Shown: piece after piece, positions 1 to 64,000 of the stretch
Numbering within the stretch: the first letter of the stretch is position 1
Layout of the letters: the number at the start of each line of letters is the position of its first letter
Source of the DNA: an uncultured Clostridia bacterium
Lineage (GTDB): Bacteria; Bacillota; Clostridia; Lachnospirales; Lachnospiraceae
DNA length: 64,000 nt
Assembly (NCBI GenBank): GCA_948467395.1
Contig: CAOKDX010000001.1
Location: 124,001 to 188,000 of the forward strand
Reading direction: 5' to 3'
Position numbers and translations under genes: made by a program
Notes under the pieces: generated by a model
What the model was told of the DNA's origin: nothing
Seen by the model: only the letters and a program-made list of their open reading frames with translations
The model's database searches: none

Positions 1-1
1 C

Positions 2-163
2 GCGATCCGTCATGGTCTCGCCCGCGCATTGAATAAGGCAGATGAAGATTTCAGACCGATCCTTAAGAAAGCAGGCTATCTTACCCGTGATTCCCGTATG
101 AAGGAGAGAAAGAAATATGGACTGAAGAAAGCCCGCAGGGCACCACAGTTCAGCAAACGATAA
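2..163 (+). CDS. rpsI: 30S ribosomal protein S9, C-terminal part (5' end outside window)
   Basis: The window opens inside this gene, and the last 53 codons are visible. They encode the strongly conserved S9 tail, including [20 protein letters not shown] and a final KR; this basic tail reaches the tRNA in the ribosomal P site. The reading frame runs from base 2 to a TAA at 161-163, and a hairpin terminator follows within 30 bases, so rpsI is the last gene of its operon (rplM-rpsI is the usual order, but rplM is not in the window). The match to the family tail is unambiguous. Confidence 0.97.
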
Positions 164-192
164 TTACAAGATAATTAAAGAGATTAAAAAGG

Positions 193-227
193 CCCTTGAA
201 AGTCCAGTATTTTCAAGGGTTTTCTTT
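193..227 (+). terminator. Rho-independent terminator of rpsI
   Basis: Nine-base arms CCCTTGAAA (193-201) and TTTCAAGGG (211-219) enclose a nine-base loop and are followed by TTTTCTTT. The 3' half of this hairpin is the sequence repeated at 2996-3014. Confidence 0.85.
205..223 (+). repeat. Left copy of 19-bp direct repeat (att-like)
   Basis: CAGTATTTTCAAGGGTTTT occurs here inside the rpsI terminator and again, without mismatch, at 2996-3014. The pair brackets an AT-rich segment with a self-contained three-gene operon. Insertion at the 3' end of rpsI is known for some integrative elements of Firmicutes, so an attachment-site origin is reasonable. No integrase remains between the copies. Confidence 0.6.
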
Positions 228-918
228 ATGTATATGTTTTCTGAAATTGTGGTAAAAAGCGCTGAATTTTGAAGCGTAGCACACACACAGCACACAAACG
301 AGAGCGTAAAAACCATGTGTCTTGCGTAAGAATTTTGTATAATGAGGTTATCAAAGAAAAGGCGGTGTTTTTATGGATAGAACAGCGTATACACCCTTTG
401 ATACGGTTTTATGGGCAGCAGTCTATTACTTCCCGACGGTTTGCCTTAACGGAAATTTTTCTTAAATTTATCCGGGGAGTATGCTATATTATAGATACAA
501 AAGAGGAAGCAACCGCCCGCAAAGTGGTTGACCTCCAAGATTAGACATAAGCCTACCTGTACCGGTCAAGTAACAAGGCAGGCTTATTTATTTTCACTTG
601 TTGTTCTTATCAATATTGGTACTATGTCAAGAAAAAGTTTCACAGACTCGCTTTTTTCGCCGCCAGCCGTCGTCCCTGCGCCCGCTTGATTGCCCTTACC
701 TTTTTGCTTGTTGGAATTATCCCAAACCCTCTTGAAAACCCTCTCACTACCACAACACCGCACAGGGCGTTTTTGACGAAGTTTTGAGAAAAATTCTTCA
801 AAAAGATTTCCTTGCTTCTTAATACGGGGGAGTTACAGAAATGCCAAATAAAAGGATAAAATTTCCGTTATGGATAGGGATTTACAAGTTGCCATAAAAC
901 ATTTATCTCTAAACCTCA
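228..918. other. AT-rich gap without a convincing gene; probable element remnant
   Basis: There is no reading frame with both a ribosome site and recognisable protein character. A 91-codon open frame at 269-544 has no clear Shine-Dalgarno sequence and matches no family I know. Bases about 553-588 form an imperfect hairpin (AAGCCTACCTG against CAGGCTT). On the minus strand, an open frame ending near 590 and running back to about 800 is rich in Lys/Gly and could be the tail of a lost mobile-element gene. I see no intact function. Confidence 0.4.
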
Positions 919-965
919 TTGACAAGAGGAAATACACGCTATATAATTAAACTGTAAGTTTAATT
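919..965 (+). promoter_or_regulatory. Consensus promoter and probable TetR operator
   Basis: A perfect TTGACA (919-924), 17-base spacer and TATAAT (942-947) lie just upstream of the tetR gene. An 8+8 inverted repeat AATTAAAC-tgtaa-GTTTAATT (945-965) overlaps the -10 box and likely start point, the expected place for an autorepressor to bind. A ribosome site AAGGAGG at 971-977 follows. Confidence 0.75.
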
Positions 966-982
966 ATTGCAAGGAGGAACAC

Positions 983-1618
983 ATGGGACGAAGAAAGAAA
1001 GAGCCTAGAAGCGTACACCGGGAAAACATAGTGTCTGCGGCATCCGCTTTGTTTATGGAAAGGGGGATTGCCGCGACTTCTATGGACGAAATAGCGAAAG
1101 CCGCCGGATATAGTAAGGCAACATTATATGTATATTTTGAAAATAAGGAAGAGATTGTCGGCATTTTGGTATTAAACAGTATGAAGAAACTTGACGACTA
1201 TATATCTTCTGCGCTGATACAGCATGAAACCACAAAAGCAAGATATGACTATATCTGCCGCGGGCTGGTGCAGTATCAAGAGGAATTTCCTTTTTATTTC
1301 AAAATGGTATTGGATAAAATCAACATTGACTTTGAGAGCAAAAACTATCTGCCGGAAGAAAAGGAAACTTATCAAATCGGGGAAGAAATAAATGAAAAGA
1401 TAAAAAACTTTTTGTTATCCGGCATGGAAAAGGGAGATTTACGAAGTGATTTGGAAATTATGCCTGCTATATTGAATTTTTGGGGTATGCTTTCCGGAAT
1501 CATTCAACTTGCCGCTAACAAAGAAGAATATATTAAAAAGTCAATGGGTTTATCAAAAATAAAATTTTTGGAATATGGTTTTTCTCTTGTTTACCATTCG
1601 ATTGCGACAAAGGGGTGA
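983..1618 (+). CDS. TetR/AcrR-family transcriptional regulator
   Basis: This 211-aa protein has the usual TetR length. Residues about 12-58 form the N-terminal helix-turn-helix (MDEIAKAAGYSKATLYVYF, with the typical GxSxxTxYxxF pattern), followed by FENKEEI. The rest is a helical ligand-binding and dimerisation domain of unknown ligand. The start is fixed by AAGGAGG five bases upstream of the ATG. It heads a three-gene operon with a flavin reductase and an FMN-binding protein, so it probably represses them in response to a redox-active compound (inference). Base composition is AT-rich compared with the core genes of the window. Confidence 0.9.
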   Translation: MGRRKKEPRSVHRENIVSAASALFMERGIAATSMDEIAKAAGYSKATLYVYFENKEEIVGILVLNSMKKLDDYISSALIQHETTKARYDYICRGLVQYQEEFPFYFKMVLDKINIDFESKNYLPEEKETYQIGEEINEKIKNFLLSGMEKGDLRSDLEIMPAILNFWGMLSGIIQLAANKEEYIKKSMGLSKIKFLEYGFSLVYHSIATKG

Positions 1619-1623
1619 TGATT

Positions 1624-2193
1624 ATGAATGAAAAAAATTTGCTTGCCATTTTAGGCAGTCCTCATACAAACGGAACGACAGCCGCCATGTTAAATTTGGC
1701 AGTTCATAAAGCTGAACAGGCGGGATATGCTGTAACGAAAATCAATCTGTATGAAAAGGAACTTTCTTTCTGCACAGGCTGCCGGATTTGTATGGATACG
1801 CATATTTGCGTCCAGAAAGATGATATACAGGAAATTGCCCTGTTATTACATAAGAGTCAGCTTGTTATCCTTGCGGCCCCTGTCTATTGGGCGAATGTTC
1901 CGGCTCCTGTCAAAAACTTATTTGACCGATTGCTGGGAACGGCGATGGAAGAAACAGATACATTTCCAAAACCACGCTTACGGGGGAAGCAATATATGAT
2001 TTTGACTTCCTGCAATACCCCCGCGCCCTTTTCGTGGATATTCGGACAGAGCAGAGGGGCGATCCGCAGTATGGACGAATTTTTCAAGATCGCAGGCATG
2101 AAAGCGGCGGGAAAAGTGGTGTGTGCAAATGCAAAGAATAAGAAAGCACTGTCTAAGCGGATAACAAAAAAGATTGAGAGGTGTCTGAAATGA
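1624..2193 (+). CDS. NADPH-dependent FMN reductase / flavodoxin-fold oxidoreductase
   Basis: Residues near the N-terminus (LGSPHTNGTTAAML) form the flavodoxin-fold FMN phosphate-binding loop. CTGCRICMD and AAPVYWANVPAPVKNLFDR are hallmarks of the iron-sulfur-flavoprotein-like NADPH-dependent FMN reductase family. The protein is about 189 aa, normal for the family, and cytosolic. GTG at 1615 and ATG at 1618 are possible earlier starts, but the AAAGGGG site fits the ATG at 1624 best. The gene overlaps or abuts tetR upstream and shares an ATGA with the gene downstream, which implies translational coupling. A role in supplying reduced flavin to the membrane FMN protein is inferred from this linkage. 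Confidence 0.88.
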   Translation: MNEKNLLAILGSPHTNGTTAAMLNLAVHKAEQAGYAVTKINLYEKELSFCTGCRICMDTHICVQKDDIQEIALLLHKSQLVILAAPVYWANVPAPVKNLFDRLLGTAMEETDTFPKPRLRGKQYMILTSCNTPAPFSWIFGQSRGAIRSMDEFFKIAGMKAAGKVVCANAKNKKALSKRITKKIERCLK

Positions 2194-2594
2194 AATTATC
2201 CCGAAAAAGAATCCTGTTGTTTACAGCAGTTCTTCTTTTCCTTATTGGTTTGACTTTTATGGCGGTTTATCTGAAAAGTGTGGCAGATTATAAAAGGGCA
2301 GTAAAAGAAACAACGTTTAGTAATTTAGATATTTCAAATGTTGCAGACGGAGTTTATACCGGAGAATATGATGTGGATTTTGTTTATGCCAAAGTAGAAG
2401 TAACCGTTCAAGCCGGAGTAATTACAAACATTGATATTCTGGAGCATAAAAATGGGCGTGGAAGCCGTGCAGAAGTTGTTGTAGACAGAATTGTTGAAGA
2501 ACAGAAAATAGAAGTTGACACTGTATCGGGGGCAACAAATTCAAGCACTGTTATAAAGAAAGCTGTTGAAAATGCCCTAACGGGAGAAAGATAG
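2190..2594 (+). CDS. Membrane-anchored FMN-binding (FMN_bind) domain protein
   Basis: The protein is about 134 aa. Residues 1-28 carry a basic start and one hydrophobic segment (ILLFTAVLLFLIGLTFMAVY), a signal anchor. The rest is an FMN_bind domain: DGVYTGEYDV, then VDTVSGATNSSTVIKKAV. The SGATxS sequence is the recognised site where a flavin transferase (ApbE) links FMN covalently to Ser/Thr in this family. It should face the outside of the membrane and pass electrons. The start is the ATG of the ATGA overlap with the reductase gene. No apbE is present in the window, so a transferase would have to come from elsewhere. Confidence 0.85.
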   Translation: MKLSRKRILLFTAVLLFLIGLTFMAVYLKSVADYKRAVKETTFSNLDISNVADGVYTGEYDVDFVYAKVEVTVQAGVITNIDILEHKNGRGSRAEVVVDRIVEEQKIEVDTVSGATNSSTVIKKAVENALTGER

Positions 2595-3076
2595 AAAATG
2601 AACGGGAAAACAGTTTTCGCCCTCAATTTATTATGGGGATTGTTACGCAGTAGGAGGTATTTTTTTTCTTGATTTATGCGGCTTTGCGGGCGTTGAAATG
2701 GCGGAGTAAGGGTTTTGTCTGTATGCCCTCAAAAATGGCGTTCTATTGCGTAACTAAACTAAGCAATAAGTTATTTCCGTTATAATATAGAAAACAAAAG
2801 CAAAATATGATAAAATAGCAGATATTCTTGACCATTATTTTCAACAAGTTGGTATTAAACAATATATTGAAGAAAACCCAAATTATTATCAAGCATAAAA
2901 TAATTTATCTTTACTATATTTAATGAAACTATCAGACTTATCAAAAGCCAGTTGATGATAAGTTAGTTTCTATACTTCCTTATCACCGTAAACCTCAGTA
3001 TTTTCAAGGGTTTTTTCAAATTCCCGGGCAGTATTCAAGTATTAATAAGAAAGGCGGGAAAGAAAGAAGGATAGTA
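2595..3076. other. AT-rich gap containing the right att-like repeat and a possible gene tail
   Basis: There is no intact gene. An open frame at about 2795-2899 ends in a TAA and would encode roughly 34 residues (including DILDHYFQQVGIKQYIEEN); it has no start or ribosome site of its own and may be the tail of a deleted gene. The 19-bp repeat sits at 2996-3014. The remainder holds nothing I recognise. Confidence 0.4.
2996..3014 (+). repeat. Right copy of 19-bp direct repeat (att-like)
   Basis: Identical to bases 205-223 in the rpsI terminator. Here the 5' arm of the terminator hairpin is missing and only the repeated 3' half is present, which is what a target-site duplication or attR would look like. 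Confidence 0.6.
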
Positions 3077-4027
3077 ATGATTTTAAGTGTAAGCCGAAGA
3101 ACCGACATTCCTAACTATTATTCGGAATGGTTTTTTAATAGAATAAAAGAAGGGTTCGTATATGTTAGAAACCCAATGAATGCACATCAGGTAAGTAAGA
3201 TTGATATAACACCTGAAGTGGTGGATTGTATTGTGTTTTGGACAAAAAATCCGGAGGCGATGCTGAACAGACTGGATGAACTTGCTTCGTATGATTACTA
3301 TTTTCAGTTTACACTGACTGGATATGGAAAAGACATGGAGTGTAATGTTCCGCACAAAAGAGAAAAAATGATTCCTATATTTCAGGAGTTATCAAAAAAA
3401 ATTGGAATGAAAAGGGTAATATGGAGATATGACCCTATTATTTTTACAAAGAAATATACGCCGGAATATCATTTGAAAGTGTATGAGGAAACGGCAGCAG
3501 CCCTGAAAGGATACACCAAGAAATGTGTGATGAGCTTTGTTGATCTGTATGCGAAGAATAAGAAGAATATGGAGTTACTTGATTCATATGAGATTGACAA
3601 TAATGAGTTGTCAGCATTTGCAAAGAAGATAGCCGGTATGGCAAAGAAGAATGGAATGACGATAGCAAGCTGTGCTGAGCGTATCGATTTGTCTGAGTGT
3701 GGTATTGAACACAACTGTTGTATTGATAAAACTCTTATTGAAGATATGATTGGATGCAGGCTTAACGCAGAGAAGGATAAAAATCAACGCGGGGAGTGTG
3801 GATGCATCGAAAGTATAGACATTGGGACGTATAATACATGTAACAATGGATGCAGATATTGTTATGCAAATTATAGGGAAGAAAGTGTTGTAAAGAATTG
3901 TGAAAAATACGCACCAGAGTCATCCATATTGTGTGGTGCGCTGGATGAGAACGATAAGATAACAGAGAGAAAAGTAAAATCGTTGAAAGAAAAGCAGTTA
4001 AGTATTTTTGATGTGGCAATTTTCTAG
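3077..4027 (+). CDS. DUF1848 family protein with C-terminal CxxxCxxC motif
   Basis: The protein is 316 aa. The N-terminus (MILSVSRRTDIPNYYSEWFF and VRNP) and FWTKNPEAM are typical of DUF1848, a family without an assigned reaction. Near the C-terminus Cys255, Cys259 and Cys262 give CNNGCRYC, the CxxxCxxC spacing that binds a 4Fe-4S cluster in radical-SAM enzymes, preceded by CGC in the same region. The family has been compared with radical-SAM repair enzymes, but the motif is at the C-terminal end rather than near the N-terminus. The start has a weak GAAGGA site. Base composition is AT-rich, like the neighbouring island. The gene ends inside a palindromic repeat (4024-4049). Enzymatic function is unknown. 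Confidence 0.85.
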   Translation: MILSVSRRTDIPNYYSEWFFNRIKEGFVYVRNPMNAHQVSKIDITPEVVDCIVFWTKNPEAMLNRLDELASYDYYFQFTLTGYGKDMECNVPHKREKMIPIFQELSKKIGMKRVIWRYDPIIFTKKYTPEYHLKVYEETAAALKGYTKKCVMSFVDLYAKNKKNMELLDSYEIDNNELSAFAKKIAGMAKKNGMTIASCAERIDLSECGIEHNCCIDKTLIEDMIGCRLNAEKDKNQRGECGCIESIDIGTYNTCNNGCRYCYANYREESVVKNCEKYAPESSILCGALDENDKITERKVKSLKEKQLSIFDVAIF

Positions 4028-4049
4028 CTCAATGGCGTCATTGAGCTAG
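4024..4049. repeat. Dispersed palindromic element, copy 1
   Basis: Ten-base arms CTAGCTCAAT and ATTGAGCTAG surround GGCGTC; the element includes the DUF1848 stop codon. The arm ATTGAGCTA recurs in several other gaps of this window (see 41446-41497). Confidence 0.7.
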
Positions 4050-4068
4050 AGTAAAAAGGAGAAGATAT

Positions 4069-4319
4069 ATGACAGAAATTCATTTCCACATTTACGGAAA
4101 GGGACGAGTTGTCTGAACAGTATGACTTATATTTTGAGTGGAGAAATTGGCTTATATGAAAAATACGGGTTTGTAAAAATAGGTGATTATAAAACGATAT
4201 ATGGTTCCATATCTTTTGCTTGCTTTCGGTCTTCCATTTATGAGGCAGATTTTTATAGGGTGGTTATAACACAGCATCTTACCGATGTAAAGATTTTGCC
4301 TAAGAATCTCCCATATTGA
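4069..4319 (+). pseudogene. Probable GNAT acetyltransferase remnant
   Basis: A good ribosome site (AAAGGAGA) precedes an ATG at 4069 that opens only 15 codons before a stop. In another frame (from 4122) the sequence GEIGLYEKYGFVKIGDY resembles the last strand-helix of GNAT N-acetyltransferases (LYExxGF). The domain's acetyl-CoA loop is absent. I read this as a deleted, frameshifted gene, though the similarity is short and the reading could be wrong. Confidence 0.45.
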
Positions 4320-4380
4320 CATTTATCCTGTAAAGTGGCAGAATATGAATGGATATCTTTTTTACAGGGAGAGTGGGAAA

Positions 4381-6003
4381 ATGGGAACGATAAAAAGAAA
4401 GGCCGTTTTAGGGGCAGCCGCCCTTCTGGCAGTGATAGCTGCCATGATAATTTTGCTGCAGCCGGATGTGGCGCAGGCGAAAAAAGCGGCCCATTCCAAA
4501 ACAATAAAAATAAAAGACGCCTCAAGGGGACTGTTGATCAATAAAAAAGAAAAGAGGAAGCTGAAGCTCCAGTCAAAGCCCTCCGGGATTTCTTCCAGGG
4601 AATTAGAATGGAAATCATCCAAAAAATCCGTGGTTTCCGTGAATCAGAAGGGAGTCATCCGGGGAAAGAAATACGGAAGGGCATATATTTCTGTTAAGGC
4701 CAGGAAAAATCCGGGGAAAAAGGCGAAGATCCGGATTCAGGTGGGGCGGAAGGTTGAAAAGGTACGGCTGGCGGCCGCCCGTCTGACTATGGATGCCAAA
4801 GCCCAGAGCACGCTGGCCGTCTCTGTCCAGCCCGTCAATGCCACTTCGCCAGAGGTCCGGTTTACCTCATCCAACAAAAAGGTAGCAACGGTATCTAAGG
4901 CGGGAGTAATAAAGGCCCGGGCAGAGGGGGAGACAGTGATCACGGCAGTCAGCACGGACGGGACGAAGAAGAAGGCGGTATGTAAAGTGAAGGTACAGAT
5001 CCCGAGCCAGTCGGTAGCACTGGAGACAGAAATTTCACCGCTGCGCGTATCGGTTGGCGGGACGGTAGAGATCGATGCCCATGTAAAGCCATCCAATGCC
5101 AGTAACCGGGAAGTAACTTATACAAGCAGTAATCCTGGGGTCGCCAGAGTTTCCCAGTCAGGGACCGTCACCGGGATGAAGGCGGGAACTACTGTGCTGC
5201 AGGCCAAGGCGGCGGACGGCAGATCCTCGGCCAGTGTGAAGATTGAGGTATATGAATTGGAGGTCAGGGGGAAGAAGATGATCGCCCACCGGGGATACAG
5301 TACAAAAGCCCCGGAAAATACCATCCCCGCATTCCGTCTTGCCGTGGAGAATGGTTTCTGGGGGGTGGAGTGCGATGTGAGGAAGACTTGGGACGGACAG
5401 TTCGTGATCATGCATGATGAATCCCTGAAACGCATGTGCGGTTTTGATACGGATGTATCCATGCTGACACTGAAAGAAATCCGGGAATTTCAGATTATTG
5501 CCGGGGACAAGATCAGTTCTTATCCTGGCCTGAAGGTTCCCTCCCTGGAGGAATATTTGTCAGTAATGGCACAGAGTTCCTCTGTCCACCCGGTGATCGA
5601 GCTTAAGGAGGCGTGTACGCTGAAAGAGCTTCAGAAGATCGTGGATATGACAGATGATTACGGCCTGCTGGACAGGGCGGTATTTATCAGCGTTCATCAG
5701 GACAATCTTTTATTTCTCAAAAGTCTCGGCGTCCTGGAGGAGGGACAGCTCCAGTATGTCTATGGGGCGGAGGAGAGAAATAAAGTGGTGGAGGTGGATA
5801 ACGGTATATTGGACTGGTGTATCAAGAACCGGATCGACCTGGACGCCAGGTATAATCTGCTGACAAAAGCCGCCGTGGCTTATATGCACAGGGGCGGAAG
5901 GGTGGTGAATGCGTGGACGGTGAACCAGCTGGAGGAGGCATATGAAATGTTCCGGGATTACGGAATTGATATGATTACCACCGAAAAGATGCTGGCCAGA
6001 TAA
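4381..6003 (+). CDS. Secreted glycerophosphodiester phosphodiesterase with Big_2 domains
   Basis: The protein is about 540 aa. Residues 1-34 form a signal peptide ending in VAQA. Two bacterial Ig-like (Big_2) domains follow at roughly 110-205 and 210-295 (FTSSNKKVATVSKAGVIKA; YTSSNPGVARVSQSGTVTG). A GDPD domain fills about 300-540: HRG at 303-305, APENT, ECDV and MHDESL are the catalytic and metal-binding elements. It should hydrolyse glycerophosphodiesters, or teichoic-acid-like polymers, to glycerol-3-phosphate outside the cell. An upstream ATG at 4345 is in frame, but GGGAGAG lies correctly before 4381 and that start gives the cleaner signal peptide. The Ig-like domains probably hold the enzyme at the wall (inference). 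Confidence 0.88.
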   Translation: MGTIKRKAVLGAAALLAVIAAMIILLQPDVAQAKKAAHSKTIKIKDASRGLLINKKEKRKLKLQSKPSGISSRELEWKSSKKSVVSVNQKGVIRGKKYGRAYISVKARKNPGKKAKIRIQVGRKVEKVRLAAARLTMDAKAQSTLAVSVQPVNATSPEVRFTSSNKKVATVSKAGVIKARAEGETVITAVSTDGTKKKAVCKVKVQIPSQSVALETEISPLRVSVGGTVEIDAHVKPSNASNREVTYTSSNPGVARVSQSGTVTGMKAGTTVLQAKAADGRSSASVKIEVYELEVRGKKMIAHRGYSTKAPENTIPAFRLAVENGFWGVECDVRKTWDGQFVIMHDESLKRMCGFDTDVSMLTLKEIREFQIIAGDKISSYPGLKVPSLEEYLSVMAQSSSVHPVIELKEACTLKELQKIVDMTDDYGLLDRAVFISVHQDNLLFLKSLGVLEEGQLQYVYGAEERNKVVEVDNGILDWCIKNRIDLDARYNLLTKAAVAYMHRGGRVVNAWTVNQLEEAYEMFRDYGIDMITTEKMLAR

Positions 6004-6050
6004 AACATGGCTGGACGGGAAACGCATCGCTGCGCTATTGAGCTAAGATA

Positions 6051-6087
6051 AACAGAACGGGCTGACCTTTAGTCAGCCCGTTCTGTT
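6051..6087. terminator. Bidirectional terminator between GDPD gene and mscL
   Basis: Sixteen-base arms (6051-6066 and 6072-6087, AACAGAACGGG.../...CCCGTTCTGTT) form a very strong hairpin with a short loop and a T-rich flank. It overlaps the stop codon of the convergent mscL gene, so it can end transcription from both sides. A copy of the ATTGAGCTA element lies just upstream at 6036-6044. Confidence 0.8.
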
Positions 6088-6497
6088 TCGATAAATTCAG
6101 ATGTACAATGCGGACATCTTGTTGCATTGATATGGATCTCACTCTGGCAGTAGGGACAGATTTTGATAGTGGTCTCTGGTTCCTCTTCTTTTCCCTTCCT
6201 GCCCAGGGAGGCGATGATATTCATTGTCTTGATCAACAGGAAGATGGCGAAAGCCATAATGACGAAATTGATCACGGCAGTGAGAAAGGAGCCATAGCGT
6301 ATCGGTACGTCCAGAATCGTGAACTGCAGGGCGCTTAGATCCGTATTGGCGATGAGCCCGATCAGGGGTGAGATAATGTCCTTCACCAAAGAGTTGATAA
6401 TGGCCTGAAAGGCGGCTCCGATAATGACGCCGATGGCGAGATCCATGACATTTCCGCGAAGTGCAAAGTTTTTAAATTCCTGTAAAAATTTTTTCAT
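6069..6497 (-). CDS. mscL: Large-conductance mechanosensitive channel with C-terminal zinc ribbon
   Basis: The protein is 142 aa. The N-terminus MKKFLQEFKNFALRGNVMDLAIGVIIGAAF is the MscL amphipathic helix plus pore helix TM1 (given here as two short overlapping signatures: FKNFALRGNVMDLAIG and IGVIIGAAF). TM2 follows (FLTAVINFVIMAFAIFL). The tail carries two Cys pairs, CPYC and CPHC, a small zinc ribbon that E. coli MscL lacks. It opens under membrane tension to release solutes in hypo-osmotic shock. The ATG at 6497 has GAGGGAG five to nine bases upstream; the longer frame from 6518 has no ribosome site. It is a single gene ending at a shared terminator. Confidence 0.95.
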   Translation of the reverse strand: MKKFLQEFKNFALRGNVMDLAIGVIIGAAFQAIINSLVKDIISPLIGLIANTDLSALQFTILDVPIRYGSFLTAVINFVIMAFAIFLLIKTMNIIASLGRKGKEEEPETTIKICPYCQSEIHINATRCPHCTSEFIETERAD

Positions 6498-6514
6498 TCC
6501 GTGTCTCCCTCTGG

Positions 6515-6543
6515 TCAACGGCGGGCTAAAGCCGGGCCGTTGA
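6515..6543. repeat. Hairpin related to the dispersed palindromic element
   Basis: Arms TCAACGGC and GCCGTTGA surround a GC-rich loop between mscL and the next gene. The arm sequence matches the divergent copy at 18938-18970 rather than the ATTGAGCTA copies. Confidence 0.5.
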
Positions 6544-6568
6544 GATATCTTTTGATGAACCTATTGTA

Positions 6569-7669
6569 TCACACGGAGGGCGAGAAATCCAGTTCGTTTT
6601 TTTCGACTCTCTGATCGCTGGCACGGGCGGTAGAATTGATCCGGGCGATGTCGATGCGGATCAGATGCAGAACTCCGTCTTCGTCCAGACAGGAAATATA
6701 GATTACATGGTCCCGGGCTGCCTGGAACAGCTGCACTGACTCTATAGCGGTAAGTCCGGTCTCCTTCAGGGACAGGATCCTGTGGAACCGGGAATCCGTA
6801 AAGCCTCCGGTAAAGAGCCCGTCTGAAGACAGAAGACAGATGGTTTCCTTGTAGCTGCTCAGATAAAATTCCCTGTCGGTGCAGTCTGGTGAGACGGGGA
6901 TAATGGTATGCTCCAGCGTCCCTGTCCGGATATCATAATCCCGGAGCCGGAGGGCGGAGGAGGACTTTCCGGAATAGGAAGTAAGATAGTGGTATTTATA
7001 AAAGATACTCTGATGCGCGTCACCACGGAGAGAGGATGCTCCCAGAGCTTGTCCCTCCTCCACATTATAGAATTTTACGGCGCTGTTCTGATATGTAATG
7101 GCCAGTGCGGTGCCGCTGAATTTAATATCTGCGATCTGCTGCCGCGCACTGGCCCCGTTTTTCTTAATGGCGGAATCCCGTGGTGTTTTTGGGATCTTTT
7201 CCAGATCCGTGAGAGGAATCTCGGAAATAGTTCCATTTTTTTTCAGTCTTACCAATTTCTGCCCGGCGGCCTTTTTACTGGAGTCGGTCAGACAGGCATA
7301 CAATTTGCCGTCAGTGCCATAGACAAAATGTGCCAGACGGGCTTTTGACGGAATTTTCCACTCTGTGGAAGGAGTCCATACGTTGTCAACTCCCAGTGTG
7401 GACAGTTGAAGGTGTTTTCCCGACTGACGGATGAGACAGATCGAGTTTCTGGCGGGGTTGTAGAAAAGTTCCCGGATGCCGTCCTGTCCGGGCAGGGGAA
7501 TTTCACCGGCGGGCTTGTCCTCCTCTCCGGCAGAGACAGCGGTGATGGAGCTGCCAGTGGCGCCGGTCATTGTGGACGAGCGGGGCGTATCATATCTGAG
7601 CGATACGGTGATGGCAATAACGGCAGATGCGATGAGAAATATTGGAATTGGTTTTATGTATTTTTTCAT
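6569..7669 (-). CDS. Uncharacterised exported or membrane-anchored protein
   Basis: The protein is about 366 aa. Residues 1-25 (MKKYIKPIPIFLIASAVIAI) form an uncleaved signal anchor or signal peptide. The rest is polar with repeated strand-like blocks such as LFYNPARNSICLIRQSGK and LRLRDYDIRTGTLEHTII, suggestive of a beta-propeller outside the membrane, but I cannot name a family. The start at 7669 has GGGAGG seven bases upstream, better than the ATG at 7687. It has its own transcription unit, upstream of mscL on the same strand, separated by about 70 bases with a hairpin. Confidence 0.75.
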   Translation of the reverse strand: MKKYIKPIPIFLIASAVIAITVSLRYDTPRSSTMTGATGSSITAVSAGEEDKPAGEIPLPGQDGIRELFYNPARNSICLIRQSGKHLQLSTLGVDNVWTPSTEWKIPSKARLAHFVYGTDGKLYACLTDSSKKAAGQKLVRLKKNGTISEIPLTDLEKIPKTPRDSAIKKNGASARQQIADIKFSGTALAITYQNSAVKFYNVEEGQALGASSLRGDAHQSIFYKYHYLTSYSGKSSSALRLRDYDIRTGTLEHTIIPVSPDCTDREFYLSSYKETICLLSSDGLFTGGFTDSRFHRILSLKETGLTAIESVQLFQAARDHVIYISCLDEDGVLHLIRIDIARINSTARASDQRVEKNELDFSPSV

Positions 7670-7727
7670 AGCGTTCCTCCCTTCCACCAGTATATGCGGG
7701 AGGAAAGGGAATTATGACAGTAAATGC

Positions 7728-7760
7728 AAAAAAAATCCGGAGGGTCCGATGATCGGACCC
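7728..7760 (-). terminator. Terminator of the coat-like ferritin gene
   Basis: Read on the minus strand, perfect arms GGGTCCGAT/ATCGGACCC (7742-7760) are followed by TCCGGA and a run of eight T (plus-strand A at 7728-7735). Confidence 0.85.
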
Positions 7761-7783
7761 CGGCCGGATCCCGGAGTGGCAGA

Positions 7784-8242
7784 TCAGGCCATTCCGTTTG
7801 CTGTCTTATATTTATAGATCATCTCGGCGTGATTCTGCTCTTCTGTCTGGATGTGGTTCAGAAGCTTTCTGACATTGGTAGCGGCGAAACGGAAGAGGTC
7901 GTTGTTGTAAGTGGAGGAGATGAGTTTCTCTGTCGCAATAGAATCGGTACACAGAAACTGGTCATGCTTTTTCTCCTCTGAATTGTCTCCTGCGGAGTAG
8001 GTTACAGTGGGATTGTAGCCCTCCATCCTGGTCTGTGCCGCCTTTACATCCGGTACGCTTCCTTTCAGAACTTCTCCCAGGGATTCGAAATGCTCCTGCT
8101 CTTCATCGCCGATGCGGTGGAAGAGATCCTTGAGCTGGCGGTCGTGGGCGGACGCCTCATAGAAACGGTATTTTTCCACACAGGTTTTCTCCTGGGTCTG
8201 TAAATCCTTGATCACATTTGTCTCTGCTTCAGTCAGCTGCAT
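7784..8242 (-). CDS. Ferritin-like / CotF-type spore coat protein
   Basis: The protein is about 152 aa and all helical. The start MQLTEAETNVIKDLQTQEK and the later EEQEHFESLGEVL and EEQNHAEMIY give the two ExxH-containing helical hairpins of the ferritin-like/Coat F family. Clostridial members are annotated as spore coat proteins; iron or manganese binding is possible because the Glu and His of both repeats are kept. The ATG at 8242 follows AAGGAGAA by seven bases. It is monocistronic with its own strong terminator. Its presence supports a spore-forming host. Confidence 0.8.
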   Translation of the reverse strand: MQLTEAETNVIKDLQTQEKTCVEKYRFYEASAHDRQLKDLFHRIGDEEQEHFESLGEVLKGSVPDVKAAQTRMEGYNPTVTYSAGDNSEEKKHDQFLCTDSIATEKLISSTYNNDLFRFAATNVRKLLNHIQTEEQNHAEMIYKYKTANGMA

Positions 8243-8371
8243 AATATCATTCTCCTTTTTTATAGTTTTTCTCATTATTTCCTAATTCCGGAAATATATA
8301 CTGTTTTCTATTTGAATTAGAAAAAAAGTGTGTTAAAATATTGATATCAGACCGTAAGGGGGCGTTTGGTT

Positions 8372-8989
8372 ATGGATCATTTATATACGATAGAGGGCAG
8401 GAAGTGGCAGACCATACTGCGTGTGCTTACACTGATCACCCTGTTTGCCGGGGCGTATGCGCTGGTGCAGAGTGTTTTGCTGCTCATACAGGATCTGGAA
8501 ATCCCGGATCTGTCCATACTGGTGGTGGTCATCTATCTTCTGGGGACTCCGTTTGCCTTTTTGGCGGCGCTGCTCTGGGCTTACAGTGTACATCGGATGA
8601 CCCAGGCGGGAAATGGGGATCTGGCGCTGGTAGTTGGCTTCGCCATGATGATTATGGTAAATATTGATAAGCTGGTGTATGTTTCCATCCACCATGAGGA
8701 GGATTCCGTGAGCTTTGTGATCCTCAGCGGGATCAAGCTGGTCTGCTTTGTCATCTGTTTTCTGCACTATCAGGGAATCGGAAACAGGGGAATCACACTG
8801 TTTGCCGCTATTCTTCTTGTGGCGTCTGCCGCACTGGAGCTGGAGGAGGCCGTACGGTATCTTATCGGAATGAGCTATTATGCACTGAACAGCTATTACT
8901 TTGTACAGACGCTGCTGGAAGCACTTCTGGCCTCCGAGGGGCTGCTATTTGCCTTTGGCATAAAGAGAGGATACATACAGAAACGCTAG
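8372..8989 (+). CDS. Multi-pass membrane protein of unknown function
   Basis: The protein is about 205 aa with six or more hydrophobic segments (for example ILRVLTLITLFAGAYALVQ, LSILVVVIYLLGTPFAFLAA, LVVGFAMMIMVNI and FVICFLHYQGI). I recognise no family motif. AAGGGGG lies about 11 bases upstream of the ATG. The next gene, an HD protein, begins 30 bases downstream on the same strand, so they may be co-transcribed. The gap between them contains a partial copy of the dispersed element (GGCCATTGAGC). Confidence 0.7.
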   Translation: MDHLYTIEGRKWQTILRVLTLITLFAGAYALVQSVLLLIQDLEIPDLSILVVVIYLLGTPFAFLAALLWAYSVHRMTQAGNGDLALVVGFAMMIMVNIDKLVYVSIHHEEDSVSFVILSGIKLVCFVICFLHYQGIGNRGITLFAAILLVASAALELEEAVRYLIGMSYYALNSYYFVQTLLEALLASEGLLFAFGIKRGYIQKR

Positions 8990-9019
8990 ACGGCCATTGA
9001 GCGAAAAAGGAGAATGCGC

Positions 9020-9760
9020 ATGAAGATGTCACCGGAATGCCCGGCTGTGCTGAGGTCTTCTGAAAATTATTTCTGCCGGATGCTGCAGGCGGAGAGAGCG
9101 GGAAAGGACGAGGAAATCTGTTCCATCTGTCCGGAGCTCAGACGCAGGTCGGCGGATTTCCCCTGTCTGGACAGGGCTCTGAAATTTGCTGCCAAGGCCC
9201 ACCGGACACAGACGAGGAAGGGGACCGACATCCCCTACCTGATCCATCTGATCCGGACTTGGGATTATGTGCGTCGCATGACAGAGGATCCGGAGGAACA
9301 GGCGGCGGCCCTGCTGCACGATGTCCTGGAGGATACAACGGTGACCTTTGATCAGCTGCGCCAGGCATTTGGCGGCAGGATCGCCGGTCTGGTGGCGGGA
9401 GAGAGCGAGTGCAAGAGGAAGGACTGTCCGGCGGGGGAGACCTGGAGGATCCGCAAACAGGAGACCATTGACCGGCTCAGGGCGCGGCTTGGAAATGAGG
9501 GAGAACGGCCGGCGATGCATATTGCCCTGGGGGACAAGCTGGCCAATCTGTATTCCATGGCATATGAGTACCGGGATACCGGGGAGCGTCTATGGGAGAA
9601 ATTCAACCAGAAGGAGAAATCCATGCACGCGTGGTACTACGGAGAGATGGGAACTGTATTTTCCGATTATTTTCAAGGCGCCAGGGAGTATGGGATGGTA
9701 GAGGAATATCAGGTATATTACAGGGAGGTTTTTGGACATTATGAAATTTCAGGCAGTTGA
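9020..9760 (+). CDS. HD-domain protein of the RelA/SpoT hydrolase type
   Basis: The protein is about 246 aa. Residues about 55-135 form a (p)ppGpp-hydrolase-like HD domain: AAKAHRTQTRKGTDIPYLIH, then ALLHDVLEDT with the metal-binding His-Asp, then LGDKLANLYSM. There is no synthetase domain, so it resembles small alarmone hydrolases (Mesh1-like). Hydrolysis of ppGpp or a related nucleotide to the 5' diphosphate is the likely activity (family knowledge). The AAAAAGG site fits the ATG at 9020; an ATG at 9014 is too close. It overlaps the next gene by 20 bases, indicating translational coupling. Confidence 0.82.
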   Translation: MKMSPECPAVLRSSENYFCRMLQAERAGKDEEICSICPELRRRSADFPCLDRALKFAAKAHRTQTRKGTDIPYLIHLIRTWDYVRRMTEDPEEQAAALLHDVLEDTTVTFDQLRQAFGGRIAGLVAGESECKRKDCPAGETWRIRKQETIDRLRARLGNEGERPAMHIALGDKLANLYSMAYEYRDTGERLWEKFNQKEKSMHAWYYGEMGTVFSDYFQGAREYGMVEEYQVYYREVFGHYEISGS

Positions 9761-10232
9761 TGAGCTGGGGCAGTTTTCTTTTGACGATTCCGGCATCCGG
9801 CAGCTGAAGATCGCTGGCGGACAGGCAGAATTTACACTGGACGGCGCGGTAGTGAGGGCTGGCAATTCCCAGAATGCAAGATTCCAGGATATGTACAGCG
9901 GAGAACTGATCCTGCAGCTGGAGAATGCGGAGTTGGCCCGTCTGATGAAAGAGGGAATGAAGTATTATGACGCGGACGGGAAGCTGGTCCGGGAGGTGCC
10001 GGATGAGGATGTGCCTGTACCGGCTCAGCCGGCAGTGCTCAGCCGGCTCTCCAGCGGGAAGATATTTACTGTGGTGATGGATGATGTGGCGGAGGGATAT
10101 GCCTGTGAGTTTGGCATCGACGTGCCGCAGGAGCAGGACGAGGAAGAGACGGACACATTCTGGCTCTGCCTGACCTTCGATCATTCCACTGCGATGTGGG
10201 ACCGCTACTGCAGCCCGTCCGAAGGAGAATGA
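9741..10232 (+). CDS. Uncharacterised protein coupled to the HD hydrolase
   Basis: The protein is about 163 aa, soluble and acidic, with no signal peptide or membrane segment. Its first 80 residues look like paired beta strands (MKFQAVDELGQFSFDDSGIR; AEFTLDGAVVRAGN). I recognise no family. The ATG at 9741 lies 11 bases after GGGAGG, within the last 20 bases of the HD gene, so the two are translated together and probably act together (inference). Confidence 0.65.
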   Translation: MKFQAVDELGQFSFDDSGIRQLKIAGGQAEFTLDGAVVRAGNSQNARFQDMYSGELILQLENAELARLMKEGMKYYDADGKLVREVPDEDVPVPAQPAVLSRLSSGKIFTVVMDDVAEGYACEFGIDVPQEQDEEETDTFWLCLTFDHSTAMWDRYCSPSEGE

Positions 10233-10388
10233 CCAATTTCTGACAATCTTTTTTCACTTTACTGACACGGTACGATGCTACCATCATAGTCAGACATAGC
10301 AGCACCCCGCAGCGGCATCCATCTGAAGCTGACGTTGTGCTGGGAATCAGAGCTGTGCGTGTTAGTAAATCATAGAAAGGAAGATTGT

Positions 10389-11849
10389 ATGAATGGTAAG
10401 AAAAAAAATTTTGCCAGGGGGATGGCGCTCTGCCTGACGCTGGCATTGATCATGGGGAATGCACCGGGACTGAATGGCCTGGTGCGGGAGTCAAAAGCAG
10501 CGGATACATCAGGGACAACGCAGCCGGTGGAGAGCCCTTCGGTTTCCCCCGGAACCTCTCAGGATTCCACGGCAAGTCCCGCTCCGTCTCCGTCTTCTAC
10601 GGCTTCCGGAGGGGCTGTGACGGTAGATCTGTCCCAGTACCGGCCGGCGGCACCGGAGTCAGTGGCAGCCCGCGGCGGCTCCAAGCGTGTGAGGATCACA
10701 TGGAAAAGCGTTGTCGGTGCAGAGGGATATTATATCTATGCCCGTCCTTCCGGATCGGCAGCCTATACGAAGGCGGCTACCATTAAGGATGGCACAGTGA
10801 CCACCTATGACAAGACCTCGCTGCTGCAGAATACCACATATTATTTCCAGGTATCCGCATACCGCACCGTGTACAACACGGAGGTGGAAAGTACTCTGTC
10901 CGCCGCTGTCTCAGCGAAGACGGCAGCCGTTTCTGCCACCTCTAAGGCGGCGAAGAAATATAATACCAAGGCGAAGTTTACCAAGTCACCGGCTTATAAA
11001 AAGTATACGGCCATGAAGAACCGTATGAATTACAGCAAGGGCTTCTCCATCCCGGGTATGAAGAATACCAATGTGGGCGGCTTTGCCTGTACGACCATGA
11101 TGCCGCAGGCTATGTGCTACGCCGGGAATTACCTGCTGATATCCGCATATGATACGAAGGGAATCGATTATTCCGTGATCTATGTGGTGAGCAAGGCGGC
11201 TAAATCCTATATTACAACCATTGTCCTGCCCAGTAAGGCGAAGGTAGGGGGAATGGCGTATGACGGAAATAATATCTGGATCTCCAAGGGAACCTCGGTG
11301 GGCTGTTTTCCTTATTCCTTTATTAACGATGCCGTGAACAGCGGAAGTGCATACAAGACGCTGGCTGCCTATACCAGCGTGTGCAAGGTTAAGACATCTT
11401 CCTCCTATATGGGATATTATGACGGCACTCTGTGGGTGGGGCCATACAGTGCAGGAAACACGACAATGTATGGCTATACAGTGAATGACAAGGAGAAGAT
11501 ACCGACCCTGACACAGCGTTACAGCATGGCGATGCCCTCCAGATGCCAGGGGATCACATTTGACAAGGATGGGACAATGATCGTGTCCAGAAGCTACCGC
11601 ACCAAGCTGACCCAGAGCGGGTATATCTCACAGCTCCGCACCTACATGCCCTCGTATGGAAAGGTCAGCGCCACTGGGAAGATTTTGAAGAATACGGCTC
11701 TTGCCAAAACGAAAATGCCGCCAAAGGTAGAGGGAATGGCGATTTACGGGACCTACACCTACACCCTGTTCTCATCCTGCCAGTGCAGCAGCTGTAAATA
11801 TCCGGTGGACCGGGTGATCGCATTGAAGACGAACAAACTGCTGGGTTAG
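10389..11849 (+). CDS. Secreted fibronectin type III domain protein
   Basis: The protein is about 486 aa. A signal peptide ends near residue 38 (VRESKAA), and a Pro/Ser/Thr-rich linker follows (about 40-80). One FN3 domain lies at about 88-180 (RVRITWKSVVGAEGYYIYAR; TTYYFQVSAYRT). The remaining 300 residues contain repeated strand blocks (GGFACTTMMPQAMCYAGNYL, VGGMAYDGNNIWIS), a possible propeller-like exodomain of unknown role. The tail has CQCSSCKYP. The ribosome site is GAAAGGAAG. The signal-peptide end RESKAA is shared with the truncated protein at 63755, suggesting one export class. The ligand is unknown. Confidence 0.8.
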   Translation: MNGKKKNFARGMALCLTLALIMGNAPGLNGLVRESKAADTSGTTQPVESPSVSPGTSQDSTASPAPSPSSTASGGAVTVDLSQYRPAAPESVAARGGSKRVRITWKSVVGAEGYYIYARPSGSAAYTKAATIKDGTVTTYDKTSLLQNTTYYFQVSAYRTVYNTEVESTLSAAVSAKTAAVSATSKAAKKYNTKAKFTKSPAYKKYTAMKNRMNYSKGFSIPGMKNTNVGGFACTTMMPQAMCYAGNYLLISAYDTKGIDYSVIYVVSKAAKSYITTIVLPSKAKVGGMAYDGNNIWISKGTSVGCFPYSFINDAVNSGSAYKTLAAYTSVCKVKTSSSYMGYYDGTLWVGPYSAGNTTMYGYTVNDKEKIPTLTQRYSMAMPSRCQGITFDKDGTMIVSRSYRTKLTQSGYISQLRTYMPSYGKVSATGKILKNTALAKTKMPPKVEGMAIYGTYTYTLFSSCQCSSCKYPVDRVIALKTNKLLG

Positions 11850-11860
11850 TACAACAAAAA

Positions 11861-12865
11861 CTAGTTCATAGCTGGCAGAAAGACAAATACCATGGCAAAA
11901 TAAAGGCATACAAAGACTGCTCCCAGTGCCAGAACCGGCAGCAGGGTCTGGGCGGCGCCGGGTGAGACACCCTTCCTGTGGAAATAGGAGTGCCGCCGAA
12001 AGGCGAAGCAGCCACAGTGGACGAAAAATATCAGGGCGAACATGATAACAGAGGGAAGGTTATCTGTCTTATAAAAGAATATGAGGAGCAGCCATTCAAA
12101 GGAGAGTATGATTCCCTGAAAGGGGAAGGTGAGGGTGTAAGGGATACTGACACTCTCGCGTTCCTCCTCTTCGATCACCTGATTTTTGGCATAGTCCAGA
12201 TCGGTCTGTACCTCCTGCATATTCTGATACTGTTTTTCAGGATTTTTCTCCAGGCACTTGCGGATTACGGATTCATACCGTTTTCCGCAGGTGCATTTTT
12301 GTTTCTCCGGTTTCTTTCCTGTGAGCATCTCGTGGAACAGAGATCCCAGGGTATTGAGTATGCCGGCGAGAGTGGTTCTCTTCTTCTTGTAATCCGGTAC
12401 AAAATCGAGAAATTTTACCCGGCCGGTGGAGGTGACGAAAATGTTGCTTGGTTTCAGGTTGTGGTGGATGATCTGGGGCTGCAGGCTCATCAGCTCCTGG
12501 ATATAGCGGCAGACCTGCTCCATAATGTGATAGGCATCCTCCTCGCTAAAGGTGGTCCTGCGGCTTTTGTTCCGCGCCAGGAGTTCCGCGAGAGTATTCC
12601 CTTTCAGAAATTCCTCCACCACCAGTGTACTGTCGTCAAAGTATTTCACACTGTAGATGTGCGGCCAATGGCTGTAATCCAGAAGCTTAAGCTGTGTGTA
12701 CAGCTTCTTTATATTCTGTTTGCGGTAGATCTTCAGAATGCCTTCGGGATGCCCCGGTTCCGCGATGCACCTGACCTTGTAGATCAGGGTGTGGTCGTTC
12801 TGCGAGATCGGTTCTCCCATAGGGACATATTGCTTTGTTACGAAAAGTTCTTTCTCTGATGCCAT
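11861..12865 (-). CDS. Ser/Thr-kinase-like protein (probable pseudokinase) with C-terminal membrane helices
   Basis: The protein is 334 aa. Residues about 15-225 follow the eukaryotic-type kinase fold: lysine in EGILKIYRK, VVEEFLKGNTL hinge, IIHHNLKPSN catalytic loop, VKFLDF, and a helical C-lobe ending KCLEKNPEKQYQNM. The catalytic-loop Asp of HxDLKPxN is Asn here, and DFG reads DFV, so phosphotransfer is doubtful. Residues about 240-334 contain three or so hydrophobic helices that would place the kinase fold on the inner face of the membrane. No extracellular PASTA domain is present. The ribosome site is GGAGG seven bases before ATG. It is monocistronic. Signalling by binding rather than catalysis is an inference. 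Confidence 0.8.
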   Translation of the reverse strand: MASEKELFVTKQYVPMGEPISQNDHTLIYKVRCIAEPGHPEGILKIYRKQNIKKLYTQLKLLDYSHWPHIYSVKYFDDSTLVVEEFLKGNTLAELLARNKSRRTTFSEEDAYHIMEQVCRYIQELMSLQPQIIHHNLKPSNIFVTSTGRVKFLDFVPDYKKKRTTLAGILNTLGSLFHEMLTGKKPEKQKCTCGKRYESVIRKCLEKNPEKQYQNMQEVQTDLDYAKNQVIEEEERESVSIPYTLTFPFQGIILSFEWLLLIFFYKTDNLPSVIMFALIFFVHCGCFAFRRHSYFHRKGVSPGAAQTLLPVLALGAVFVCLYFAMVFVFLPAMN

Positions 12866-13022
12866 AATACCACCTCCGTCCTGTTTCTATTATAACGCAG
12901 GAAAAGGATTCAGACTAGTTTTTTTCACGGAAATAATTTATAATAGCTCATTAGGGGACAGCGGAACTGAGACCAGGATGAGCCGCCGGCCGGCTGACCG
13001 ATGAAAGTGAGTGGAGGAAACT

Positions 13023-14213
13023 ATGATTTTGCGATATCCGTCTTATTATAAGAAATTTTCCTGTATTGCCCAGAGGTGTGAGGATACCTGCTGCGCGGGA
13101 TGGGAAATTGACATTGATGATGCCAGTTATGAGTATTATATGAGCGTGAAGGGAGAATTTGGGGAGCGGCTGCGCCGGAGCATCCGGGAATACCGGCCGG
13201 AGGATACAGATGTATATGAATCCCATGGCTTTATACTGGGAGAGGACAGGCGCTGTCCGTTTCTGGACCGGGAGGGACTCTGCGACCTGTACCGTGAGCT
13301 GGGGGAAGAAGCACTCTGTGATGTATGTACCGATACACCCAGGAATTTTCTGGAGTATGGCGGAGCCAGGGAAATTTCCATCAGTGCCGCCTGTGCCGAG
13401 GCCGGGAGGCTGATCTATTCAGAGGAGGAACGGATTACCTTTGTGGAGGAAGAGGCGGAGGAGGAGCTGGACTGGGAGGAGAGTGAGGAGGAAAAGCGCC
13501 TTGCATCCCAGATTAGGACGGCCAGGGACAGGGCAATACGGATTCTGCAGAACAGAGAGATCCCCATTGAGATGAGGATCCCGCGGTATCTTTCCTTTGC
13601 AGAGGAGGTACAGGCGTGTCTGAATATAAATAAGCCAGAGGGGATTAGCAGAATTCCCTGGGAACAATATCTTTCTTGTCCCGAAAAGGCAGAGGAAGTC
13701 AAGGACAGGAGGGCGCCGCAGGAATGGCAGTACCGGATGTTTCTCCAGCGCATGGCGGACTTTACCCGGCTGGACAGCGTGAGCGGGGAATGGGAATCCC
13801 TGCTGCGTCAGCTGCAGGAAAAATTTGTGGAGCCGGAGAATGGTGCCAGTTTGTATGGCAGGGCGCACCAGCGGCTGCGGGAGGTGCTGGCGGCACAGAA
13901 GAGGGAATATGAGTATGAGCATCTGATGGTGTATCATGTATTTACCTGCCAGGCGCGGTGTGTGGATGATTATGACTTTATCGGGAAGGCGAAGCTGGCG
14001 GTGGTGAGTTTTCTTATGATACGGGATATTGACGCCCTGAGACTTCTGGCAAAGGGCAGCTATGAGAGGGAGGACCGGGTAGATATTGCCAGAGTCTATG
14101 CCCGGGAGGTGGAGCACTCAGAGGATAATCTGCAATATCTGGCAGAGGAATTTATGTTTCAGGAGGCCTACTGCCCGGAATCTCTTTGCAGGGCAGTTCC
14201 GGCACCACTCTAG
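13023..14213 (+). CDS. FliB-family (flagellin lysine N-methylase-like) Cys-rich protein
   Basis: The protein is about 396 aa. The N-terminus MILRYPSYYKKFSCIAQRCE continues with DTCCAGWEIDID, then CPFLDREGLCDLY, ALCDVCTDTPR and SAACAEAGR. This run of conserved cysteines defines the FliB / YkgJ-like family, which probably binds a metal or Fe-S centre. FliB methylates flagellin lysines in Salmonella, but there are no flagellar genes in this window, and clostridial relatives are often far from flagellar loci. So the substrate here is uncertain. GGAGGA lies six bases before ATG 13023, making this the clear start. It ends in a strong hairpin (14196-14224). Confidence 0.82.
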   Translation: MILRYPSYYKKFSCIAQRCEDTCCAGWEIDIDDASYEYYMSVKGEFGERLRRSIREYRPEDTDVYESHGFILGEDRRCPFLDREGLCDLYRELGEEALCDVCTDTPRNFLEYGGAREISISAACAEAGRLIYSEEERITFVEEEAEEELDWEESEEEKRLASQIRTARDRAIRILQNREIPIEMRIPRYLSFAEEVQACLNINKPEGISRIPWEQYLSCPEKAEEVKDRRAPQEWQYRMFLQRMADFTRLDSVSGEWESLLRQLQEKFVEPENGASLYGRAHQRLREVLAAQKREYEYEHLMVYHVFTCQARCVDDYDFIGKAKLAVVSFLMIRDIDALRLLAKGSYEREDRVDIARVYAREVEHSEDNLQYLAEEFMFQEAYCPESLCRAVPAPL

Positions 14214-14224
14214 GGTGCCGGAAC
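14196..14224. repeat. Hairpin at convergent gene ends
   Basis: Perfect 11-base arms GTTCCGGCACC (14196-14206) and GGTGCCGGAAC (14214-14224) span the stop codon of the fliB-like gene. There is no T-run, so it may protect mRNA ends or act as a weak terminator between the convergent fliB-like and transporter genes. Confidence 0.55.
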
Positions 14225-14259
14225 AAATACCATCTGGGCCGTCTGGCAGGGAAAACGGT

Positions 14260-15633
14260 TTACCGCTCCTGCAGCTCGGCATTTGCCTGTTCTACCTTCA
14301 GGCGGGAGAGAAGAATCAGTATGATGAAGTTGATGATCATGGGGACCCACAGATACATAAAATAAAGCATATTGATACAGGACTGGGCCTGTTCCGCGGC
14401 ATTGGCGATATAGCCGCTGGCGGCCAGGAGCCAGCCTGCCAGCGCCGTGCCGATCCCTCCGCCAATTTTTACGCCAAGGCTGGTGCAGGAAAACATGGTG
14501 CCGTCGATCCGTTTATGTTTTGTCAGGAAGGTGTATTCGGAGCAGGAGGCGATCAGCGCGTTCAGATCACCCTGCAGGGGGCTCATGCCGATGGAGGCGA
14601 TACCGGAGAAGAGGAGCATCAGTGGCAGATTTCCCATATATCCCGCTGCGATCACCATCCCCCGGGCGGCGGTTGCCACAATATAGCCCGCCAGGTTGAG
14701 CCGGTACATGCCGTTCAGCTTCTTTACCAGTATCGGCGTAAAGATAAGTCCGGCGATCAGGGGGATATTGATGGCGAGGGAGAATACCCCCAGCAGGGTG
14801 GCGTCCCCGAGAATATAGGTCATAAAGTAGATTCCCATATTCAGTGTGGCAGTGAAGATCTGTGAGAGGATATAAATACAGCAGATGATCAGATAAAACT
14901 TATTGGCGGCAAGCAGGCGGATGGCGTCCTTTAGACGGTACTTTTCGGACTCTCCTGACTCCTCTTCCCCGGACGCCGTTTCCATAGGATGAAGATTCTC
15001 CTCTTCCGGGAGCTCCTTCACAGACATTACCGAGATCGTATTGACAATGAGGCCGATCACGGCGTAGATAACTGCCACGGTGCGCCAGCCGGAGGCGCCG
15101 CCGCCGAATGTCTGCACGGCATTGACGGTGATGTACTGGATCAGCATGCTTGTGCCAAAGGCAAACATAAACCGGATGGAACCCATCTGGACGCGTTCCC
15201 CGCTGTTTCTCGTGATGAGGGAGGTCAGGGCAGAGTAGGCGATGTTGTTGGCAGTAAAGAAGACGGCATTCAGCAGCGTATAGGCAATGAAAAACCAGGC
15301 GTATTTGGCTGTCTCACCCAGAGAGACAGGGATGGCGAATATGGCGATGAGTGTGCCAAAGCATCCCACAAAGGCCCAGAGCATCCAGGGACGCGCCTTG
15401 CCCATCTTCGTTTTCGTCTTGTCGATCAGAGAGCCGAAGAAGATATCCGTGACGCCGTCAAAAAGCTTGGAAACCATCATCAGTGTGCCGACGATGCCGG
15501 CATTGAGACCGATGGTATCAGTCAGGTAGATCATGACAAAGGAAGAGAGAAAGGCATATACGACGTTACCGGCCACATCTCCGGAACCATAACCAACCTT
15601 ATTGTACCATCTTAAATATTTGCGTTCATTCAT
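14260..15633 (-). CDS. GPH-family glycoside:cation symporter
   Basis: The protein is about 457 aa with around twelve membrane segments. The N-terminal MNERKYLRWYNKVGYGSGDV and the cytoplasmic loop DIFFGSLIDKTKTKMGKARPW are characteristic of the glycoside-pentoside-hexuronide (MelB-like) family, where the conserved Asp residues couple sugar uptake to Na+ or H+. It lies 22 bases downstream of the beta-galactosidase gene on the same strand, so it probably imports the beta-galactoside that enzyme splits. The ATG at 15633 sits eight bases after GGAAGGAG. Control by the divergent AraC regulator is likely. The sugar specificity cannot be read from sequence. Confidence 0.92.
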   Translation of the reverse strand: MNERKYLRWYNKVGYGSGDVAGNVVYAFLSSFVMIYLTDTIGLNAGIVGTLMMVSKLFDGVTDIFFGSLIDKTKTKMGKARPWMLWAFVGCFGTLIAIFAIPVSLGETAKYAWFFIAYTLLNAVFFTANNIAYSALTSLITRNSGERVQMGSIRFMFAFGTSMLIQYITVNAVQTFGGGASGWRTVAVIYAVIGLIVNTISVMSVKELPEEENLHPMETASGEEESGESEKYRLKDAIRLLAANKFYLIICCIYILSQIFTATLNMGIYFMTYILGDATLLGVFSLAINIPLIAGLIFTPILVKKLNGMYRLNLAGYIVATAARGMVIAAGYMGNLPLMLLFSGIASIGMSPLQGDLNALIASCSEYTFLTKHKRIDGTMFSCTSLGVKIGGGIGTALAGWLLAASGYIANAAEQAQSCINMLYFMYLWVPMIINFIILILLSRLKVEQANAELQER

Positions 15634-15655
15634 AAAAATCACTCCTTCCGGTGTA

Positions 15656-19088
<3,433 letters not shown>

Positions 19089-19976
19089 ATGTATACGAAC
19101 TCAGCATACCGCAGTGATTGCAGAAGGGGAGAATTCAAGGACCGCAGCAGGCCGTTGATCATTAACAGCTGCGGGACGTACCGATTGTATACAAGACCGA
19201 AGCTCCCCACCTACCGGCCCCGGGGGAGGCTGGATTTTCAGCTGCTCTATGTCGCAGGCGGACGTGCCCATTTCCACCTGGACGGAAAAGAGGAAATTGT
19301 CACGGCGGGCCATATGGTGCTGTTCCGTCCCAGAGAGGTTCAGAAATATGAATATTACGGGGTGGACCAGACAGAGGTGTACTGGGTGCATTTCACTGGG
19401 AGCAACGTTACCAATATCCTGCGCCATTACGACATCCCGGAAGACAGAAAGATGTTTTACTGCGGGTATTCCCTGGAATATCAAAAGCTGTTCCGCCATA
19501 TGATCCATGAGCTGCAGATGTGCAGGGAGGATTACGAGGAAATGCTGGCCATCCTGCTCCGCCAGGTATTTATACTGATCCGGAGGAAGCTGGGGGAGGG
19601 CGGTGATACCGGGCGGGATAACCATACACTGGCACGGGAGATCGACGATGCCGTGGCCTACTTCAATGAACATTACAACAAGGACCTGAATATCGAGGAG
19701 TATGCGGGTTCCCGGCATATGAGCACCAGCTGGTTTATCCGGAATTTTAAGAAATATATGGGGGTCACGCCGATGCAGTATGTGCTCTCGCTGCGGATGT
19801 CTAACGCCGAGAGCCTGCTGGAGATGACGGACTACAATGTCACAGAGATCAGCAGCATCGTCGGGTATGACAATCCGCTGTATTTCAGCCGCATGTTCAA
19901 AAAGCAGAGAGGGCTCTCGCCCTCTGAGTACCGGAAGAAGATCAGACGGCTTGACAATTGTGTCAAAAACGTGTAA
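19089..19976 (+). CDS. AraC-family transcriptional regulator of the beta-galactoside genes
   Basis: The protein is about 295 aa. Residues 20-160 form an AraC-type cupin sensor domain (RPRGRLDFQLLYVAGGRAHF, GHMVLFRPREVQKYEYYG). Residues about 190-290 hold two helix-turn-helix motifs: EEYAGSRHMSTSWFIRNFKK and VTEISSIVGYDNPLYFSRMF, ending RGLSPSEYRK. It should bind a sugar through the cupin and activate the divergent lacZ-GPH operon (inference from layout and family). AAAAGGAGAG lies just before ATG 19089; an in-frame TTG at 19068 lies before that ribosome site and is rejected. Confidence 0.93.
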   Translation: MYTNSAYRSDCRRGEFKDRSRPLIINSCGTYRLYTRPKLPTYRPRGRLDFQLLYVAGGRAHFHLDGKEEIVTAGHMVLFRPREVQKYEYYGVDQTEVYWVHFTGSNVTNILRHYDIPEDRKMFYCGYSLEYQKLFRHMIHELQMCREDYEEMLAILLRQVFILIRRKLGEGGDTGRDNHTLAREIDDAVAYFNEHYNKDLNIEEYAGSRHMSTSWFIRNFKKYMGVTPMQYVLSLRMSNAESLLEMTDYNVTEISSIVGYDNPLYFSRMFKKQRGLSPSEYRKKIRRLDNCVKNV

Positions 19977-20053
19977 AATATTAACTGTCGTATGTTCGCG
20001 TATTGGAAAGCCAGATACGGAATGACGAACAATTTAAATGGAGGTGCTCCTTA

Positions 20054-21625
20054 GTGCTAGAGTTATCGGTTGCACAGGTGATCGTAACGATAGTCATTGT
20101 GGTAGTCCTTCTGGCAGCAGCTGCTTTTATCGCATGGAAGACGGCGATCTCATACCATGTGAAGGTAAGTGAAGCGAAGGTGGGAAGTGCAGAGGAGAAG
20201 GCCAGAGAGATTATTGATGACGCACTAAAGACCGCAGAGACAAAAAAGCGCGAGGCATTGCTTGAGGCGAAGGAAGAAAATCTGAAGACCAAGAATGACC
20301 TGGATAAAGAAATCAAAGAGCGCAGAGCGGAAGTGCAGCGTTATGAGAGACGTGTGTTAGGAAAAGAAGAAACTTTAGACAAGAAAACGGAAGCACTCGA
20401 GAAAAGGGAATCGAAACTGGCTTCACGGGAGGCAGCTTTTGCGAAGGAGAAGGAAAAGGTAGAGCAGCTTCGCGACAGCCATCTTCGTGAATTAGAGAAG
20501 ATTTCCGGACTCACCTCCGAACAGGCAAAAGAGTACTTGTTAAAGACTGTAGAAGAAGATGTAAAACATGAAACCGCAGTTTTGGTAAAGGAACTGGAAC
20601 GCCAGGCAAAGGATGAGGCAGACAAGAAAGCCAGGGACTGCGTGGTTACTGCAATTCAGAAATGTGCAGCAGACCATGTGTCAGAGACGACGATCTCGGT
20701 TGTTTCCCTGCCAAATGACGAGATGAAAGGAAGGATCATTGGACGGGAGGGGCGCAATATCCGTACCCTTGAAAACCTTACCGGCATTGACCTGATCATC
20801 GACGACACGCCGGAGGCCGTTATTCTGTCCGGTTTTGATCCGATCCGCAGGGAGGTTGCCAGAATTGCGTTGGAAAAATTGATCGTGGACGGCAGGATTC
20901 ATCCTGCCCGAATCGAGGAGATGGTTGAGAAAGCGAAGAAGGAAGTCGAGACGATGATCCGCGAGGAAGGGGAGGCAGCGACTCTTGAAGTCGGTGTACA
21001 TGGGATTCATCCGGAGCTGATTCGTCTGCTGGGGAAGATGAAATTCCGAACCAGTTATGGACAGAATGCATTGAAGCATTCCATTGAAGTGGCTCACCTG
21101 TCCGGTCTGCTGGCCGGCGAAGTGGGTGCTGATGTTCGTATGGCAAAGCGTGCCGGACTGCTGCATGACATAGGAAAGGCAGTCGATCATGATATGGAGG
21201 GCTCGCATATTCAATTAGGTGTGGATTTGTGCCGCAAATTTAAAGAGTCAGCGTTGGTGATCAACGCGGTGGAAGCTCATCACGGTGATGTAGAGGCAGA
21301 GAGTATCATTGCCTGTCTTGTACAAGCTGCGGATGCGATATCTGCGGCGCGTCCGGGTGCACGTCGTGAAACGCTGGAAACCTACACAAATCGTTTGAAA
21401 CAATTAGAAGATATTTCCAACAGTTTTAAGGGAGTCGATAAGTCTTTTGCTATTCAGGCAGGTAGAGAGATTCGAGTGATGGTTGTGCCGGATCAGGTAA
21501 ATGATGATGAGATGGTACTTCTTGCCCGTGATGTGTCTAAACAGATCGAGGCTGAATTGCAATACCCTGGTCAGATCAAGGTAAATGTGATTCGGGAGAG
21601 TCGGGTTGTAGATTACGCAAAGTAG
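20054..21625 (+). CDS. rny: Ribonuclease Y
   Basis: The protein is about 523 aa, the normal length. It has an N-terminal membrane anchor ([20 protein letters not shown]), a long charged coiled coil (about 30-200), a KH RNA-binding domain ([15 protein letters not shown]), and an HD domain ([15 protein letters not shown]) with the metal-binding His-Asp. RNase Y starts mRNA decay at the membrane as an endonuclease. The start is GTG at 20054, eight bases after GGAGGTG; the in-frame ATG at 20003 lies before the ribosome site. Codon and base use are less GC-rich than the neighbours, as expected for a core gene. It ends at a strong terminator. Confidence 0.96.
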
Positions 21626-21661
21626 AGAAGTCTCTGCGTAGTTATGCATGAATAATGAATG

Positions 21662-21702
21662 CCGCCGTGTTGTGTACCGGGTACATAATACGGCGGTTTT
21701 TG
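21662..21702 (+). terminator. Terminator of rny
   Basis: CCGCCGT...GTACC and GGTAC...ACGGCGG make a long hairpin with one mismatch, followed by TTTTT. It separates rny from the siroheme operon. Confidence 0.85.
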
Positions 21703-21720
21703 GAATTTTGGAGGTATGTT

Positions 21721-22374
21721 TTGGCTTATTTTCCGATGTTTATCGAGCTTCGGGATGCTCCCTGCCTGGTAATCGGCGGCGGTGGTATTGCCCTCCGCAA
21801 GGTTATGGTCCTGCGGGATTTCGGCGCTCTGGTAACGGTGATCGCCCCGGATATCCAGGAGTCCATATGTGAGATCAGCGGAGTGGAGTGCATTCACAGG
21901 GAATATGGGAGTGAGGATCTCAGGGGCAGACGGCTGGTGGTGGCGGCCACGGACAATGCCGCCCTGAATCATCAGATCAGTGAGGCGTGCCGTGCCGGGG
22001 GCATTATGGTGAATGCGGTGGATCAGCCGGAGGACTGCGACTTTATCTTTCCGGCATACATACGGAAGGGGGAAGTGGCGGCGGCGTTCTGCAGCGGCGG
22101 ACAGAGCCCGGCTGTGGCACAGTATCTGAAGCGTCGGAATCATGATGTGGTGACAGAGCTGGTGGGGCAGCTGGCGGAGTGTCTCGGCTCACTGAGACGG
22201 CCGGTCCGGGAACGGATCCCACGGCGGAAGAGGAAGGCTGTCTATGAAAGGATTCTGCAGATGGGGCTGGCGTCCGGACGGGTTCCGGAGGAAACCGCCA
22301 TCCAGAATATTATAAAGGAGATGGAGAAGGATGGACCGCATGAGAAGGTTAAGGATGAATGGGATATTACGTGA
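21721..22374 (+). CDS. Precorrin-2 dehydrogenase / sirohydrochlorin ferrochelatase
   Basis: The protein is about 217 aa. YFPMFIELRDAPCLVIGGGG is the start of the CysG N-terminal/Met8 NAD-binding domain (GGGGIALRKV), followed by AATDNAALNHQIS and VNAVDQPEDCDFIFPA. It oxidises precorrin-2 to sirohydrochlorin and may insert iron to give siroheme. The best start is TTG at 21721, six bases after GGAGG, giving MAYFPMF; the next in-frame ATG is at 21736. It opens the operon and overlaps hemB by 44 bases. The methyltransferase (CobA) that CysG carries in enterobacteria is instead in the hemC-cobA-hemD fusion downstream. Confidence 0.92.
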   Translation: MAYFPMFIELRDAPCLVIGGGGIALRKVMVLRDFGALVTVIAPDIQESICEISGVECIHREYGSEDLRGRRLVVAATDNAALNHQISEACRAGGIMVNAVDQPEDCDFIFPAYIRKGEVAAAFCSGGQSPAVAQYLKRRNHDVVTELVGQLAECLGSLRRPVRERIPRRKRKAVYERILQMGLASGRVPEETAIQNIIKEMEKDGPHEKVKDEWDIT

Positions 22375-23302
22375 TATGGTGAGGGAGAATCATGTGAGGG
22401 TGGACGAGCTGATCTATCCGGTGTTTGTGGCAGAGGGAGAGAATATATGCCGTCCGGTGGAATCCATGCCGGGGATCTGTCAGTACTCCCTGGACCGTCT
22501 GCCGGAGGAGCTGGACCGGACGGTGGATGCCGGTGTGAGGGCGGTTCTCCTGTTTGGCATTCCGGCCCACAAGGATGAGACGGGCAGCGCTGCCTATGAC
22601 GGGAACGGCATTATCCCGCAGGCGGTACGGATGATCCGTGAGCGATATGAGGATCTGCTGGTCATGGCGGATGTCTGTCTGTGCGAGTACACATCACACG
22701 GACACTGCGGACTGGTGAGAGAGGGAGAGATCCTGAATGATGAGACACTTCCCCTGCTGGCGGCGGCGGCAGTGGCTTATGCCAGGGCAGGGGCTGACGT
22801 CATTGCCCCCAGCGATATGATGGACGGGCGGGTGGCGGCAATCCGGACAGCCCTTGACCGGGAGGGCTTTATACATACCCCAATCCTGTCCTATGCCGCG
22901 AAATTTGCCTCCGGGTACTACGGCCCCTTCCGGGACGCCGCCCAGTCGGCGCCGGGATTCGGTGACAGGAGAACGTATCAGATGGATCCTGCCAATGGCA
23001 GAGAGGCTCTCCGGGAGGTGGAACAGGATTTGGCGGAGGGAGCGGATATGATCATCGCAAAACCGGCGCTGGCCTATCTGGACGTAATGAGAGAGATTGT
23101 CAATCATTATAACGTCCCTGTAGTGGCGTACAATGTCAGCGGGGAATATGCCATGGTGAAGGCAGCTGCCGCCAATGGATGGATTGATGAGAGAAGGATT
23201 GTAATGGAAAACCTGCTTGGATTCAAGCGCGCCGGTGCCAGGATGATCATTACCTATCATGCACTGGAGGCAGCCGCATGGCTGCAGGAAGAACGGAGGT
23301 AA
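22331..23302 (+). CDS. hemB: Porphobilinogen synthase (delta-aminolevulinate dehydratase)
   Basis: The protein is 323 aa, normal for HemB. It condenses two 5-aminolevulinate molecules to porphobilinogen. DVCLCEYTSHGHCG is the metal-site region, and the two Schiff-base lysines fall in YAAKFASGYYGPFRDA and MIIAKPALAYLD. It begins inside the end of the precorrin-2 dehydrogenase gene with AAGGAGATGGAGAAGG upstream, which implies translational coupling. It is followed four bases after its stop by hemL. Cytoplasmic. Confidence 0.97.
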   Translation: MDRMRRLRMNGILRDMVRENHVRVDELIYPVFVAEGENICRPVESMPGICQYSLDRLPEELDRTVDAGVRAVLLFGIPAHKDETGSAAYDGNGIIPQAVRMIRERYEDLLVMADVCLCEYTSHGHCGLVREGEILNDETLPLLAAAAVAYARAGADVIAPSDMMDGRVAAIRTALDREGFIHTPILSYAAKFASGYYGPFRDAAQSAPGFGDRRTYQMDPANGREALREVEQDLAEGADMIIAKPALAYLDVMREIVNHYNVPVVAYNVSGEYAMVKAAAANGWIDERRIVMENLLGFKRAGARMIITYHALEAAAWLQEERR

Positions 23303-23306
23303 GGCA

Positions 23307-24581
23307 ATGGAGAAGAGATCGGCAGAATTATTTGAGAGAGCGAAAAGGCACATTCCAGGGGGGGTAAACAGCCCGGTCCGGGCCTATGGCGCAGTGGGAC
23401 GTATCCCGCGTTTTATCCGGTCGGCGAAGGGGGACCGGATCACGGACGCGGACGGAAATGAAATGATTGATTATGTGTGTTCCTGGGGGCCGGGGATTCT
23501 TGGATCGGCTCCTCCCAGGGTGGTCCGTGCCGTCCAGAGGGCGTGCGGAGACGGACTGACCTTTGGCGCTCCTACGGAGAAGGAGGTGGAGCTTGCAGAG
23601 CTGATCTCCCAGCTGGTCCCCTCCATGGAGGTGAGCCGTCTGGTGAATTCCGGGACAGAGGCGGTGATGAGCGCCATACGCGCTGCCAGAGGTTATACAG
23701 GGAGGGATAAGATCGTTAAATTCAGGGGCTGCTACCACGGCCATGCCGACGGACTCCTGGTGAGGGCGGGGTCGGCCGCGCTCACTACCTCCATGCCGGA
23801 CAGCGCGGGGGTGCCGGACAGCGTGGCGGAAAATACACTGATCGCGGATTTTAATGACGAGGTGTCCGTAGCCGAGCTTTTTCTGGCGAATCCCGGGAAG
23901 ATTGCAGCGGTAATTGTGGAACCCGTACCGGCCAATATGGGAGTCGTTCTTCCCAAATGGCCGTTCCTCACATTTCTCCGGGATATCACAAACCGCAACG
24001 GCACACTGCTAATCTTTGATGAGGTTATCACAGGCTTCCGCCTTGGGCTGGGGGGCGCCCAGGACTATTATAAGATCCGGCCCGATCTCACCACGCTGGG
24101 CAAGATCGTTGGGGGAGGAATGCCCCTGGGAGCCTATGGCGGCAGGCGGGAGATCATGAATATGGTGTCGCCGGCGGGGCCGGTATACCAGGCGGGGACG
24201 CTGTCCGGAAATCCAATCGCAGTGACGGCGGGGCTGGAGACGCTGCGCATACTGCGGGAGGATCCGGAGATCTATATGCGTCTGGAGTACAGGGCGAAGA
24301 TGCTTGCCGAGGCGGCCAGAGAAGCGGGGGGAGACGGCATCTCCGTGAATCAGCTTGGTTCCCTGATGAGCATTTTTTTCCGGAGCGGCGGGGTGAATGA
24401 TTATGAACAGGCGGCAGGCTCGGATACGGAGGCCTATGCCGACTATTTCGGGTATATGCTGGATCACGGAATCTATCTGGCACCTTCCCAGTTTGAGGCA
24501 ATGTTTGTCTCGGATGCGCATACGGAGGAAGATATATTAAAGACATGCGAAGTCATGCAGAGCTATTTACAAACAATATAA
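23307..24581 (+). CDS. hemL: Glutamate-1-semialdehyde 2,1-aminomutase
   Basis: The protein is about 424 aa, normal for HemL. It is a PLP enzyme converting glutamate-1-semialdehyde to 5-aminolevulinate. IPGGVNSPVRAY, VNSGTEAVMSA, GCYHGHADGLL, IFDEVITGF and the PLP lysine in TTLGKIVGGGMPLGAYGG are all present. Together with hemA in the same operon this shows 5-aminolevulinate is made by the C5 route from Glu-tRNA. The ATG at 23307 follows GGAGG by eight bases. It starts four bases after hemB ends. Confidence 0.97.
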   Translation: MEKRSAELFERAKRHIPGGVNSPVRAYGAVGRIPRFIRSAKGDRITDADGNEMIDYVCSWGPGILGSAPPRVVRAVQRACGDGLTFGAPTEKEVELAELISQLVPSMEVSRLVNSGTEAVMSAIRAARGYTGRDKIVKFRGCYHGHADGLLVRAGSAALTTSMPDSAGVPDSVAENTLIADFNDEVSVAELFLANPGKIAAVIVEPVPANMGVVLPKWPFLTFLRDITNRNGTLLIFDEVITGFRLGLGGAQDYYKIRPDLTTLGKIVGGGMPLGAYGGRREIMNMVSPAGPVYQAGTLSGNPIAVTAGLETLRILREDPEIYMRLEYRAKMLAEAAREAGGDGISVNQLGSLMSIFFRSGGVNDYEQAAGSDTEAYADYFGYMLDHGIYLAPSQFEAMFVSDAHTEEDILKTCEVMQSYLQTI

Positions 24582-24635
24582 AAAATGCTACAATATCCGA
24601 TAGAAAACAGACCGATTTTTGAATGGAGGGCGATT

Positions 24636-25568
24636 ATGTCTTGTACGATCAATGCGGACGATATTAAGAGGGTAAAGGCTCTCGGCTGTCTGCACAATAA
24701 AGGAACCGATCTCTTTAATGTACGTGTCATTACGGTAAATGGCAAGATTTCCACGGAACAGGCGCGTGTCATTACAGAGGCGGCGGAGAAATACGGAAAT
24801 GGAGAACTGGTATTTACGACGCGTCTCACTGTGGAGGTAAGAGGGGTACATTATGACAATATTGAACCCTTCCGGAAATACATTGCCAGGGCAGGGCTGG
24901 AGACGGGCGGAACAGGGACGAAGGTGCGCCCGGTAGTGTCCTGTAAGGGGACGACATGCCAGTACGGCCTGTACGACACCTACGAGCTGTCCCGGAAGAT
25001 CCACGAGCGTTTCTACATAGGGTATGGCGGGGTGAAGCTTCCACACAAATTTAAAATTGCTGCCGGGGGCTGCCCGAACAACTGTGTCAAACCGGATCTG
25101 AATGATGTCGGTATTGTGGGACAGATGGTGCGCGCCCATGACAAGGAGTTGTGCAAGGGCTGTGGGAAGTGCCAGATCGAGATGAATTGTCCCATGAAGG
25201 CGGCGAAGGTAGTGGATGGCAGGATTACCATTGACGAGAGCGTCTGCAACAACTGCGGCCGCTGCATAAAATTCTGTCCCTTCCATGTAAATGACGGGGC
25301 AGTGCCGGGATTTAAGGTGTATATCGGCGGACGCTGGGGAAAGAGGACGGCACATGGACAGGCGCTGTCAAAGATCTTTCTGTCCGAGGAAGAAGTGCTG
25401 GCGGCTGTGGAGAAGGCGATCCTTTTGTTCCGTGACAGGGGACAGGCAGGGGAACGCTTTGCTGACACCATTGCCCGCATCGGCTTTGAAGAGGCGGACC
25501 GGCTGATCTTATCGGATGAGCTGCTGCAGCGCAAGGAAGAAATCCTGGCGGCATGTTTGGAAGAGTGA
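24636..25568 (+). CDS. Siroheme-dependent sulfite/nitrite reductase with ferredoxin domain
   Basis: The protein is about 310 aa. Residues 1-70 are the ferredoxin-like half-domain (LGCLHNKGTDLFNVRVITVN, LTVEVRGVHYDNI). The siroheme/4Fe-4S site follows: CKGTTCQYG and GGCPNNCVKPD supply the four cysteines. Two further 4Fe-4S clusters are formed by CKGCGKC...CP and CNNCGRCIKFCP. The length and layout match the anaerobic sulfite reductase subunit C (AsrC)-like group rather than the larger CysI. It needs the siroheme made by its own operon. Starts at ATG 24636 after GGAGGG. Sulfite versus nitrite cannot be told from sequence, and no AsrA or AsrB partner lies in the window. Confidence 0.88.
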   Translation: MSCTINADDIKRVKALGCLHNKGTDLFNVRVITVNGKISTEQARVITEAAEKYGNGELVFTTRLTVEVRGVHYDNIEPFRKYIARAGLETGGTGTKVRPVVSCKGTTCQYGLYDTYELSRKIHERFYIGYGGVKLPHKFKIAAGGCPNNCVKPDLNDVGIVGQMVRAHDKELCKGCGKCQIEMNCPMKAAKVVDGRITIDESVCNNCGRCIKFCPFHVNDGAVPGFKVYIGGRWGKRTAHGQALSKIFLSEEEVLAAVEKAILLFRDRGQAGERFADTIARIGFEEADRLILSDELLQRKEEILAACLEE

Positions 25569-25570
25569 CT

Positions 25571-26848
25571 ATGATGAAATTTGGATATATGGGTGTCCGC
25601 TACAAAGAGACGCCTCTTGCGGTGAGGGAGCTGGTCTCCTTCACCGATACGAAGAAAACAGAATTGTTTGATAAAATGCAGAGAATCGGCGTGAAACAGT
25701 GCATGGTCTTGTCTACATGCAACAGGAGCGAGATTTTCTTTTTTTATAATGGGGAAATAGTAATAGATCAGGTTTATCGCTGCTATGAGGAATGCTTTCC
25801 CGGAACTGACATTCGTCCCTGCCTGCAGGGGAGCGGGGGGAGGGAGGCTCTGGTCTATCTGTTTCGGGTAGCGGCAGGGCTGGAGTCCCTTGTGCTGGGA
25901 GAGGACCAGATACTGGGACAGGTGGCGGAGTCGCTGGAGTTTTCCCAGCTTATGGGGATGGCGGGGAAGGAACTGAATAAGGTGGTCCGGGATGCGATCC
26001 GCTGTGCAAAGAGGATCAAAGAGGAGTACAGGATCAGTGAACAGCCTCTGTCAGTCAGTTATGTGGGGGTGCGCCGTCTCGCAGAGGTAATGGGGGCGGG
26101 CAGGAGCTTTGCCGGCCATCGGGTGCTGGTGATCGGCAGCGGCAGGACGGCAGAGCTTGCGCTGGTATATTTGCGGGAGTACGGACCGGACCGGATCTAT
26201 GTCTGCAGCCGCACCATGCGCCGGGCAGGGAGACTTCGGGAACAGTTTCCGGAGCTGGTGGTGATCCCCTATGAGGAACGCTACCGGTTCCTGCCGGAAT
26301 GTGACGTAGTTCTGTCTGCCACCGCTTCGCCCCATCTGGTTGTAGTCCGGGAGGAATATGAGAGGCAGGCTGCGTCTGGAGAGGGAATTCCCCGGTATTT
26401 TCTGGATCTTGCGGCGCCAAGGGATATTGACAGGCGTCTGGAGGATCTGCCGGAGGTGAGAATGATTGATCTGGATTCTCTGCAGGAGATTACAGAACAG
26501 AACCGAAGGGAGAGGGAGAGACTGGCGGGCGAGAGTGTTACCCTGATCCGGCAGGCAGTGGCGGAGACGGAGGAGTGGTTTCATATCAGCCGGATGGATG
26601 GAACCATCGAATCCCTCCAGAAACGGTGCCGCGATATTGTGGAGGACAGCTGCGCCTATCTGGATCGGAAGCTGGATCTCGGCGGCAGGGAACGGAAGAT
26701 CGTGAAAAAGGTGCTGAACGCCTCCCTGCAGCGTCTTCTGCGGGAGCCCATCCAGGAGCTGAAGCAGCTGGACAGTGAAGAGGAGCAGGAGGAGTACAGG
26801 GAAATGATACAGCGGCTATTTGCCACAGAGGGGGATGGGAACGCATGA
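25571..26848 (+). CDS. hemA: Glutamyl-tRNA reductase
   Basis: The protein is about 425 aa. It reduces Glu-tRNA(Glu) with NADPH to glutamate-1-semialdehyde. The catalytic Cys is in VLSTCNRSEIF, LGEDQILGQV is the conserved substrate loop, and RVLVIGSGRTAELAL is the NADPH-binding motif. The helical dimerisation domain ends the protein. Two adjacent ATGs (25571 and 25574) follow the sulfite reductase stop by two to five bases; either may be used, and an in-frame ATG at 25553 lies inside the previous gene. It overlaps the next gene by ATGA. Confidence 0.95.
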   Translation: MMKFGYMGVRYKETPLAVRELVSFTDTKKTELFDKMQRIGVKQCMVLSTCNRSEIFFFYNGEIVIDQVYRCYEECFPGTDIRPCLQGSGGREALVYLFRVAAGLESLVLGEDQILGQVAESLEFSQLMGMAGKELNKVVRDAIRCAKRIKEEYRISEQPLSVSYVGVRRLAEVMGAGRSFAGHRVLVIGSGRTAELALVYLREYGPDRIYVCSRTMRRAGRLREQFPELVVIPYEERYRFLPECDVVLSATASPHLVVVREEYERQAASGEGIPRYFLDLAAPRDIDRRLEDLPEVRMIDLDSLQEITEQNRRERERLAGESVTLIRQAVAETEEWFHISRMDGTIESLQKRCRDIVEDSCAYLDRKLDLGGRERKIVKKVLNASLQRLLREPIQELKQLDSEEEQEEYREMIQRLFATEGDGNA

Positions 26849-29220
26849 AGATATGCATAGGGACAAGAGGATCCAAGCTGGCGCTGGCACAGGCAGGGTA
26901 CGTCAGGGACAGGCTGCAGGAGAGATACCCACAGCATTCCTTTGAGATCAGGGTGATCGCCACAAAAGGGGACCGGATCACTGACAGGCCCCTGGCCAGT
27001 ATAGGCGGGAAGGGTCTTTTTGTCCGTGAGATCGAGGAACAGCTTTTGGCAGGTGAGATACAACTGGCAGTCCACAGCATGAAAGACATGCCCGTGATTC
27101 CGGCGGAGGGACTGGTCTTTACCCGGACCTGGCAGCGGGAGGATCCAAGAGATGTGCTGATCCTGCGGGAAAGGGCATCTCTGTGGGACCTGCCCCAGAG
27201 AGCGGTGATCGGCACCGGGAGCCTGCGGAGACAGCTGCTTTTGCACCGGCTTCGGCCGGATCTGCGTTTCTCCGGTATCCGTGGCAATGTCGATACCAGA
27301 CTCCGCAGGATGGAGGAACAGAAGCTGGACGGCATTGTGCTGGCGGCAGCGGGGCTTCACCGATTGAGAATGCAGGAGCGGATCACCCAGTATCTTTCCT
27401 GCGGACAGATGATCCCCGCTCCGGCCCAGGGCGCCCTGGCGCTGGAAATACGGGAGGAGGATTCGGAGCTGCGGGAACTGCTGGATCGGTGTGCCCACGA
27501 AGAAAGTGCCCGTACAGTGGCAGCGGAGCGGGAGTTTTTGCGACTGTGCGGCGGCGACTGCCATATGCCTGTGGCCGCGCTCTGTGAGAAGGTGTCCGGG
27601 GGAATTTATCGTCTGCGCGCCATGAAAGGCACGGCGGACGGCGAGAGAGCTGCCTTTGCCCTGGAAGAGGGGACGGATGTTATGGAACTGGCAGCCCGGG
27701 CGGCCCGGCGGTGCGCCGCTGCATTGTCATCAGGCACCCGTGCGTATGAAGAGGGGGGGACCGTGTATCTGGTGGGCGCCGGCCCGGGGGATCCTGGTCT
27801 CATCACAGTGCGGGGCTGGGAACTTTTACAGCGGGCCGATTGTGTGGTGTATGACCGGCTGATTCCGGCAGAGCTGCTGAAGAGGACGAAGAATGGTTGT
27901 GAGCTTGTGTATGTGGGAAAGGAAAAGCATCATCATGTGATGTGCCAGGAGGAGATCAACGCCCTCCTTGTCCGGAAGGCGGCGCAATACCGCTGTGTTG
28001 TACGGCTGAAGGGAGGAGATCCTTTTGTGTTCGGGCGCGGCGGGGAGGAGGCCCTTGCCCTGCTGGAGAACGGCATTTCCGTGGAGGTGGTGCCAGGAGT
28101 GACCTCTGCGGTGGCAGGGGCGGCCTGTGCAGGCATACCGGTTACCCATCGGGGTGTCTCCGGGGGATTTCATGTGGTGACAGCCCAGGATCGGAGGGGA
28201 GAGCTGGCGGATATTGATTTTCTTGCCATAGCAGAGAGCGGAGACACGGCGGTATTCCTTATGGGGCTTGGCAGGCTGCCGGAGATCGTCCGCCGTCTGC
28301 AGGAGGCAGGCATGCCGGCAGAGACTCCGGTATGTGTGATCTCCCGGGCCGCCTGTCCGGGACAGAAGACATGTCAGGGAACGCTGGCAGATATCGCCGT
28401 CCGGGTGGAGAGGGAGGGTCTGACTCCGCCCGCGCTGATCCTGGCGGGATCTGTTGTAAGGCTGCGGGACCGTCTGGGCGCTTTGGGGAGAAAAAGGACA
28501 GCGCTCTCCTGTCTGGTTCCGAAGATTGGGGAACAGACGTCGGTACTGGCGTCCCTTCTGAGGGAGCAGGGCATCGATGCGGAGGAGCTCCAGGTGGGTG
28601 AGATTGTCTACAAGGGCTGGTGGAAGGGGACGGTTGAGGAAATGACGCCGGACTGGCTTGTGTTTACGAGCCGCCACGGAGTGGAGGGATTTATCCGCGG
28701 CATCGCCAGTGCCGGCATTGATGTCCGGCTCTTTGCCGGGGCGAAGATCGCGGTGATCGGGGAACGGACGGAAGAGGAACTGAAGCGGCATGGACTGAGG
28801 CCGGATCTGAAACCGGATGTGGCAGAGGGGGGAGCCCTCTGCGCCCTTCTGAGAAAATATATCAGACCCGAAGACGTGGTGTGGTATCTGAAGGCGGAGA
28901 GGACGGCCGGAACGGTAGAGAGCAGTCTCTCTCACTGCTGCCGCCTTAACTGCCGGGAGGTCTATGCCAACCGCCCTGTGAAGGGGGAACCCCGCCGGTC
29001 CGCCTACGATGCCATCGCCTTTACCTGCGCCTCCTCTGTGCGCAGGCTGGCCGATGCAGGGCTGATCAAAGCGGACAGCCGGTTGTTCAGTATAGGACCG
29101 GTCTGTACGGCGCAGATAAAGACACTAGGCTGGGATTCCGTGATCCAGGCGGAGCACGCCTCCTGCGAGTCCCTGGCCGGAAAGATTTGTAAAACATTCA
29201 GGGAGAGAGGAGATTTGTGA
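26845..29220 (+). CDS. hemC-cobA-hemD: Trifunctional HemC-CobA-HemD fusion (hydroxymethylbilane synthase / uroporphyrinogen-III methyltransferase / synthase)
   Basis: The protein is 791 aa with three enzymes in order. HemC (about 1-300): IGTRGSKLALAQ, VHSMKDMP, GTGSLRRQ, and Cys239 in GGDCHMP, which holds the dipyrromethane cofactor. CobA (about 306-545): VYLVGAGPGDPGLITVRG, YVGKEKHHH, RLKGGDPFVFGRGGEE, VTHRGVS. HemD (about 550-791): TSRHGVEGF and AFTCASSVRRL. Together they turn porphobilinogen into uroporphyrinogen III and then precorrin-2, channelling substrate through one chain (inference). The frame is unbroken. It is coupled to hemA by ATGA and followed one base after the stop by a response regulator gene. 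Confidence 0.95.
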   Translation: MKICIGTRGSKLALAQAGYVRDRLQERYPQHSFEIRVIATKGDRITDRPLASIGGKGLFVREIEEQLLAGEIQLAVHSMKDMPVIPAEGLVFTRTWQREDPRDVLILRERASLWDLPQRAVIGTGSLRRQLLLHRLRPDLRFSGIRGNVDTRLRRMEEQKLDGIVLAAAGLHRLRMQERITQYLSCGQMIPAPAQGALALEIREEDSELRELLDRCAHEESARTVAAEREFLRLCGGDCHMPVAALCEKVSGGIYRLRAMKGTADGERAAFALEEGTDVMELAARAARRCAAALSSGTRAYEEGGTVYLVGAGPGDPGLITVRGWELLQRADCVVYDRLIPAELLKRTKNGCELVYVGKEKHHHVMCQEEINALLVRKAAQYRCVVRLKGGDPFVFGRGGEEALALLENGISVEVVPGVTSAVAGAACAGIPVTHRGVSGGFHVVTAQDRRGELADIDFLAIAESGDTAVFLMGLGRLPEIVRRLQEAGMPAETPVCVISRAACPGQKTCQGTLADIAVRVEREGLTPPALILAGSVVRLRDRLGALGRKRTALSCLVPKIGEQTSVLASLLREQGIDAEELQVGEIVYKGWWKGTVEEMTPDWLVFTSRHGVEGFIRGIASAGIDVRLFAGAKIAVIGERTEEELKRHGLRPDLKPDVAEGGALCALLRKYIRPEDVVWYLKAERTAGTVESSLSHCCRLNCREVYANRPVKGEPRRSAYDAIAFTCASSVRRLADAGLIKADSRLFSIGPVCTAQIKTLGWDSVIQAEHASCESLAGKICKTFRERGDL

Positions 29221-29221
29221 T

Positions 29222-29890
29222 ATGGCATCTATTTTACTGGTGGAGGACGATAAGGCGATCATAGAGAATTTAACGGAATTTCTTGCCGCAGAGGGATTTC
29301 AGGTAAAGGCAGTCTCCGGTCAGTCACAGGCAGTCCGACTGCTGGAGGAGGAAATTTTCGACCTGGCTCTTCTGGATATTTCGCTGGAGGAGGGAAATGG
29401 TTTCGCCGTCTGTGCCTACATGAAACAGAATACAGATATTCCGGTGATCTTCCTCACTGCCTCCGGAGATGAATACAGTGTTGTATCGGGGCTGGATATG
29501 GGAGCGGATGATTACATCAGTAAGCCCTTCCGGCCGCGTGAGCTGGTATCCCGCATCAACCGGGTGCTGCGCCGGACAGGCAAGGTGCAGGCTGTCCTGG
29601 AGGCCGGCGGCATTACCATTGATACCACAAGGGCGGTGGTCAGGAGGGAGGGGGAGGAGATCTTTCTCTCTGCCCTGGAATACCGTCTGCTGCTGGTATT
29701 TTTCAACAATAAGGGCGTGCTTCTCAGCAGGGACCGTCTGCTGGAGGAGATATGGGACGTGGCGGGAGAATTTGTCAATGACAACACTCTCACCGTGTAT
29801 ATCAAGCGGCTCAGGGAAAAGATAGAGAAGGACCCGGCGAAGCCCCAGATCATCCAGACTGTCCGGGGGATGGGCTACCGCGTGTGCTGA
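29222..29890 (+). CDS. OmpR-family response regulator
   Basis: The protein is 222 aa. The receiver domain (1-118) has the acidic pocket VEDD, the phospho-acceptor Asp52 in LLDIS, Thr in FLTAS and Lys in SKPFRPRE. The winged-helix domain (about 125-222) has LSALEYRLLLVFFNNKGVLL, VYIKRLREKIE and IQTVRGMGYR. It starts one base after the hemC-cobA-hemD stop with GGGAGAGAGGAG upstream, so it is transcribed with the siroheme operon. It pairs with the sensor kinase downstream. The target genes are unknown; feedback on this operon is one possibility. Confidence 0.94.
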   Translation: MASILLVEDDKAIIENLTEFLAAEGFQVKAVSGQSQAVRLLEEEIFDLALLDISLEEGNGFAVCAYMKQNTDIPVIFLTASGDEYSVVSGLDMGADDYISKPFRPRELVSRINRVLRRTGKVQAVLEAGGITIDTTRAVVRREGEEIFLSALEYRLLLVFFNNKGVLLSRDRLLEEIWDVAGEFVNDNTLTVYIKRLREKIEKDPAKPQIIQTVRGMGYRVC

Positions 29891-29906
29891 TGGAGGATGA
29901 CTGCGT

Positions 29907-30932
29907 ATGATCAAATTTTTGAGAAATGGAGAGATATGGCGGGAAGTGCTGTGTTTCTGTCTGCTTGTTATGGTATCGGCATTTATTGGCAATGGGGCGG
30001 CGGGGATACCGGGGGTTGTGTCCTGCCTGGTGACAGGTGGTGCCTTCGGCCTCTATCATTTTATTTGTTCCTGGCGGAGATATCAACGCATTGCCGCACT
30101 GGCGGACAAGGTAGGCCGATATCTCCACGGCTATATGGATCTATATATCCAGGAACAGCGGGAGGGTGAGCTGGCGGTTCTGGAGAGTGAGATCGGGAAG
30201 ATGGTGCTGCGCCTGCGCAACCAGGCGGAGCTTCTGAGGAAGGATAAGATATATCTGGCGGATTCCATCGCGGATATTTCCCATCAGATCCGGACTCCTC
30301 TGACTACGATCAATCTCATCGTTTCCCGGCTGTCCTCCCGGGAGCTGTCAGAGGAGAAACGAAAACATCTTCTGATGGAGATGGAGGGGATGCTGGTTCA
30401 TATTGACTGGCTGATACAGTCCCTGCTGACGATATCCAAGCTGGATGCCGGTACGATCCGGATGCAGGAGAGAAGGGCAGCCGTGACGGAATTGATCCGC
30501 AATTCCACGGAAACCCTTGAGATTCCCATTGAGCTGCGCCAGCAGCAGCTGGAAGTAGAGTGCGAGGCATCGGTGTCCTTTACCGGAGATATGAAATGGA
30601 TGAAGGAGGCGCTGATGAATATCGTGAAAAACTGCATGGAGCACACGCCGGAGGGTGGGAGGATCCGGATCTGTGCGGTGGAGAATCCCATCTATACGGA
30701 GATTCTTGTGGAGGACAACGGACCGGGTATTGACGTGGAGGATCTGCCGCATCTCTTTGAACGGTTTTATAAGGGTAAAAATTCTTCGGACAAGAGCGTG
30801 GGGATCGGCCTGGCCCTGGCGCGCATGATCATAGAGGAGCAGCATGGGATTATTACGGCAGAAAACATCAGAGGGAGAGGAAGGGTATGCGGCGCCCGGT
30901 TTGTCATCCGTTTTTATAAAAGCGTAGTGTAA
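29907..30932 (+). CDS. Membrane sensor histidine kinase
   Basis: The protein is 341 aa. Two membrane segments near the N-terminus (about 13-60) have almost no extracellular loop, as in intramembrane-sensing kinases. His126 in SHQIRTPL is the phosphorylated residue. The ATPase domain has N-box IVKNCMEHTPEGG, G1 VEDNGPGID, F-box LFERFYKG and G2 VGIGLALAR. It lies 16 bases after its response regulator. Kinases of this short-sensor type often work with ABC exporters, but none is adjacent, so the signal is unknown. Confidence 0.93.
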   Translation: MIKFLRNGEIWREVLCFCLLVMVSAFIGNGAAGIPGVVSCLVTGGAFGLYHFICSWRRYQRIAALADKVGRYLHGYMDLYIQEQREGELAVLESEIGKMVLRLRNQAELLRKDKIYLADSIADISHQIRTPLTTINLIVSRLSSRELSEEKRKHLLMEMEGMLVHIDWLIQSLLTISKLDAGTIRMQERRAAVTELIRNSTETLEIPIELRQQQLEVECEASVSFTGDMKWMKEALMNIVKNCMEHTPEGGRIRICAVENPIYTEILVEDNGPGIDVEDLPHLFERFYKGKNSSDKSVGIGLALARMIIEEQHGIITAENIRGRGRVCGARFVIRFYKSVV

Positions 30933-30986
30933 GAATTTCAGATTACAGCCATACTATCCCAAAAGAGGAAATGAGAGGTATGTGCT

Positions 30987-32255
30987 GTGGACGGGGACAG
31001 AGTGTATCTGTGTATCGATCTGAAATCATTTTATGCATCGGTGGAGTGTGTGGAACGGGGACTGGATCCCATGAAGGCGAAACTGGTTGTAGCGGACCCG
31101 GAGCGGGATAAGGGGACGATCTGTCTGGCAGTAACTCCCGCTATGAGAGAGCTGGGGGTAAAGAACCGCTGCCGGGTCTATGAGATTCCCGAGACAATAC
31201 CATATATTATGGCGCCGCCCCGGATGAAGCTGTATATCCGGTATGCGGCGGACATTTACGGGATCTATCTGCGGTATATGGCCAAGGAGGACATACATGT
31301 GTACTCGGTGGACGAGGCATTTTTTGATGCCTCCCCCTATCTGTCCATGTACCGGATGGGAGCAGAGGATCTGGCCCTTCTGCTGATGCGTGCCGTAAAG
31401 GAGGAAACTGGAATTACGGCGTCTGCAGGCGTTGGCACGAATTTGTTTCTGGCGAAGGCGGCGCTGGATATACTGGCGAAACATAAGAAGGATCACCTAA
31501 GTTATCTGGATGAGGAGCGCTACCGCAGGATTTTATGGGAGCACCGGCCTCTCACCGATTTCTGGCGGATCGGTGCGGGGATGGAAAAGAGGCTGCAGAG
31601 CATGGGATTGTATACGATGAGGGATATCGCCCAGGCGGATGAGGCGGCCCTTTACCGGATGTTTGGCGTGGACGCTGAAATCCTGATCGATCATGCCTGG
31701 GGCCGGGAAAGTGTTACGATGGCGGACATAAAAAATTACCGGCCCAAGAGCAGTTCCATTTCCAGCAGCCAGGTATTGCTTCGGGATTATTCTTATGAGG
31801 AGGGGGCATTGATCCTGCGCCAGATGACGGACGCCCTCTGCCTGGAGATGATGGAACGCGGCGTGGTGACCACCTCGGTAACTCTGGTGGTGGGATATTC
31901 TTATGTAACACAGCAGAGGTCGGACCGGGGAACCGTATCCCTTCCCGCCGCCACAAATCTATACCGGATCATACTCCCTCCCTTAGCGGGATTGTATGGG
32001 AATATGGTTAAGAGAGCTCTTCCGATACGAAAGATCAGCATTACCTGTAACCGTGTCAGGGAAGAGGGATATGAGCAGCTGAATCTGCTGCAGGATCTGC
32101 CTGCCGTAGAGAAAGAGCGGGGGCTGCAGCGGGCGGTGATGGAGGTGAAGTCGCGTTTTGGGAAGAATGCGCTGATCCGGGGCAGGGATCTTCTGGAGGC
32201 AGGCACTGCCAGGCGCCGGAACGAGCAGATCGGAGGGCACAGAAGTGGAGATTAG
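30987..32255 (+). CDS. Y-family DNA polymerase (DinB/UmuC type)
   Basis: The protein is 422 aa. YLCIDLKSFYASVECVERG holds the first metal-binding Asp, and VYSVDEAFFD the second acidic pair. SAGVGTNLFLAKAALDILAK is the conserved palm/fingers region. It is a translesion polymerase that copies damaged DNA, closest in layout to the UmuC/UvrX group of Firmicutes that pairs with YolD. The start is GTG at 30987, eight bases after GAGAGG. Its end overlaps the 59-aa YolD-like gene. No obvious LexA box was seen upstream. Confidence 0.93.
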   Translation: MDGDRVYLCIDLKSFYASVECVERGLDPMKAKLVVADPERDKGTICLAVTPAMRELGVKNRCRVYEIPETIPYIMAPPRMKLYIRYAADIYGIYLRYMAKEDIHVYSVDEAFFDASPYLSMYRMGAEDLALLLMRAVKEETGITASAGVGTNLFLAKAALDILAKHKKDHLSYLDEERYRRILWEHRPLTDFWRIGAGMEKRLQSMGLYTMRDIAQADEAALYRMFGVDAEILIDHAWGRESVTMADIKNYRPKSSSISSSQVLLRDYSYEEGALILRQMTDALCLEMMERGVVTTSVTLVVGYSYVTQQRSDRGTVSLPAATNLYRIILPPLAGLYGNMVKRALPIRKISITCNRVREEGYEQLNLLQDLPAVEKERGLQRAVMEVKSRFGKNALIRGRDLLEAGTARRRNEQIGGHRSGD

Positions 32256-32424
32256 GAAGGGGAAGATGGACAGGGCAGAGCGGGCGAAACAATTTATGCC
32301 CTTCGACGCACTGGCGGGGCTGCAGGAGGCTCTTCGGGAGAGGGAGAAGGAGGCAGAGGAGGAGAGAAAGACGGAAGGGGGACAGTCTGAAGAGGATGGA
32401 GTTATTGCGAATAAGAGAAAATGA
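32245..32424 (+). CDS. YolD-like small protein
   Basis: This 59-aa protein is easy to miss. RAERAKQFMPFDALAGLQEA is the signature of the YolD-like family, followed by a charged helix (LREREKEAEEERK). YolD-like proteins are encoded beside UmuC-type polymerases in Firmicutes and are proposed to play the part of UmuD. The GTG start at 32245 follows GGAGGG by seven bases and overlaps the polymerase gene by 11 bases; an ATG at 32266 is an alternative. The tail is read in another frame by the next, degraded gene. Confidence 0.85.
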   Translation: MEIRKGKMDRAERAKQFMPFDALAGLQEALREREKEAEEERKTEGGQSEEDGVIANKRK

Positions 32425-32569
32425 AACGATTGCGGATCAGGCAGCAGACTGGTTTCATAGGAAATGGAATAATATAGGGCTGGTCTATCCATTTTATCAT
32501 TTATATGGCGTCCTTAGGTACGATTCATTATTATTAGAAAATAGGTGGTATGATTATTATGATATATAA
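32396..32569 (+). pseudogene. N-terminal fragment of a GNAT acetyltransferase
   Basis: From ATG 32396 the frame reads RIRENETIADQAADWFHRKW, the first helix of a clostridial GNAT family, and then changes character and stops after 57 codons. The acetyl-CoA-binding core is missing. It overlaps the end of the yolD-like gene and the start of the AT-rich block, so it marks the edge of a rearrangement. The similarity rests on about 25 residues. Confidence 0.5.
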
Positions 32570-33356
32570 TGCTAAAGAACATATATTAGAAATGCAGGAT
32601 ATACAGATGAACTATACTGCTTTTGGGAATGGCAGGAAATCATTGGTTTTGATTCAAGGCCTTAGTACTCGAAGCATTAAAGGTGCAGCGTTTTCTCTGG
32701 CTTTTATGTATCGAATTTTTGCAAGAGATTATAAGGTTTATCTGTTTGACCGCAGAGAAAATATTAGCGGAACCATAACAGTAAGAGAATTAGCATCAGA
32801 CATAGCAATGGCGATGGATACACTGGGAATTACTAATGCTGATATATTTGGTGTATCTCAAGGGGGCATGATTGCTCAATATCTTGCGATTGACAGACCA
32901 GATTTGGTAAATAAGTTAGTTCTGGCTGTGACACTTTCAAAAAATAATGATACAATTAAAACAGTAATTAATAATTGGATTCAGATGACGGAACAAAATA
33001 GCATTAAGAGTCTGGTTGCAGATATGGCTGTAAAAATGTATTCTGACTCATATGTGAAACGATACCGACCTTTTATGCCATTATTAACTGTATTGCAGAA
33101 ACCAAAGAATGTACCACGATTTATTACATTGGCAAAAGCCTGCCTTACCTGTAATACATATGATGAATTGGATAAAATCCGATGCCCTGTATTTGTTATT
33201 GGTGGTATGCAGGATAAAGTGGTAAGTGGAGAGGCTTCTATGGAAATTGCAGAAAAGCTTGCATGTAAAATTTTCATGTATAGTGATTTGGGACATGCTG
33301 CATATGAAGAAGCAAAGGACTTTAATCAAAGAATATATGATTTTTTTAAGGCGTAA
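32559..33356 (+). CDS. Alpha/beta hydrolase
   Basis: The protein is about 265 aa, typical of the family. Nucleophile elbow GVSQGG, acid in GGMQDKVV and His in LGHAAYEEAKDF give a complete triad. LVLIQGLSTRS forms the oxyanion region, and YLFDRRENISG follows. It is cytosolic with an unknown ester or peptide substrate. AGGTGG is 10 bases before ATG 32559; ATG 32550 is too close. The gene is AT-rich compared with the core and lies in a block of acquired or decaying genes. Confidence 0.88.
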   Translation: MIYNAKEHILEMQDIQMNYTAFGNGRKSLVLIQGLSTRSIKGAAFSLAFMYRIFARDYKVYLFDRRENISGTITVRELASDIAMAMDTLGITNADIFGVSQGGMIAQYLAIDRPDLVNKLVLAVTLSKNNDTIKTVINNWIQMTEQNSIKSLVADMAVKMYSDSYVKRYRPFMPLLTVLQKPKNVPRFITLAKACLTCNTYDELDKIRCPVFVIGGMQDKVVSGEASMEIAEKLACKIFMYSDLGHAAYEEAKDFNQRIYDFFKA

Positions 33357-33411
33357 ATACTTCTTCATATCCATTTATGAAAGACGAATTTAATTTTCGG
33401 AGGAACATATC

Positions 33412-33964
33412 ATGAGAAAACCTTATCTGAATATACTCTGAAGATATTATCTAAATGTAAAGAATGCGGGTATTTAATTGGTATTTCAACATCAAGGGGT
33501 GAACAAAATTGCTTGGGCTTTTTAAAAGAAATGAAACCGGATATTCTTATTTCCAGCGGTGGGGCATTGGCACGGGTAAACGAAAAAATTATTTGTTCTT
33601 CTTCTTTTTCGGTAATAGAGACAAAAGGCTTTATTGAATCAGCAAGAAAAATATGTGATATGGATTGTGAAATTACGGTTGACACATTCGATGCACATTA
33701 CTGGAATTATAAAACCAATCCAAAAGAGCAGGATAAAAGCTGGGGAGACAGCAAATATACAGATTTTACAGACTTTAAGCACGAAGTTTTGAAGATATGT
33801 GTTGAGATACTTTATCCCAGCCTGGCTCAGAAATTATGCGATTATTTTTCAGGACTTGACATATGGGAAATGCAGTACAAGAGGTCAAAGATATTGCTGA
33901 TGATATTGCACTTTCAAATGAGGAGGATGACATAGCCGCCTATTTGGAAAAGTGGATTATTTGA
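33412..33964 (+). pseudogene. Cof-type HAD hydrolase, disrupted
   Basis: A good ribosome site (CGGAGGA) and ATG lead into a frame that stops at once. In another frame the sequence LKILSKCKECGYLIGISTSR and ILISSGGALARVN matches the middle of Cof-like HAD phosphatases. At the end, GNAVQEVKDIADDIALSNEE and AAYLEKWI match the family C-terminus, but in a further frame. The N-terminal DxDGT motif and the stretch before GNAV are deleted. The gene therefore has at least two lesions and cannot make an active enzyme. The longest open piece is 33513-33935. Confidence 0.75.
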
Positions 33965-34067
33965 GGTATACATTTCTATGAAAAACTTCTTTTTATATAG
34001 AAAGCGAAAGTCAGCCAACATGTTTCATGACGGATTGGTGCCTTTTGCAGAAAGGTGGATTATAACT

Positions 34068-34559
34068 ATGGTTAATTTGAAAAAAATAAATCACGATAAT
34101 TGGATGGAGTGTATTGAACTTAATGTACATGATTGGCAAAAACAATTTGTAAATCCAAACATTTTTAGTTTGGCAGAGGCATATGCGCATTCAGATGCAA
34201 ATAAAGAGGATGCAGAAAAATATTACAGATGTATCCCATTTGCAATATACTGTCATGACAAAATGGTAGGATTTACTCTTATAACATATGAAAAAGAATG
34301 TGATTTTGATGATACTCCCGGATATGAGATTTACAGATTAATGATTGCAAAGGATTATCAGGGAAAAGGTATTGGAAAAGAAACAATAAATAGAATCATT
34401 GAATACATAAAGACATTTCCCTATGGAAAGGCTGAGTATATATATGCGTCCTGGCATCCAGAAAATAAAGCATCGGAGCGGTTATGCCTGGGCAGTGGAT
34501 TTGAAGTTGTTGGAAAAGATGAGGATGATGGGGCGATAAGATCAAGATTGAAAATATAA
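34068..34559 (+). CDS. GNAT acetyltransferase, diamine/spermidine type
   Basis: The protein is about 163 aa. INHDNWMECIELNVHDWQK and FVNPNIFSLAEAYA are typical of the BltD/PaiA-like spermidine or diamine N-acetyltransferases. YRLMIAKDYQGKGIGKETI is the acetyl-CoA loop, and SWHPENKASERLCLGSGFE the C-terminal strand-helix. GAAAGGTGG is 10 bases before ATG 34068; an in-frame ATG at 33978 lacks a ribosome site. It is likely intact and AT-rich like its neighbours. The acceptor substrate is inferred from family resemblance only. Confidence 0.85.
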   Translation: MVNLKKINHDNWMECIELNVHDWQKQFVNPNIFSLAEAYAHSDANKEDAEKYYRCIPFAIYCHDKMVGFTLITYEKECDFDDTPGYEIYRLMIAKDYQGKGIGKETINRIIEYIKTFPYGKAEYIYASWHPENKASERLCLGSGFEVVGKDEDDGAIRSRLKI

Positions 34560-34674
34560 TTAGCTAACATCTAATTCCCATGTTGAGAATAGCAGCCAGC
34601 TAAAAACTGAATAACCGCCGCTGTATAGAACGGCACGAAAAGATACAAATACGTTTTCCTATGCCTATGTATTA

Positions 34675-35370
34675 TTACAACAATAGGGACATTATTGCAA
34701 TCTGTATGGTTGTTGCCAGATTCAAGATCCAGTGCCCCGTCATGATATAGGAAACAGGTTTTCCTTTATAATATTGATAACAGATCCATATTGTCAGAGG
34801 GAAGAAGGATAGAAAACGATAGACGATAAATCTCACATCTAATAATGTTGGAATAAAGCTATGCTGCAGGGCATAGAAAAATGCGGAGACTAAGACAGCC
34901 GCCCATCTGGATGAAAAATTGTTTACCCCATATCCCAAATATAATCCGTCCTCAGCGATTGTTGTTGTGATTGGGAGCACTAAAATATTTAACAGGGCGG
35001 GATACAGGGGGGCCGGCTCTGTCATCATTGGTGCAAGATACGGGAACCTGCCATAACAGAGCACCCCTGCCGCATACATTCCTGCCATCCCCATCGATAT
35101 CATTATGACAATAAACACAAATCCCCGGAAGATGTTTCCCTGTTTTCTATTATAATTATAATGTATCATTTCGCAATAGGTGATGCCCTGTCTTTTGCAA
35201 ATCATCCATAGAACAATAATAGTAACAATGTTGGCGGCGGATGCAAGGATTGTCCACCAATGAGTTATTTCGGTTAATTTCCTCCGGGTAATTATGCTGC
35301 AGAAGGAGAAGGCGGTCAAAAACAGGAAACAGCGCATCGGTAGAAAGAGCCATTTTTTGTGATTACATTT
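34675..35370 (-). CDS. CPBP-like (CAAX protease family) membrane protein, atypical motif
   Basis: The protein is about 231 aa with six or so membrane helices. AEDGLYLGYG stands where the CPBP EExxxR motif is expected, and FYALQH matches the second motif FxxxH. The first Glu is kept, but the second position is Asp and the Arg is absent, so protease activity is doubtful. AAGGGGG is seven bases before ATG 35370, inside the end of the TetR gene, so the two are translationally coupled. Its control by that TetR protein is likely. Role unknown. Confidence 0.7.
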   Translation of the reverse strand, partial: KCNHKKWLFLPMRCFLFLTAFSFCSIITRRKLTEITHWWTILASAANIVTIIVLWMICKRQGITYCEMIHYNYNRKQGNIFRGFVFIVIMISMGMAGMYAAGVLCYGRFPYLAPMMTEPAPLYPALLNILVLPITTTIAEDGLYLGYGVNNFSSRWAAVLVSAFFYALQHSFIPTLLDVRFIVYRFLSFFPLTIWICYQYYKGKPVSYIMTGHWILNLATTIQIAIMSLLL

Positions 35371-35980
35371 CATTGGTTTTATCCCCCTTACGATCCATGC
35401 CATCAAAAAGTAATGTAATGGTATCATGTATAAATAAATCCCGTTCCAATTTACAGTACAAATCATATCCTAAAAGCTCTTTCGCAGTACTTTTTGCAAG
35501 AAAAGCTGTCTGTAGTGCAGAGACAAGAATAAATACAAGTAATTTTTTCGTGCTCTCATTTTGATTGCCTTTCAATGCAAATGCAAACCCTTTTTGTGTG
35601 TAAACGGAATTACTGTCAGCAGTATAATGCTGCATATCGCTTATGATCGATATATTGGCAATGGCCTGATTTTCAAAAAGAAAATCAAAGGTCTGGCAGG
35701 CCCAGGAAATTAAACGGGCTCTATCCGTCAATCCATCTTTCCTCTCAGTGTCAGTAATTTCTGGCGTGAATCCCGTCAATATCCCATTGATGATACGTTG
35801 TATGCACTCTGTAATAAGACTCTCCTTGCTTCCAAAGAAATAATTGATGGAGCCTAATCCGATTCCAGCCCTTTCTGCGATTAAACGTGATGTAATTCTC
35901 TTTGTGTCGCCATTATATTCTTTTAATAAATCTGTAGTGACTTCGATAATAGAAAGCTTGGTTTTTTCATTGTTCCTCAT
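35363..35980 (-). CDS. TetR-family transcriptional regulator
   Basis: The protein is about 205 aa. The N-terminal HTH is at about 20-55 (ITSRLIAERAGIGLGSINYF, then FGSKESLI). The ligand domain is of unknown specificity. GAGGAG precedes ATG 35980. It heads a two-gene operon with the CPBP-like protein, overlapping it by eight bases, and has a perfect-spacing promoter covered by two palindromes, so it most likely represses itself and its partner. Confidence 0.9.
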   Translation of the reverse strand: MRNNEKTKLSIIEVTTDLLKEYNGDTKRITSRLIAERAGIGLGSINYFFGSKESLITECIQRIINGILTGFTPEITDTERKDGLTDRARLISWACQTFDFLFENQAIANISIISDMQHYTADSNSVYTQKGFAFALKGNQNESTKKLLVFILVSALQTAFLAKSTAKELLGYDLYCKLERDLFIHDTITLLFDGMDRKGDKTNEM

Positions 35981-35993
35981 GGTATTTCTCCTC

Positions 35994-36040
35994 TGAACAT
36001 TGTTCACATATATTATAGTGAACGATGTTCAGAAAGTCAA
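35994..36040 (-). promoter_or_regulatory. Promoter and twin operators of the TetR-CPBP operon
   Basis: On the minus strand, TTGACT (36040-36035), 17 bases and TATAAT (36017-36012). Two palindromes fit a TetR dimer: TGAACATTGTTCA at 35994-36006, downstream of the -10 box, and GAACGATGTTC at 36020-36030, between the boxes. The repeated half-site GAAC/GTTC supports binding by the same protein. Confidence 0.8.
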
Positions 36041-36251
36041 TAAGATTCCTTTCATAAAATTAATATACAAGCAAAATAGGAGCAGGAATGCTCAGGATTC
36101 ATAAAATTGACTAAATTAGATTTTACGGGAAATTAGGTCTTCCCTATTTTGGTGGAACGGAAGAAGGTTTCTTAGTAATGAAAAAATTAAGATGTGTGAA
36201 CACATGACTACTGTTATAAAAATTAAAAATCAATAAAAACAAAAATAGCCC
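36041..36251. other. AT-rich spacer with no recognised feature
   Basis: Between the TetR promoter and the tRNA promoter I find no gene, RNA or repeat that I can support. Confidence 0.6.
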
Positions 36252-36280
36252 TTGTTTTTTCTTTTTCTTTATGGTATGAT
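36252..36280 (+). promoter_or_regulatory. Promoter of the tRNA cluster
   Basis: TTGTTT (36252-36257), 17-base spacer and TATGAT (36275-36280), 25 bases before the first tRNA. Confidence 0.55.
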
Positions 36281-36304
36281 ATTTCATGCTGACGTTTTGC
36301 TTAT

Positions 36305-36376
36305 GGCTCCATGGTCAAGCGGTTAAGACACCGCCCTTTCACGGCGGTAACAGGGGTTCAAATCCCCTTGGAGTCA
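36305..36376 (+). tRNA. tRNA-Glu (anticodon TTC)
   Basis: It is 72 bases. The acceptor stem GGCTCCA pairs with TGGAGTC, discriminator A. The anticodon stem ACCGCC/GGCGGT encloses CTTTCAC, anticodon TTC. The T-arm is GGGGTTCAAATCCCC. No CCA is encoded. This tRNA is also the substrate of the C5 route started by HemA in this window. Confidence 0.95.
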
Positions 36377-36382
36377 CTGGAA

Positions 36383-36460
36383 CTTTAAGAGGAGTCAGGT
36401 GGGGATTTGAACAAAGCGAACTTGTTTCGCTTTATCCCTTTGGAATCCATTCTCTTAAAG
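36383..36460. repeat. Structured inverted repeat between tRNA-Glu and tRNA-Met
   Basis: CTTTAAGAG (36383-36391) and CTCTTAAAG (36452-36460) are perfect outer arms. Inside, AAAGCGAA (36413-36420) pairs with TTCGCTTT (36426-36433). The left half contains GGGGATTTGAAC, the reverse complement of the T-arm of the tRNA-Glu just upstream. The spacer could fold as a branched RNA in the tRNA precursor or be a tRNA-derived repeat. Confidence 0.5.
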
Positions 36461-36489
36461 GTGAGTTTTCTGCCTTATACAAGGTATCA

Positions 36490-36563
36490 GGACCTTTAGC
36501 TCAGTTGGTTAGAGCATCCGGCTCATAACCGGACGGTCCGGGGTTCGAGTCCCCGAGGGTCCA
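36490..36563 (+). tRNA. tRNA with CAT anticodon (tRNA-Met, or Ile2 if modified)
   Basis: It is 74 bases: acceptor GGACCTT with GAGGGTCC-side pairing, D-arm GCTCAGTTGGTTAGAGC, anticodon loop CTCATAA, T-arm GGGGTTCGAGTCCCC, discriminator A. CAT can be elongator Met or, with lysidine, Ile; sequence alone does not fully settle this. Confidence 0.9.
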
Positions 36564-36567
36564 TTTT

Positions 36568-36641
36568 GGCCTAGTGGCTCAGTTGGTTAGAGCGCCGCCC
36601 TGTCACGGCGGAGGTCGTGGGTTCGAGTCCCATCTGGGTCG
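36568..36641 (+). tRNA. tRNA-Asp (anticodon GTC)
   Basis: It is 74 bases: GGCCTAG acceptor pairing with CTGGGTC, discriminator G (typical for Asp), anticodon loop CTGTCAC, T-arm GTGGGTTCGAGTCCCAT. Only four bases separate it from the preceding tRNA. Confidence 0.94.
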
Positions 36642-36677
36642 TATTGTATGCCTGATCGGGTGTACGGTTTATGATCT

Positions 36678-36763
36678 GCTGGTGTGGCGGAATTGGCAGA
36701 CGCCCAGGACTTAAAATCCTGTGGGTGGTGACACCCGTGCCGGTTCGAGCCCGGCCACCAGCA
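36678..36763 (+). tRNA. tRNA-Leu (anticodon TAA)
   Basis: It is 86 bases with a long variable arm (TGGGTGGTGACACCC region), as expected for a class II tRNA. Acceptor GCTGGTG pairs with CACCAGC, discriminator A; anticodon loop CTTAAAA; T-arm GCCGGTTCGAGCCCGGC. Confidence 0.95.
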
Positions 36764-36768
36764 TATTG

Positions 36769-36798
36769 AAAAGTGTCGTGAGAGTGCGGCGCTTTTTT
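36769..36798 (+). terminator. Terminator of the tRNA cluster
   Basis: AAAAGTGTCG (36769-36778) pairs with CGGCGCTTTT (36787-36796) including two G-U pairs, and the T-run covers 36793-36798. Confidence 0.75.
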
Positions 36799-36840
36799 CG
36801 TTTAGTACAATTGGCACCATTGAGATAGGAGGATGCAGTT

Positions 36841-37629
36841 ATGATCATAATGGAGCAGGTATGCAAATCCTACCGGATCGCAAAGAGGAATGCAGGATTT
36901 ACTGCGGCCTGCAGAGCGCTCTTTCACCGGGAATATGAAATCATCCAGGCGCTGGACCATGTGAGTTTTACAATTGACGACGGGGAGATGGTGGGGTACA
37001 TAGGACCGAATGGGGCAGGAAAGAGCTCTACCATCAAAATTCTAAGCGGGATATTGACGCCGGACGGCGGGAAGGTTCTTGTAGACGGCAGGGTGCCGTA
37101 TAAAAACAGGATTCAGCATGTACGGCAGATCGGTGTTGTTTTTGGCCAGCGCTCCCAACTGTGGTGGGATGTTCCCGTCAATGATTCTTTTATGCTCTTG
37201 AAGGATATCTATTCGATCCCTGATTCCGAATACAAACAAAATCTGGAGGAGCTGACGGAGATTCTTGATCTGAAGGAACTGCTCCGCTCGCCGGCAAGAC
37301 AGCTTTCGCTGGGACAGAGAATGCGGTGTGAGATTGCGGCGTCGCTGCTGCACAGTCCGCGGATTCTCTTTCTGGATGAACCGACCATCGGACTGGACGC
37401 CGTATCAAAGCTGGCGGTAAGGGACTTTATCCGGAAGAGAAATGCCTCCCATGGCACTACGGTTATTCTCACCACTCACGATATGCAGGATATCGAAGCC
37501 CTTGCCAGCCGCATCATACTCATCGGGAGGGGCCGGATCCTATTGGATGGCACGTTGGAGGATATCAAAAAGGGCAATGGGGATATCGATGAGACGGTGG
37601 CGGAGTTGTACCGTTCCTATCATATATAG
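36841..37629 (+). CDS. ABC-2 type exporter, ATP-binding subunit
   Basis: The protein is 262 aa. Walker A is GPNGAGKSS, signature LSLGQRMR, Walker B ILFLDEP, and H-loop TTHD. VFGQRSQLWWDVPVNDSF is typical of the COG4586 ATPases that pair with DUF990-type permeases. It powers export of an unknown substrate. GGAGG is eight bases before ATG. It is followed by two permease genes on the same strand (17 and 88 bases apart), forming a three-gene operon. Just upstream is the fragment CACCATTGAG of the dispersed element. Confidence 0.93.
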   Translation: MIIMEQVCKSYRIAKRNAGFTAACRALFHREYEIIQALDHVSFTIDDGEMVGYIGPNGAGKSSTIKILSGILTPDGGKVLVDGRVPYKNRIQHVRQIGVVFGQRSQLWWDVPVNDSFMLLKDIYSIPDSEYKQNLEELTEILDLKELLRSPARQLSLGQRMRCEIAASLLHSPRILFLDEPTIGLDAVSKLAVRDFIRKRNASHGTTVILTTHDMQDIEALASRIILIGRGRILLDGTLEDIKKGNGDIDETVAELYRSYHI

Positions 37630-37646
37630 CCAGGGAGGTGCGCGGG

Positions 37647-38450
37647 ATGAAAAAATATTTAACCTTTTTCCGCCTGAGATTTTCCATGGGGCTCCAGTAC
37701 CGCGCCGCGGCACTGGCCGGCGTGGTTACACAATTTTTCTGGGGATTCATGGAAGTCATGACATTTCAGGCATTTTACCGGGCGGATGCGGCGGCGTTTC
37801 CCATGAGTTTCCATGCCACGGCGTCCTATATCTGGCTGCAGCAGGCGTTCCTGGCTTTCTTTGCGGCATGGATGATGGAGAATGAGATTACCGCATCCAT
37901 CGTCAGCGGGGACGTTGCCTATGAGCTGTGCCGGCCGGTGAGCATTTATAATATGTGGTTTTCAAGAAGCACTGCGACCCGGCTGTCAAGGGCGGTGCTC
38001 CGGTGTTTTCCGATCTTGATCGTGGCGGCCCTTCTTCCCTCTCCCTATGGGATCGAACCGCCGGCGGGACCGATTCACTTCCTGTTGTTTCTCGTGACAC
38101 TGCTGCTGGGACTGGCGGTTACGGTTTCCTTCTGTATGCTGGTTTATGTTATCTCTTTTTTTACGATATCGGCGGAAGGGATCCGGATCGTATTCGTTTC
38201 CTCAGTGGAATTTTTCTCCGGGGGTATTATACCTCTTCCCTTCTTTCCGGACAAGATCCGGACGGTGGTGGAGCTGCTCCCCTTCGCTTCTATGCAGAAT
38301 GTGGCCCTGCGGATCTACAGTGGGAGCATGACGGTCCCACAGATGAGGAGGGCGGTGCTGCTGCAGCTGTTCTGGCTGGCAGCGCTTGTCTGGCTGGGGA
38401 AAAGACTCTGCGTCAGGGCGGAGCGACGTATCACTGTGCAGGGCGGCTGA
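37647..38450 (+). CDS. ABC-2 permease subunit (DUF990-type), first
   Basis: The protein is about 267 aa with six membrane helices (FRLRFSMGLQYRAAALAGVV at the start; LLLFLVTLLLGLAVTVSF...; SSVEFFSGGIIPLPFFPDKI). The conserved SGGIIPLPFFP segment is typical of the family (COG4587). It should pair with the second permease to form the channel. GGGAGG is eight bases before ATG 37647; the in-frame GTG at 37638 overlaps the ribosome site. Confidence 0.88.
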   Translation: MKKYLTFFRLRFSMGLQYRAAALAGVVTQFFWGFMEVMTFQAFYRADAAAFPMSFHATASYIWLQQAFLAFFAAWMMENEITASIVSGDVAYELCRPVSIYNMWFSRSTATRLSRAVLRCFPILIVAALLPSPYGIEPPAGPIHFLLFLVTLLLGLAVTVSFCMLVYVISFFTISAEGIRIVFVSSVEFFSGGIIPLPFFPDKIRTVVELLPFASMQNVALRIYSGSMTVPQMRRAVLLQLFWLAALVWLGKRLCVRAERRITVQGG

Positions 38451-38538
38451 CGCCGTGTAAAGCGTATTTTGGTGAGCTGCTGTTTTTTTCGTCCTTGTAT
38501 TTCGCTAAATTCCACCATTGAGCTGGGAGGAGAAGACC

Positions 38539-39327
38539 ATGAAGAAAAAAATCCATCTGTATATACACTATGTGTCCCTTAATATCCGTTCCATGATGCA
38601 GTATAAGGTATCCTTTTTTCTGGCGGCGGCGGGGCAGTTTCTAGTGTCTTTTACTGTCTTTCTGGGGATCCTGGTAATGTTTCAGAGATTTCCGGCGGTG
38701 GAGGGCTTTACTTACAGTGAGGTGCTGCTCTGCTTTGCCGTCAATCTGCTGGCATTTTCCCTGGCAGAAATTTTTGCCCGGGGATTTGATGATTTTTCCG
38801 GTGTTGTGAGGACCGGGGAATTTGACCGGATTCTGGTCCGGCCCCAGAGCGAGATAATTCAGGTGCTGGGAGGCAGGTTTGAGCTGACCAGGATCGGCAG
38901 GATCCTCCAGGCCGTGGTGATGTTTATCTATGGAGTGTCTGTCTCCGGAACCCAGTGGAGGCTGTCCCGGGTTGTAACGGTATTCTTTATGCTGGCGGGC
39001 GGAACGGCAGTGTTTACCGGGCTTTTTATGATCTATGCCGCCCTCTGCTTTTTTACGCTGGAGGGGCTCGAATTTATGAATGTTTTTACCGATGGGGCAA
39101 GGGAATTCGGAAAATATCCCATCGGCATTTATGGGAAGAAGATCCTGCTGTTTTCCACCTTTGTGATCCCCTATGGGCTGTTTCAGTATTATCCCCTGCT
39201 GTTCATCCTGGGCAGGACAGATTCTCTTTTCTATGCATTTCTGCCCCTTGCGGCATGTCTGTTCCTTGTTCCCGCCTGGCTCTTTTGGAAATACGGCGTG
39301 CGCCATTACAAATCCAGCGGTTCGTGA
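38539..39327 (+). CDS. ABC-2 permease subunit (DUF990-type), second
   Basis: The protein is about 262 aa with six helices. FARGFDDFSGVVRTGEFDRI and LVRPQSEIIQVLGGRFE are characteristic of the COG3694 permeases that partner the preceding one. IYGKKILLFSTFVIPYG near the end is also conserved. GGGAGGAG is nine bases before ATG 38539. A further copy of the dispersed motif (CACCATTGAGCT) lies directly before the ribosome site. A GC-rich hairpin at about 39335-39366 follows the gene. Confidence 0.88.
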   Translation: MKKKIHLYIHYVSLNIRSMMQYKVSFFLAAAGQFLVSFTVFLGILVMFQRFPAVEGFTYSEVLLCFAVNLLAFSLAEIFARGFDDFSGVVRTGEFDRILVRPQSEIIQVLGGRFELTRIGRILQAVVMFIYGVSVSGTQWRLSRVVTVFFMLAGGTAVFTGLFMIYAALCFFTLEGLEFMNVFTDGAREFGKYPIGIYGKKILLFSTFVIPYGLFQYYPLLFILGRTDSLFYAFLPLAACLFLVPAWLFWKYGVRHYKSSGS

Positions 39328-39430
39328 GACGAGATGGGGCGGCGGGGTTCCGTCCCGCCCTGCCCCCAGGTCTGAAAAGGGAGACGCGGGAATACAATAT
39401 AGGGAGAGAATCAATGGGAGAGTACCATTT

Positions 39431-40564
39431 ATGCAGATTTATGTTGTGCAGCCCGGAGACAGCCTGGACCGGATCGCGGGCTTATATGGAACGACGATGG
39501 CAGAGCTGTCCTATGCCAACCAGATTCCCTATCCATACCAGCTGGCGGTGGGCCAGGCGCTTCTGGTTCCTGTCGGGGAGGGAGACGTGGACCGCCGGAT
39601 CGTCTCGGCAAATGGTTATGCCTATCCGTTTATCAGTCCCTGGGTGCTGGAGCAGACCCTTCCTTACCTGACAAACCTGTTTGTCTTCTCTTACGGGTTT
39701 ACAACGGAGGGGCAGCTGATCCCTCCTGATGTATCGGACGACTGGATGATTGCGGAGGCCCGGGACTTTTCTGTATCCCCCATTCTTGTGCTGACGCCGC
39801 TTGGGGCGGACGGGCGCTTTAATAATAATCTGATTCATGAGGTTTTGATAAGTGAGACCGCCGTGGAGACGCTGATATCCAATCTGCTGCAGACAATGGA
39901 GGAAAAGGGGTTCCAGGGCGTGGATGTGGATTTTGAATATATACTGGCAGAGGACCGGGATCGCTTTACCTCCTTTGTGGCGGAGCTGAGGAGGAGAATG
40001 AATGAGGCAGGCTATGTGGTGAGTGTGGCGCTGGCTCCCAAGACGTCAGCGGATCAGCCGGGACTTCTCTATGAAGGAAAGGATTATGGGGGATTGGGGG
40101 CGGCGGCCAACGAGGTGCTTCTGATGGCGTATGAGTGGGGATACACCTACGGTCCTGCCATGGCTGTGGCGCCCTTAAATAAAGTAAGACAGGTGATCGA
40201 ATATGCCCTGACGGAGATCCCGTCGGAGAAGATCAATCTCGGGATACCGAACTATGGCTACGACTGGACGCTCCCTTATGTCAGGGGTGAGAGCCGTGCG
40301 GTCACCATCGGCAATGTGGAAGCGGTACAGATCGCCATCCGGAATGACGTGCCGATCCTTTTTGATGAGACGGCGCAGTCGCCCTATTTCCGGTATGTCA
40401 GTGACGGCAGGGAGCATGAAGTCTGGTTTGAGGATGTCCGAAGCCTGCAGGCGAAGTATAATCTGTTGAATGAATATGACCTGAAAGGGATCGGCGTCTG
40501 GCAGATCATGCGGCTGTTCCGGGCCATGTGGCTCCTCTACGCCGGTCTTTTTTATGTGGAGTGA
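39431..40564 (+). CDS. LysM-GH18 spore peptidoglycan N-acetylglucosaminidase (SleL/YaaH type)
   Basis: The protein is about 377 aa. One LysM module (1-46: IYVVQPGDSLDRIAGLYGTT) binds peptidoglycan. The GH18 barrel follows (about 55-370) with the catalytic signature GVDVDFEY, the Glu being the proton donor. This arrangement matches the SleL/YaaH cortex-lytic enzymes that act in spore germination; those usually carry two LysM modules, and here only one is seen. There is no signal peptide, as is common for enzymes deposited on the forespore. GGGAGAG precedes ATG 39431; a longer open frame upstream overlaps the permease gene and is not coding. Confidence 0.88.
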   Translation: MQIYVVQPGDSLDRIAGLYGTTMAELSYANQIPYPYQLAVGQALLVPVGEGDVDRRIVSANGYAYPFISPWVLEQTLPYLTNLFVFSYGFTTEGQLIPPDVSDDWMIAEARDFSVSPILVLTPLGADGRFNNNLIHEVLISETAVETLISNLLQTMEEKGFQGVDVDFEYILAEDRDRFTSFVAELRRRMNEAGYVVSVALAPKTSADQPGLLYEGKDYGGLGAAANEVLLMAYEWGYTYGPAMAVAPLNKVRQVIEYALTEIPSEKINLGIPNYGYDWTLPYVRGESRAVTIGNVEAVQIAIRNDVPILFDETAQSPYFRYVSDGREHEVWFEDVRSLQAKYNLLNEYDLKGIGVWQIMRLFRAMWLLYAGLFYVE

Positions 40565-40633
40565 CCAGAATGACCCAGAAACAGCGGCTGCGTCGATTGA
40601 AACGAATGCACGCATTCACAAAATAGCAGTGAT

Positions 40634-40665
40634 AGAAACGGGTTCAAATTGGCGTCATTGAGCTA
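40634..40665. repeat. Dispersed element copy at the end of the ydjH-like gene
   Basis: This 32-base stretch beginning AGAAACGGGTTC and ending CATTGAGCTA differs by one base from 41466-41497. It includes the stop codon and last codons of the ydjH-like gene. Confidence 0.7.
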
Positions 40666-41431
40666 AGACCTCATCCACATTGCTGAAGGCCCAGGCGTGG
40701 ATATTGATCTCGATAACCGGAGTGCCGCAATAATCACAGGTTTTGGCGCCCAGGGAAGAGATCGGTGCGCCGCAGTTGGGACAGTTCAGCCCGATGGCAT
40801 TGTCTGTTTCATTTTCTACCAGATCCCGGTCCTGGATATAGATAAGGTCAATGTTGTATTTGGTCTGGTATTTGTATTCCCGTGAACCTTCCTGTACCAT
40901 ATTAGAGGGATCGCCTGCCTTTGTTATATAATGATAGCATTGGAGGGCAGACTGGAAGGTGATCCTGCACCTTCCCTCTGTCTTTTGGTACTGGCTGATC
41001 TCAGTCCGGTGGATCTTGATCTGGTGGAAATGTTCCTGCAGATCCTGGGCAGAGAGCATCTGAATATGGTTTTCCAGCTGGTCTCTGAGTTCCCTGCTGC
41101 CGTCCTGTAAAAGAGCGGGGCGGCGTTCTGTCACTGCACGCAGAAAGCTGGTAAGTATATTTTCTGCCCGTTCCTTCATTTCATCGTACTGGAAATCAGG
41201 GAAATCCATGGTGATTTTCGGAAGGAGCAGGCTGGTCATGGCGGAGACGGACTTCGGCGTGGCGGAGTACTCCTGTTTCATCTGTTCCGCCGCCCGGCTG
41301 ATGTCGGATGTCCCAAACAGGGCCCGGGAAAATTCCCGGGTTTTGTTCCGCAGATAGACTACTCCAAAATAAACGGCAAGGACGACTGCCAGAATCAGTA
41401 CTAAAATAATAATGATGGGTAAATATTTCAT
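40655..41431 (-). CDS. ydjH: YdjH-like membrane protein with Tim44-like and zinc-ribbon regions
   Basis: The protein is 258 aa. One N-terminal membrane helix (YLPIIIILVLILAVVLAVYF) is followed by a cytoplasmic Tim44-like domain (about 50-205) and a C-terminal zinc ribbon, CPNCGAPI...CDYCGTPV. In Bacillus subtilis YdjG, YdjH and YdjI form a membrane complex with the PspA homologue YdjF; this protein matches YdjH in layout. Here the order is ydjI-ydjG-ydjH on the minus strand, and no pspA is next to them. A palindromic element lies on each side of the gene. Symbol given by analogy. Confidence 0.75.
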   Translation of the reverse strand: MKYLPIIIILVLILAVVLAVYFGVVYLRNKTREFSRALFGTSDISRAAEQMKQEYSATPKSVSAMTSLLLPKITMDFPDFQYDEMKERAENILTSFLRAVTERRPALLQDGSRELRDQLENHIQMLSAQDLQEHFHQIKIHRTEISQYQKTEGRCRITFQSALQCYHYITKAGDPSNMVQEGSREYKYQTKYNIDLIYIQDRDLVENETDNAIGLNCPNCGAPISSLGAKTCDYCGTPVIEINIHAWAFSNVDEVLAQ

Positions 41432-41445
41432 GCGTTCTCCTCCCT

Positions 41446-41497
41446 TAGCTCAATGGCGCCAATTTAGAAACGGGTTCAAATTGGCGCCATTGAGCTA
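41446..41497. repeat. Dispersed palindromic element, full-length copy
   Basis: Perfect 20-base arms, TAGCTCAATGGCGCCAATTT (41446-41465) and its complement (41478-41497), enclose the 12-base loop AGAAACGGGTTC. It sits between the ydjG- and ydjH-like genes. It is the best-preserved member of the repeat family. Confidence 0.85.
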
Positions 41498-41514
41498 CAA
41501 CAAAAAAGTTGTTA

Positions 41515-42615
41515 TTACTGCATTACCTTGAAATAACAGAACAATCCAAGGGCGATCAGGATAACTAATGTAGTCAGAATGATCTTCGGAATGGAAAGAG
41601 GGGTTCTCCCTGCCACCTTACCAGTCTGCCCATTCACCATAAACTGGTACACCTTGTCTTTGTATTTAAAATTCGAGATCCAGATAGGCAGCAGCAGATA
41701 CTTGTACGTGATATTGGTGTATTCGGTCCTCACGGAAAGGCTCCGTACGGTATCGGCTGCGTTCTCACGCCGTATGTGGTCAGAAATATTGCGGGCCAGC
41801 TTATCTTTGATGGAGGCCATGGCGTAGCTCCAGGCATCCTTCAGTCCGATCGAATACCGCTCAGCAACGAAGCCTGCGATGTACTCTGGCTGATAGGTCT
41901 TATTATTTTCCGTATCAAAGGGCTCCAGCTTCTGAAGGATTGACATATCATGATTTCTGGAGGCCAGCACCAGCTCGTCATTGATAAATTCATTGTATGT
42001 ACCGGACGTATTGTACCAGTTTGTCTCCGTGCGGGTTTCCCCGCTCTCGTCCTCGATCAGGTGACGGATGCCGTATTGTCCTTGATAGGAGGAACAGGTG
42101 TCGGAGTCAAAGGTCCAGTACGGCAGATAGATACCTTTAAAGCGCTTTGGCTTTGCACTGTCCCTGGCGAGCTTTGGGCAGAACCATTTCCGTTTGATCC
42201 ATTTTTTAAACAGAGTCGAGGCCTGTTCATCGCTGATGCGGAAGGGGACGACGCCGCCCGGTGCCATCGTATCCTGGTCGTTTGCTTCCATTACCTGATT
42301 GGAGCCGCAGAAGGGACATACGGCAGAGGTCTGCAGGGCATCGTAGATGGATTCTGCGCCGCAGGCCTTGCAGAGAACGGTTTTTTTCTCGGCTCCCCAG
42401 TCCTCGCTGGCGGTGTGCTCCGCGGCAAAAAAGTCCAGTTCTTCCGCTTTTTGGGGAGCATCCTCCTGTATTTTGATGGCCTCCTCATAATCGCAGTACG
42501 GACATTTCAGGCTGCCGGTGGCAGGGTCAAAATCCATGACGCCGCCGCACTGGGGGCATTTCCGGTCGGTTTCTTCTTTTGTGTCAACTATATTCATATC
42601 ATTAAAATCATCCAT
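41515..42615 (-). CDS. ydjG: YdjG-like zinc-ribbon membrane protein
   Basis: The protein is 366 aa. Residues 15-45 hold a TFIIB-type zinc ribbon (CPQCGG...CPYCDY) and a second ribbon lies at about 82-105 (CKACGA...CPFCGS). A conserved central domain follows (about 115-330, KGIYLPYWTFDSDT, YLLLPIWISNFKYKDK), then one C-terminal membrane helix (IILTTLVILIALGLFCYF). In B. subtilis YdjG helps recruit the SPFH protein YdjI to the membrane. The protein belongs to the group sometimes mislabelled as a PriA-like helicase. It has no helicase motifs. Confidence 0.75.
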   Translation of the reverse strand: MDDFNDMNIVDTKEETDRKCPQCGGVMDFDPATGSLKCPYCDYEEAIKIQEDAPQKAEELDFFAAEHTASEDWGAEKKTVLCKACGAESIYDALQTSAVCPFCGSNQVMEANDQDTMAPGGVVPFRISDEQASTLFKKWIKRKWFCPKLARDSAKPKRFKGIYLPYWTFDSDTCSSYQGQYGIRHLIEDESGETRTETNWYNTSGTYNEFINDELVLASRNHDMSILQKLEPFDTENNKTYQPEYIAGFVAERYSIGLKDAWSYAMASIKDKLARNISDHIRRENAADTVRSLSVRTEYTNITYKYLLLPIWISNFKYKDKVYQFMVNGQTGKVAGRTPLSIPKIILTTLVILIALGLFCYFKVMQ

Positions 42616-42710
42616 TTGGGGTATCCTCCTTCTGACCGGGCGGCGCCGGAATGGGGGGGCTTAGAAGCTGCAAATGAATCCCCCCGCATCCGGCCTGCCT
42701 TACTCTGTCC

Positions 42711-44069
42711 TTACTGTATGTCATTCTCATCAAAAACATCGCCGCACTCCGGGCAGAACTTCGGCGGATGATGTGGATCCTCCGGCTGCCAGCCGCATTT
42801 GTCGCATCGGTAGAGCGGTGCATCGGCGGGTTTCTTCGTTCCGCATTCCTGACAGAATTTGCCCTGATTGACAGCTCCGCAGGAGCAGGTCCAGCCGGTC
42901 TGCGGTGCCGGTTTAGCGCTGCCGCATTCGATGCAGAATTTACCTGTGTTCCGGGCTCCGCAGGAACAGGTCCAGGAAACGGCGGAGGCTGTTTCAGAGG
43001 CGGACGGCTGTTGGGGAGCAGCGGGAGCGGGAGTCACCGGAGGAGTGCCGCCCTGCTGCTGCCCCATGGCGAACAGAGATCCGGCGTCCATGCCGCCTGC
43101 CTGATTTGCCATATTCATGCCGGCAAATGCCATCATGGGTCCGGTGGATGTATTGGCGGCGGCGGATTTCATTGCCTCTGCCTGGGCGCCCACCAGGGTG
43201 GCAGCCGCCATATTTGGATTCCGAAGAACGGCTGTTTTCTGGAGATCCTTGATCATCTGCTCATCCTCTTCGGATGCCTTAATGGTATTTACACCGAATG
43301 AGACGATCCGGATCCCGCGCAATTCACTCCATTTCTCCGATAATACTTTATTGAGGGCATCGGCAACCTCCATTGTGTGAGCCGGCACGGCGCTATACCG
43401 GATGCCCATGGCGGAAATCTGTGCAAATGCCGGCTGGAGAGCGGTCATCAGCTCGGATTTTAACTGGCTCTCAATCTTGTCCCGGGTGAATTCTTCGGAA
43501 ACATTGCCGCACACATGGGTGTAGAAGAGAATCGGGTCGAAGATCTGGTAGGAATACTCTCCATTGCAGCGGACGGAGATATCGGCGTCCAGGCCGATAT
43601 TGGCATCCACTACGCGGAAGGGAACCGGGTTGGCCGTTCCGTACCGGTTGCCCATAATCTCTTTTGTGTTAAAGAAGTAAACCCGCTGATCCTTTCCCGT
43701 ATCGCCGCCAAAGGTAAAGCGTTTGCCGATGGAGGCGAAGGTTTTTCCGATATTTTCGCCCAGATTACCGCTAAGCAGGCTCGGTTCCGAGGAGGTATCG
43801 TATAAAAATTCCCCTGCCTCCGCGCAGAATTCTACTACCTTTCCCTGATCGACGATGATCATGCACTGTCCCTCATTGACAGCTACGACGGATCCGTTGC
43901 TGATAATGTTGTCGTTTCCCTTGTTGCTGGATCCAAATTTACCGCTGGCCCTTCTCCGGCCCTTCACAACTAATACATCCGATTCCAATGCATCGCAATA
44001 AAAATATTCTTTCCACTGGTCTGCGGCAACCCCGCGGATGGCACCTGAAATTGCTTTGATTAATCCCAT
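42711..44069 (-). CDS. ydjI: YdjI-like SPFH-domain protein with zinc ribbons
   Basis: The protein is 452 aa. The N-terminus MGLIKAISGAIRGVAADQWK is typical of the virion-core-like/YdjI family. An SPFH domain spans about 60-270 (VAVNEGQCMIIVDQGKVVEF, GIRIVSFGVNTIKA). A helical and Gln/Pro-rich linker follows. The C-terminus has three zinc ribbons: CSCGARNTGKFCIECG, CSCGAVNQGKFCQECG and CDKCGW...CPECGD, more than the B. subtilis protein is known for. It probably forms a membrane microdomain scaffold linked to envelope stress. It leads the operon and has its own promoter. Confidence 0.85.
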   Translation of the reverse strand: MGLIKAISGAIRGVAADQWKEYFYCDALESDVLVVKGRRRASGKFGSSNKGNDNIISNGSVVAVNEGQCMIIVDQGKVVEFCAEAGEFLYDTSSEPSLLSGNLGENIGKTFASIGKRFTFGGDTGKDQRVYFFNTKEIMGNRYGTANPVPFRVVDANIGLDADISVRCNGEYSYQIFDPILFYTHVCGNVSEEFTRDKIESQLKSELMTALQPAFAQISAMGIRYSAVPAHTMEVADALNKVLSEKWSELRGIRIVSFGVNTIKASEEDEQMIKDLQKTAVLRNPNMAAATLVGAQAEAMKSAAANTSTGPMMAFAGMNMANQAGGMDAGSLFAMGQQQGGTPPVTPAPAAPQQPSASETASAVSWTCSCGARNTGKFCIECGSAKPAPQTGWTCSCGAVNQGKFCQECGTKKPADAPLYRCDKCGWQPEDPHHPPKFCPECGDVFDENDIQ

Positions 44070-44116
44070 AATAATCCTCCCTAAAAAAGTTCTGCAGATT
44101 TTGTAATAAATTGTCA

Positions 44117-44144
44117 GTTATAATAATTATACATTTTCGGTCAA
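44117..44144 (-). promoter_or_regulatory. Promoter of the ydjI-ydjG-ydjH operon
   Basis: On the minus strand, TTGACC (44144-44139), 16-base spacer and TATAAC (44122-44117), about 48 bases before the ydjI-like start. GGGAGG precedes the ATG. Confidence 0.55.
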
Positions 44145-44183
44145 GAAATGTCTATCATTATTCCTTGTGCCGGAGAAAGAATT

Positions 44184-45365
44184 TTATGTCCGGGGGTCTA
44201 ATAATTTGCGGGACAGGTTATCTATGCAGACCGCTCCCAGGGGGGCGGTAATGAGAATAGACAGGACGGCGACAGTCAGTACCATTTGTCCACAGGCCAA
44301 TCCCATAGTGAGCGGAATTGCCCCGATGGCTGCCTGAACGGTAGCCTTCGGCGTGTAAGCTATCATGCAAAACCATCTTTCGCGCTTTGTAAGCCCTGTC
44401 CTTACAAGGGATAATGCCACACCGGCCATCCGGAACGCCAGCGCTCCCACAACAAGCAGAACGGCAAAGATTCCTGCCGAGACGGCATATCTCAAATCAA
44501 CGGCTGCGCCTACCAGTACGAACAGGAAAATTTCTGCGGCCAGCCATAACTTGTTATATTTCGCGGATAACCGTTCCGCCAGGACGGGATAGCAGCGCCG
44601 GATCAGGATTCCTGCGCTCATAACAGCCAGAAGTCCGGAAAGCGGCAGAATTCCTTCCAAATAGTCCTCCCATCCGAGGAGCAGGAAGGAAAGGCTGAGG
44701 AGGATCAATATTTTAACCGAATCCCTCATATGAACCTTTTTGAAAAAGAATACCAGTGCATACCCCGCAGCTGCCCCTGTGAGGATACCTGAAACGATAG
44801 ACACCGGTATCTGTAAAAAATCAATGACAGATACCGTACCGGTAGAGGCTAAGGAGATGAATGCCGTAAAAAGTACGATGACGAATACATCATCCACCGA
44901 CGCTCCCGCCAATAAGAGCTGGGGGATACTGTGTTTCCTTCCATAGCCATCATCCATCAGCCGGATCATTCTCGGGACGATAACGGCCGGGGATACAGCG
45001 GCAGTGACACTGCCGATCACAGCGGCTTCTAATGCCGTCACGCCCAATAACAGAGGGGCCAGTACGATCACCCCTGCTATTTCTGCACAGGCGGGAACAA
45101 AGCACATGAGGACTGCCGGCCGGCCCACCTTCTTTAAGTCGGCGATGTTTAATGCCAGCCCCGCCCTTGTTAAAATGATCACCAGGGCGAGCTGCCGCAG
45201 ATCCGGGGAAATGTCCAGGATAGAGGAGTCGATTGCATGGAGTGCATAGGGACCCAGAACAATTCCAACGAGAATCATTCCCAGGAGACTGGGCAGCCTT
45301 AATTTGGAGAAAATATTTCCGAATAATAATCCCAGTAACAAAATCATTGCGACACTTGTGAGCAT
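44184..45365 (-). CDS. Cation:proton antiporter (CPA family)
   Basis: The protein is about 393 aa with around twelve membrane helices. LPSLLGMILVGIVLGPYAL, VTAAVSPAVIVPRM and GASVDDVFVIVLF are the conserved core helices; the Asp pair in VDD is the likely ion site. It exchanges Na+ or K+ for H+. GGAGGA is eight bases before ATG 45365, while the ATG at 45389 has no site. It is downstream of the DUF4230 gene on the same strand (about 30 bases), so they may be co-transcribed. Confidence 0.9.
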   Translation of the reverse strand: MLTSVAMILLLGLLFGNIFSKLRLPSLLGMILVGIVLGPYALHAIDSSILDISPDLRQLALVIILTRAGLALNIADLKKVGRPAVLMCFVPACAEIAGVIVLAPLLLGVTALEAAVIGSVTAAVSPAVIVPRMIRLMDDGYGRKHSIPQLLLAGASVDDVFVIVLFTAFISLASTGTVSVIDFLQIPVSIVSGILTGAAAGYALVFFFKKVHMRDSVKILILLSLSFLLLGWEDYLEGILPLSGLLAVMSAGILIRRCYPVLAERLSAKYNKLWLAAEIFLFVLVGAAVDLRYAVSAGIFAVLLVVGALAFRMAGVALSLVRTGLTKRERWFCMIAYTPKATVQAAIGAIPLTMGLACGQMVLTVAVLSILITAPLGAVCIDNLSRKLLDPRT

Positions 45366-45395
45366 ACAAATTCCTCCGTTTCTTATCATTTCGTA

Positions 45396-46025
45396 TTATT
45401 TTTTTATAAATTCTATCTTATATTTTCCGAGATCGTATTCGCTGCCAAAGAAACCGGTCAGGATGGCCTCGGCATTTTTCCGCGCATTTTCCAGCAGCCC
45501 GTTGGCGATGGCATTTTCCTCCGCCGTCTGTTTTAAACGGTTCATGGCTTCGTTATTTTCGGCCAGTGTGATATGCTTGAAGATACTTTCCTTTTCATGG
45601 TAGACCTTGAAAGAATCCGCCCGGATCTCCCGGCTGAATATCTCCACCTCCGGCAGCTTTACTTCAATGACAGCGTTATGTACGGACCATTCAATCTCTC
45701 CGAAATCAATGCCCGCTTTGATCTCCACATCATAGCTGTACACATATTTGCTCTGGGTAAAGGGGATGGTCAGGCCGAACAGCTCCTGACGGGCTTCTGT
45801 TACATTCACCTCGGTACAGCAGGCGGCCTGTGTGGACAGCTCTCCGATATCCTCAAAGCCGATCCGGGTCGTCTTTGCATCATGCAGAAGGAATTCCTTG
45901 GTCCCAATGGCCCCCGCCGCCAGCACAAGGCTGGCCGCAATGGCTGCGGTGATGATCCTTCTGGTGAAAAAGCCTGACATAAGGTGGGATTTTTTCCGGT
46001 TTTTTATTATGATCCTACTTCCCAT
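45396..46025 (-). CDS. DUF4230 family membrane-anchored protein
   Basis: The protein is 209 aa. One N-terminal membrane segment (about 21-42, IITAAIAASLVLAAGAIG) is followed by an extracytoplasmic DUF4230 domain (ELSTQAACCTEVNVT, YSYDVEIKAGIDF, VKLPEVEIF) and a helix-rich tail ending FGSEYDLGKYKIEFIKK. The family has no known function. AGGAGG lies 12 bases before ATG 46025, rather long; ATG 45980 has no site. It may be co-transcribed with the antiporter. Confidence 0.78.
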   Translation of the reverse strand: MGSRIIIKNRKKSHLMSGFFTRRIITAAIAASLVLAAGAIGTKEFLLHDAKTTRIGFEDIGELSTQAACCTEVNVTEARQELFGLTIPFTQSKYVYSYDVEIKAGIDFGEIEWSVHNAVIEVKLPEVEIFSREIRADSFKVYHEKESIFKHITLAENNEAMNRLKQTAEENAIANGLLENARKNAEAILTGFFGSEYDLGKYKIEFIKK

Positions 46026-46136
46026 AGCGAAGCTGGCCTCCTATCGATCCCATACAAAAAGCCGTATGTCCCTGCCTGTCTGGTGTGGGACACACGGCCT
46101 GCTGCAGCGAATATAACAGTTAAATATATGCGCACA

Positions 46137-48128
46137 TCATTTGCCCTTATTCCGAAATTCCACCGGAGTCATCTGATAAAGTTTCTTAAATGTCCGGTTA
46201 AAGTGTTCGACATTCTGGTATCCGATGGAAAAGGCAATGTTTTCCACCGTCATATTTCCGTTTTTCAGTAAGGTCCTGGCCTTCTTCATCCGTATATTTG
46301 TCACCTGCTCCACGAAAGTCCTGCCGGATTTCTCGTGAATGTATTTGCTGATATAGGGTTCGCTCAGATGAAAATGCTCCGCCATATCGTCTAGTGTCAC
46401 GGTCTGGTAATTGGCATGGATAAAGTTCATCATCTGAATCAGGCGTTCGTCCTTGATCGGTTCCGTTTTCTTGATATCCGGCAGCTTATTTACGCAGACA
46501 CAGAGCGCATGTATGGACGCTTTGATGATATCCTCGTCTATGCCGGCGCCCCAGTAGGAGTCACCCTGGCAGGTGATGCCCACATAGGCGATGGCCCGGG
46601 AGGAAGAGCCCTGGGTCAGGGCGTGTTCTTCGTAAGAGGACAGCTGGTAACTGATGCCGAAATACTGTTTGATCGTATTGCTTACGGCATCCAGCCGTCC
46701 GTTGCCGTTGGCGTCCACAATGGTCTTTTTGTCGCCGCAGCAGATCTCTGTTTCCGCCATAATGCCGTCGACCTGCCGGAAGTGGCAGTCCGTAATCTGG
46801 AAATAAGGAGTCGGCGTGATATAATGTTCTTCGAATATTTCGTAGACCCACTGCGGAGAGAGCTCCTTATGCTCCTCGTCGGATACGTGTTTCATCGTGT
46901 AGCCCACCTCTTCCCGCATGGCATCCGGAAGTGATATGCCGAAATTCTGTTTCAGAATATAGTTGACGCCGCCCTTGCCGGACTGGCTGTTAATGCGGAT
47001 CACATCGGAGTCATAGGTCCTTCCCACATCCTGGGGATCCACAGGAAGATAGGGGACGCTCCAGATCTTCAGATTTTTGTCCTCGCGCCACTGCATTCCC
47101 TTGGCGATGGCATCCTGGTGGGAACCGGAGAAGGCCGTGAATACCAGATCTCCGGCATATGGCTGGCGGGGATCCACATGCATCCGGGTACAGGTCTCAT
47201 ATTTCTCGCGGATCTCCGGCATCCGGGAAAAGTCCAGCAGCGGATCCACTCCGTGGGAAAACATATTCATGGCCAGGGTTACGATATCTACATTGCCAGT
47301 GCGCTCGCCGTTGCCGAATAAGGTTCCCTCAATGCGGTCCGCCCCGGCAAGGATCCCCAGCTCGGCGTCGCTTACACCACAGCCCCGGTCATTGTGGGGG
47401 TGCAGGGAGAGCACGACAGCGTCGCGGTATTTCAGATGCTTGTGCACATACTCGATCTGCGTGGCGAACACATGGGGCATGGAATACTCCACCGTAGAGG
47501 GGATGTTAATGATGGCCTTGTTGTCCGCGGATGGCTTCCATATATCCAAAACGGCATTGCATACCTCCACCGCATACTCCACCTCTGTGCCGGTGAAGCT
47601 CTCGGGGCTGTATTCAAAGGAAAAGCTGCCGTCTGTCTCATCTGCCAGCTGTTTCAGAAGGATGGCGCCGTCTATGGCGATCTGTTTGATCTCTTCCTTA
47701 CTCTTCTTAAATACCTGTTCGCGCTGTGCCACGGATGTGGAATTGTACAGATGTACTACGGCGTGGGGAGCGCCCTTTACGGCTTCGAAGGTCTTCTTGA
47801 TAATGTGTTCCCTGGCCTGGGTCAGTACCTGAACGGTCACATCATCCGGGATCATATTTTTCTCGATGAGTGCCCGCATAAATTCATATTCCGTCTCGGA
47901 AGCCGCGGGAAATCCCACCTCGATCTGCTTAAAGCCGATATCTACCAGCATCTGGAAGAACTGCAGCTTTTCGTCCAGGCTCATGGGTTCGATCAGAGCC
48001 TGGTTGCCATCCCGCAGGTCTACGGAGCACCAGACCGGCGGCTTGTCGATGGCGTCTTTCTCCACCCAGTCGTAGGTACATTCCGGCGGCATAAAATAAG
48101 CCTTTTCATACTTGTCAACATGTTTCAT
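46137..48128 (-). CDS. leuA: 2-isopropylmalate synthase fused to an AraC-type DNA-binding domain
   Basis: The protein is 663 aa in one unbroken frame. Residues about 1-400 form the HMGL-like barrel (SVDLRDGNQALIEPMS with catalytic Arg-Asp, HPHNDRG metal site, GNGERTGNVD). Residues about 440-555 are the LeuA dimerisation/allosteric region (VDANGNGRLDAV). Residues 560-663 are a complete AraC C-terminal domain with two HTH motifs: LDDMAEHFHLSEPYISKYIH and VENIAFSIGYQNVEHFNRTF, then MTPVEF. The enzyme makes 2-isopropylmalate from acetyl-CoA and 2-oxoisovalerate, the first step to leucine. The added domain suggests it also binds DNA, perhaps according to leucine level (inference). A T-box leader and a palindrome lie upstream. 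No leuBCD is nearby. Confidence 0.93.
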   Translation of the reverse strand: MKHVDKYEKAYFMPPECTYDWVEKDAIDKPPVWCSVDLRDGNQALIEPMSLDEKLQFFQMLVDIGFKQIEVGFPAASETEYEFMRALIEKNMIPDDVTVQVLTQAREHIIKKTFEAVKGAPHAVVHLYNSTSVAQREQVFKKSKEEIKQIAIDGAILLKQLADETDGSFSFEYSPESFTGTEVEYAVEVCNAVLDIWKPSADNKAIINIPSTVEYSMPHVFATQIEYVHKHLKYRDAVVLSLHPHNDRGCGVSDAELGILAGADRIEGTLFGNGERTGNVDIVTLAMNMFSHGVDPLLDFSRMPEIREKYETCTRMHVDPRQPYAGDLVFTAFSGSHQDAIAKGMQWREDKNLKIWSVPYLPVDPQDVGRTYDSDVIRINSQSGKGGVNYILKQNFGISLPDAMREEVGYTMKHVSDEEHKELSPQWVYEIFEEHYITPTPYFQITDCHFRQVDGIMAETEICCGDKKTIVDANGNGRLDAVSNTIKQYFGISYQLSSYEEHALTQGSSSRAIAYVGITCQGDSYWGAGIDEDIIKASIHALCVCVNKLPDIKKTEPIKDERLIQMMNFIHANYQTVTLDDMAEHFHLSEPYISKYIHEKSGRTFVEQVTNIRMKKARTLLKNGNMTVENIAFSIGYQNVEHFNRTFKKLYQMTPVEFRNKGK

Positions 48129-48149
48129 TTCTCAATACCTCCAATTTAC

Positions 48150-48455
48150 TCATTTCTGATAAATACATGGAAAAACCTCCGCCTCCACAACCAGGCGGTT
48201 GTAGAGACGAAGGTGTATCGACCTTCGCGGTACCACTCTACTTCATATCCATGGGGGGGCTCCCATAGATATGCTCTCATCGGCACTAACATGCCTTTCC
48301 CGGGTAACGGCGGGGGTCCGGTGTACCTTACATAAGAATAAAGGGTTCGGGTACACAGCTCAGGGGTCAGTTCACTGCTGTTATTTTACTGCCTTGCACC
48401 GGACGGCAGCTCTCTGTAAAAAGAACGGGCAGTTACTAGTCCCCTTCAAAGCTTT
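48150..48455 (-). promoter_or_regulatory. T-box leader of leuA
   Basis: The minus-strand leader contains the conserved T-box AGAGTGGTACCGCG (plus-strand 48239-48226) and Stem I elements AGAGAGCTGCCG and GGTGCAAGGCAG. The likely specifier region is GTGAACTGACCCCTGAG, where CTG (48370-48368) followed by A would read a leucine codon. Downstream, GCGAAGGT/ACCTTCGT within GTAGAG...CTCTAC forms a competing hairpin, and CCGCCT...AGGCGG with TTTTT follows. Uncharged tRNA-Leu should therefore raise leuA expression. A possible -10 box TAAGAT is at 48467-48462. Confidence 0.88.
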
Positions 48456-48487
48456 TTTTATATCTTATCACATAAAATGCATTTTGG

Positions 48488-48509
48488 AAATGATTAAATT
48501 TAATCATTT
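48488..48509. promoter_or_regulatory. Perfect 22-bp palindrome upstream of the leuA promoter
   Basis: AAATGATTAAA (48488-48498) is followed directly by its reverse complement (48499-48509). It lies about 20 bases upstream of the putative leuA -10 box and 33 bases from the divergent tRNA-Arg promoter. It is a candidate operator, possibly for the AraC domain of the LeuA fusion or a separate leucine regulator. Confidence 0.5.
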
Positions 48510-48542
48510 TTATTGATGTTTTTTAATAAAACAAAAAAGTGC

Positions 48543-48571
48543 TTGACTTTTTTTGGCGGATTGAGTATCAT
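48543..48571 (+). promoter_or_regulatory. Promoter of tRNA-Arg
   Basis: TTGACT (48543-48548), 17-base spacer and TATCAT (48566-48571), 12 bases before the tRNA. Confidence 0.7.
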
Positions 48572-48583
48572 AATATTTGCGTT

Positions 48584-48657
48584 GTGCGTGTAGCTCAGCT
48601 GGATAGAGCACTTGGCTACGGACCAAGGTGTCGGGGGTTCGAATCCTCTCACGCACG
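48584..48657 (+). tRNA. tRNA-Arg (anticodon ACG)
   Basis: It is 74 bases: acceptor GTGCGTG pairs with CACGCAC, discriminator G; D-arm GCTCAGCTGGATAGAGC; anticodon loop CTACGGA; T-arm GGGGGTTCGAATCCTCT. A terminator follows 10 bases later. Confidence 0.95.
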
Positions 48658-48667
48658 TGATCATGAC

Positions 48668-48704
48668 AAGCCTTCGGAAAGACACGTTTTCGGAGGCTTA
48701 TTTT
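48668..48704. terminator. Terminator shared by tRNA-Arg and the transglycosylase gene
   Basis: Thirteen-base arms (48668-48680 and 48687-48699, with two G-U pairs) are followed by TATTTT. It overlaps the stop codon of the convergent GT51 gene. Confidence 0.7.
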
Positions 48705-49423
48705 GTTATATTTCCTAAAATTTCATTGGCTCTGGTCTCCGTGATCTTGTCGCAGTCAACCATTTTATCCAGGACAAGGGACATTCTCTTTCGGGCCAGC
48801 TCCATGCTGGTATCCGGGGAATAGTTGGACGGCGCATTGGGAATACCTGCCAGCATAATTGCCTCATAGTCCGTCAGCTCAGAGGGATTTTTGCCGTAAT
48901 AGCCCTGTGCCGCCTCGTAGATCCCGTAGTATCCGCTGCCAAAATAAATGGTATTGACATACAGCTCAAATAATTCTTCCTTGCTGTACTCCCGTTCCAG
49001 TGCTAACGCGGCAAAGATTTCTGCAAACTTGCGCTCTACCTTCTTTTCCTGGGTGAAGAGCTGGTTTTTGGCAATCTGCTGTGTAATGGTGCTTCCGCCC
49101 TCCACGAAGGAGAGGGAAATCATGTCCTTCCATACAGCCCTGCCGATGGCGATGGGGTCGATGCCGGGGTGAGTATAAAACCGTTTGTCCTCGGCGGAGA
49201 TCACCGCATCGGTATAGATGGCGGGAAGCTCTTTGTACTGCACGTAATGTCCGTTATCACGAATGGTTCTGCCTATCTCTGTGATGGGGGTCTCCCGTAC
49301 GGCGTCCTGATACATCTGGTAGCCCTTATAGCCAAAGTATGCGGCGGTGAGTGTGGCGATCACCAGCAGGATGGCAAGTAAGCGAAGGGCGGTCCTTCCG
49401 ATGACCCGCAGTATATATTTCAT
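48698..49423 (-). CDS. Monofunctional peptidoglycan transglycosylase (GT51)
   Basis: The protein is 241 aa. One N-terminal membrane helix (about 13-32) precedes a GT51 domain: AEDKRFYTHPGIDP with the catalytic Glu, GGSTITQQIAKN, and ALALEREYSKEELFELYVN. There is no transpeptidase domain, so it resembles MtgA. It polymerises lipid II into glycan strands outside the membrane. AAGGAG is nine bases before ATG. The small membrane protein gene at 49462-49620 lies just upstream on the same strand and may be co-transcribed. Confidence 0.93.
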   Translation of the reverse strand: MKYILRVIGRTALRLLAILLVIATLTAAYFGYKGYQMYQDAVRETPITEIGRTIRDNGHYVQYKELPAIYTDAVISAEDKRFYTHPGIDPIAIGRAVWKDMISLSFVEGGSTITQQIAKNQLFTQEKKVERKFAEIFAALALEREYSKEELFELYVNTIYFGSGYYGIYEAAQGYYGKNPSELTDYEAIMLAGIPNAPSNYSPDTSMELARKRMSLVLDKMVDCDKITETRANEILGNITK

Positions 49424-49461
49424 AGAGTTCAGGCTCCTTTCTGATCAAAATATTCGTTGTA

Positions 49462-49620
49462 CTAGTTCAGATTAGCGAATATAATTTCCATACCCTGAAA
49501 TACGACTTCTATTGTGAATATCAGAAGCCCGGTTATCATAAACAGCGCGCCAAAGATAATACCGCTAATTCCCAACAAAAGCTTCTGCATTACTTTTTTT
49601 ATCCGTAATTTCATTCTCAC
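49462..49620 (-). CDS. Small membrane protein (52 aa), unknown
   Basis: A GTG start at 49620 follows GGGAGGG by six bases; an ATG at 49614 is an alternative. The peptide has a basic N-terminus (MKLRIKKVMQK) and one long hydrophobic helix (LLLGISGIIFGALFMITGLL), then VFQGMEIIFANLN. It is likely a single-pass protein, 38 bases upstream of the transglycosylase gene and perhaps its partner. No family is recognised. The ribosome site and hydrophobic pattern support real coding. Confidence 0.6.
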   Translation of the reverse strand: MRMKLRIKKVMQKLLLGISGIIFGALFMITGLLIFTIEVVFQGMEIIFANLN

Positions 49621-49701
49621 AGTAATCCCTCCCTGATAGGTATCATACCTCAGTCAGGTTATAGTATTGTGACTTTTAGATAAGAGATTCGTCACTTTTT
49701 G

Positions 49702-49744
49702 CCGCAATAGCAGCGAATGCAGCGAACCGCATATGTTATTGCGG
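49702..49744. repeat. Hairpin downstream of the DtxR-family gene
   Basis: CCGCAATA (49702-49709) pairs with TATTGCGG (49737-49744) around a 27-base loop that can fold further. There is no T-run, so its role as a terminator is uncertain. Confidence 0.4.
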
Positions 49745-49827
49745 ACTTGAAATGGGAACTGGGATCGCCGGGCCGGCGAGGAAGGGAAGGATGGTTTGAT
49801 ACAGGCTGAGAGGGAGGTATGGAAACG

Positions 49828-50205
49828 TTATTCCAGTGCTTTCATTTCTTCTGCATACTTTTTTATGGCGTGAAAGCTTTCCGGACTGATGACGTGCTCG
49901 ATCCGGCAGGCGTCCTCCTCGGCAATATCTGCCGGCACGCCCAGTGATGACAGGCACCGGGTGAGGATATCGTGCCGCTCATAGATCATATCGGCAATTT
50001 CCCTTCCCTCCTCTGTCAGGTAGATAAATCCGGCATCGGTCACGGTGATATGATTCTTTTCCCGGAGGTGTTTCATGGCCACGCTGACACTGGATTTTTT
50101 GAAACCAAGCTCTGTGGCTATATCAACGGAGCGGACTACCGGTAATCTTTTACTTAATATAAGAATTGTTTCCAGATAATTTTCTGCTGATTCATTGGTT
50201 TTCAT
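49828..50205 (-). CDS. DtxR/MntR-family metal-dependent repressor
   Basis: The protein is about 125 aa. The winged HTH is at about 5-65 (SAENYLETILILSKR, VDIATELGFKKSSVSVAMKH, YLTEEGREIADMIYERH). The metal-binding and dimer helices follow (EEDACRIEHVISPESF). The C-terminal SH3-like domain is absent, as in MntR. With Fe2+ or Mn2+ bound it should repress the divergent feo operon. GGGAGG lies five bases before ATG 50205 (ATG 50208 is adjacent); longer frames lack a site. Confidence 0.88.
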   Translation of the reverse strand: MKTNESAENYLETILILSKRLPVVRSVDIATELGFKKSSVSVAMKHLREKNHITVTDAGFIYLTEEGREIADMIYERHDILTRCLSSLGVPADIAEEDACRIEHVISPESFHAIKKYAEEMKALE

Positions 50206-50305
50206 CATTACCTCCCGTGTAAATGGCTGATTCACAATGCCTTGATTTAATATACACGCTTTATTATAGCATTCCTTACGGGAAACATCAAACAATAAAA
50301 AGTTC

Positions 50306-50337
50306 TTGACAACTAATAGAAGTTAGAATATACTAAC
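50306..50337 (+). promoter_or_regulatory. feo promoter with overlapping DtxR-type operator
   Basis: TTGACA (50306-50311), 17-base spacer and TATACT (50329-50334). The palindrome GTTAGAATATACTAAC (50322-50337) covers the -10 box. The half-site TTAG/CTAA occurs again at 50867-50880, supporting one regulator for both sites. Confidence 0.75.
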
Positions 50338-50381
50338 AAATGTAAGAAACGAATAATTTCTTTTGGAAAGGATGATGTGTG

Positions 50382-50609
50382 ATGCCTTTGACGATGGCCC
50401 AGGCAGGCGTACCTGTAAGGATAAAAAAGGTGGGTGGGAGAGCGGACACAAGAAATTTTCTGGAGAATCTGGGATTTATTACCGGCGGAGTGGTGACGGT
50501 AGTATCTGAGATCGGTGGAAATCTGATTCTGAATGTCAGGAATTCCCGCATAGCGCTGGGGAAGGATATGGCAAAGAAGATTGTTGTTTCCTTCAACGAC
50601 GCGAATTGA
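50382..50609 (+). CDS. feoA: FeoA-type small ferrous transport protein, first copy
   Basis: The protein is about 75 aa, with an SH3-like FeoA fold: LTMAQAGVPVRIKKVGG, FLENLGFITGGVVTVVSEIG and NVRNSRIALGKDMAKKI. FeoA proteins bind the cytoplasmic face of FeoB and are needed for Fe2+ uptake. AAAGGA is nine bases before ATG 50382. A second, different FeoA follows 19 bases later. Under the probable control of the divergent DtxR-family protein. Confidence 0.92.
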   Translation: MPLTMAQAGVPVRIKKVGGRADTRNFLENLGFITGGVVTVVSEIGGNLILNVRNSRIALGKDMAKKIVVSFNDAN

Positions 50610-50628
50610 GAAAAGGAGGAGTGAGTCA

Positions 50629-50847
50629 ATGACATTGAGAGAGGCTGCCGTGGGACAGACGGTGAGAGTGCAGGGGCTGACAGGAGCCGGTCCGGTGCGA
50701 AGGCGTATTATGGATATGGGAATCACCCGGGGGATTGATATTTATGTGAGAAAGGTGGCGCCTCTGGGAGACCCGGTAGAGGTAACCGTCCGGGGGTATG
50801 AATTATCTCTTCGGAAGGAGGATGCGGCACTGATTGAGGTGGGATAG
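50629..50847 (+). CDS. feoA: FeoA-type small ferrous transport protein, second copy
   Basis: The protein is about 72 aa: MTLREAAVGQTVRVQGLTG, RRRIMDMGITRGIDIYVRKV and VRGYELSLRKEDAALIEV, the classic FeoA pattern. It is closer to the standard form than the first copy. AGGAGGAG precedes ATG 50629; an earlier in-frame start at 50581 overlaps the first feoA and lacks a site. Clostridia often have two FeoA genes before FeoB. Confidence 0.94.
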   Translation: MTLREAAVGQTVRVQGLTGAGPVRRRIMDMGITRGIDIYVRKVAPLGDPVEVTVRGYELSLRKEDAALIEVG

Positions 50848-50866
50848 AAAATTTTTTGTTCTGTGG

Positions 50867-50880
50867 TTAGTGATAACTAA
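50867..50880. promoter_or_regulatory. Second candidate DtxR-type operator, before feoB
   Basis: TTAGTGATAACTAA is a palindrome with the same TTAG/CTAA half-sites as the main feo operator. It lies 60 bases before feoB and may permit separate control of feoB. Confidence 0.45.
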
Positions 50881-50939
50881 TCAGAGAAAGCTATAACCAA
50901 TATTTATTAGAAGAAGTAAACTATGGGGAGGAACAAGAT

Positions 50940-53093
50940 ATGTCGATTACAATTGCACTCGCAGGAAATCCAAACAGCGGCAAAACGACACTGTTCAATG
51001 CACTGACTGGTGCCAGTCAGTATGTCGGTAACTGGCCGGGTGTCACGGTGGAGAAGAAGGAGGGAAAGCTGAAGGCAGTCTATGCAGGAAATGAAGCGGA
51101 TGTGACGGTGACGGATCTGCCGGGGATCTATTCCCTGTCTCCCTATACATTGGAGGAAGTGGTGGCGCGCAATTACCTTATCCGTGAGAGGCCGGATGTT
51201 ATACTGAATATTGTGGACGGCACAAATATGGAACGGAATCTGTATCTGTCTACACAGCTTATGGAGCTGGGGATTCCGGTGGTGATGGCAGTGAATATGA
51301 TGGATGTGGTAGAAAAGAATGGCGGACGGATCTATGTGGATAAACTGAGTCAGCTGCTGGGGTGTGAGGTGGTGGAGATTTCTGCGCTGAAAGGAACCGG
51401 CATTGACCGGGCGGCGGCCAAGGCTGTTGTGGCGGCGGAAAAGGCAGTGGCCGCCGCCGTCCACGGGTTTTCGGAACGGGTGGAGGCCGCGGTGCATAGG
51501 GTGGAGGAGTGCCTTGGCAGTGAGATTGATGCAGGACGGAGAAGATTCTTTGCGATCAAGCTGCTGGAGCGCGATGATCGTATTGCGGAGCATCTGCATA
51601 GCGTGCCGGACGCAGCTTCTGAGATCGCCGCCCTGGAGGAGGCTTTTGACGACGATATGGAGAGTATCTTCACCAATGAGAGATATACTTTTCTTTCATC
51701 CGTCGTGGATGAATGCTGTACGAAGGGAGACAGAGAAAAATTGACAGCCTCGGACAGGATTGATAAGATTGTTACAAACCGTTTTCTGGCACTGCCGGTT
51801 TTTGTGGCGATTATGTTTATCGTATACTATATTTCTGTGACATCCGTTGGAGCGCTCGTGACGGACTGGACCAATGACGGGCTGTTCAGGGACGGCTGGT
51901 ATCTGGCCCATCACGGGATCTGGGTTCCCGGCATTCCTGTTCTTGTGACAGACGGACTGGAGGCACTGGGATGTGCCGGCTGGCTTCAGGGGCTGATTGT
52001 TGACGGTATCATCGGCGGCGTAGGTGCCGTTCTGGGATTTGTCCCCCAGATGCTTGTGCTGTTTATCTTCCTGGCCTTCCTGGAGGGAAGTGGGTATATG
52101 GCCCGCGCCGCCTTTATTATGGACCGCATTTTCCGTCGTTTTGGCCTTTCAGGAAAATCCTTTATCCCAATGCTGATTGGAACGGGCTGCGGAGTGCCGG
52201 GGATCATGGCATCCAGAACGATTGAGAATGAGAGGGACCGAAGAATGACTATTATGACTACTACGTTCATTCCCTGCGGCGCCAAGCTGCCCATTGTCGC
52301 TCTTCTGGCCAGCGCCCTGTTCGGCGGGGCATGGTGGGTAGCCCCCAGCGCTTATTTTCTCGGCATTGCGGCCATTGTACTATCAGGTATTATATTAAAG
52401 AAGACAAGGATGTTTGCAGGAGATCCGGCGCCATTTATTATGGAGCTCCCGGCCTATCATCTGCCGGCGGCAGGTTCTGTCCTGAGGAGTATGTGGGAGC
52501 GGGGCTGGTCCTTTATTAAGAGGGCGGGTACGGTGATCCTTGTCTCGGCCATTCTCATCTGGGCTGGCTCTGTGTTTGGCGTGACAGACGGTTCTTTCGG
52601 CTTTCATCCGGATATCGAACTGGAAAACAGCGTGCTGGGCTATATCGGGAGAGGGCTTCAGTGGCTCTTTGTGCCCCTTGGCTTTGGCAATATTAAGGCA
52701 GTGACTGCCACCATTATGGGGCTGGCTGCCAAGGAGGAAGTTGTCGCTGTCTTTGGCGTCCTGGATTTTGAGGGGATGAGCCGGCTGGCCGGGTATTCCT
52801 TCCTCGCCTTCAACCTGCTGTGTGCACCATGCTTTGCCGCGATGGGAGCCATCCGCGGGGAGATGAACAGTGGGAGATGGACCGCATTTGCCATTGCTTA
52901 CCAGTGTGTCTTTGCCTACGGCACTGCCCTGATCATCTATCAGACGGGTATGCTGCTGTCCGGGGCATTCACGATATGGACTGTGGCCGCCCTGCTGCTG
53001 GCAGTCATCCTGCTGTATTTGATCTTCCGTCCGCACAGGGAGAGCCCTGCGCCGAAGTGGACAGGTAAGACTGGCATGGCGGGACAATCATAA
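50940..53093 (+). CDS. feoB: Ferrous iron transporter FeoB
   Basis: The protein is 717 aa. The N-terminal G domain has G1 GNPNSGKTT, G3 DLPGIYSLSPY, G4 NMMD and G5 SALKGTG. The membrane part (about 280-700) has the two Gate repeats, including GTGCGVPGIMASRTI with the conserved Cys, and LLCAPCFAAMGAIRGE. It moves Fe2+ into the cell. GGGGAGGA is seven bases before ATG. It ends 27 bases before the small Cys-rich partner gene. Confidence 0.97.
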   Translation: MSITIALAGNPNSGKTTLFNALTGASQYVGNWPGVTVEKKEGKLKAVYAGNEADVTVTDLPGIYSLSPYTLEEVVARNYLIRERPDVILNIVDGTNMERNLYLSTQLMELGIPVVMAVNMMDVVEKNGGRIYVDKLSQLLGCEVVEISALKGTGIDRAAAKAVVAAEKAVAAAVHGFSERVEAAVHRVEECLGSEIDAGRRRFFAIKLLERDDRIAEHLHSVPDAASEIAALEEAFDDDMESIFTNERYTFLSSVVDECCTKGDREKLTASDRIDKIVTNRFLALPVFVAIMFIVYYISVTSVGALVTDWTNDGLFRDGWYLAHHGIWVPGIPVLVTDGLEALGCAGWLQGLIVDGIIGGVGAVLGFVPQMLVLFIFLAFLEGSGYMARAAFIMDRIFRRFGLSGKSFIPMLIGTGCGVPGIMASRTIENERDRRMTIMTTTFIPCGAKLPIVALLASALFGGAWWVAPSAYFLGIAAIVLSGIILKKTRMFAGDPAPFIMELPAYHLPAAGSVLRSMWERGWSFIKRAGTVILVSAILIWAGSVFGVTDGSFGFHPDIELENSVLGYIGRGLQWLFVPLGFGNIKAVTATIMGLAAKEEVVAVFGVLDFEGMSRLAGYSFLAFNLLCAPCFAAMGAIRGEMNSGRWTAFAIAYQCVFAYGTALIIYQTGMLLSGAFTIWTVAALLLAVILLYLIFRPHRESPAPKWTGKTGMAGQS

Positions 53094-53119
53094 GAAGAAA
53101 GAGAAAAAGGAGGACGGCT

Positions 53120-53263
53120 ATGGAGTCTGTCGTGGGAACTGTTATTGTCGGATGCATTTTGCTTGCCGCCGTGGGATTTATCGTGGCCAAAATGATTTCG
53201 GACCGGAAAAAGGGAAAAGGGCACTGCGGCTGTGACTGTGGCAGCTGCCGGAAATGCCATTAG
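53120..53263 (+). CDS. FeoB-associated Cys-rich membrane protein
   Basis: This 47-aa protein has one N-terminal membrane helix (VVGTVIVGCILLAAVGFIVA), a basic stretch (DRKKGKGH) and a Cys-rich tail CGCDCGSCRKCH. Small proteins of this kind follow feoB in many clostridia and are annotated as FeoB-associated Cys-rich membrane proteins; metal binding by the six Cys/His residues is likely. AAGGAGG precedes ATG 53120. Confidence 0.85.
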   Translation: MESVVGTVIVGCILLAAVGFIVAKMISDRKKGKGHCGCDCGSCRKCH

Positions 53264-53344
53264 ACGGCAAAAAGGAATCCGTCCTTGACATACCATGCAG
53301 AATATCGCAAAATAGTATGAGAGATAAGCATGGGGGCGGTCAGG

Positions 53345-53959
53345 ATGAAAAAGATAAAGATTTGTGGAATCACAGAGATAGAGGAAACGGAATATCTGAA
53401 TGAAGCTGGTGTGGATTACGCCGGCTTTGTTCTGTTTTTCCCGAAAAGCAGCAGAAATACAGACATTGAACGGGCGAAGGAGATTATGGGTTATCTGGAT
53501 TCTCAGATCCAGACCGTGGCTGTGGTGGTGGAGCCCTCGGAAGAACAGCTTATGGAGATTGCTGAAGCGGGCTTTGACCTTGTGCAGATTCACGGAAGGA
53601 TGTCGGAGGAGACACTATCGAAATCGCAGATTCCCGTGTTACGGGCATTCAATGCCGGTGATCTGTCAGAATTTTCCCGGTATGAGAAAATGGAAAATGT
53701 GGCGGGTTATGTATTTGATGCGCAAAAACCCGGCAGCGGTAAGGTGTTTGACTGGACTCTGCTGAGGAAGCTGCCCCGGACGCAGAAGCTGACATTTCTG
53801 GCGGGGGGGCTGGATGCAGATAATGTAAGAGAGGCGCTGGCGGCGACCCAGGTGGATGGCGTGGACACAAGCTCCGGGGTGGAGAGAGCGGGTGGAGCGG
53901 GAAAAGATCCAGATAAGGTACGGAGCTTTGTAGAAGCAGTCCGGAGTGTAGGGGAATGA
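53345..53959 (+). CDS. trpF: Phosphoribosylanthranilate isomerase
   Basis: The protein is about 204 aa. KIKICGIT holds the catalytic Cys, VDYAGFVLFFPKSSRN, LVQIHG, FLAGGLDADNV (usually with catalytic Asp earlier in FDAQ) and VDTSSGVE are all in place. It converts phosphoribosylanthranilate to its ribulose form in tryptophan synthesis. It stands alone, not in a trp operon. The ATG at 53345 and the in-frame ATG at 53330 are both possible; the 53345 start gives the family's usual MKKIKICG. The next gene starts five bases after its stop. Confidence 0.93.
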   Translation: MKKIKICGITEIEETEYLNEAGVDYAGFVLFFPKSSRNTDIERAKEIMGYLDSQIQTVAVVVEPSEEQLMEIAEAGFDLVQIHGRMSEETLSKSQIPVLRAFNAGDLSEFSRYEKMENVAGYVFDAQKPGSGKVFDWTLLRKLPRTQKLTFLAGGLDADNVREALAATQVDGVDTSSGVERAGGAGKDPDKVRSFVEAVRSVGE

Positions 53960-53963
53960 TGAG

Positions 53964-55316
53964 ATGAAATACATAGTGAGAATAGCAGAGGCGGTTCTTG
54001 CCGCCCTATTTGCGAATATATTTTTATTGGGCCATATCATACTTCTTTCCCGGATTGTATGGCTTGGCCTGGGGTTGTTGCTGATGACCCTGTTTGTAGT
54101 GATGAATATTGTGCCGTGTTATGCCAACTGGAAGCTGCAGAGCCCCCGGCTGAGAAATAATGCGGACGGCTGCGAGCTGCTGGAGATCTTTCTGATCTCT
54201 GCCGGAATATCTGTTGTATTCAATGTGTACTGGTGGTTGAAAGTCCTTCCGGCAGAAAGCCCCTGGGTTTGGACGGCGTGTGTGGGCAGTGCCGTTTGCT
54301 GTATACTGATAGAGGCGGTGGTCTTCTGGAACGGCATGATCCGAATTTACATTACCTCGGTACAGCTGGGGCTGAAGTGGCGGATTATCGGGGCGCTGTG
54401 CGGCATGATACCAGTGGTGAACCTGATCGTACTGGGAATCATGATCGGGATAGTGAGAAAAGAGGTCCGGGTTGAGAATAATAAGCTCCTGATGGATAAA
54501 GAGCGGGCGTCCCAGAAGCTGTGCCGGACAAAATACCCGGTGCTGCTTGTACATGGCGTATTTTTCCGTGATTCAAAGAATTTTAACTACTGGGGACGCA
54601 TTCCGGCTGAGCTGGAGGCAAACGGCGCCACACTATATTATGGAAATCATGGCTCTGCGGCATCGGTAGCGGACAGCGCCCGGGAGCTGGACGCCCGGAT
54701 CCGTCAGATCGTACGGGAAACCGGCTGTGGGAAGGTGAATATCATCGCTCATTCCAAGGGGGGGCTTGACTGCCGGTACGCTCTCTCGGAGCTGGGAACC
54801 CATCCTTTTGTGGCGAGCCTTACTACGATTAATACGCCTCACCGGGGGTGCCGGTTTGCGGATTATCTTTTGACGAAGATTCCGGAGAACCGGCAGCAGG
54901 CCATTGCCGGGGCTTATAACAGGACGCTTCGGAGACTGGGGGAGCCCTCGGCGGATTTTATGGCGGCAGTAAGGGATCTCACGGAGGAGGCGTGCCTGCG
55001 GCGGAATGAGGTCCTAAAGGACGCGCCGGAGGTGTACGGCCGGAGTGTGGGATCGAAACTCCGACATCCTTCCGGCGGGCGGTTTCCGTTGAATTTTTCC
55101 TGCCGGTTTGTCAAGAATTTTGATGAGAGCAATGACGGACTGGTGGGAGCGGCGTCCTTTGCCTGGGGTGAGGATTACCAGTTTGTGCAGGCGGAGGGCA
55201 AAAGGGGAATCTCACACGGCGATATGATCGATCTGAATCGTGAAAATTTCGACGGCTTTGATGTGAGGGAATTTTATGTGCGGATGATTAGCGGCCTGCG
55301 GGAGCGCGGGCTCTAG
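53964..55316 (+). CDS. Membrane-anchored lipase-like alpha/beta hydrolase
   Basis: The protein is 450 aa. Residues 1-165 contain four or five membrane helices (VRIAEAVLAALFANIFLLGH; LLMTLFVVMNIV). The hydrolase domain follows (about 190-450): YPVLLVHGVFFRD (oxyanion), VNIIAHSKGGLDCRYAL with the nucleophile Ser, TTINTPHRG, and a C-terminal His in GISHGDMID. It resembles Bacillus/Staphylococcus-type lipases with the elbow AHSKG instead of AHSMG. The active domain appears cytoplasmic if the helix count is even; topology is uncertain. It begins five bases after trpF. Substrate unknown. Confidence 0.8.
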   Translation: MKYIVRIAEAVLAALFANIFLLGHIILLSRIVWLGLGLLLMTLFVVMNIVPCYANWKLQSPRLRNNADGCELLEIFLISAGISVVFNVYWWLKVLPAESPWVWTACVGSAVCCILIEAVVFWNGMIRIYITSVQLGLKWRIIGALCGMIPVVNLIVLGIMIGIVRKEVRVENNKLLMDKERASQKLCRTKYPVLLVHGVFFRDSKNFNYWGRIPAELEANGATLYYGNHGSAASVADSARELDARIRQIVRETGCGKVNIIAHSKGGLDCRYALSELGTHPFVASLTTINTPHRGCRFADYLLTKIPENRQQAIAGAYNRTLRRLGEPSADFMAAVRDLTEEACLRRNEVLKDAPEVYGRSVGSKLRHPSGGRFPLNFSCRFVKNFDESNDGLVGAASFAWGEDYQFVQAEGKRGISHGDMIDLNRENFDGFDVREFYVRMISGLRERGL

Positions 55317-55344
55317 CAGTTCATCGGAAAGGAGCGGAGGAAAG

Positions 55345-57240
55345 ATGCAGAAAGAGGAAAGAAAATACCTGAGGCTTCTGGCGGAGAAATATCCTACCAG
55401 ACAGTCTGTGTGCCGGGAGATCATTAACCGCAATGCCATACTCAATCTGCCCAAGGGCACAGAGCATTTTATGAGTGATCTGCATGGCGAGTACGAGGCA
55501 TTCTATCATATATTAAATAACTGTTCCGGTGTGATAAAGGAAAAGGTCGACCTGCTGTTTGGAGATATTATGAGCCCTGCAGAACGGCAGGAGATCTGTA
55601 CCCTGATCTATTATCCCAGGGAGAAGCTGCGGATGCTGCGCAAGGAGAGGGAGCTTACGCCGGACTGGTACCGGATGCTGCTGAATGATCTGGTGGAGGT
55701 GGCCAAGCTGCTCTCCTCCAAATATACAAGATCCAAGGTGCGGAAAGCTATGCCGGAGGATTTTTCCTACATTATAGATGAACTTCTTCACGTCCAGAAG
55801 GATGAGGATGACAATCAGGTGGTCTATCATAAGAAAATTATTGATACGATCCTTAGCATAGAAAATGCGGATGAGTTTATCGTGGCGCTGGCCGGGCTTA
55901 TTAAGCGGCTGGCGGTGGATCATCTGCATATTGTGGGCGATATGTTTGACCGGGGCGCCAGCGCGGATAAGATACTGGATCTCCTTATGAGCCACCATTC
56001 CCTGGATATCGAGTGGGGGAACCACGATATATTGTGGATGGGGGCAGCGGCGGGGAGTAAGGCGTGCATCGCCAATGTGATCCGAAATAATCTTCGCTAC
56101 CAGAATACGGAAATACTGGAAAACGGATACGGCATCAGCCTGCGTCATCTGACGCTGTTCGCCATCCGGCATTACACGGGGGAAAACCCCATACAGAAGG
56201 CATGGAAGGCCATATCTGTTATGATGTTCAAGCTGGAGGGAAATATTATCCGGGAGCATCCGGAGTATGAAATGGAAAGCCGGCTTCTCCTGGAAAAGGT
56301 GGATCGGGAGAGAAGGGTTCTTGTCCTTGACGGCAGGGAATACGCCATGAAGGATGCCGAATTCCCCACTGTGGACCCGGAGGATCCCTACCGGCTGACG
56401 GAAGAGGAATGGGAGATCATGAAAGAACTGAAGACGGATTTCCTCAACAGCATCCGGCTTCAGCGCCATGTACGGTTTCTGTATGAGAAGGGGAGCATGT
56501 ACCGGATCTATAATGAGAATCTTCTCTATCACGGCTGTGTGCCAATGGATGAGGAGGGGAATTTTCAGGGCGTGACGATGGACGGCGTCACCTATCAGGG
56601 CAAGGCCTATCTGGACTTTGCGGACAGGGTGGCGAGACGGGCGTTTTCTGGAAAAAAGACGGCGTGGGATCTGGATTTTATGTGGTATCTCTGGTGCGGC
56701 AGGCTGTCGCCTCTGTGCGGGCGGCTTTTGAAGACCTTCGAGCGGACGTATCTGCTGGATGAGGAAACCTGGGAGGAGCCGAAGAACCCCTATTATAAGT
56801 TCTACGAGCAGGAAAGGACCTGCAATATGATCCTGCGGGAGTTCGGGCTGTATTCCGGCCTGTCTCATATTGTAAACGGCCATACGCCGGTTCTGACAGG
56901 AGAGGGGGAGCTTCCCATCCGCGCCGGGGGAAAGCTGCTGGTGATCGACGGCGGATTCTGCTCAGATTATCACAAGAAAACCGGGATCGCCGGCTATACG
57001 CTGATCTATAATTCCCATGGTCTGCGGATTATGGCACACCAGCCCTTTGAGACCATTCAGAAGGCGATGAAGGATAACCTGGATATTGAATCGGAATCCC
57101 AGCTGATCGAGACAGAGAAAGCCCGCGTTATGGTAAAGGATACCGATATTGGAAGGGAGATCTGTGAGCATATCTCGGATCTTGAGAGGCTTCTCAGGGG
57201 ATACCGGAGCGGGGAGATTAAGGAGCGGCGGATTCGATAG
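55345..57240 (+). CDS. fbp: Fructose-1,6-bisphosphatase, class III
   Basis: The protein is 631 aa, normal for class III. The metallophosphatase motifs are SDLHGEYEAF, IVGDMFDRGA, IEWGNHD and VNGHTPV. It hydrolyses fructose-1,6-bisphosphate in gluconeogenesis; this Mn-dependent class is typical of Firmicutes. GGAGCGGAGG lies six bases before ATG. It starts 28 bases after the lipase-like gene on the same strand. Confidence 0.96.
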   Translation: MQKEERKYLRLLAEKYPTRQSVCREIINRNAILNLPKGTEHFMSDLHGEYEAFYHILNNCSGVIKEKVDLLFGDIMSPAERQEICTLIYYPREKLRMLRKERELTPDWYRMLLNDLVEVAKLLSSKYTRSKVRKAMPEDFSYIIDELLHVQKDEDDNQVVYHKKIIDTILSIENADEFIVALAGLIKRLAVDHLHIVGDMFDRGASADKILDLLMSHHSLDIEWGNHDILWMGAAAGSKACIANVIRNNLRYQNTEILENGYGISLRHLTLFAIRHYTGENPIQKAWKAISVMMFKLEGNIIREHPEYEMESRLLLEKVDRERRVLVLDGREYAMKDAEFPTVDPEDPYRLTEEEWEIMKELKTDFLNSIRLQRHVRFLYEKGSMYRIYNENLLYHGCVPMDEEGNFQGVTMDGVTYQGKAYLDFADRVARRAFSGKKTAWDLDFMWYLWCGRLSPLCGRLLKTFERTYLLDEETWEEPKNPYYKFYEQERTCNMILREFGLYSGLSHIVNGHTPVLTGEGELPIRAGGKLLVIDGGFCSDYHKKTGIAGYTLIYNSHGLRIMAHQPFETIQKAMKDNLDIESESQLIETEKARVMVKDTDIGREICEHISDLERLLRGYRSGEIKERRIR

Positions 57241-57271
57241 GGAAGGGGCTGCACAAGAAAATAAATTTCGA

Positions 57272-57300
57272 TTGCCTTCGTGCCATGAGTGTGATAAAAT
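57272..57300 (+). promoter_or_regulatory. Promoter of the GH43 exoprotein gene
   Basis: TTGCCT (57272-57277), 17-base spacer and TAAAAT (57295-57300), about 40 bases before the start codon; AAGGAGG is the ribosome site. Confidence 0.6.
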
Positions 57301-57341
57301 CCATCTATATTATTATTCACTTTTAAGGAGGGCACTATCAT

Positions 57342-60300
57342 ATGAGAGGTTGGAAAAGACGCGCATTTGGCGCCATTATGGCGGCAGTGCTGGCACTGGG
57401 CAGTATCTCATATCCGGGGACAGCGGATCGGACAGCCGCAGCAGGCAGTGGTGATGCCGTGCTGACAGATGAGAAACAGCTGGGCGGATATAGTGATAAA
57501 CTGGCATACCAGAGGGTGGGGGTACACGATCCGTCCATTATACAGGATCCAGAGACAAAACGGTATTATCTTTTCGGATCGCACTGTGCATGGGCGTATT
57601 CGGATGACCTGAAGAACTGGACATCATTTACAAATAATGTGACAGAGGCATCGGCGGTAACTATTTTTAAAGATGAGATCGCATGGTGCAGAAAGGCAGA
57701 TTCTGGTTATGCTGTTGCGGGGAATCTGTGGGCGCCGGACATTGTGTGGAGCGAGCCCATGAAGAAATGGTGTATGTATATGAGCATCAACGGACCGGAC
57801 TGGAATTCAACCATATCGCTCCTGACAGCGGACCGTCTGGACGGAAACTGGACATATGTGGGGCCTGTGATCCAGTCAGGTATGTCCAAGAAATACGGTG
57901 TTACTTTTGATTTTACAAAGGTGACTGGCGAATCCACGGTTCCGGCACGCTATACCGATAATGTCAGCAGGGGCGGTAATCCGACGCTGGAGGCTCATGC
58001 CATTGACCCCTGCGTCGTCTATGACGACAAGGGCGATCTTTGGATGTCATATGGCTCCTGGTCAGGCGGAATCTCCATGATCAGGCTGGATCCGAAAACC
58101 GGTCTCAGGGATTATGGCACTTCCTATAAGGACACAGGAAATAAGGCGGGCGAGGACGGACTGATATCCGATCCCTACACGGGATATAAAATAGCGGGAG
58201 GTACCGCAGTCAGCGGGGAGGGCTCCTATATACAGAAGATCGGGGAATATTATTTCCTGTTTATGTCCTATGGCGGTTACGATCCCAAGGGCGGCTATAA
58301 TATGAGGGTATTCCGCTCCAGGGAAGTCAAAGGCCCCTATCTGGATGTTCTGGGAAAGGATGCAAGGACGGTGGTGAACAGCAGGGCGGGAGACACTGTG
58401 GGCAACACGGGGATGCGCCTGATCAGCTATTATAAGTGGAACTTTGCTCCTTACGGCTATACGGCCCAGGGACATAACTCGGCCATTGTGGATCCGGACA
58501 GCGGTAAGGCCTTTGTCATCTATCACAATAAATTCAATGATGGCACGGCGGCCCATGAGGTGCGGAATCATCAGCTGCTGGTGAACGAGGACGGCTGGAT
58601 TCTGGCGGCGCCTTTTGAATACGCAGGGGAGACCGTATCAGAAAAAGGATATTCCCAGGAGCTTTTTACCGGGGACTATGGCATTATGTTCCAGAGACAA
58701 AATGTTGATGCAGCAAAGCTGGCATGTGAAACAGAGCAGAGTATCCGGCTGGAATCCGGGACAGCGGTGAAAGATGATGCAGGCAAGGTAACTGGGTACA
58801 CAGGAAATATAACAGGAGGCTATGAGGGAACCTGGACTTCGAAGGCAGGGACACCATATGTTTCCCTAAAGATCGGCACGACAACATATAAGGGCGTATT
58901 TTGTGAAGGCACCATAGATGAAACAGATGTCAGCGCCATGACCTTTACCGCAGTGGGGGACAACAACCAGGAATGCCTGTGGGGATATAAGGTAAAGGAT
59001 CCTACCCAGGCCATCCGGCTGACGCTGGACAAACAGATTCAGTTTCCAGATACTGTTGTGAAAAATCTTACGCTGCCTGCATACGGTGTGGGCGGGAGCA
59101 GGATTACATGGAAGAGCAACAGTGTGGCGGTCTCGGATGACGGCAAAGTATTCCGTCTGAATGAAGATGCTGCCGCCGGCCTGACTGCTGCGGTTTCCTG
59201 CGGCGGCTATGAGTATTCCAGGCATTATACATTTACTGTATCGGGAAGTAAAACGCTTTCCAGACAGACAGAGATCCCGCTGAAAACTTTTTATAAGGAT
59301 AAGGAACTGGATCTGTCATCGCTGAAACAGGGGAAGTGTCCGGGCTTTGCCAATCCATATCATAATACGGCAGAGGACATCTCCAATGGGGTGGTTATCC
59401 GCTTTGATGTAACAAGGACGGCAGCTTCCGACCGTCTGAGCAATATAATTTCATTTAATAATAAACTGGGGAAACTGTATTTTACCGGTGGAAGTTATCT
59501 CGGCTTTAATGATTTTAACGATCATTATTTCGATGCCAATTTGAAATCCGGATTTAATGCCGGAACAGATTACCTGGAGACGAATAAGAAGATTACCATC
59601 CAGATGGAAATTACCGCGAAGGGTGTGGTGGTGTCCAAGGATGGCAAAGAAATCTATTCCACAGCAACGCTGAAGGCGGGGACGACAGAAGGTGGTTTTA
59701 GCAATAATAATCCAGAGGCGGCTGTTCTTTCGTGGATTAAATCTGCGCCGGAGCTGAACTTTGGCTCAGGGAATTTCTGGCCGGATCTTATCTTTAAGGG
59801 AAAGATCAGCAATGTGGTATGTTCCTATATCCAGCCTGCCATGGCAGTGAATGGTGGTTCTTCCTCTCTGTCCGGTGTGTATACACAGGACTATGAAAGG
59901 GTAACGGATGTCAGTCAGGAATGGGCATCGACGAATGCTCCGGGAAACCTTTCCATTAAATCGGATGCCGTCCACGGAAATTATGTTGATTATGATTTTA
60001 CCGGAGAATCCGGAACGAACAGCAGGGGAGCGCATTCCTACTTTGGCGACACCGATGGGTTCCAGATGCCGGAGAAGTATCAGCTGGAATATGATATGGC
60101 ATTAAAGGCTGGAAACAACCAGTCGGGTCAGGTGGCAGTAGTGACAGACCAGTGCGCATATAATGATAAAAATGAAAATAATGGTTTGGCCGGCGGATTT
60201 ATATTTAAGCTTGTGTCACAGCCTGGCTCTGAGACATGGACGGTGGAAAATGCTGTGAATGAGCCAAAGACGGCAGCGATTCCAAGATCGACGTGGGTTC

Positions 60301-62111
60301 ATGTGACATTGACCGGTACGAAGGGCCAGACAGCGGCCCATTTGACCATTACAAATGAGAGCGGTGCAAAATTGTATGACGGCGATGTGACGGCGACAGA
60401 CGGCGGCAACATTAAGGGGCTGTATCTTCTGGCCGGACGTTATCAGGCGTCCTATCAGATTGATAATATTGCCCTGAAAGAACAGGGAGGCGATTATGCT
60501 GACCTGACCGGCTATAAAAATGTGCTGGAACGGGCGAAGCAGTTTGTGGCGCTTCAGGAAAAAACACCATGTTTTACAACGGAATCTTATCAGGCGTTAA
60601 TGGGAGCGGTTGATACAGCGGAGAAAACAGTGACAGAAAGTATGCCTTCTTCCCAGCAAAATGTAGTGGATGCCCAGACAGATGCCATTGCGGCAGCCAT
60701 CGATGGCCTGAAACGCAAGGTCTGTACGGTGAAGGTGGAACCATCAGAGAATGGTTCTGTAAAGGGACTGCAGGGAGACGGACAGTATAATGCCGGGGAC
60801 TGCCTGTATCTGACAGCACAGCCGGCAGCCGGTTATGTATTCAGCGGCTGGCAGATTGGATCTGAGATGGCAGGCAGAAACATAACATATACTGCTCTTG
60901 TCTTAGATGACGTGACGATAAAGGCTGTTTTTGTAAAATCAGTTGATCTTACAGAATTTAATAAAGTCCTGAAAGAGGCGGAGGAAAAGGTTGCAGAAAC
61001 AATTTATACGGATGAATCATTACTCAATCTACAGAATGCCATTATGTTGGCCCGGGCAGAAGTATTGACGGCAACAGAGCAGAGCGTTGTGGATAAACAT
61101 ATTGCTGCCCTGAAAAAGGCCATGGAAGATTTGGAAAAGGATCCGGCAAAGGAGGAGCTGGTGATTCCAACGGTGGATGCCGTCACATACCAGTTTCATC
61201 TGACGCTGGCTATGATTCCACTGCCCGAGGGATGGGAATGGAAACAGCCGGACACGAAGCTGAGTGCCGGAACGAGAAAATATGCCGTTGTATTTACCAA
61301 AACAGATCGGGAAGCTGAAGTGACAGTAACGGTGAATAAAGCAAAGGATCCAAGCTATGCACTGCCCGGGGGCCTGGGCGGCACAGAGGGAACTCCATTG
61401 AGCGCCCTTGTCCTGCCGGCACAGTGGCAGTGGAAAAATCCGTCCCAGGTGCTGGCCAAGGATAAGACAGCTTATACAGCGGTCTTTACCCACTCTTCCG
61501 GGAATTATGAACCGCTAGAGGTGGAGGTGCCGGTGAAGGTTACCCCTGCTGCCGGCGGCAATACAGGAGGAAATAACGGCGGCGATGGAAACAACAATGG
61601 AACGGCAGGGCAAAATCCCACGATCAGTTTGAATAGGGATAAAGTCACTCTATATACAGGTAAAGTTTCTAAGAGTGCAGTAATGAAAGCTGCTGTAACA
61701 GGGACATCCTCCAACGTTACCTGGACATCCTCCAACAAAAAGGTGGCAACGGTAACAAACGGCACGATAAAAGCAGTGAATAAGGGAACTGCCGTGATCA
61801 CGGCTGCAGCGAATGGAGTGTCTGCCACAGTAAAGGTAACAGTAAAGAATCCTTCGCTTAAAGTAAAGAAGGGGAAAAAATCAGTCAGCAAGGTGACGGT
61901 TAAGAAGAAAAAGTCAGTAAAACTGAAGGTGGCTGTCTCGCCGGCTAAATCAGGAATCAGTCTTGCGAAACTCTCTGCAAAGAATAAAAAGATCGCTAAG
62001 GCCACATTAAAGAGCGGCACACTGACGATCAAGGGTAAGAAGAAGGGCAAGTTTACACTTAAGATCAAGAGCGGCAAGGCAGTGAAGTCCGTCAAGGTGA
62101 CAATTAAATAG
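57342..62111 (+). CDS. Large secreted GH43 arabinanase-like multidomain protein
   Basis: The protein is 1589 aa. A signal peptide covers about 1-34. The GH43 five-blade propeller (about 55-430) has VHDPSIIQDP (catalytic Asp), NLWAPDIVW, EAHAIDPCVVYDDKGDLWMS and GPYLD; then a GH43 C-terminal barrel-like domain (about 440-565), Ig-like and LamG-like regions (about 570-1050), FIVAR-type helical modules (about 1055-1120 and 1195-1265), an InlB-type repeat (KVEPSENGSVKGLQG), strand repeats with Trp, a Gly/Asn linker, a Big_2 domain (WTSSNKKVATVTNG) and a Lys-rich tail. It should cleave alpha-1,5-arabinan or a related pentosan outside the cell; the basic tail may hold it to the wall. Confidence 0.9.
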   Translation: MRGWKRRAFGAIMAAVLALGSISYPGTADRTAAAGSGDAVLTDEKQLGGYSDKLAYQRVGVHDPSIIQDPETKRYYLFGSHCAWAYSDDLKNWTSFTNNVTEASAVTIFKDEIAWCRKADSGYAVAGNLWAPDIVWSEPMKKWCMYMSINGPDWNSTISLLTADRLDGNWTYVGPVIQSGMSKKYGVTFDFTKVTGESTVPARYTDNVSRGGNPTLEAHAIDPCVVYDDKGDLWMSYGSWSGGISMIRLDPKTGLRDYGTSYKDTGNKAGEDGLISDPYTGYKIAGGTAVSGEGSYIQKIGEYYFLFMSYGGYDPKGGYNMRVFRSREVKGPYLDVLGKDARTVVNSRAGDTVGNTGMRLISYYKWNFAPYGYTAQGHNSAIVDPDSGKAFVIYHNKFNDGTAAHEVRNHQLLVNEDGWILAAPFEYAGETVSEKGYSQELFTGDYGIMFQRQNVDAAKLACETEQSIRLESGTAVKDDAGKVTGYTGNITGGYEGTWTSKAGTPYVSLKIGTTTYKGVFCEGTIDETDVSAMTFTAVGDNNQECLWGYKVKDPTQAIRLTLDKQIQFPDTVVKNLTLPAYGVGGSRITWKSNSVAVSDDGKVFRLNEDAAAGLTAAVSCGGYEYSRHYTFTVSGSKTLSRQTEIPLKTFYKDKELDLSSLKQGKCPGFANPYHNTAEDISNGVVIRFDVTRTAASDRLSNIISFNNKLGKLYFTGGSYLGFNDFNDHYFDANLKSGFNAGTDYLETNKKITIQMEITAKGVVVSKDGKEIYSTATLKAGTTEGGFSNNNPEAAVLSWIKSAPELNFGSGNFWPDLIFKGKISNVVCSYIQPAMAVNGGSSSLSGVYTQDYERVTDVSQEWASTNAPGNLSIKSDAVHGNYVDYDFTGESGTNSRGAHSYFGDTDGFQMPEKYQLEYDMALKAGNNQSGQVAVVTDQCAYNDKNENNGLAGGFIFKLVSQPGSETWTVENAVNEPKTAAIPRSTWVHVTLTGTKGQTAAHLTITNESGAKLYDGDVTATDGGNIKGLYLLAGRYQASYQIDNIALKEQGGDYADLTGYKNVLERAKQFVALQEKTPCFTTESYQALMGAVDTAEKTVTESMPSSQQNVVDAQTDAIAAAIDGLKRKVCTVKVEPSENGSVKGLQGDGQYNAGDCLYLTAQPAAGYVFSGWQIGSEMAGRNITYTALVLDDVTIKAVFVKSVDLTEFNKVLKEAEEKVAETIYTDESLLNLQNAIMLARAEVLTATEQSVVDKHIAALKKAMEDLEKDPAKEELVIPTVDAVTYQFHLTLAMIPLPEGWEWKQPDTKLSAGTRKYAVVFTKTDREAEVTVTVNKAKDPSYALPGGLGGTEGTPLSALVLPAQWQWKNPSQVLAKDKTAYTAVFTHSSGNYEPLEVEVPVKVTPAAGGNTGGNNGGDGNNNGTAGQNPTISLNRDKVTLYTGKVSKSAVMKAAVTGTSSNVTWTSSNKKVATVTNGTIKAVNKGTAVITAAANGVSATVKVTVKNPSLKVKKGKKSVSKVTVKKKKSVKLKVAVSPAKSGISLAKLSAKNKKIAKATLKSGTLTIKGKKKGKFTLKIKSGKAVKSVKVTIK

Positions 62112-62130
62112 AATCAGGGCAATTAATATG

Positions 62131-62169
62131 GGGAGTATCGTGAATTAATTCACGGTACTCCTTTTTTTA
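62131..62169 (+). terminator. Terminator of the GH43 gene
   Basis: GGAGTATCGTGAATT and AATTCACGGTACTCC (about 62132-62162, one mismatch) are followed by seven T. Confidence 0.85.
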
Positions 62170-62200
62170 TTCATTTAACGGGGCGATGACCGGGCCTGTT

Positions 62201-62263
62201 CGTCTGAACAACCAAAAATCCGTCTGAACAACCGTTGACTTTCCAGATAATGTGTTTTACACT
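62201..62263 (+). promoter_or_regulatory. Direct repeats and promoter before the Rpn-like gene
   Basis: CGTCTGAACAACC occurs at 62201-62213 and 62221-62233, 20 bases apart (two helical turns), right before TTGACT (62235-62240), 17 bases and TACACT (62258-62263). This is a plausible activator-binding arrangement. A perfect inverted repeat TTTACACTT-ag-AAGTGTAAA overlaps the -10 region (62256-62275). Confidence 0.55.
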
Positions 62264-62355
62264 TAGAAGTGTAAATAAATGTTTAAAAGAGCAGCATGAC
62301 CGGTTGTGGTACTCCGAGGAAACGGTTTGTCATTTTTATTCGTAAGGATGATTTG

Positions 62356-62389
62356 CTCCATGGCGAAGATTTGGACCCGCCATGGAGCC
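62356..62389. repeat. Inverted repeat in the leader of the Rpn-like gene
   Basis: Near-perfect arms GCTCCATGGCG and CGCCATGGAGC (about 62356-62389) surround a 12-base loop. The right arm contains the ATG at 62382, so this hairpin would mask that start and favour the TTG at 62412. Confidence 0.6.
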
Positions 62390-62411
62390 AGAACAGGGAA
62401 AGGAGTACATA

Positions 62412-63473
62412 TTGAAGAAAGATTTAAGTACTAAGGGATTACTGGAATATCCGGATGTTTTTGCAGATATTGGAAATGTCTGCCTGTTTGGCGGGAAAAA
62501 ATATATCAGACCCGAGAATCTTGAACTGTGTCCACAGCAGACGGTGTATAAAGAAGCGGATGGGGCGCTCCATGAACACAGAGGGGACATTCGGATGCGT
62601 CTGAAAGAAAATGGTTTGGAGTTAGCGATACTGCATGTGGAAAACCAAAGTGAATTGTCCAATATTATGCCTCTGCGAGATATGGGTTATGTTTACAGCG
62701 GGTATCAGGAACAGATTCGCAGATTAAAGGATATAAACAGGAAGACGGGATTATTTTACGGCATGAAAGAAATCGGAGAAGATCAAAAGCTTCACCCGGT
62801 GGTATCACTTATTTTGTATTATGGAACAGATGAATGGATGGGGCCTTCCTGTCTGATGGATATGCTGGATCTGCCATCCGAAGAACGGGATCATTGGCTT
62901 TCCATAGTACAGGACTATAAGATTCATCTGATTGATCTGGGACGTCAGAGTGATGAACTGGTCAGTCAATATGAGTCTGACCTGTGGTATATTATTAAAT
63001 GCCTGAAATGTGGAAAGGATAAAGAGAAGTACAAAAGTTTTCTGACAGAAGGAATTGGCCGCAGGATGGACCATCCGGAGGCTGTGATTGATATGATTAC
63101 GGCATTTGCAGGAAAGACAAAGGCCAAATTGTTAGCAGAACAGATAATTAATCAGCAAAGAGATAAGGGAGGCGACTGCACTATGTATTCTTTTTTGGAT
63201 TATTTTGAGGAAGTTGGCCTGGAAAAGGGCATTGAAAGAGGGATTGAACAAGGGATTCAACAGGGAATAGAACGGGGAATTGAGCAGGGAATTGAGCGGG
63301 GAATGAAAGAGGGAATGGAAAAAGGGCAGGAAAAGATTTATTATCGAATGTTCAGTAATAATAGAACGCCCGAAGACATCAGTGAGTTTACAGGAGATCC
63401 TGTTGATTATCTGAATGAACTTCACGAAAAATATCTGGCGGCAGTCCGGGAGGAAAATAAATACGAGACGTAA
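62412..63473 (+). CDS. Rpn-family (PD-(D/E)XK) recombination-promoting nuclease
   Basis: The protein is about 353 aa. The N-terminus KGLLEYPDVFADIGNVCLFGG is typical of Rpn/YhgA-like nucleases. The nuclease core has HRGDIRMRL and ELAILHVENQSE (Asp...ExQ-type active site), then PVVSLILYYGTDEWMGP. Near the C-terminus a run of G-[IM]-x-x repeats (GIERGIEQGIQQGIERG and onward, about 267-300) is a feature of the family and may vary in number. These enzymes cut DNA and promote RecA-independent recombination. AAAGGAG lies six bases before TTG 62412; the ATG at 62382 has no site and lies in a hairpin. Confidence 0.85.
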   Translation: MKKDLSTKGLLEYPDVFADIGNVCLFGGKKYIRPENLELCPQQTVYKEADGALHEHRGDIRMRLKENGLELAILHVENQSELSNIMPLRDMGYVYSGYQEQIRRLKDINRKTGLFYGMKEIGEDQKLHPVVSLILYYGTDEWMGPSCLMDMLDLPSEERDHWLSIVQDYKIHLIDLGRQSDELVSQYESDLWYIIKCLKCGKDKEKYKSFLTEGIGRRMDHPEAVIDMITAFAGKTKAKLLAEQIINQQRDKGGDCTMYSFLDYFEEVGLEKGIERGIEQGIQQGIERGIEQGIERGMKEGMEKGQEKIYYRMFSNNRTPEDISEFTGDPVDYLNELHEKYLAAVREENKYET

Positions 63474-63501
63474 AAGAAAGCATTCGGACAGCTTAACGGT
63501 G

Positions 63502-63543
63502 CATCTGATCCTTGTAATATGCAGGGATCAGATGTTTTTTTGT
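63502..63543 (+). terminator. Terminator of the Rpn-like gene
   Basis: CATCTGATCC (63502-63511) pairs with GGATCAGATG (63525-63534), followed by nine T. Confidence 0.88.
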
Positions 63544-63754
63544 TCTAATGAATTTTTTGTGCAGTTTATACAAATTATTCATGAAATTAAAATTAAATTT
63601 GTGCGGAATTGATTGACGTAAAATCACATCTGTAATATAATTATTCACAAATAAAGAGAGAGGATGTGCACGGCAGAAAGAAGGAGGGACAAGGGAAGGC
63701 GCGGGTGCACAGGATACTGCAAACATTACGAAAAGACAGAAGGAAGGTATCGGA

Positions 63755-64000
63755 ATGAAAAAAAACAGAATATTTAAATGTGTTATGGCAGCGCTGTTAT
63801 CGGCTGGTATGGTGCTGACTGGAGTAAATTATTATCCGGATGGAGGGAGAGAGAGTAAAGCTGCAGTTACGTTGCCGGCGCCTATTTATGAAAATGATTT
63901 TGAAATTGAGGATGCAGCAAAGGGGACAATTGTTGGTGGAGGAAGTATTGTAAATGCTTCGGATTCATCACATGGAAGGGTTTTCGAAAATGCGGCGGCG
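63755..64000 (+). CDS. Secreted protein, N-terminal part (3' end outside window)
   Basis: The first 82 codons are visible. A signal peptide (MKKNRIFKCVMAALLSAGMV) ends near RESKAA, the same end seen in the FN3 exoprotein at 10389. The mature start APIYENDFEIEDAAKG, followed by IVGGGSIVNASDSSHG, resembles the first strands of a LamG/concanavalin-like domain, as in the GH43 protein nearby, but this is weak. AAGGAAGG is eight bases before ATG 63755. It may be a second cell-wall-linked glycan-degrading protein. Confidence 0.75.
   Translation, partial: MKKNRIFKCVMAALLSAGMVLTGVNYYPDGGRESKAAVTLPAPIYENDFEIEDAAKGTIVGGGSIVNASDSSHGRVFENAAA

Follow-up and report, generated by a model that had tools for sequence, protein, structure and literature searches.

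A 2-isopropylmalate synthase fused to an AraC-type DNA-binding domain, and a conserved candidate operator upstream of its own gene, in Lachnospiraceae

Within a 64,000-nucleotide stretch of DNA from a member of the Lachnospiraceae (the window), we found a gene for 2-isopropylmalate synthase (LeuA) that continues in the same reading frame into an AraC-type DNA-binding domain. Comparison with related genomes suggests that this protein is probably an enzyme and at the same time a one-component transcription factor that activates the gene encoding it, with leucine presumably acting as the switch. In the mechanism we propose, the AraC double helix-turn-helix (HTH) of LeuA would bind a 38-bp site that lies upstream of leuA, and the bound fusion would recruit RNA polymerase to an extended -10 promoter without a usable -35 element (class II activation). 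The LeuA_dimer domain, where known LeuA proteins bind leucine at the interface of the dimer, would act as the sensor: without leucine the dimer would activate leuA and, in a few species, also leuCD, leuB-ilvD or ilvB, while with leucine both enzyme activity and transcription would drop. From these comparisons we infer DNA binding, activation rather than repression, and leucine as the signal. Enzymes with their own DNA-binding domain and AraC activators are already known; the conserved 38-bp site before fused leuA is the new result.

Table 1 Features of the fused leuA locus in the window, and candidate operator-like places in other genomes
Feature	Location	Strand	Details
leuA-araC fusion gene	46137..48128	(-)	663 aa and stop
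HMGL-like catalytic barrel	47205..48035	(-)	residues 32-308; Pfam 7e-73
IPMS_D2 post-catalytic domain	46950..47150	(-)	residues 327-393; Pfam 1e-33
LeuA_dimer allosteric (leucine-binding) domain	46482..46862	(-)	residues 423-549; Pfam 3e-22
Variable linker	46404..46481	(-)	residues ~550-575; mean modal-residue frequency 0.56
AraC-type double HTH (HTH_18)	46149..46385	(-)	residues 582-660; Pfam 5e-20
Terminator-like hairpin, end of T-box leader	48175..48214	(-)	
T-box leader RF00230	48200..48458	(-)	136.3 bits
-10 hexamer TAAGAT	48462..48467	(-)	21 bp after the site; TGA before it (extended -10)
38-bp conserved site (putative operator) TTAAAAAACATCAATAAAAATGATTAAATTTAATCATT	48489..48526	(-)	from upstream-region comparison and matrix
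Candidate extra site before leuC	G247		score 38.1
Candidate extra site before ilvB	G231		score 32.8
Candidate extra site before leuB-ilvD	G381		score 29.7
Candidate extra site before leuC-leuD	G256		score 25.4
Operator-like place between glutamate dehydrogenase and its neighbour, upstream of glutamate dehydrogenase	G012, L415 near 1738		score 28.4
Operator-like place before a sodium-symporter-like gene (by translation)	G231, L433 near 1589	(-)	score 26.2

The fusion protein, its spread and its constraint

A preliminary description of this DNA had read the gene as one open frame of 663 codons that encodes a full LeuA followed by a full two-HTH AraC domain. Open reading frame and Pfam analyses confirmed this reading: the frame has no internal stops, and the AraC bounds originally given (residues 560-663) are correct to within the linker. 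The top NCBIfam model is 2-isopropylmalate synthase (NF002991, 799 bits against a cut-off of 455, residues 5-548), and naming the protein by this model alone would mask the regulator part. The AraC part scores above the gathering thresholds of both HTH_18 (72.1 bits, cut-off 33.6) and HTH_AraC (46.0 bits, cut-off 26.6), and its solved relatives are 6swi, 3lsg and MarA. Downstream of leuA, a cluster on the minus strand (window 40655-46025) encodes a DUF4230 protein, a Na+/H+ exchanger, an SPFH protein and two proteins that match zinc ribbons, in one case under the curated cut-off.

The best solved relative of the LeuA part is M. tuberculosis LeuA (1sr9). This enzyme (PRK03739/LeuA type, PDB 1sr9/3fig) shares the barrel, post-catalytic and LeuA_dimer domains with the fusion, as well as its catalytic positions and most of the positions that we take to form the leucine pocket. 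In the alignment, however, it stops after LeuA_dimer, whereas the fusion adds a 100-residue AraC domain. Its catalytic and metal residues, which we take to be R80, D81, E218, H285, H287, H379 and Y410, were mapped through this alignment to R39, D40, E176, H243, H245, H337 and Y360 of the fusion, with H337 and Y360 lying beyond the HMGL-like barrel. These positions are invariant in 108/108 fused rows and also in 70 unfused rows, and the presumed leucine-pocket positions are largely conserved. By sequence the fusion protein is a complete LeuA and, in the reading we propose, would be a working 2-isopropylmalate synthase.

The fused frame is present in 16 of the 25 genomes of the window's genus, counting the window's own genome and one in which the frame ends at a contig end. 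Of the others, G013 has an 82% identical LeuA that lacks the HTH, seven carry a distant LeuA, also unfused, and a search of G019 gave no LeuA match. The LeuA of seven same-genus genomes (L022-L024, L026-L029) is a different, unfused one, 50-52% identical and without operator or T-box (for L027 by pattern only), an apparent gene replacement. Family-wide, the fusion is encoded in one frame by 89 or more of 397 genomes and by about 79 of 334 genera (both hand counts), a lower bound among the matches listed down to E ~3e-252; in G101 the HTH is in another frame, and in G203 a contig end cuts the gene. An order-wide search with LeuA_dimer plus HTH identified the fusion in 50 of 392 genomes, with scores of 359-439 bits; all 50 belong to one family, and no other match among those listed exceeds 176 bits. 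A phylum-wide search of 398 genomes found four fusions, one of them (G1014) from another class. Finally, we searched named genomes with the HTH only. Of the best 80 of 543 confirmed matches, 75 are complete LeuA fusions, 4 run off a contig end and 1 has an out-of-frame HTH; among these best 80, this HTH subfamily travels only with LeuA. Named carriers include Roseburia inulinivorans DSM 16841 and Claveliimonas monacensis DSM 108991.

The preliminary description had proposed searching for other proteins with both domains and a conserved junction, and had warned that relatives might carry two separate genes or eroded HTH residues. The same junction recurs in about 79 genera (hand count); separate genes are not general, with the HTH out of the LeuA frame only in L104 and L108 of 178 tree rows; and no eroded HTH residues were seen in 25 aligned fused proteins. 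In L104 (the same locus as L344, genome G101) and L108 (G118), an intact HTH lies just past the LeuA stop in another frame and the operator is kept; these cases, one genome each, may reflect a natural split, slippage or a frameshift.

Conservation of the HTH was comparable to that of the allosteric domain. Mean modal-residue frequency across 88 fused proteins was 0.739 for the HTH and 0.736 for LeuA_dimer, against 0.559 for the linker. Two stretches were invariant in 25 diverse fused members (P591, Y592, S594 and K595; E641, H642, F643 and R645), and these presumably occupy the expected positions of the AraC recognition helices. For 22 close pairs pooled, dN/dS was 0.013 in the HTH, 0.017 in the barrel and 0.026 in LeuA_dimer; these are rough values, with dS saturated in many pairs and some members shared between pairs. 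Judged by these sequence measures, the HTH of the fusion is under purifying selection.

That the fusion is a chance join or an assembly artefact with a decaying HTH is thus an explanation to which we give almost no credence. In its favour, many LeuA proteins of the family have no HTH, and the tree requires several state changes. Against it stand the junction shared by about 79 genera, the constraint on the HTH and the conservation of the upstream site. With 89 or more of the family's 397 sampled genomes encoding it, the fusion is not an assembly join, and recurrence in genus and family, HTH conservation and dN/dS together ruled out an assembly join or an eroded HTH.

A conserved site that follows the HTH

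A repeated motif was first noticed when upstream regions were set side by side, with one match in the window against none expected. We trained a 38-column matrix on the upstream regions of fused leuA. Leave-one-out scores exceeded 8 within 600 bp in 80 of 88 fused loci, while the best score in 790 shuffled regions was 7.0; with the full available upstream sequence, 83 of 88 exceeded 8 (not leave-one-out). Unfused loci scored 6.8 or less in 68 of 70 cases, and the two exceptions, L104 (47.0) and L108 (30.5), both still encode the HTH. Since the matrix was trained on fused loci, new loci are the fair test. All 17 loci outside the training set, which come partly from genera represented in it, scored 25.5-48.2, including one (L296) that is cut by a contig end before the HTH. 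The fused locus from another class (G1014) scored 47.7, while an unfused locus with a 70% identical LeuA (G1060) scored -24.3. The full fusion of the cultured R. inulinivorans DSM 16841 has an upstream site scoring 45.9.

Among named genomes, which are partly the training genomes, 73 full fusions had enough upstream sequence, and 69 of these scored above 10 within 1 kb. Three of the four exceptions carry the site and a T-box core farther upstream, and L338 has only a weak place. In the two of these three whose ORFs were listed, L320 and L346, the operator and T-box are separated from leuA by a methyltransferase-like gene (~250 aa) that apparently belongs to one operon with leuA; L313 has similar distances. 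Read as direct repeats (22-23 bp spacing) or as inverted ones, the 38-bp site scores about equally well, and its half-sites are therefore left unassigned. An extra half-site of the TTAAAAAAcATCAA type occurs 68-118 bp downstream of the operator start, beyond the -10, in 23 of 102 loci (null 1.3%; L008, L010 and L045 among them); 20 of the 23 lie at 68-80 bp and 13 at 71 or 74 bp. Together, these data are strong comparative evidence that the fused AraC domain has a specific DNA site near the promoter it would regulate.

We next compared HTH and site across the 176 loci with enough upstream sequence, and found both in 104, neither in 67, the HTH only in 5 and the site only in none. The site is thus present in 104/109 HTH-encoding loci (103/108 without L296, whose HTH part is not seen) and in 0/67 loci without the HTH; where relatives have no HTH at all, the site is gone along with it. 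The five HTH loci with no recognised site within 1 kb, which count against the proposed mechanism, are L053, L079, L089, L093 and L101; L101 has a strong half-site, and in L089 a weak place lies at the correct spacing. Two fusions whose contigs end at residues 636 (L007) and 584 (L296) were counted as fused, and L282 (47 bp upstream) and L129 were excluded from the site counts. On a FastTree phylogeny of the LeuA part alone (178 rows, many weak branches), the HTH needs 11 changes of state and the site 16, a further point against the mechanism. Six independent pairs could be drawn on supported branches, and in these HTH and site changed the same way in a mean of 5.9 of the 6 and never in opposite directions (median p 0.031, range 0.031-0.125). 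The distant L030 (26% identical LeuA) is among the 70 unfused loci scored for the site and absent from the tree, and L160-L162 were excluded from both.

Co-occurrence is not binding, and the site could belong to an unrelated regulator with the same distribution, the LeuA HTH having another function or none. We regard this as very improbable. No HTH-less locus among the 67 keeps the site, both loci with an out-of-frame HTH keep it, and L017, from the window's genus, has lost HTH and site together and has a T-box. The best 80 of 543 HTH matches, which are full, contig-cut or out-of-frame LeuA fusions as given above, argue in the same direction.

Promoter layout and the T-box leader

We then asked how the site is placed relative to the promoter. 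A TAnnnT hexamer lies exactly 21 bp past the 38-mer in 68 of 84 sites, and 20-22 bp past it in 80 of 84. The extended -10 position commonly carries TG (T 82%, G 82%), and the -35 position matches TTGACA at a mean of 2.8 of 6 bases. A 21-bp spacing and a 17-bp spacer place the site about 2 bp into the -35 position. A general promoter scan of the minus strand in 45900-48800 found no sigma-70 promoter. A site next to an extended -10 without a good -35 is the layout of class II activators, and sites of AraC itself are likewise A/T-rich and lie beside promoters with a poor -35. The fused loci show this layout, in that the site abuts or overlaps a poor -35 at a fixed distance from the -10. A tRNA gene lies on the opposite strand (window 48584-48657, plus) between a transglycosylase gene and the leuA promoter.

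The HTH could instead repress, with leucine-bound LeuA occupying the -35 region and shutting its own promoter. The ~2-bp overlap with the -35 would suit such a role, and so would the downstream half-site in 23/102 loci, which lies beyond the -10 as in looping or roadblock repression. However, the fixed -10 spacing (68/84 at exactly 21 bp) and the poor -35 fit an activator-dependent promoter better, and we consider repression rather unlikely. The preliminary description had suggested that the enzyme would regulate genes itself; the conserved site at leuA, its co-distribution with the HTH and the activator-like spacing lend strong support to a protein of this kind, probably an activator.

The leuA gene of the window is also preceded by a T-box leader, whose model starts four bases after the TAAGAT hexamer, behind the same promoter as the site. 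We take CTG (Leu) at 48368-48370 to be its probable specifier, by the general rule for placing T-box specifiers. Such a leader controls the same gene as the proposed activator, but acts by RNA attenuation in response to uncharged tRNA. The T-box core pattern was found in 22 of 107 fused versus 50 of 69 unfused loci, and independent pairs on the tree revealed no significant association of T-box with HTH. Among pattern-negative loci, an Rfam check found a T-box in 0/20 fused (of 85) and 0/17 unfused (of 19), with positive controls at 3/3. A simple specifier search read leucine codons in 5 of the 22 T-box loci with the fusion and in 15 of the 50 without it, plus one CCG; the remaining loci gave no specifier. 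We considered whether the fusion had replaced the T-box, a view we keep only in part: cores are rarer in fused loci, but the pairs are non-significant and the window has both. One unfused leuA locus with a T-box also carries a Clostridiales-1 small RNA (L120, 2458-2616, minus strand).

Targets, signal and related systems

To look for other targets, whole genomes were scanned by pattern, and all 38 non-leuA places in genomes with the fusion were then scored with the matrix. With up to 3 mismatches, the leuA site was recovered in 19 of 20 fused genomes, together with 30 other places against 27 for a reversed control, and most non-leuA pattern places are therefore noise. A scan of another 76 genomes with the fusion, allowing up to 2 mismatches, gave 65 places in 58 of them: by hand count 57 are at leuA, and the 8 others equal the 8 of the reversed control. 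In 76 genomes without the fusion, 5 places compare with 4 in the control. Six of the 38 non-leuA places scored 25 or more, four before leucine or branched-chain genes and two elsewhere (Table 1; names of the leucine genes and glutamate dehydrogenase were checked with NCBIfam). Each of the four pathway sites is followed, 21 or 22 bp downstream, by a -10-like hexamer. The best place in an unfused genome scored 23.5. Because the two non-pathway places reach 28.4 and 26.2, the pathway sites at 25.4 and 29.7 rest on position as much as on score. A further operator-like place (19.2) lies between gltD and an ammonium-transporter-like gene (L417 near 1895, minus strand); this and the places in L415 and L433 may be links to amino-group or keto-acid supply, or chance. 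Upstream regions of leuC and leuB lacked the site in 38 of 40 cases from 20 fused genomes and in 20 of 20 from ten unfused genomes. With the site at only 2/40 of these loci, we rejected the strong form of the idea that the operator is a general leucine-pathway box, and the scarcity of sites beyond leuA marks leuA as the main target.

In M. tuberculosis LeuA, the leucine pockets are at the dimer interface of the regulatory domain, and a loop closes when leucine binds (PMC11057210). Through pockets so placed, leucine could change how C-terminal HTHs are arranged. Leucine at the LeuA regulatory domain is a plausible signal, with the presumed pocket positions largely conserved. The same enzyme-regulator might instead respond to pathway flux, through 2-ketoisovalerate or 2-isopropylmalate at the active site. 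Activators of this pathway that sense intermediates do exist elsewhere (IlvY, yeast Leu3), and the catalytic site and the leucine pocket are equally invariant. The HTH is, however, joined directly to the leucine-binding domain, which, with the pockets at its dimer interface in M. tuberculosis LeuA (PMC11057210), is the natural place to change HTH geometry, and we consider a flux signal unlikely, though less so than repression.

AraC, RhaS and MelR, one-component activators of the AraC family, have a C-terminal double HTH as in the fusion, but in the fusion a biosynthetic enzyme with an allosteric domain of its own would take the place of the sensor. PutA, BirA and NadR are enzymes with their own DNA-binding domain that control transcription of their own pathway, and they are repressors, whereas the geometry of LeuA-AraC points to activation; no trigger enzyme of this kind is known to us that is a LeuA or that uses an AraC domain. 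Ada-type fusions combine an AraC HTH and an enzyme in one chain and autoactivate, but they serve DNA repair and signal by self-methylation, whereas the signal proposed for LeuA-AraC is the end product. To our knowledge no LeuA-AraC regulator has been described, and we found no description of the fusion in the open-access literature, judged by titles and abstract openings among the matches listed.

For the lineage as a whole, we lean towards leucine control exerted through the first enzyme alone, which would be catalyst, leucine sensor and activator with one dedicated operator at its own gene, where most sampled unfused relatives have a T-box at leuA instead. HTH and operator would be lost or gained as a unit, and control would occasionally extend to leuCD, leuB-ilvD or ilvB. 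The operator is predicted to the base, and the natural losses and the two out-of-frame cases provide comparisons. The fusion would also offer a direct test of how an allosteric enzyme turns into a transcription factor, and is a candidate leucine biosensor. If the proposed mechanism is true, a single allosteric site would govern both how active the pathway's first enzyme is and how much of it is made, a minimal feedback circuit that would be present in many gut and rumen bacteria.
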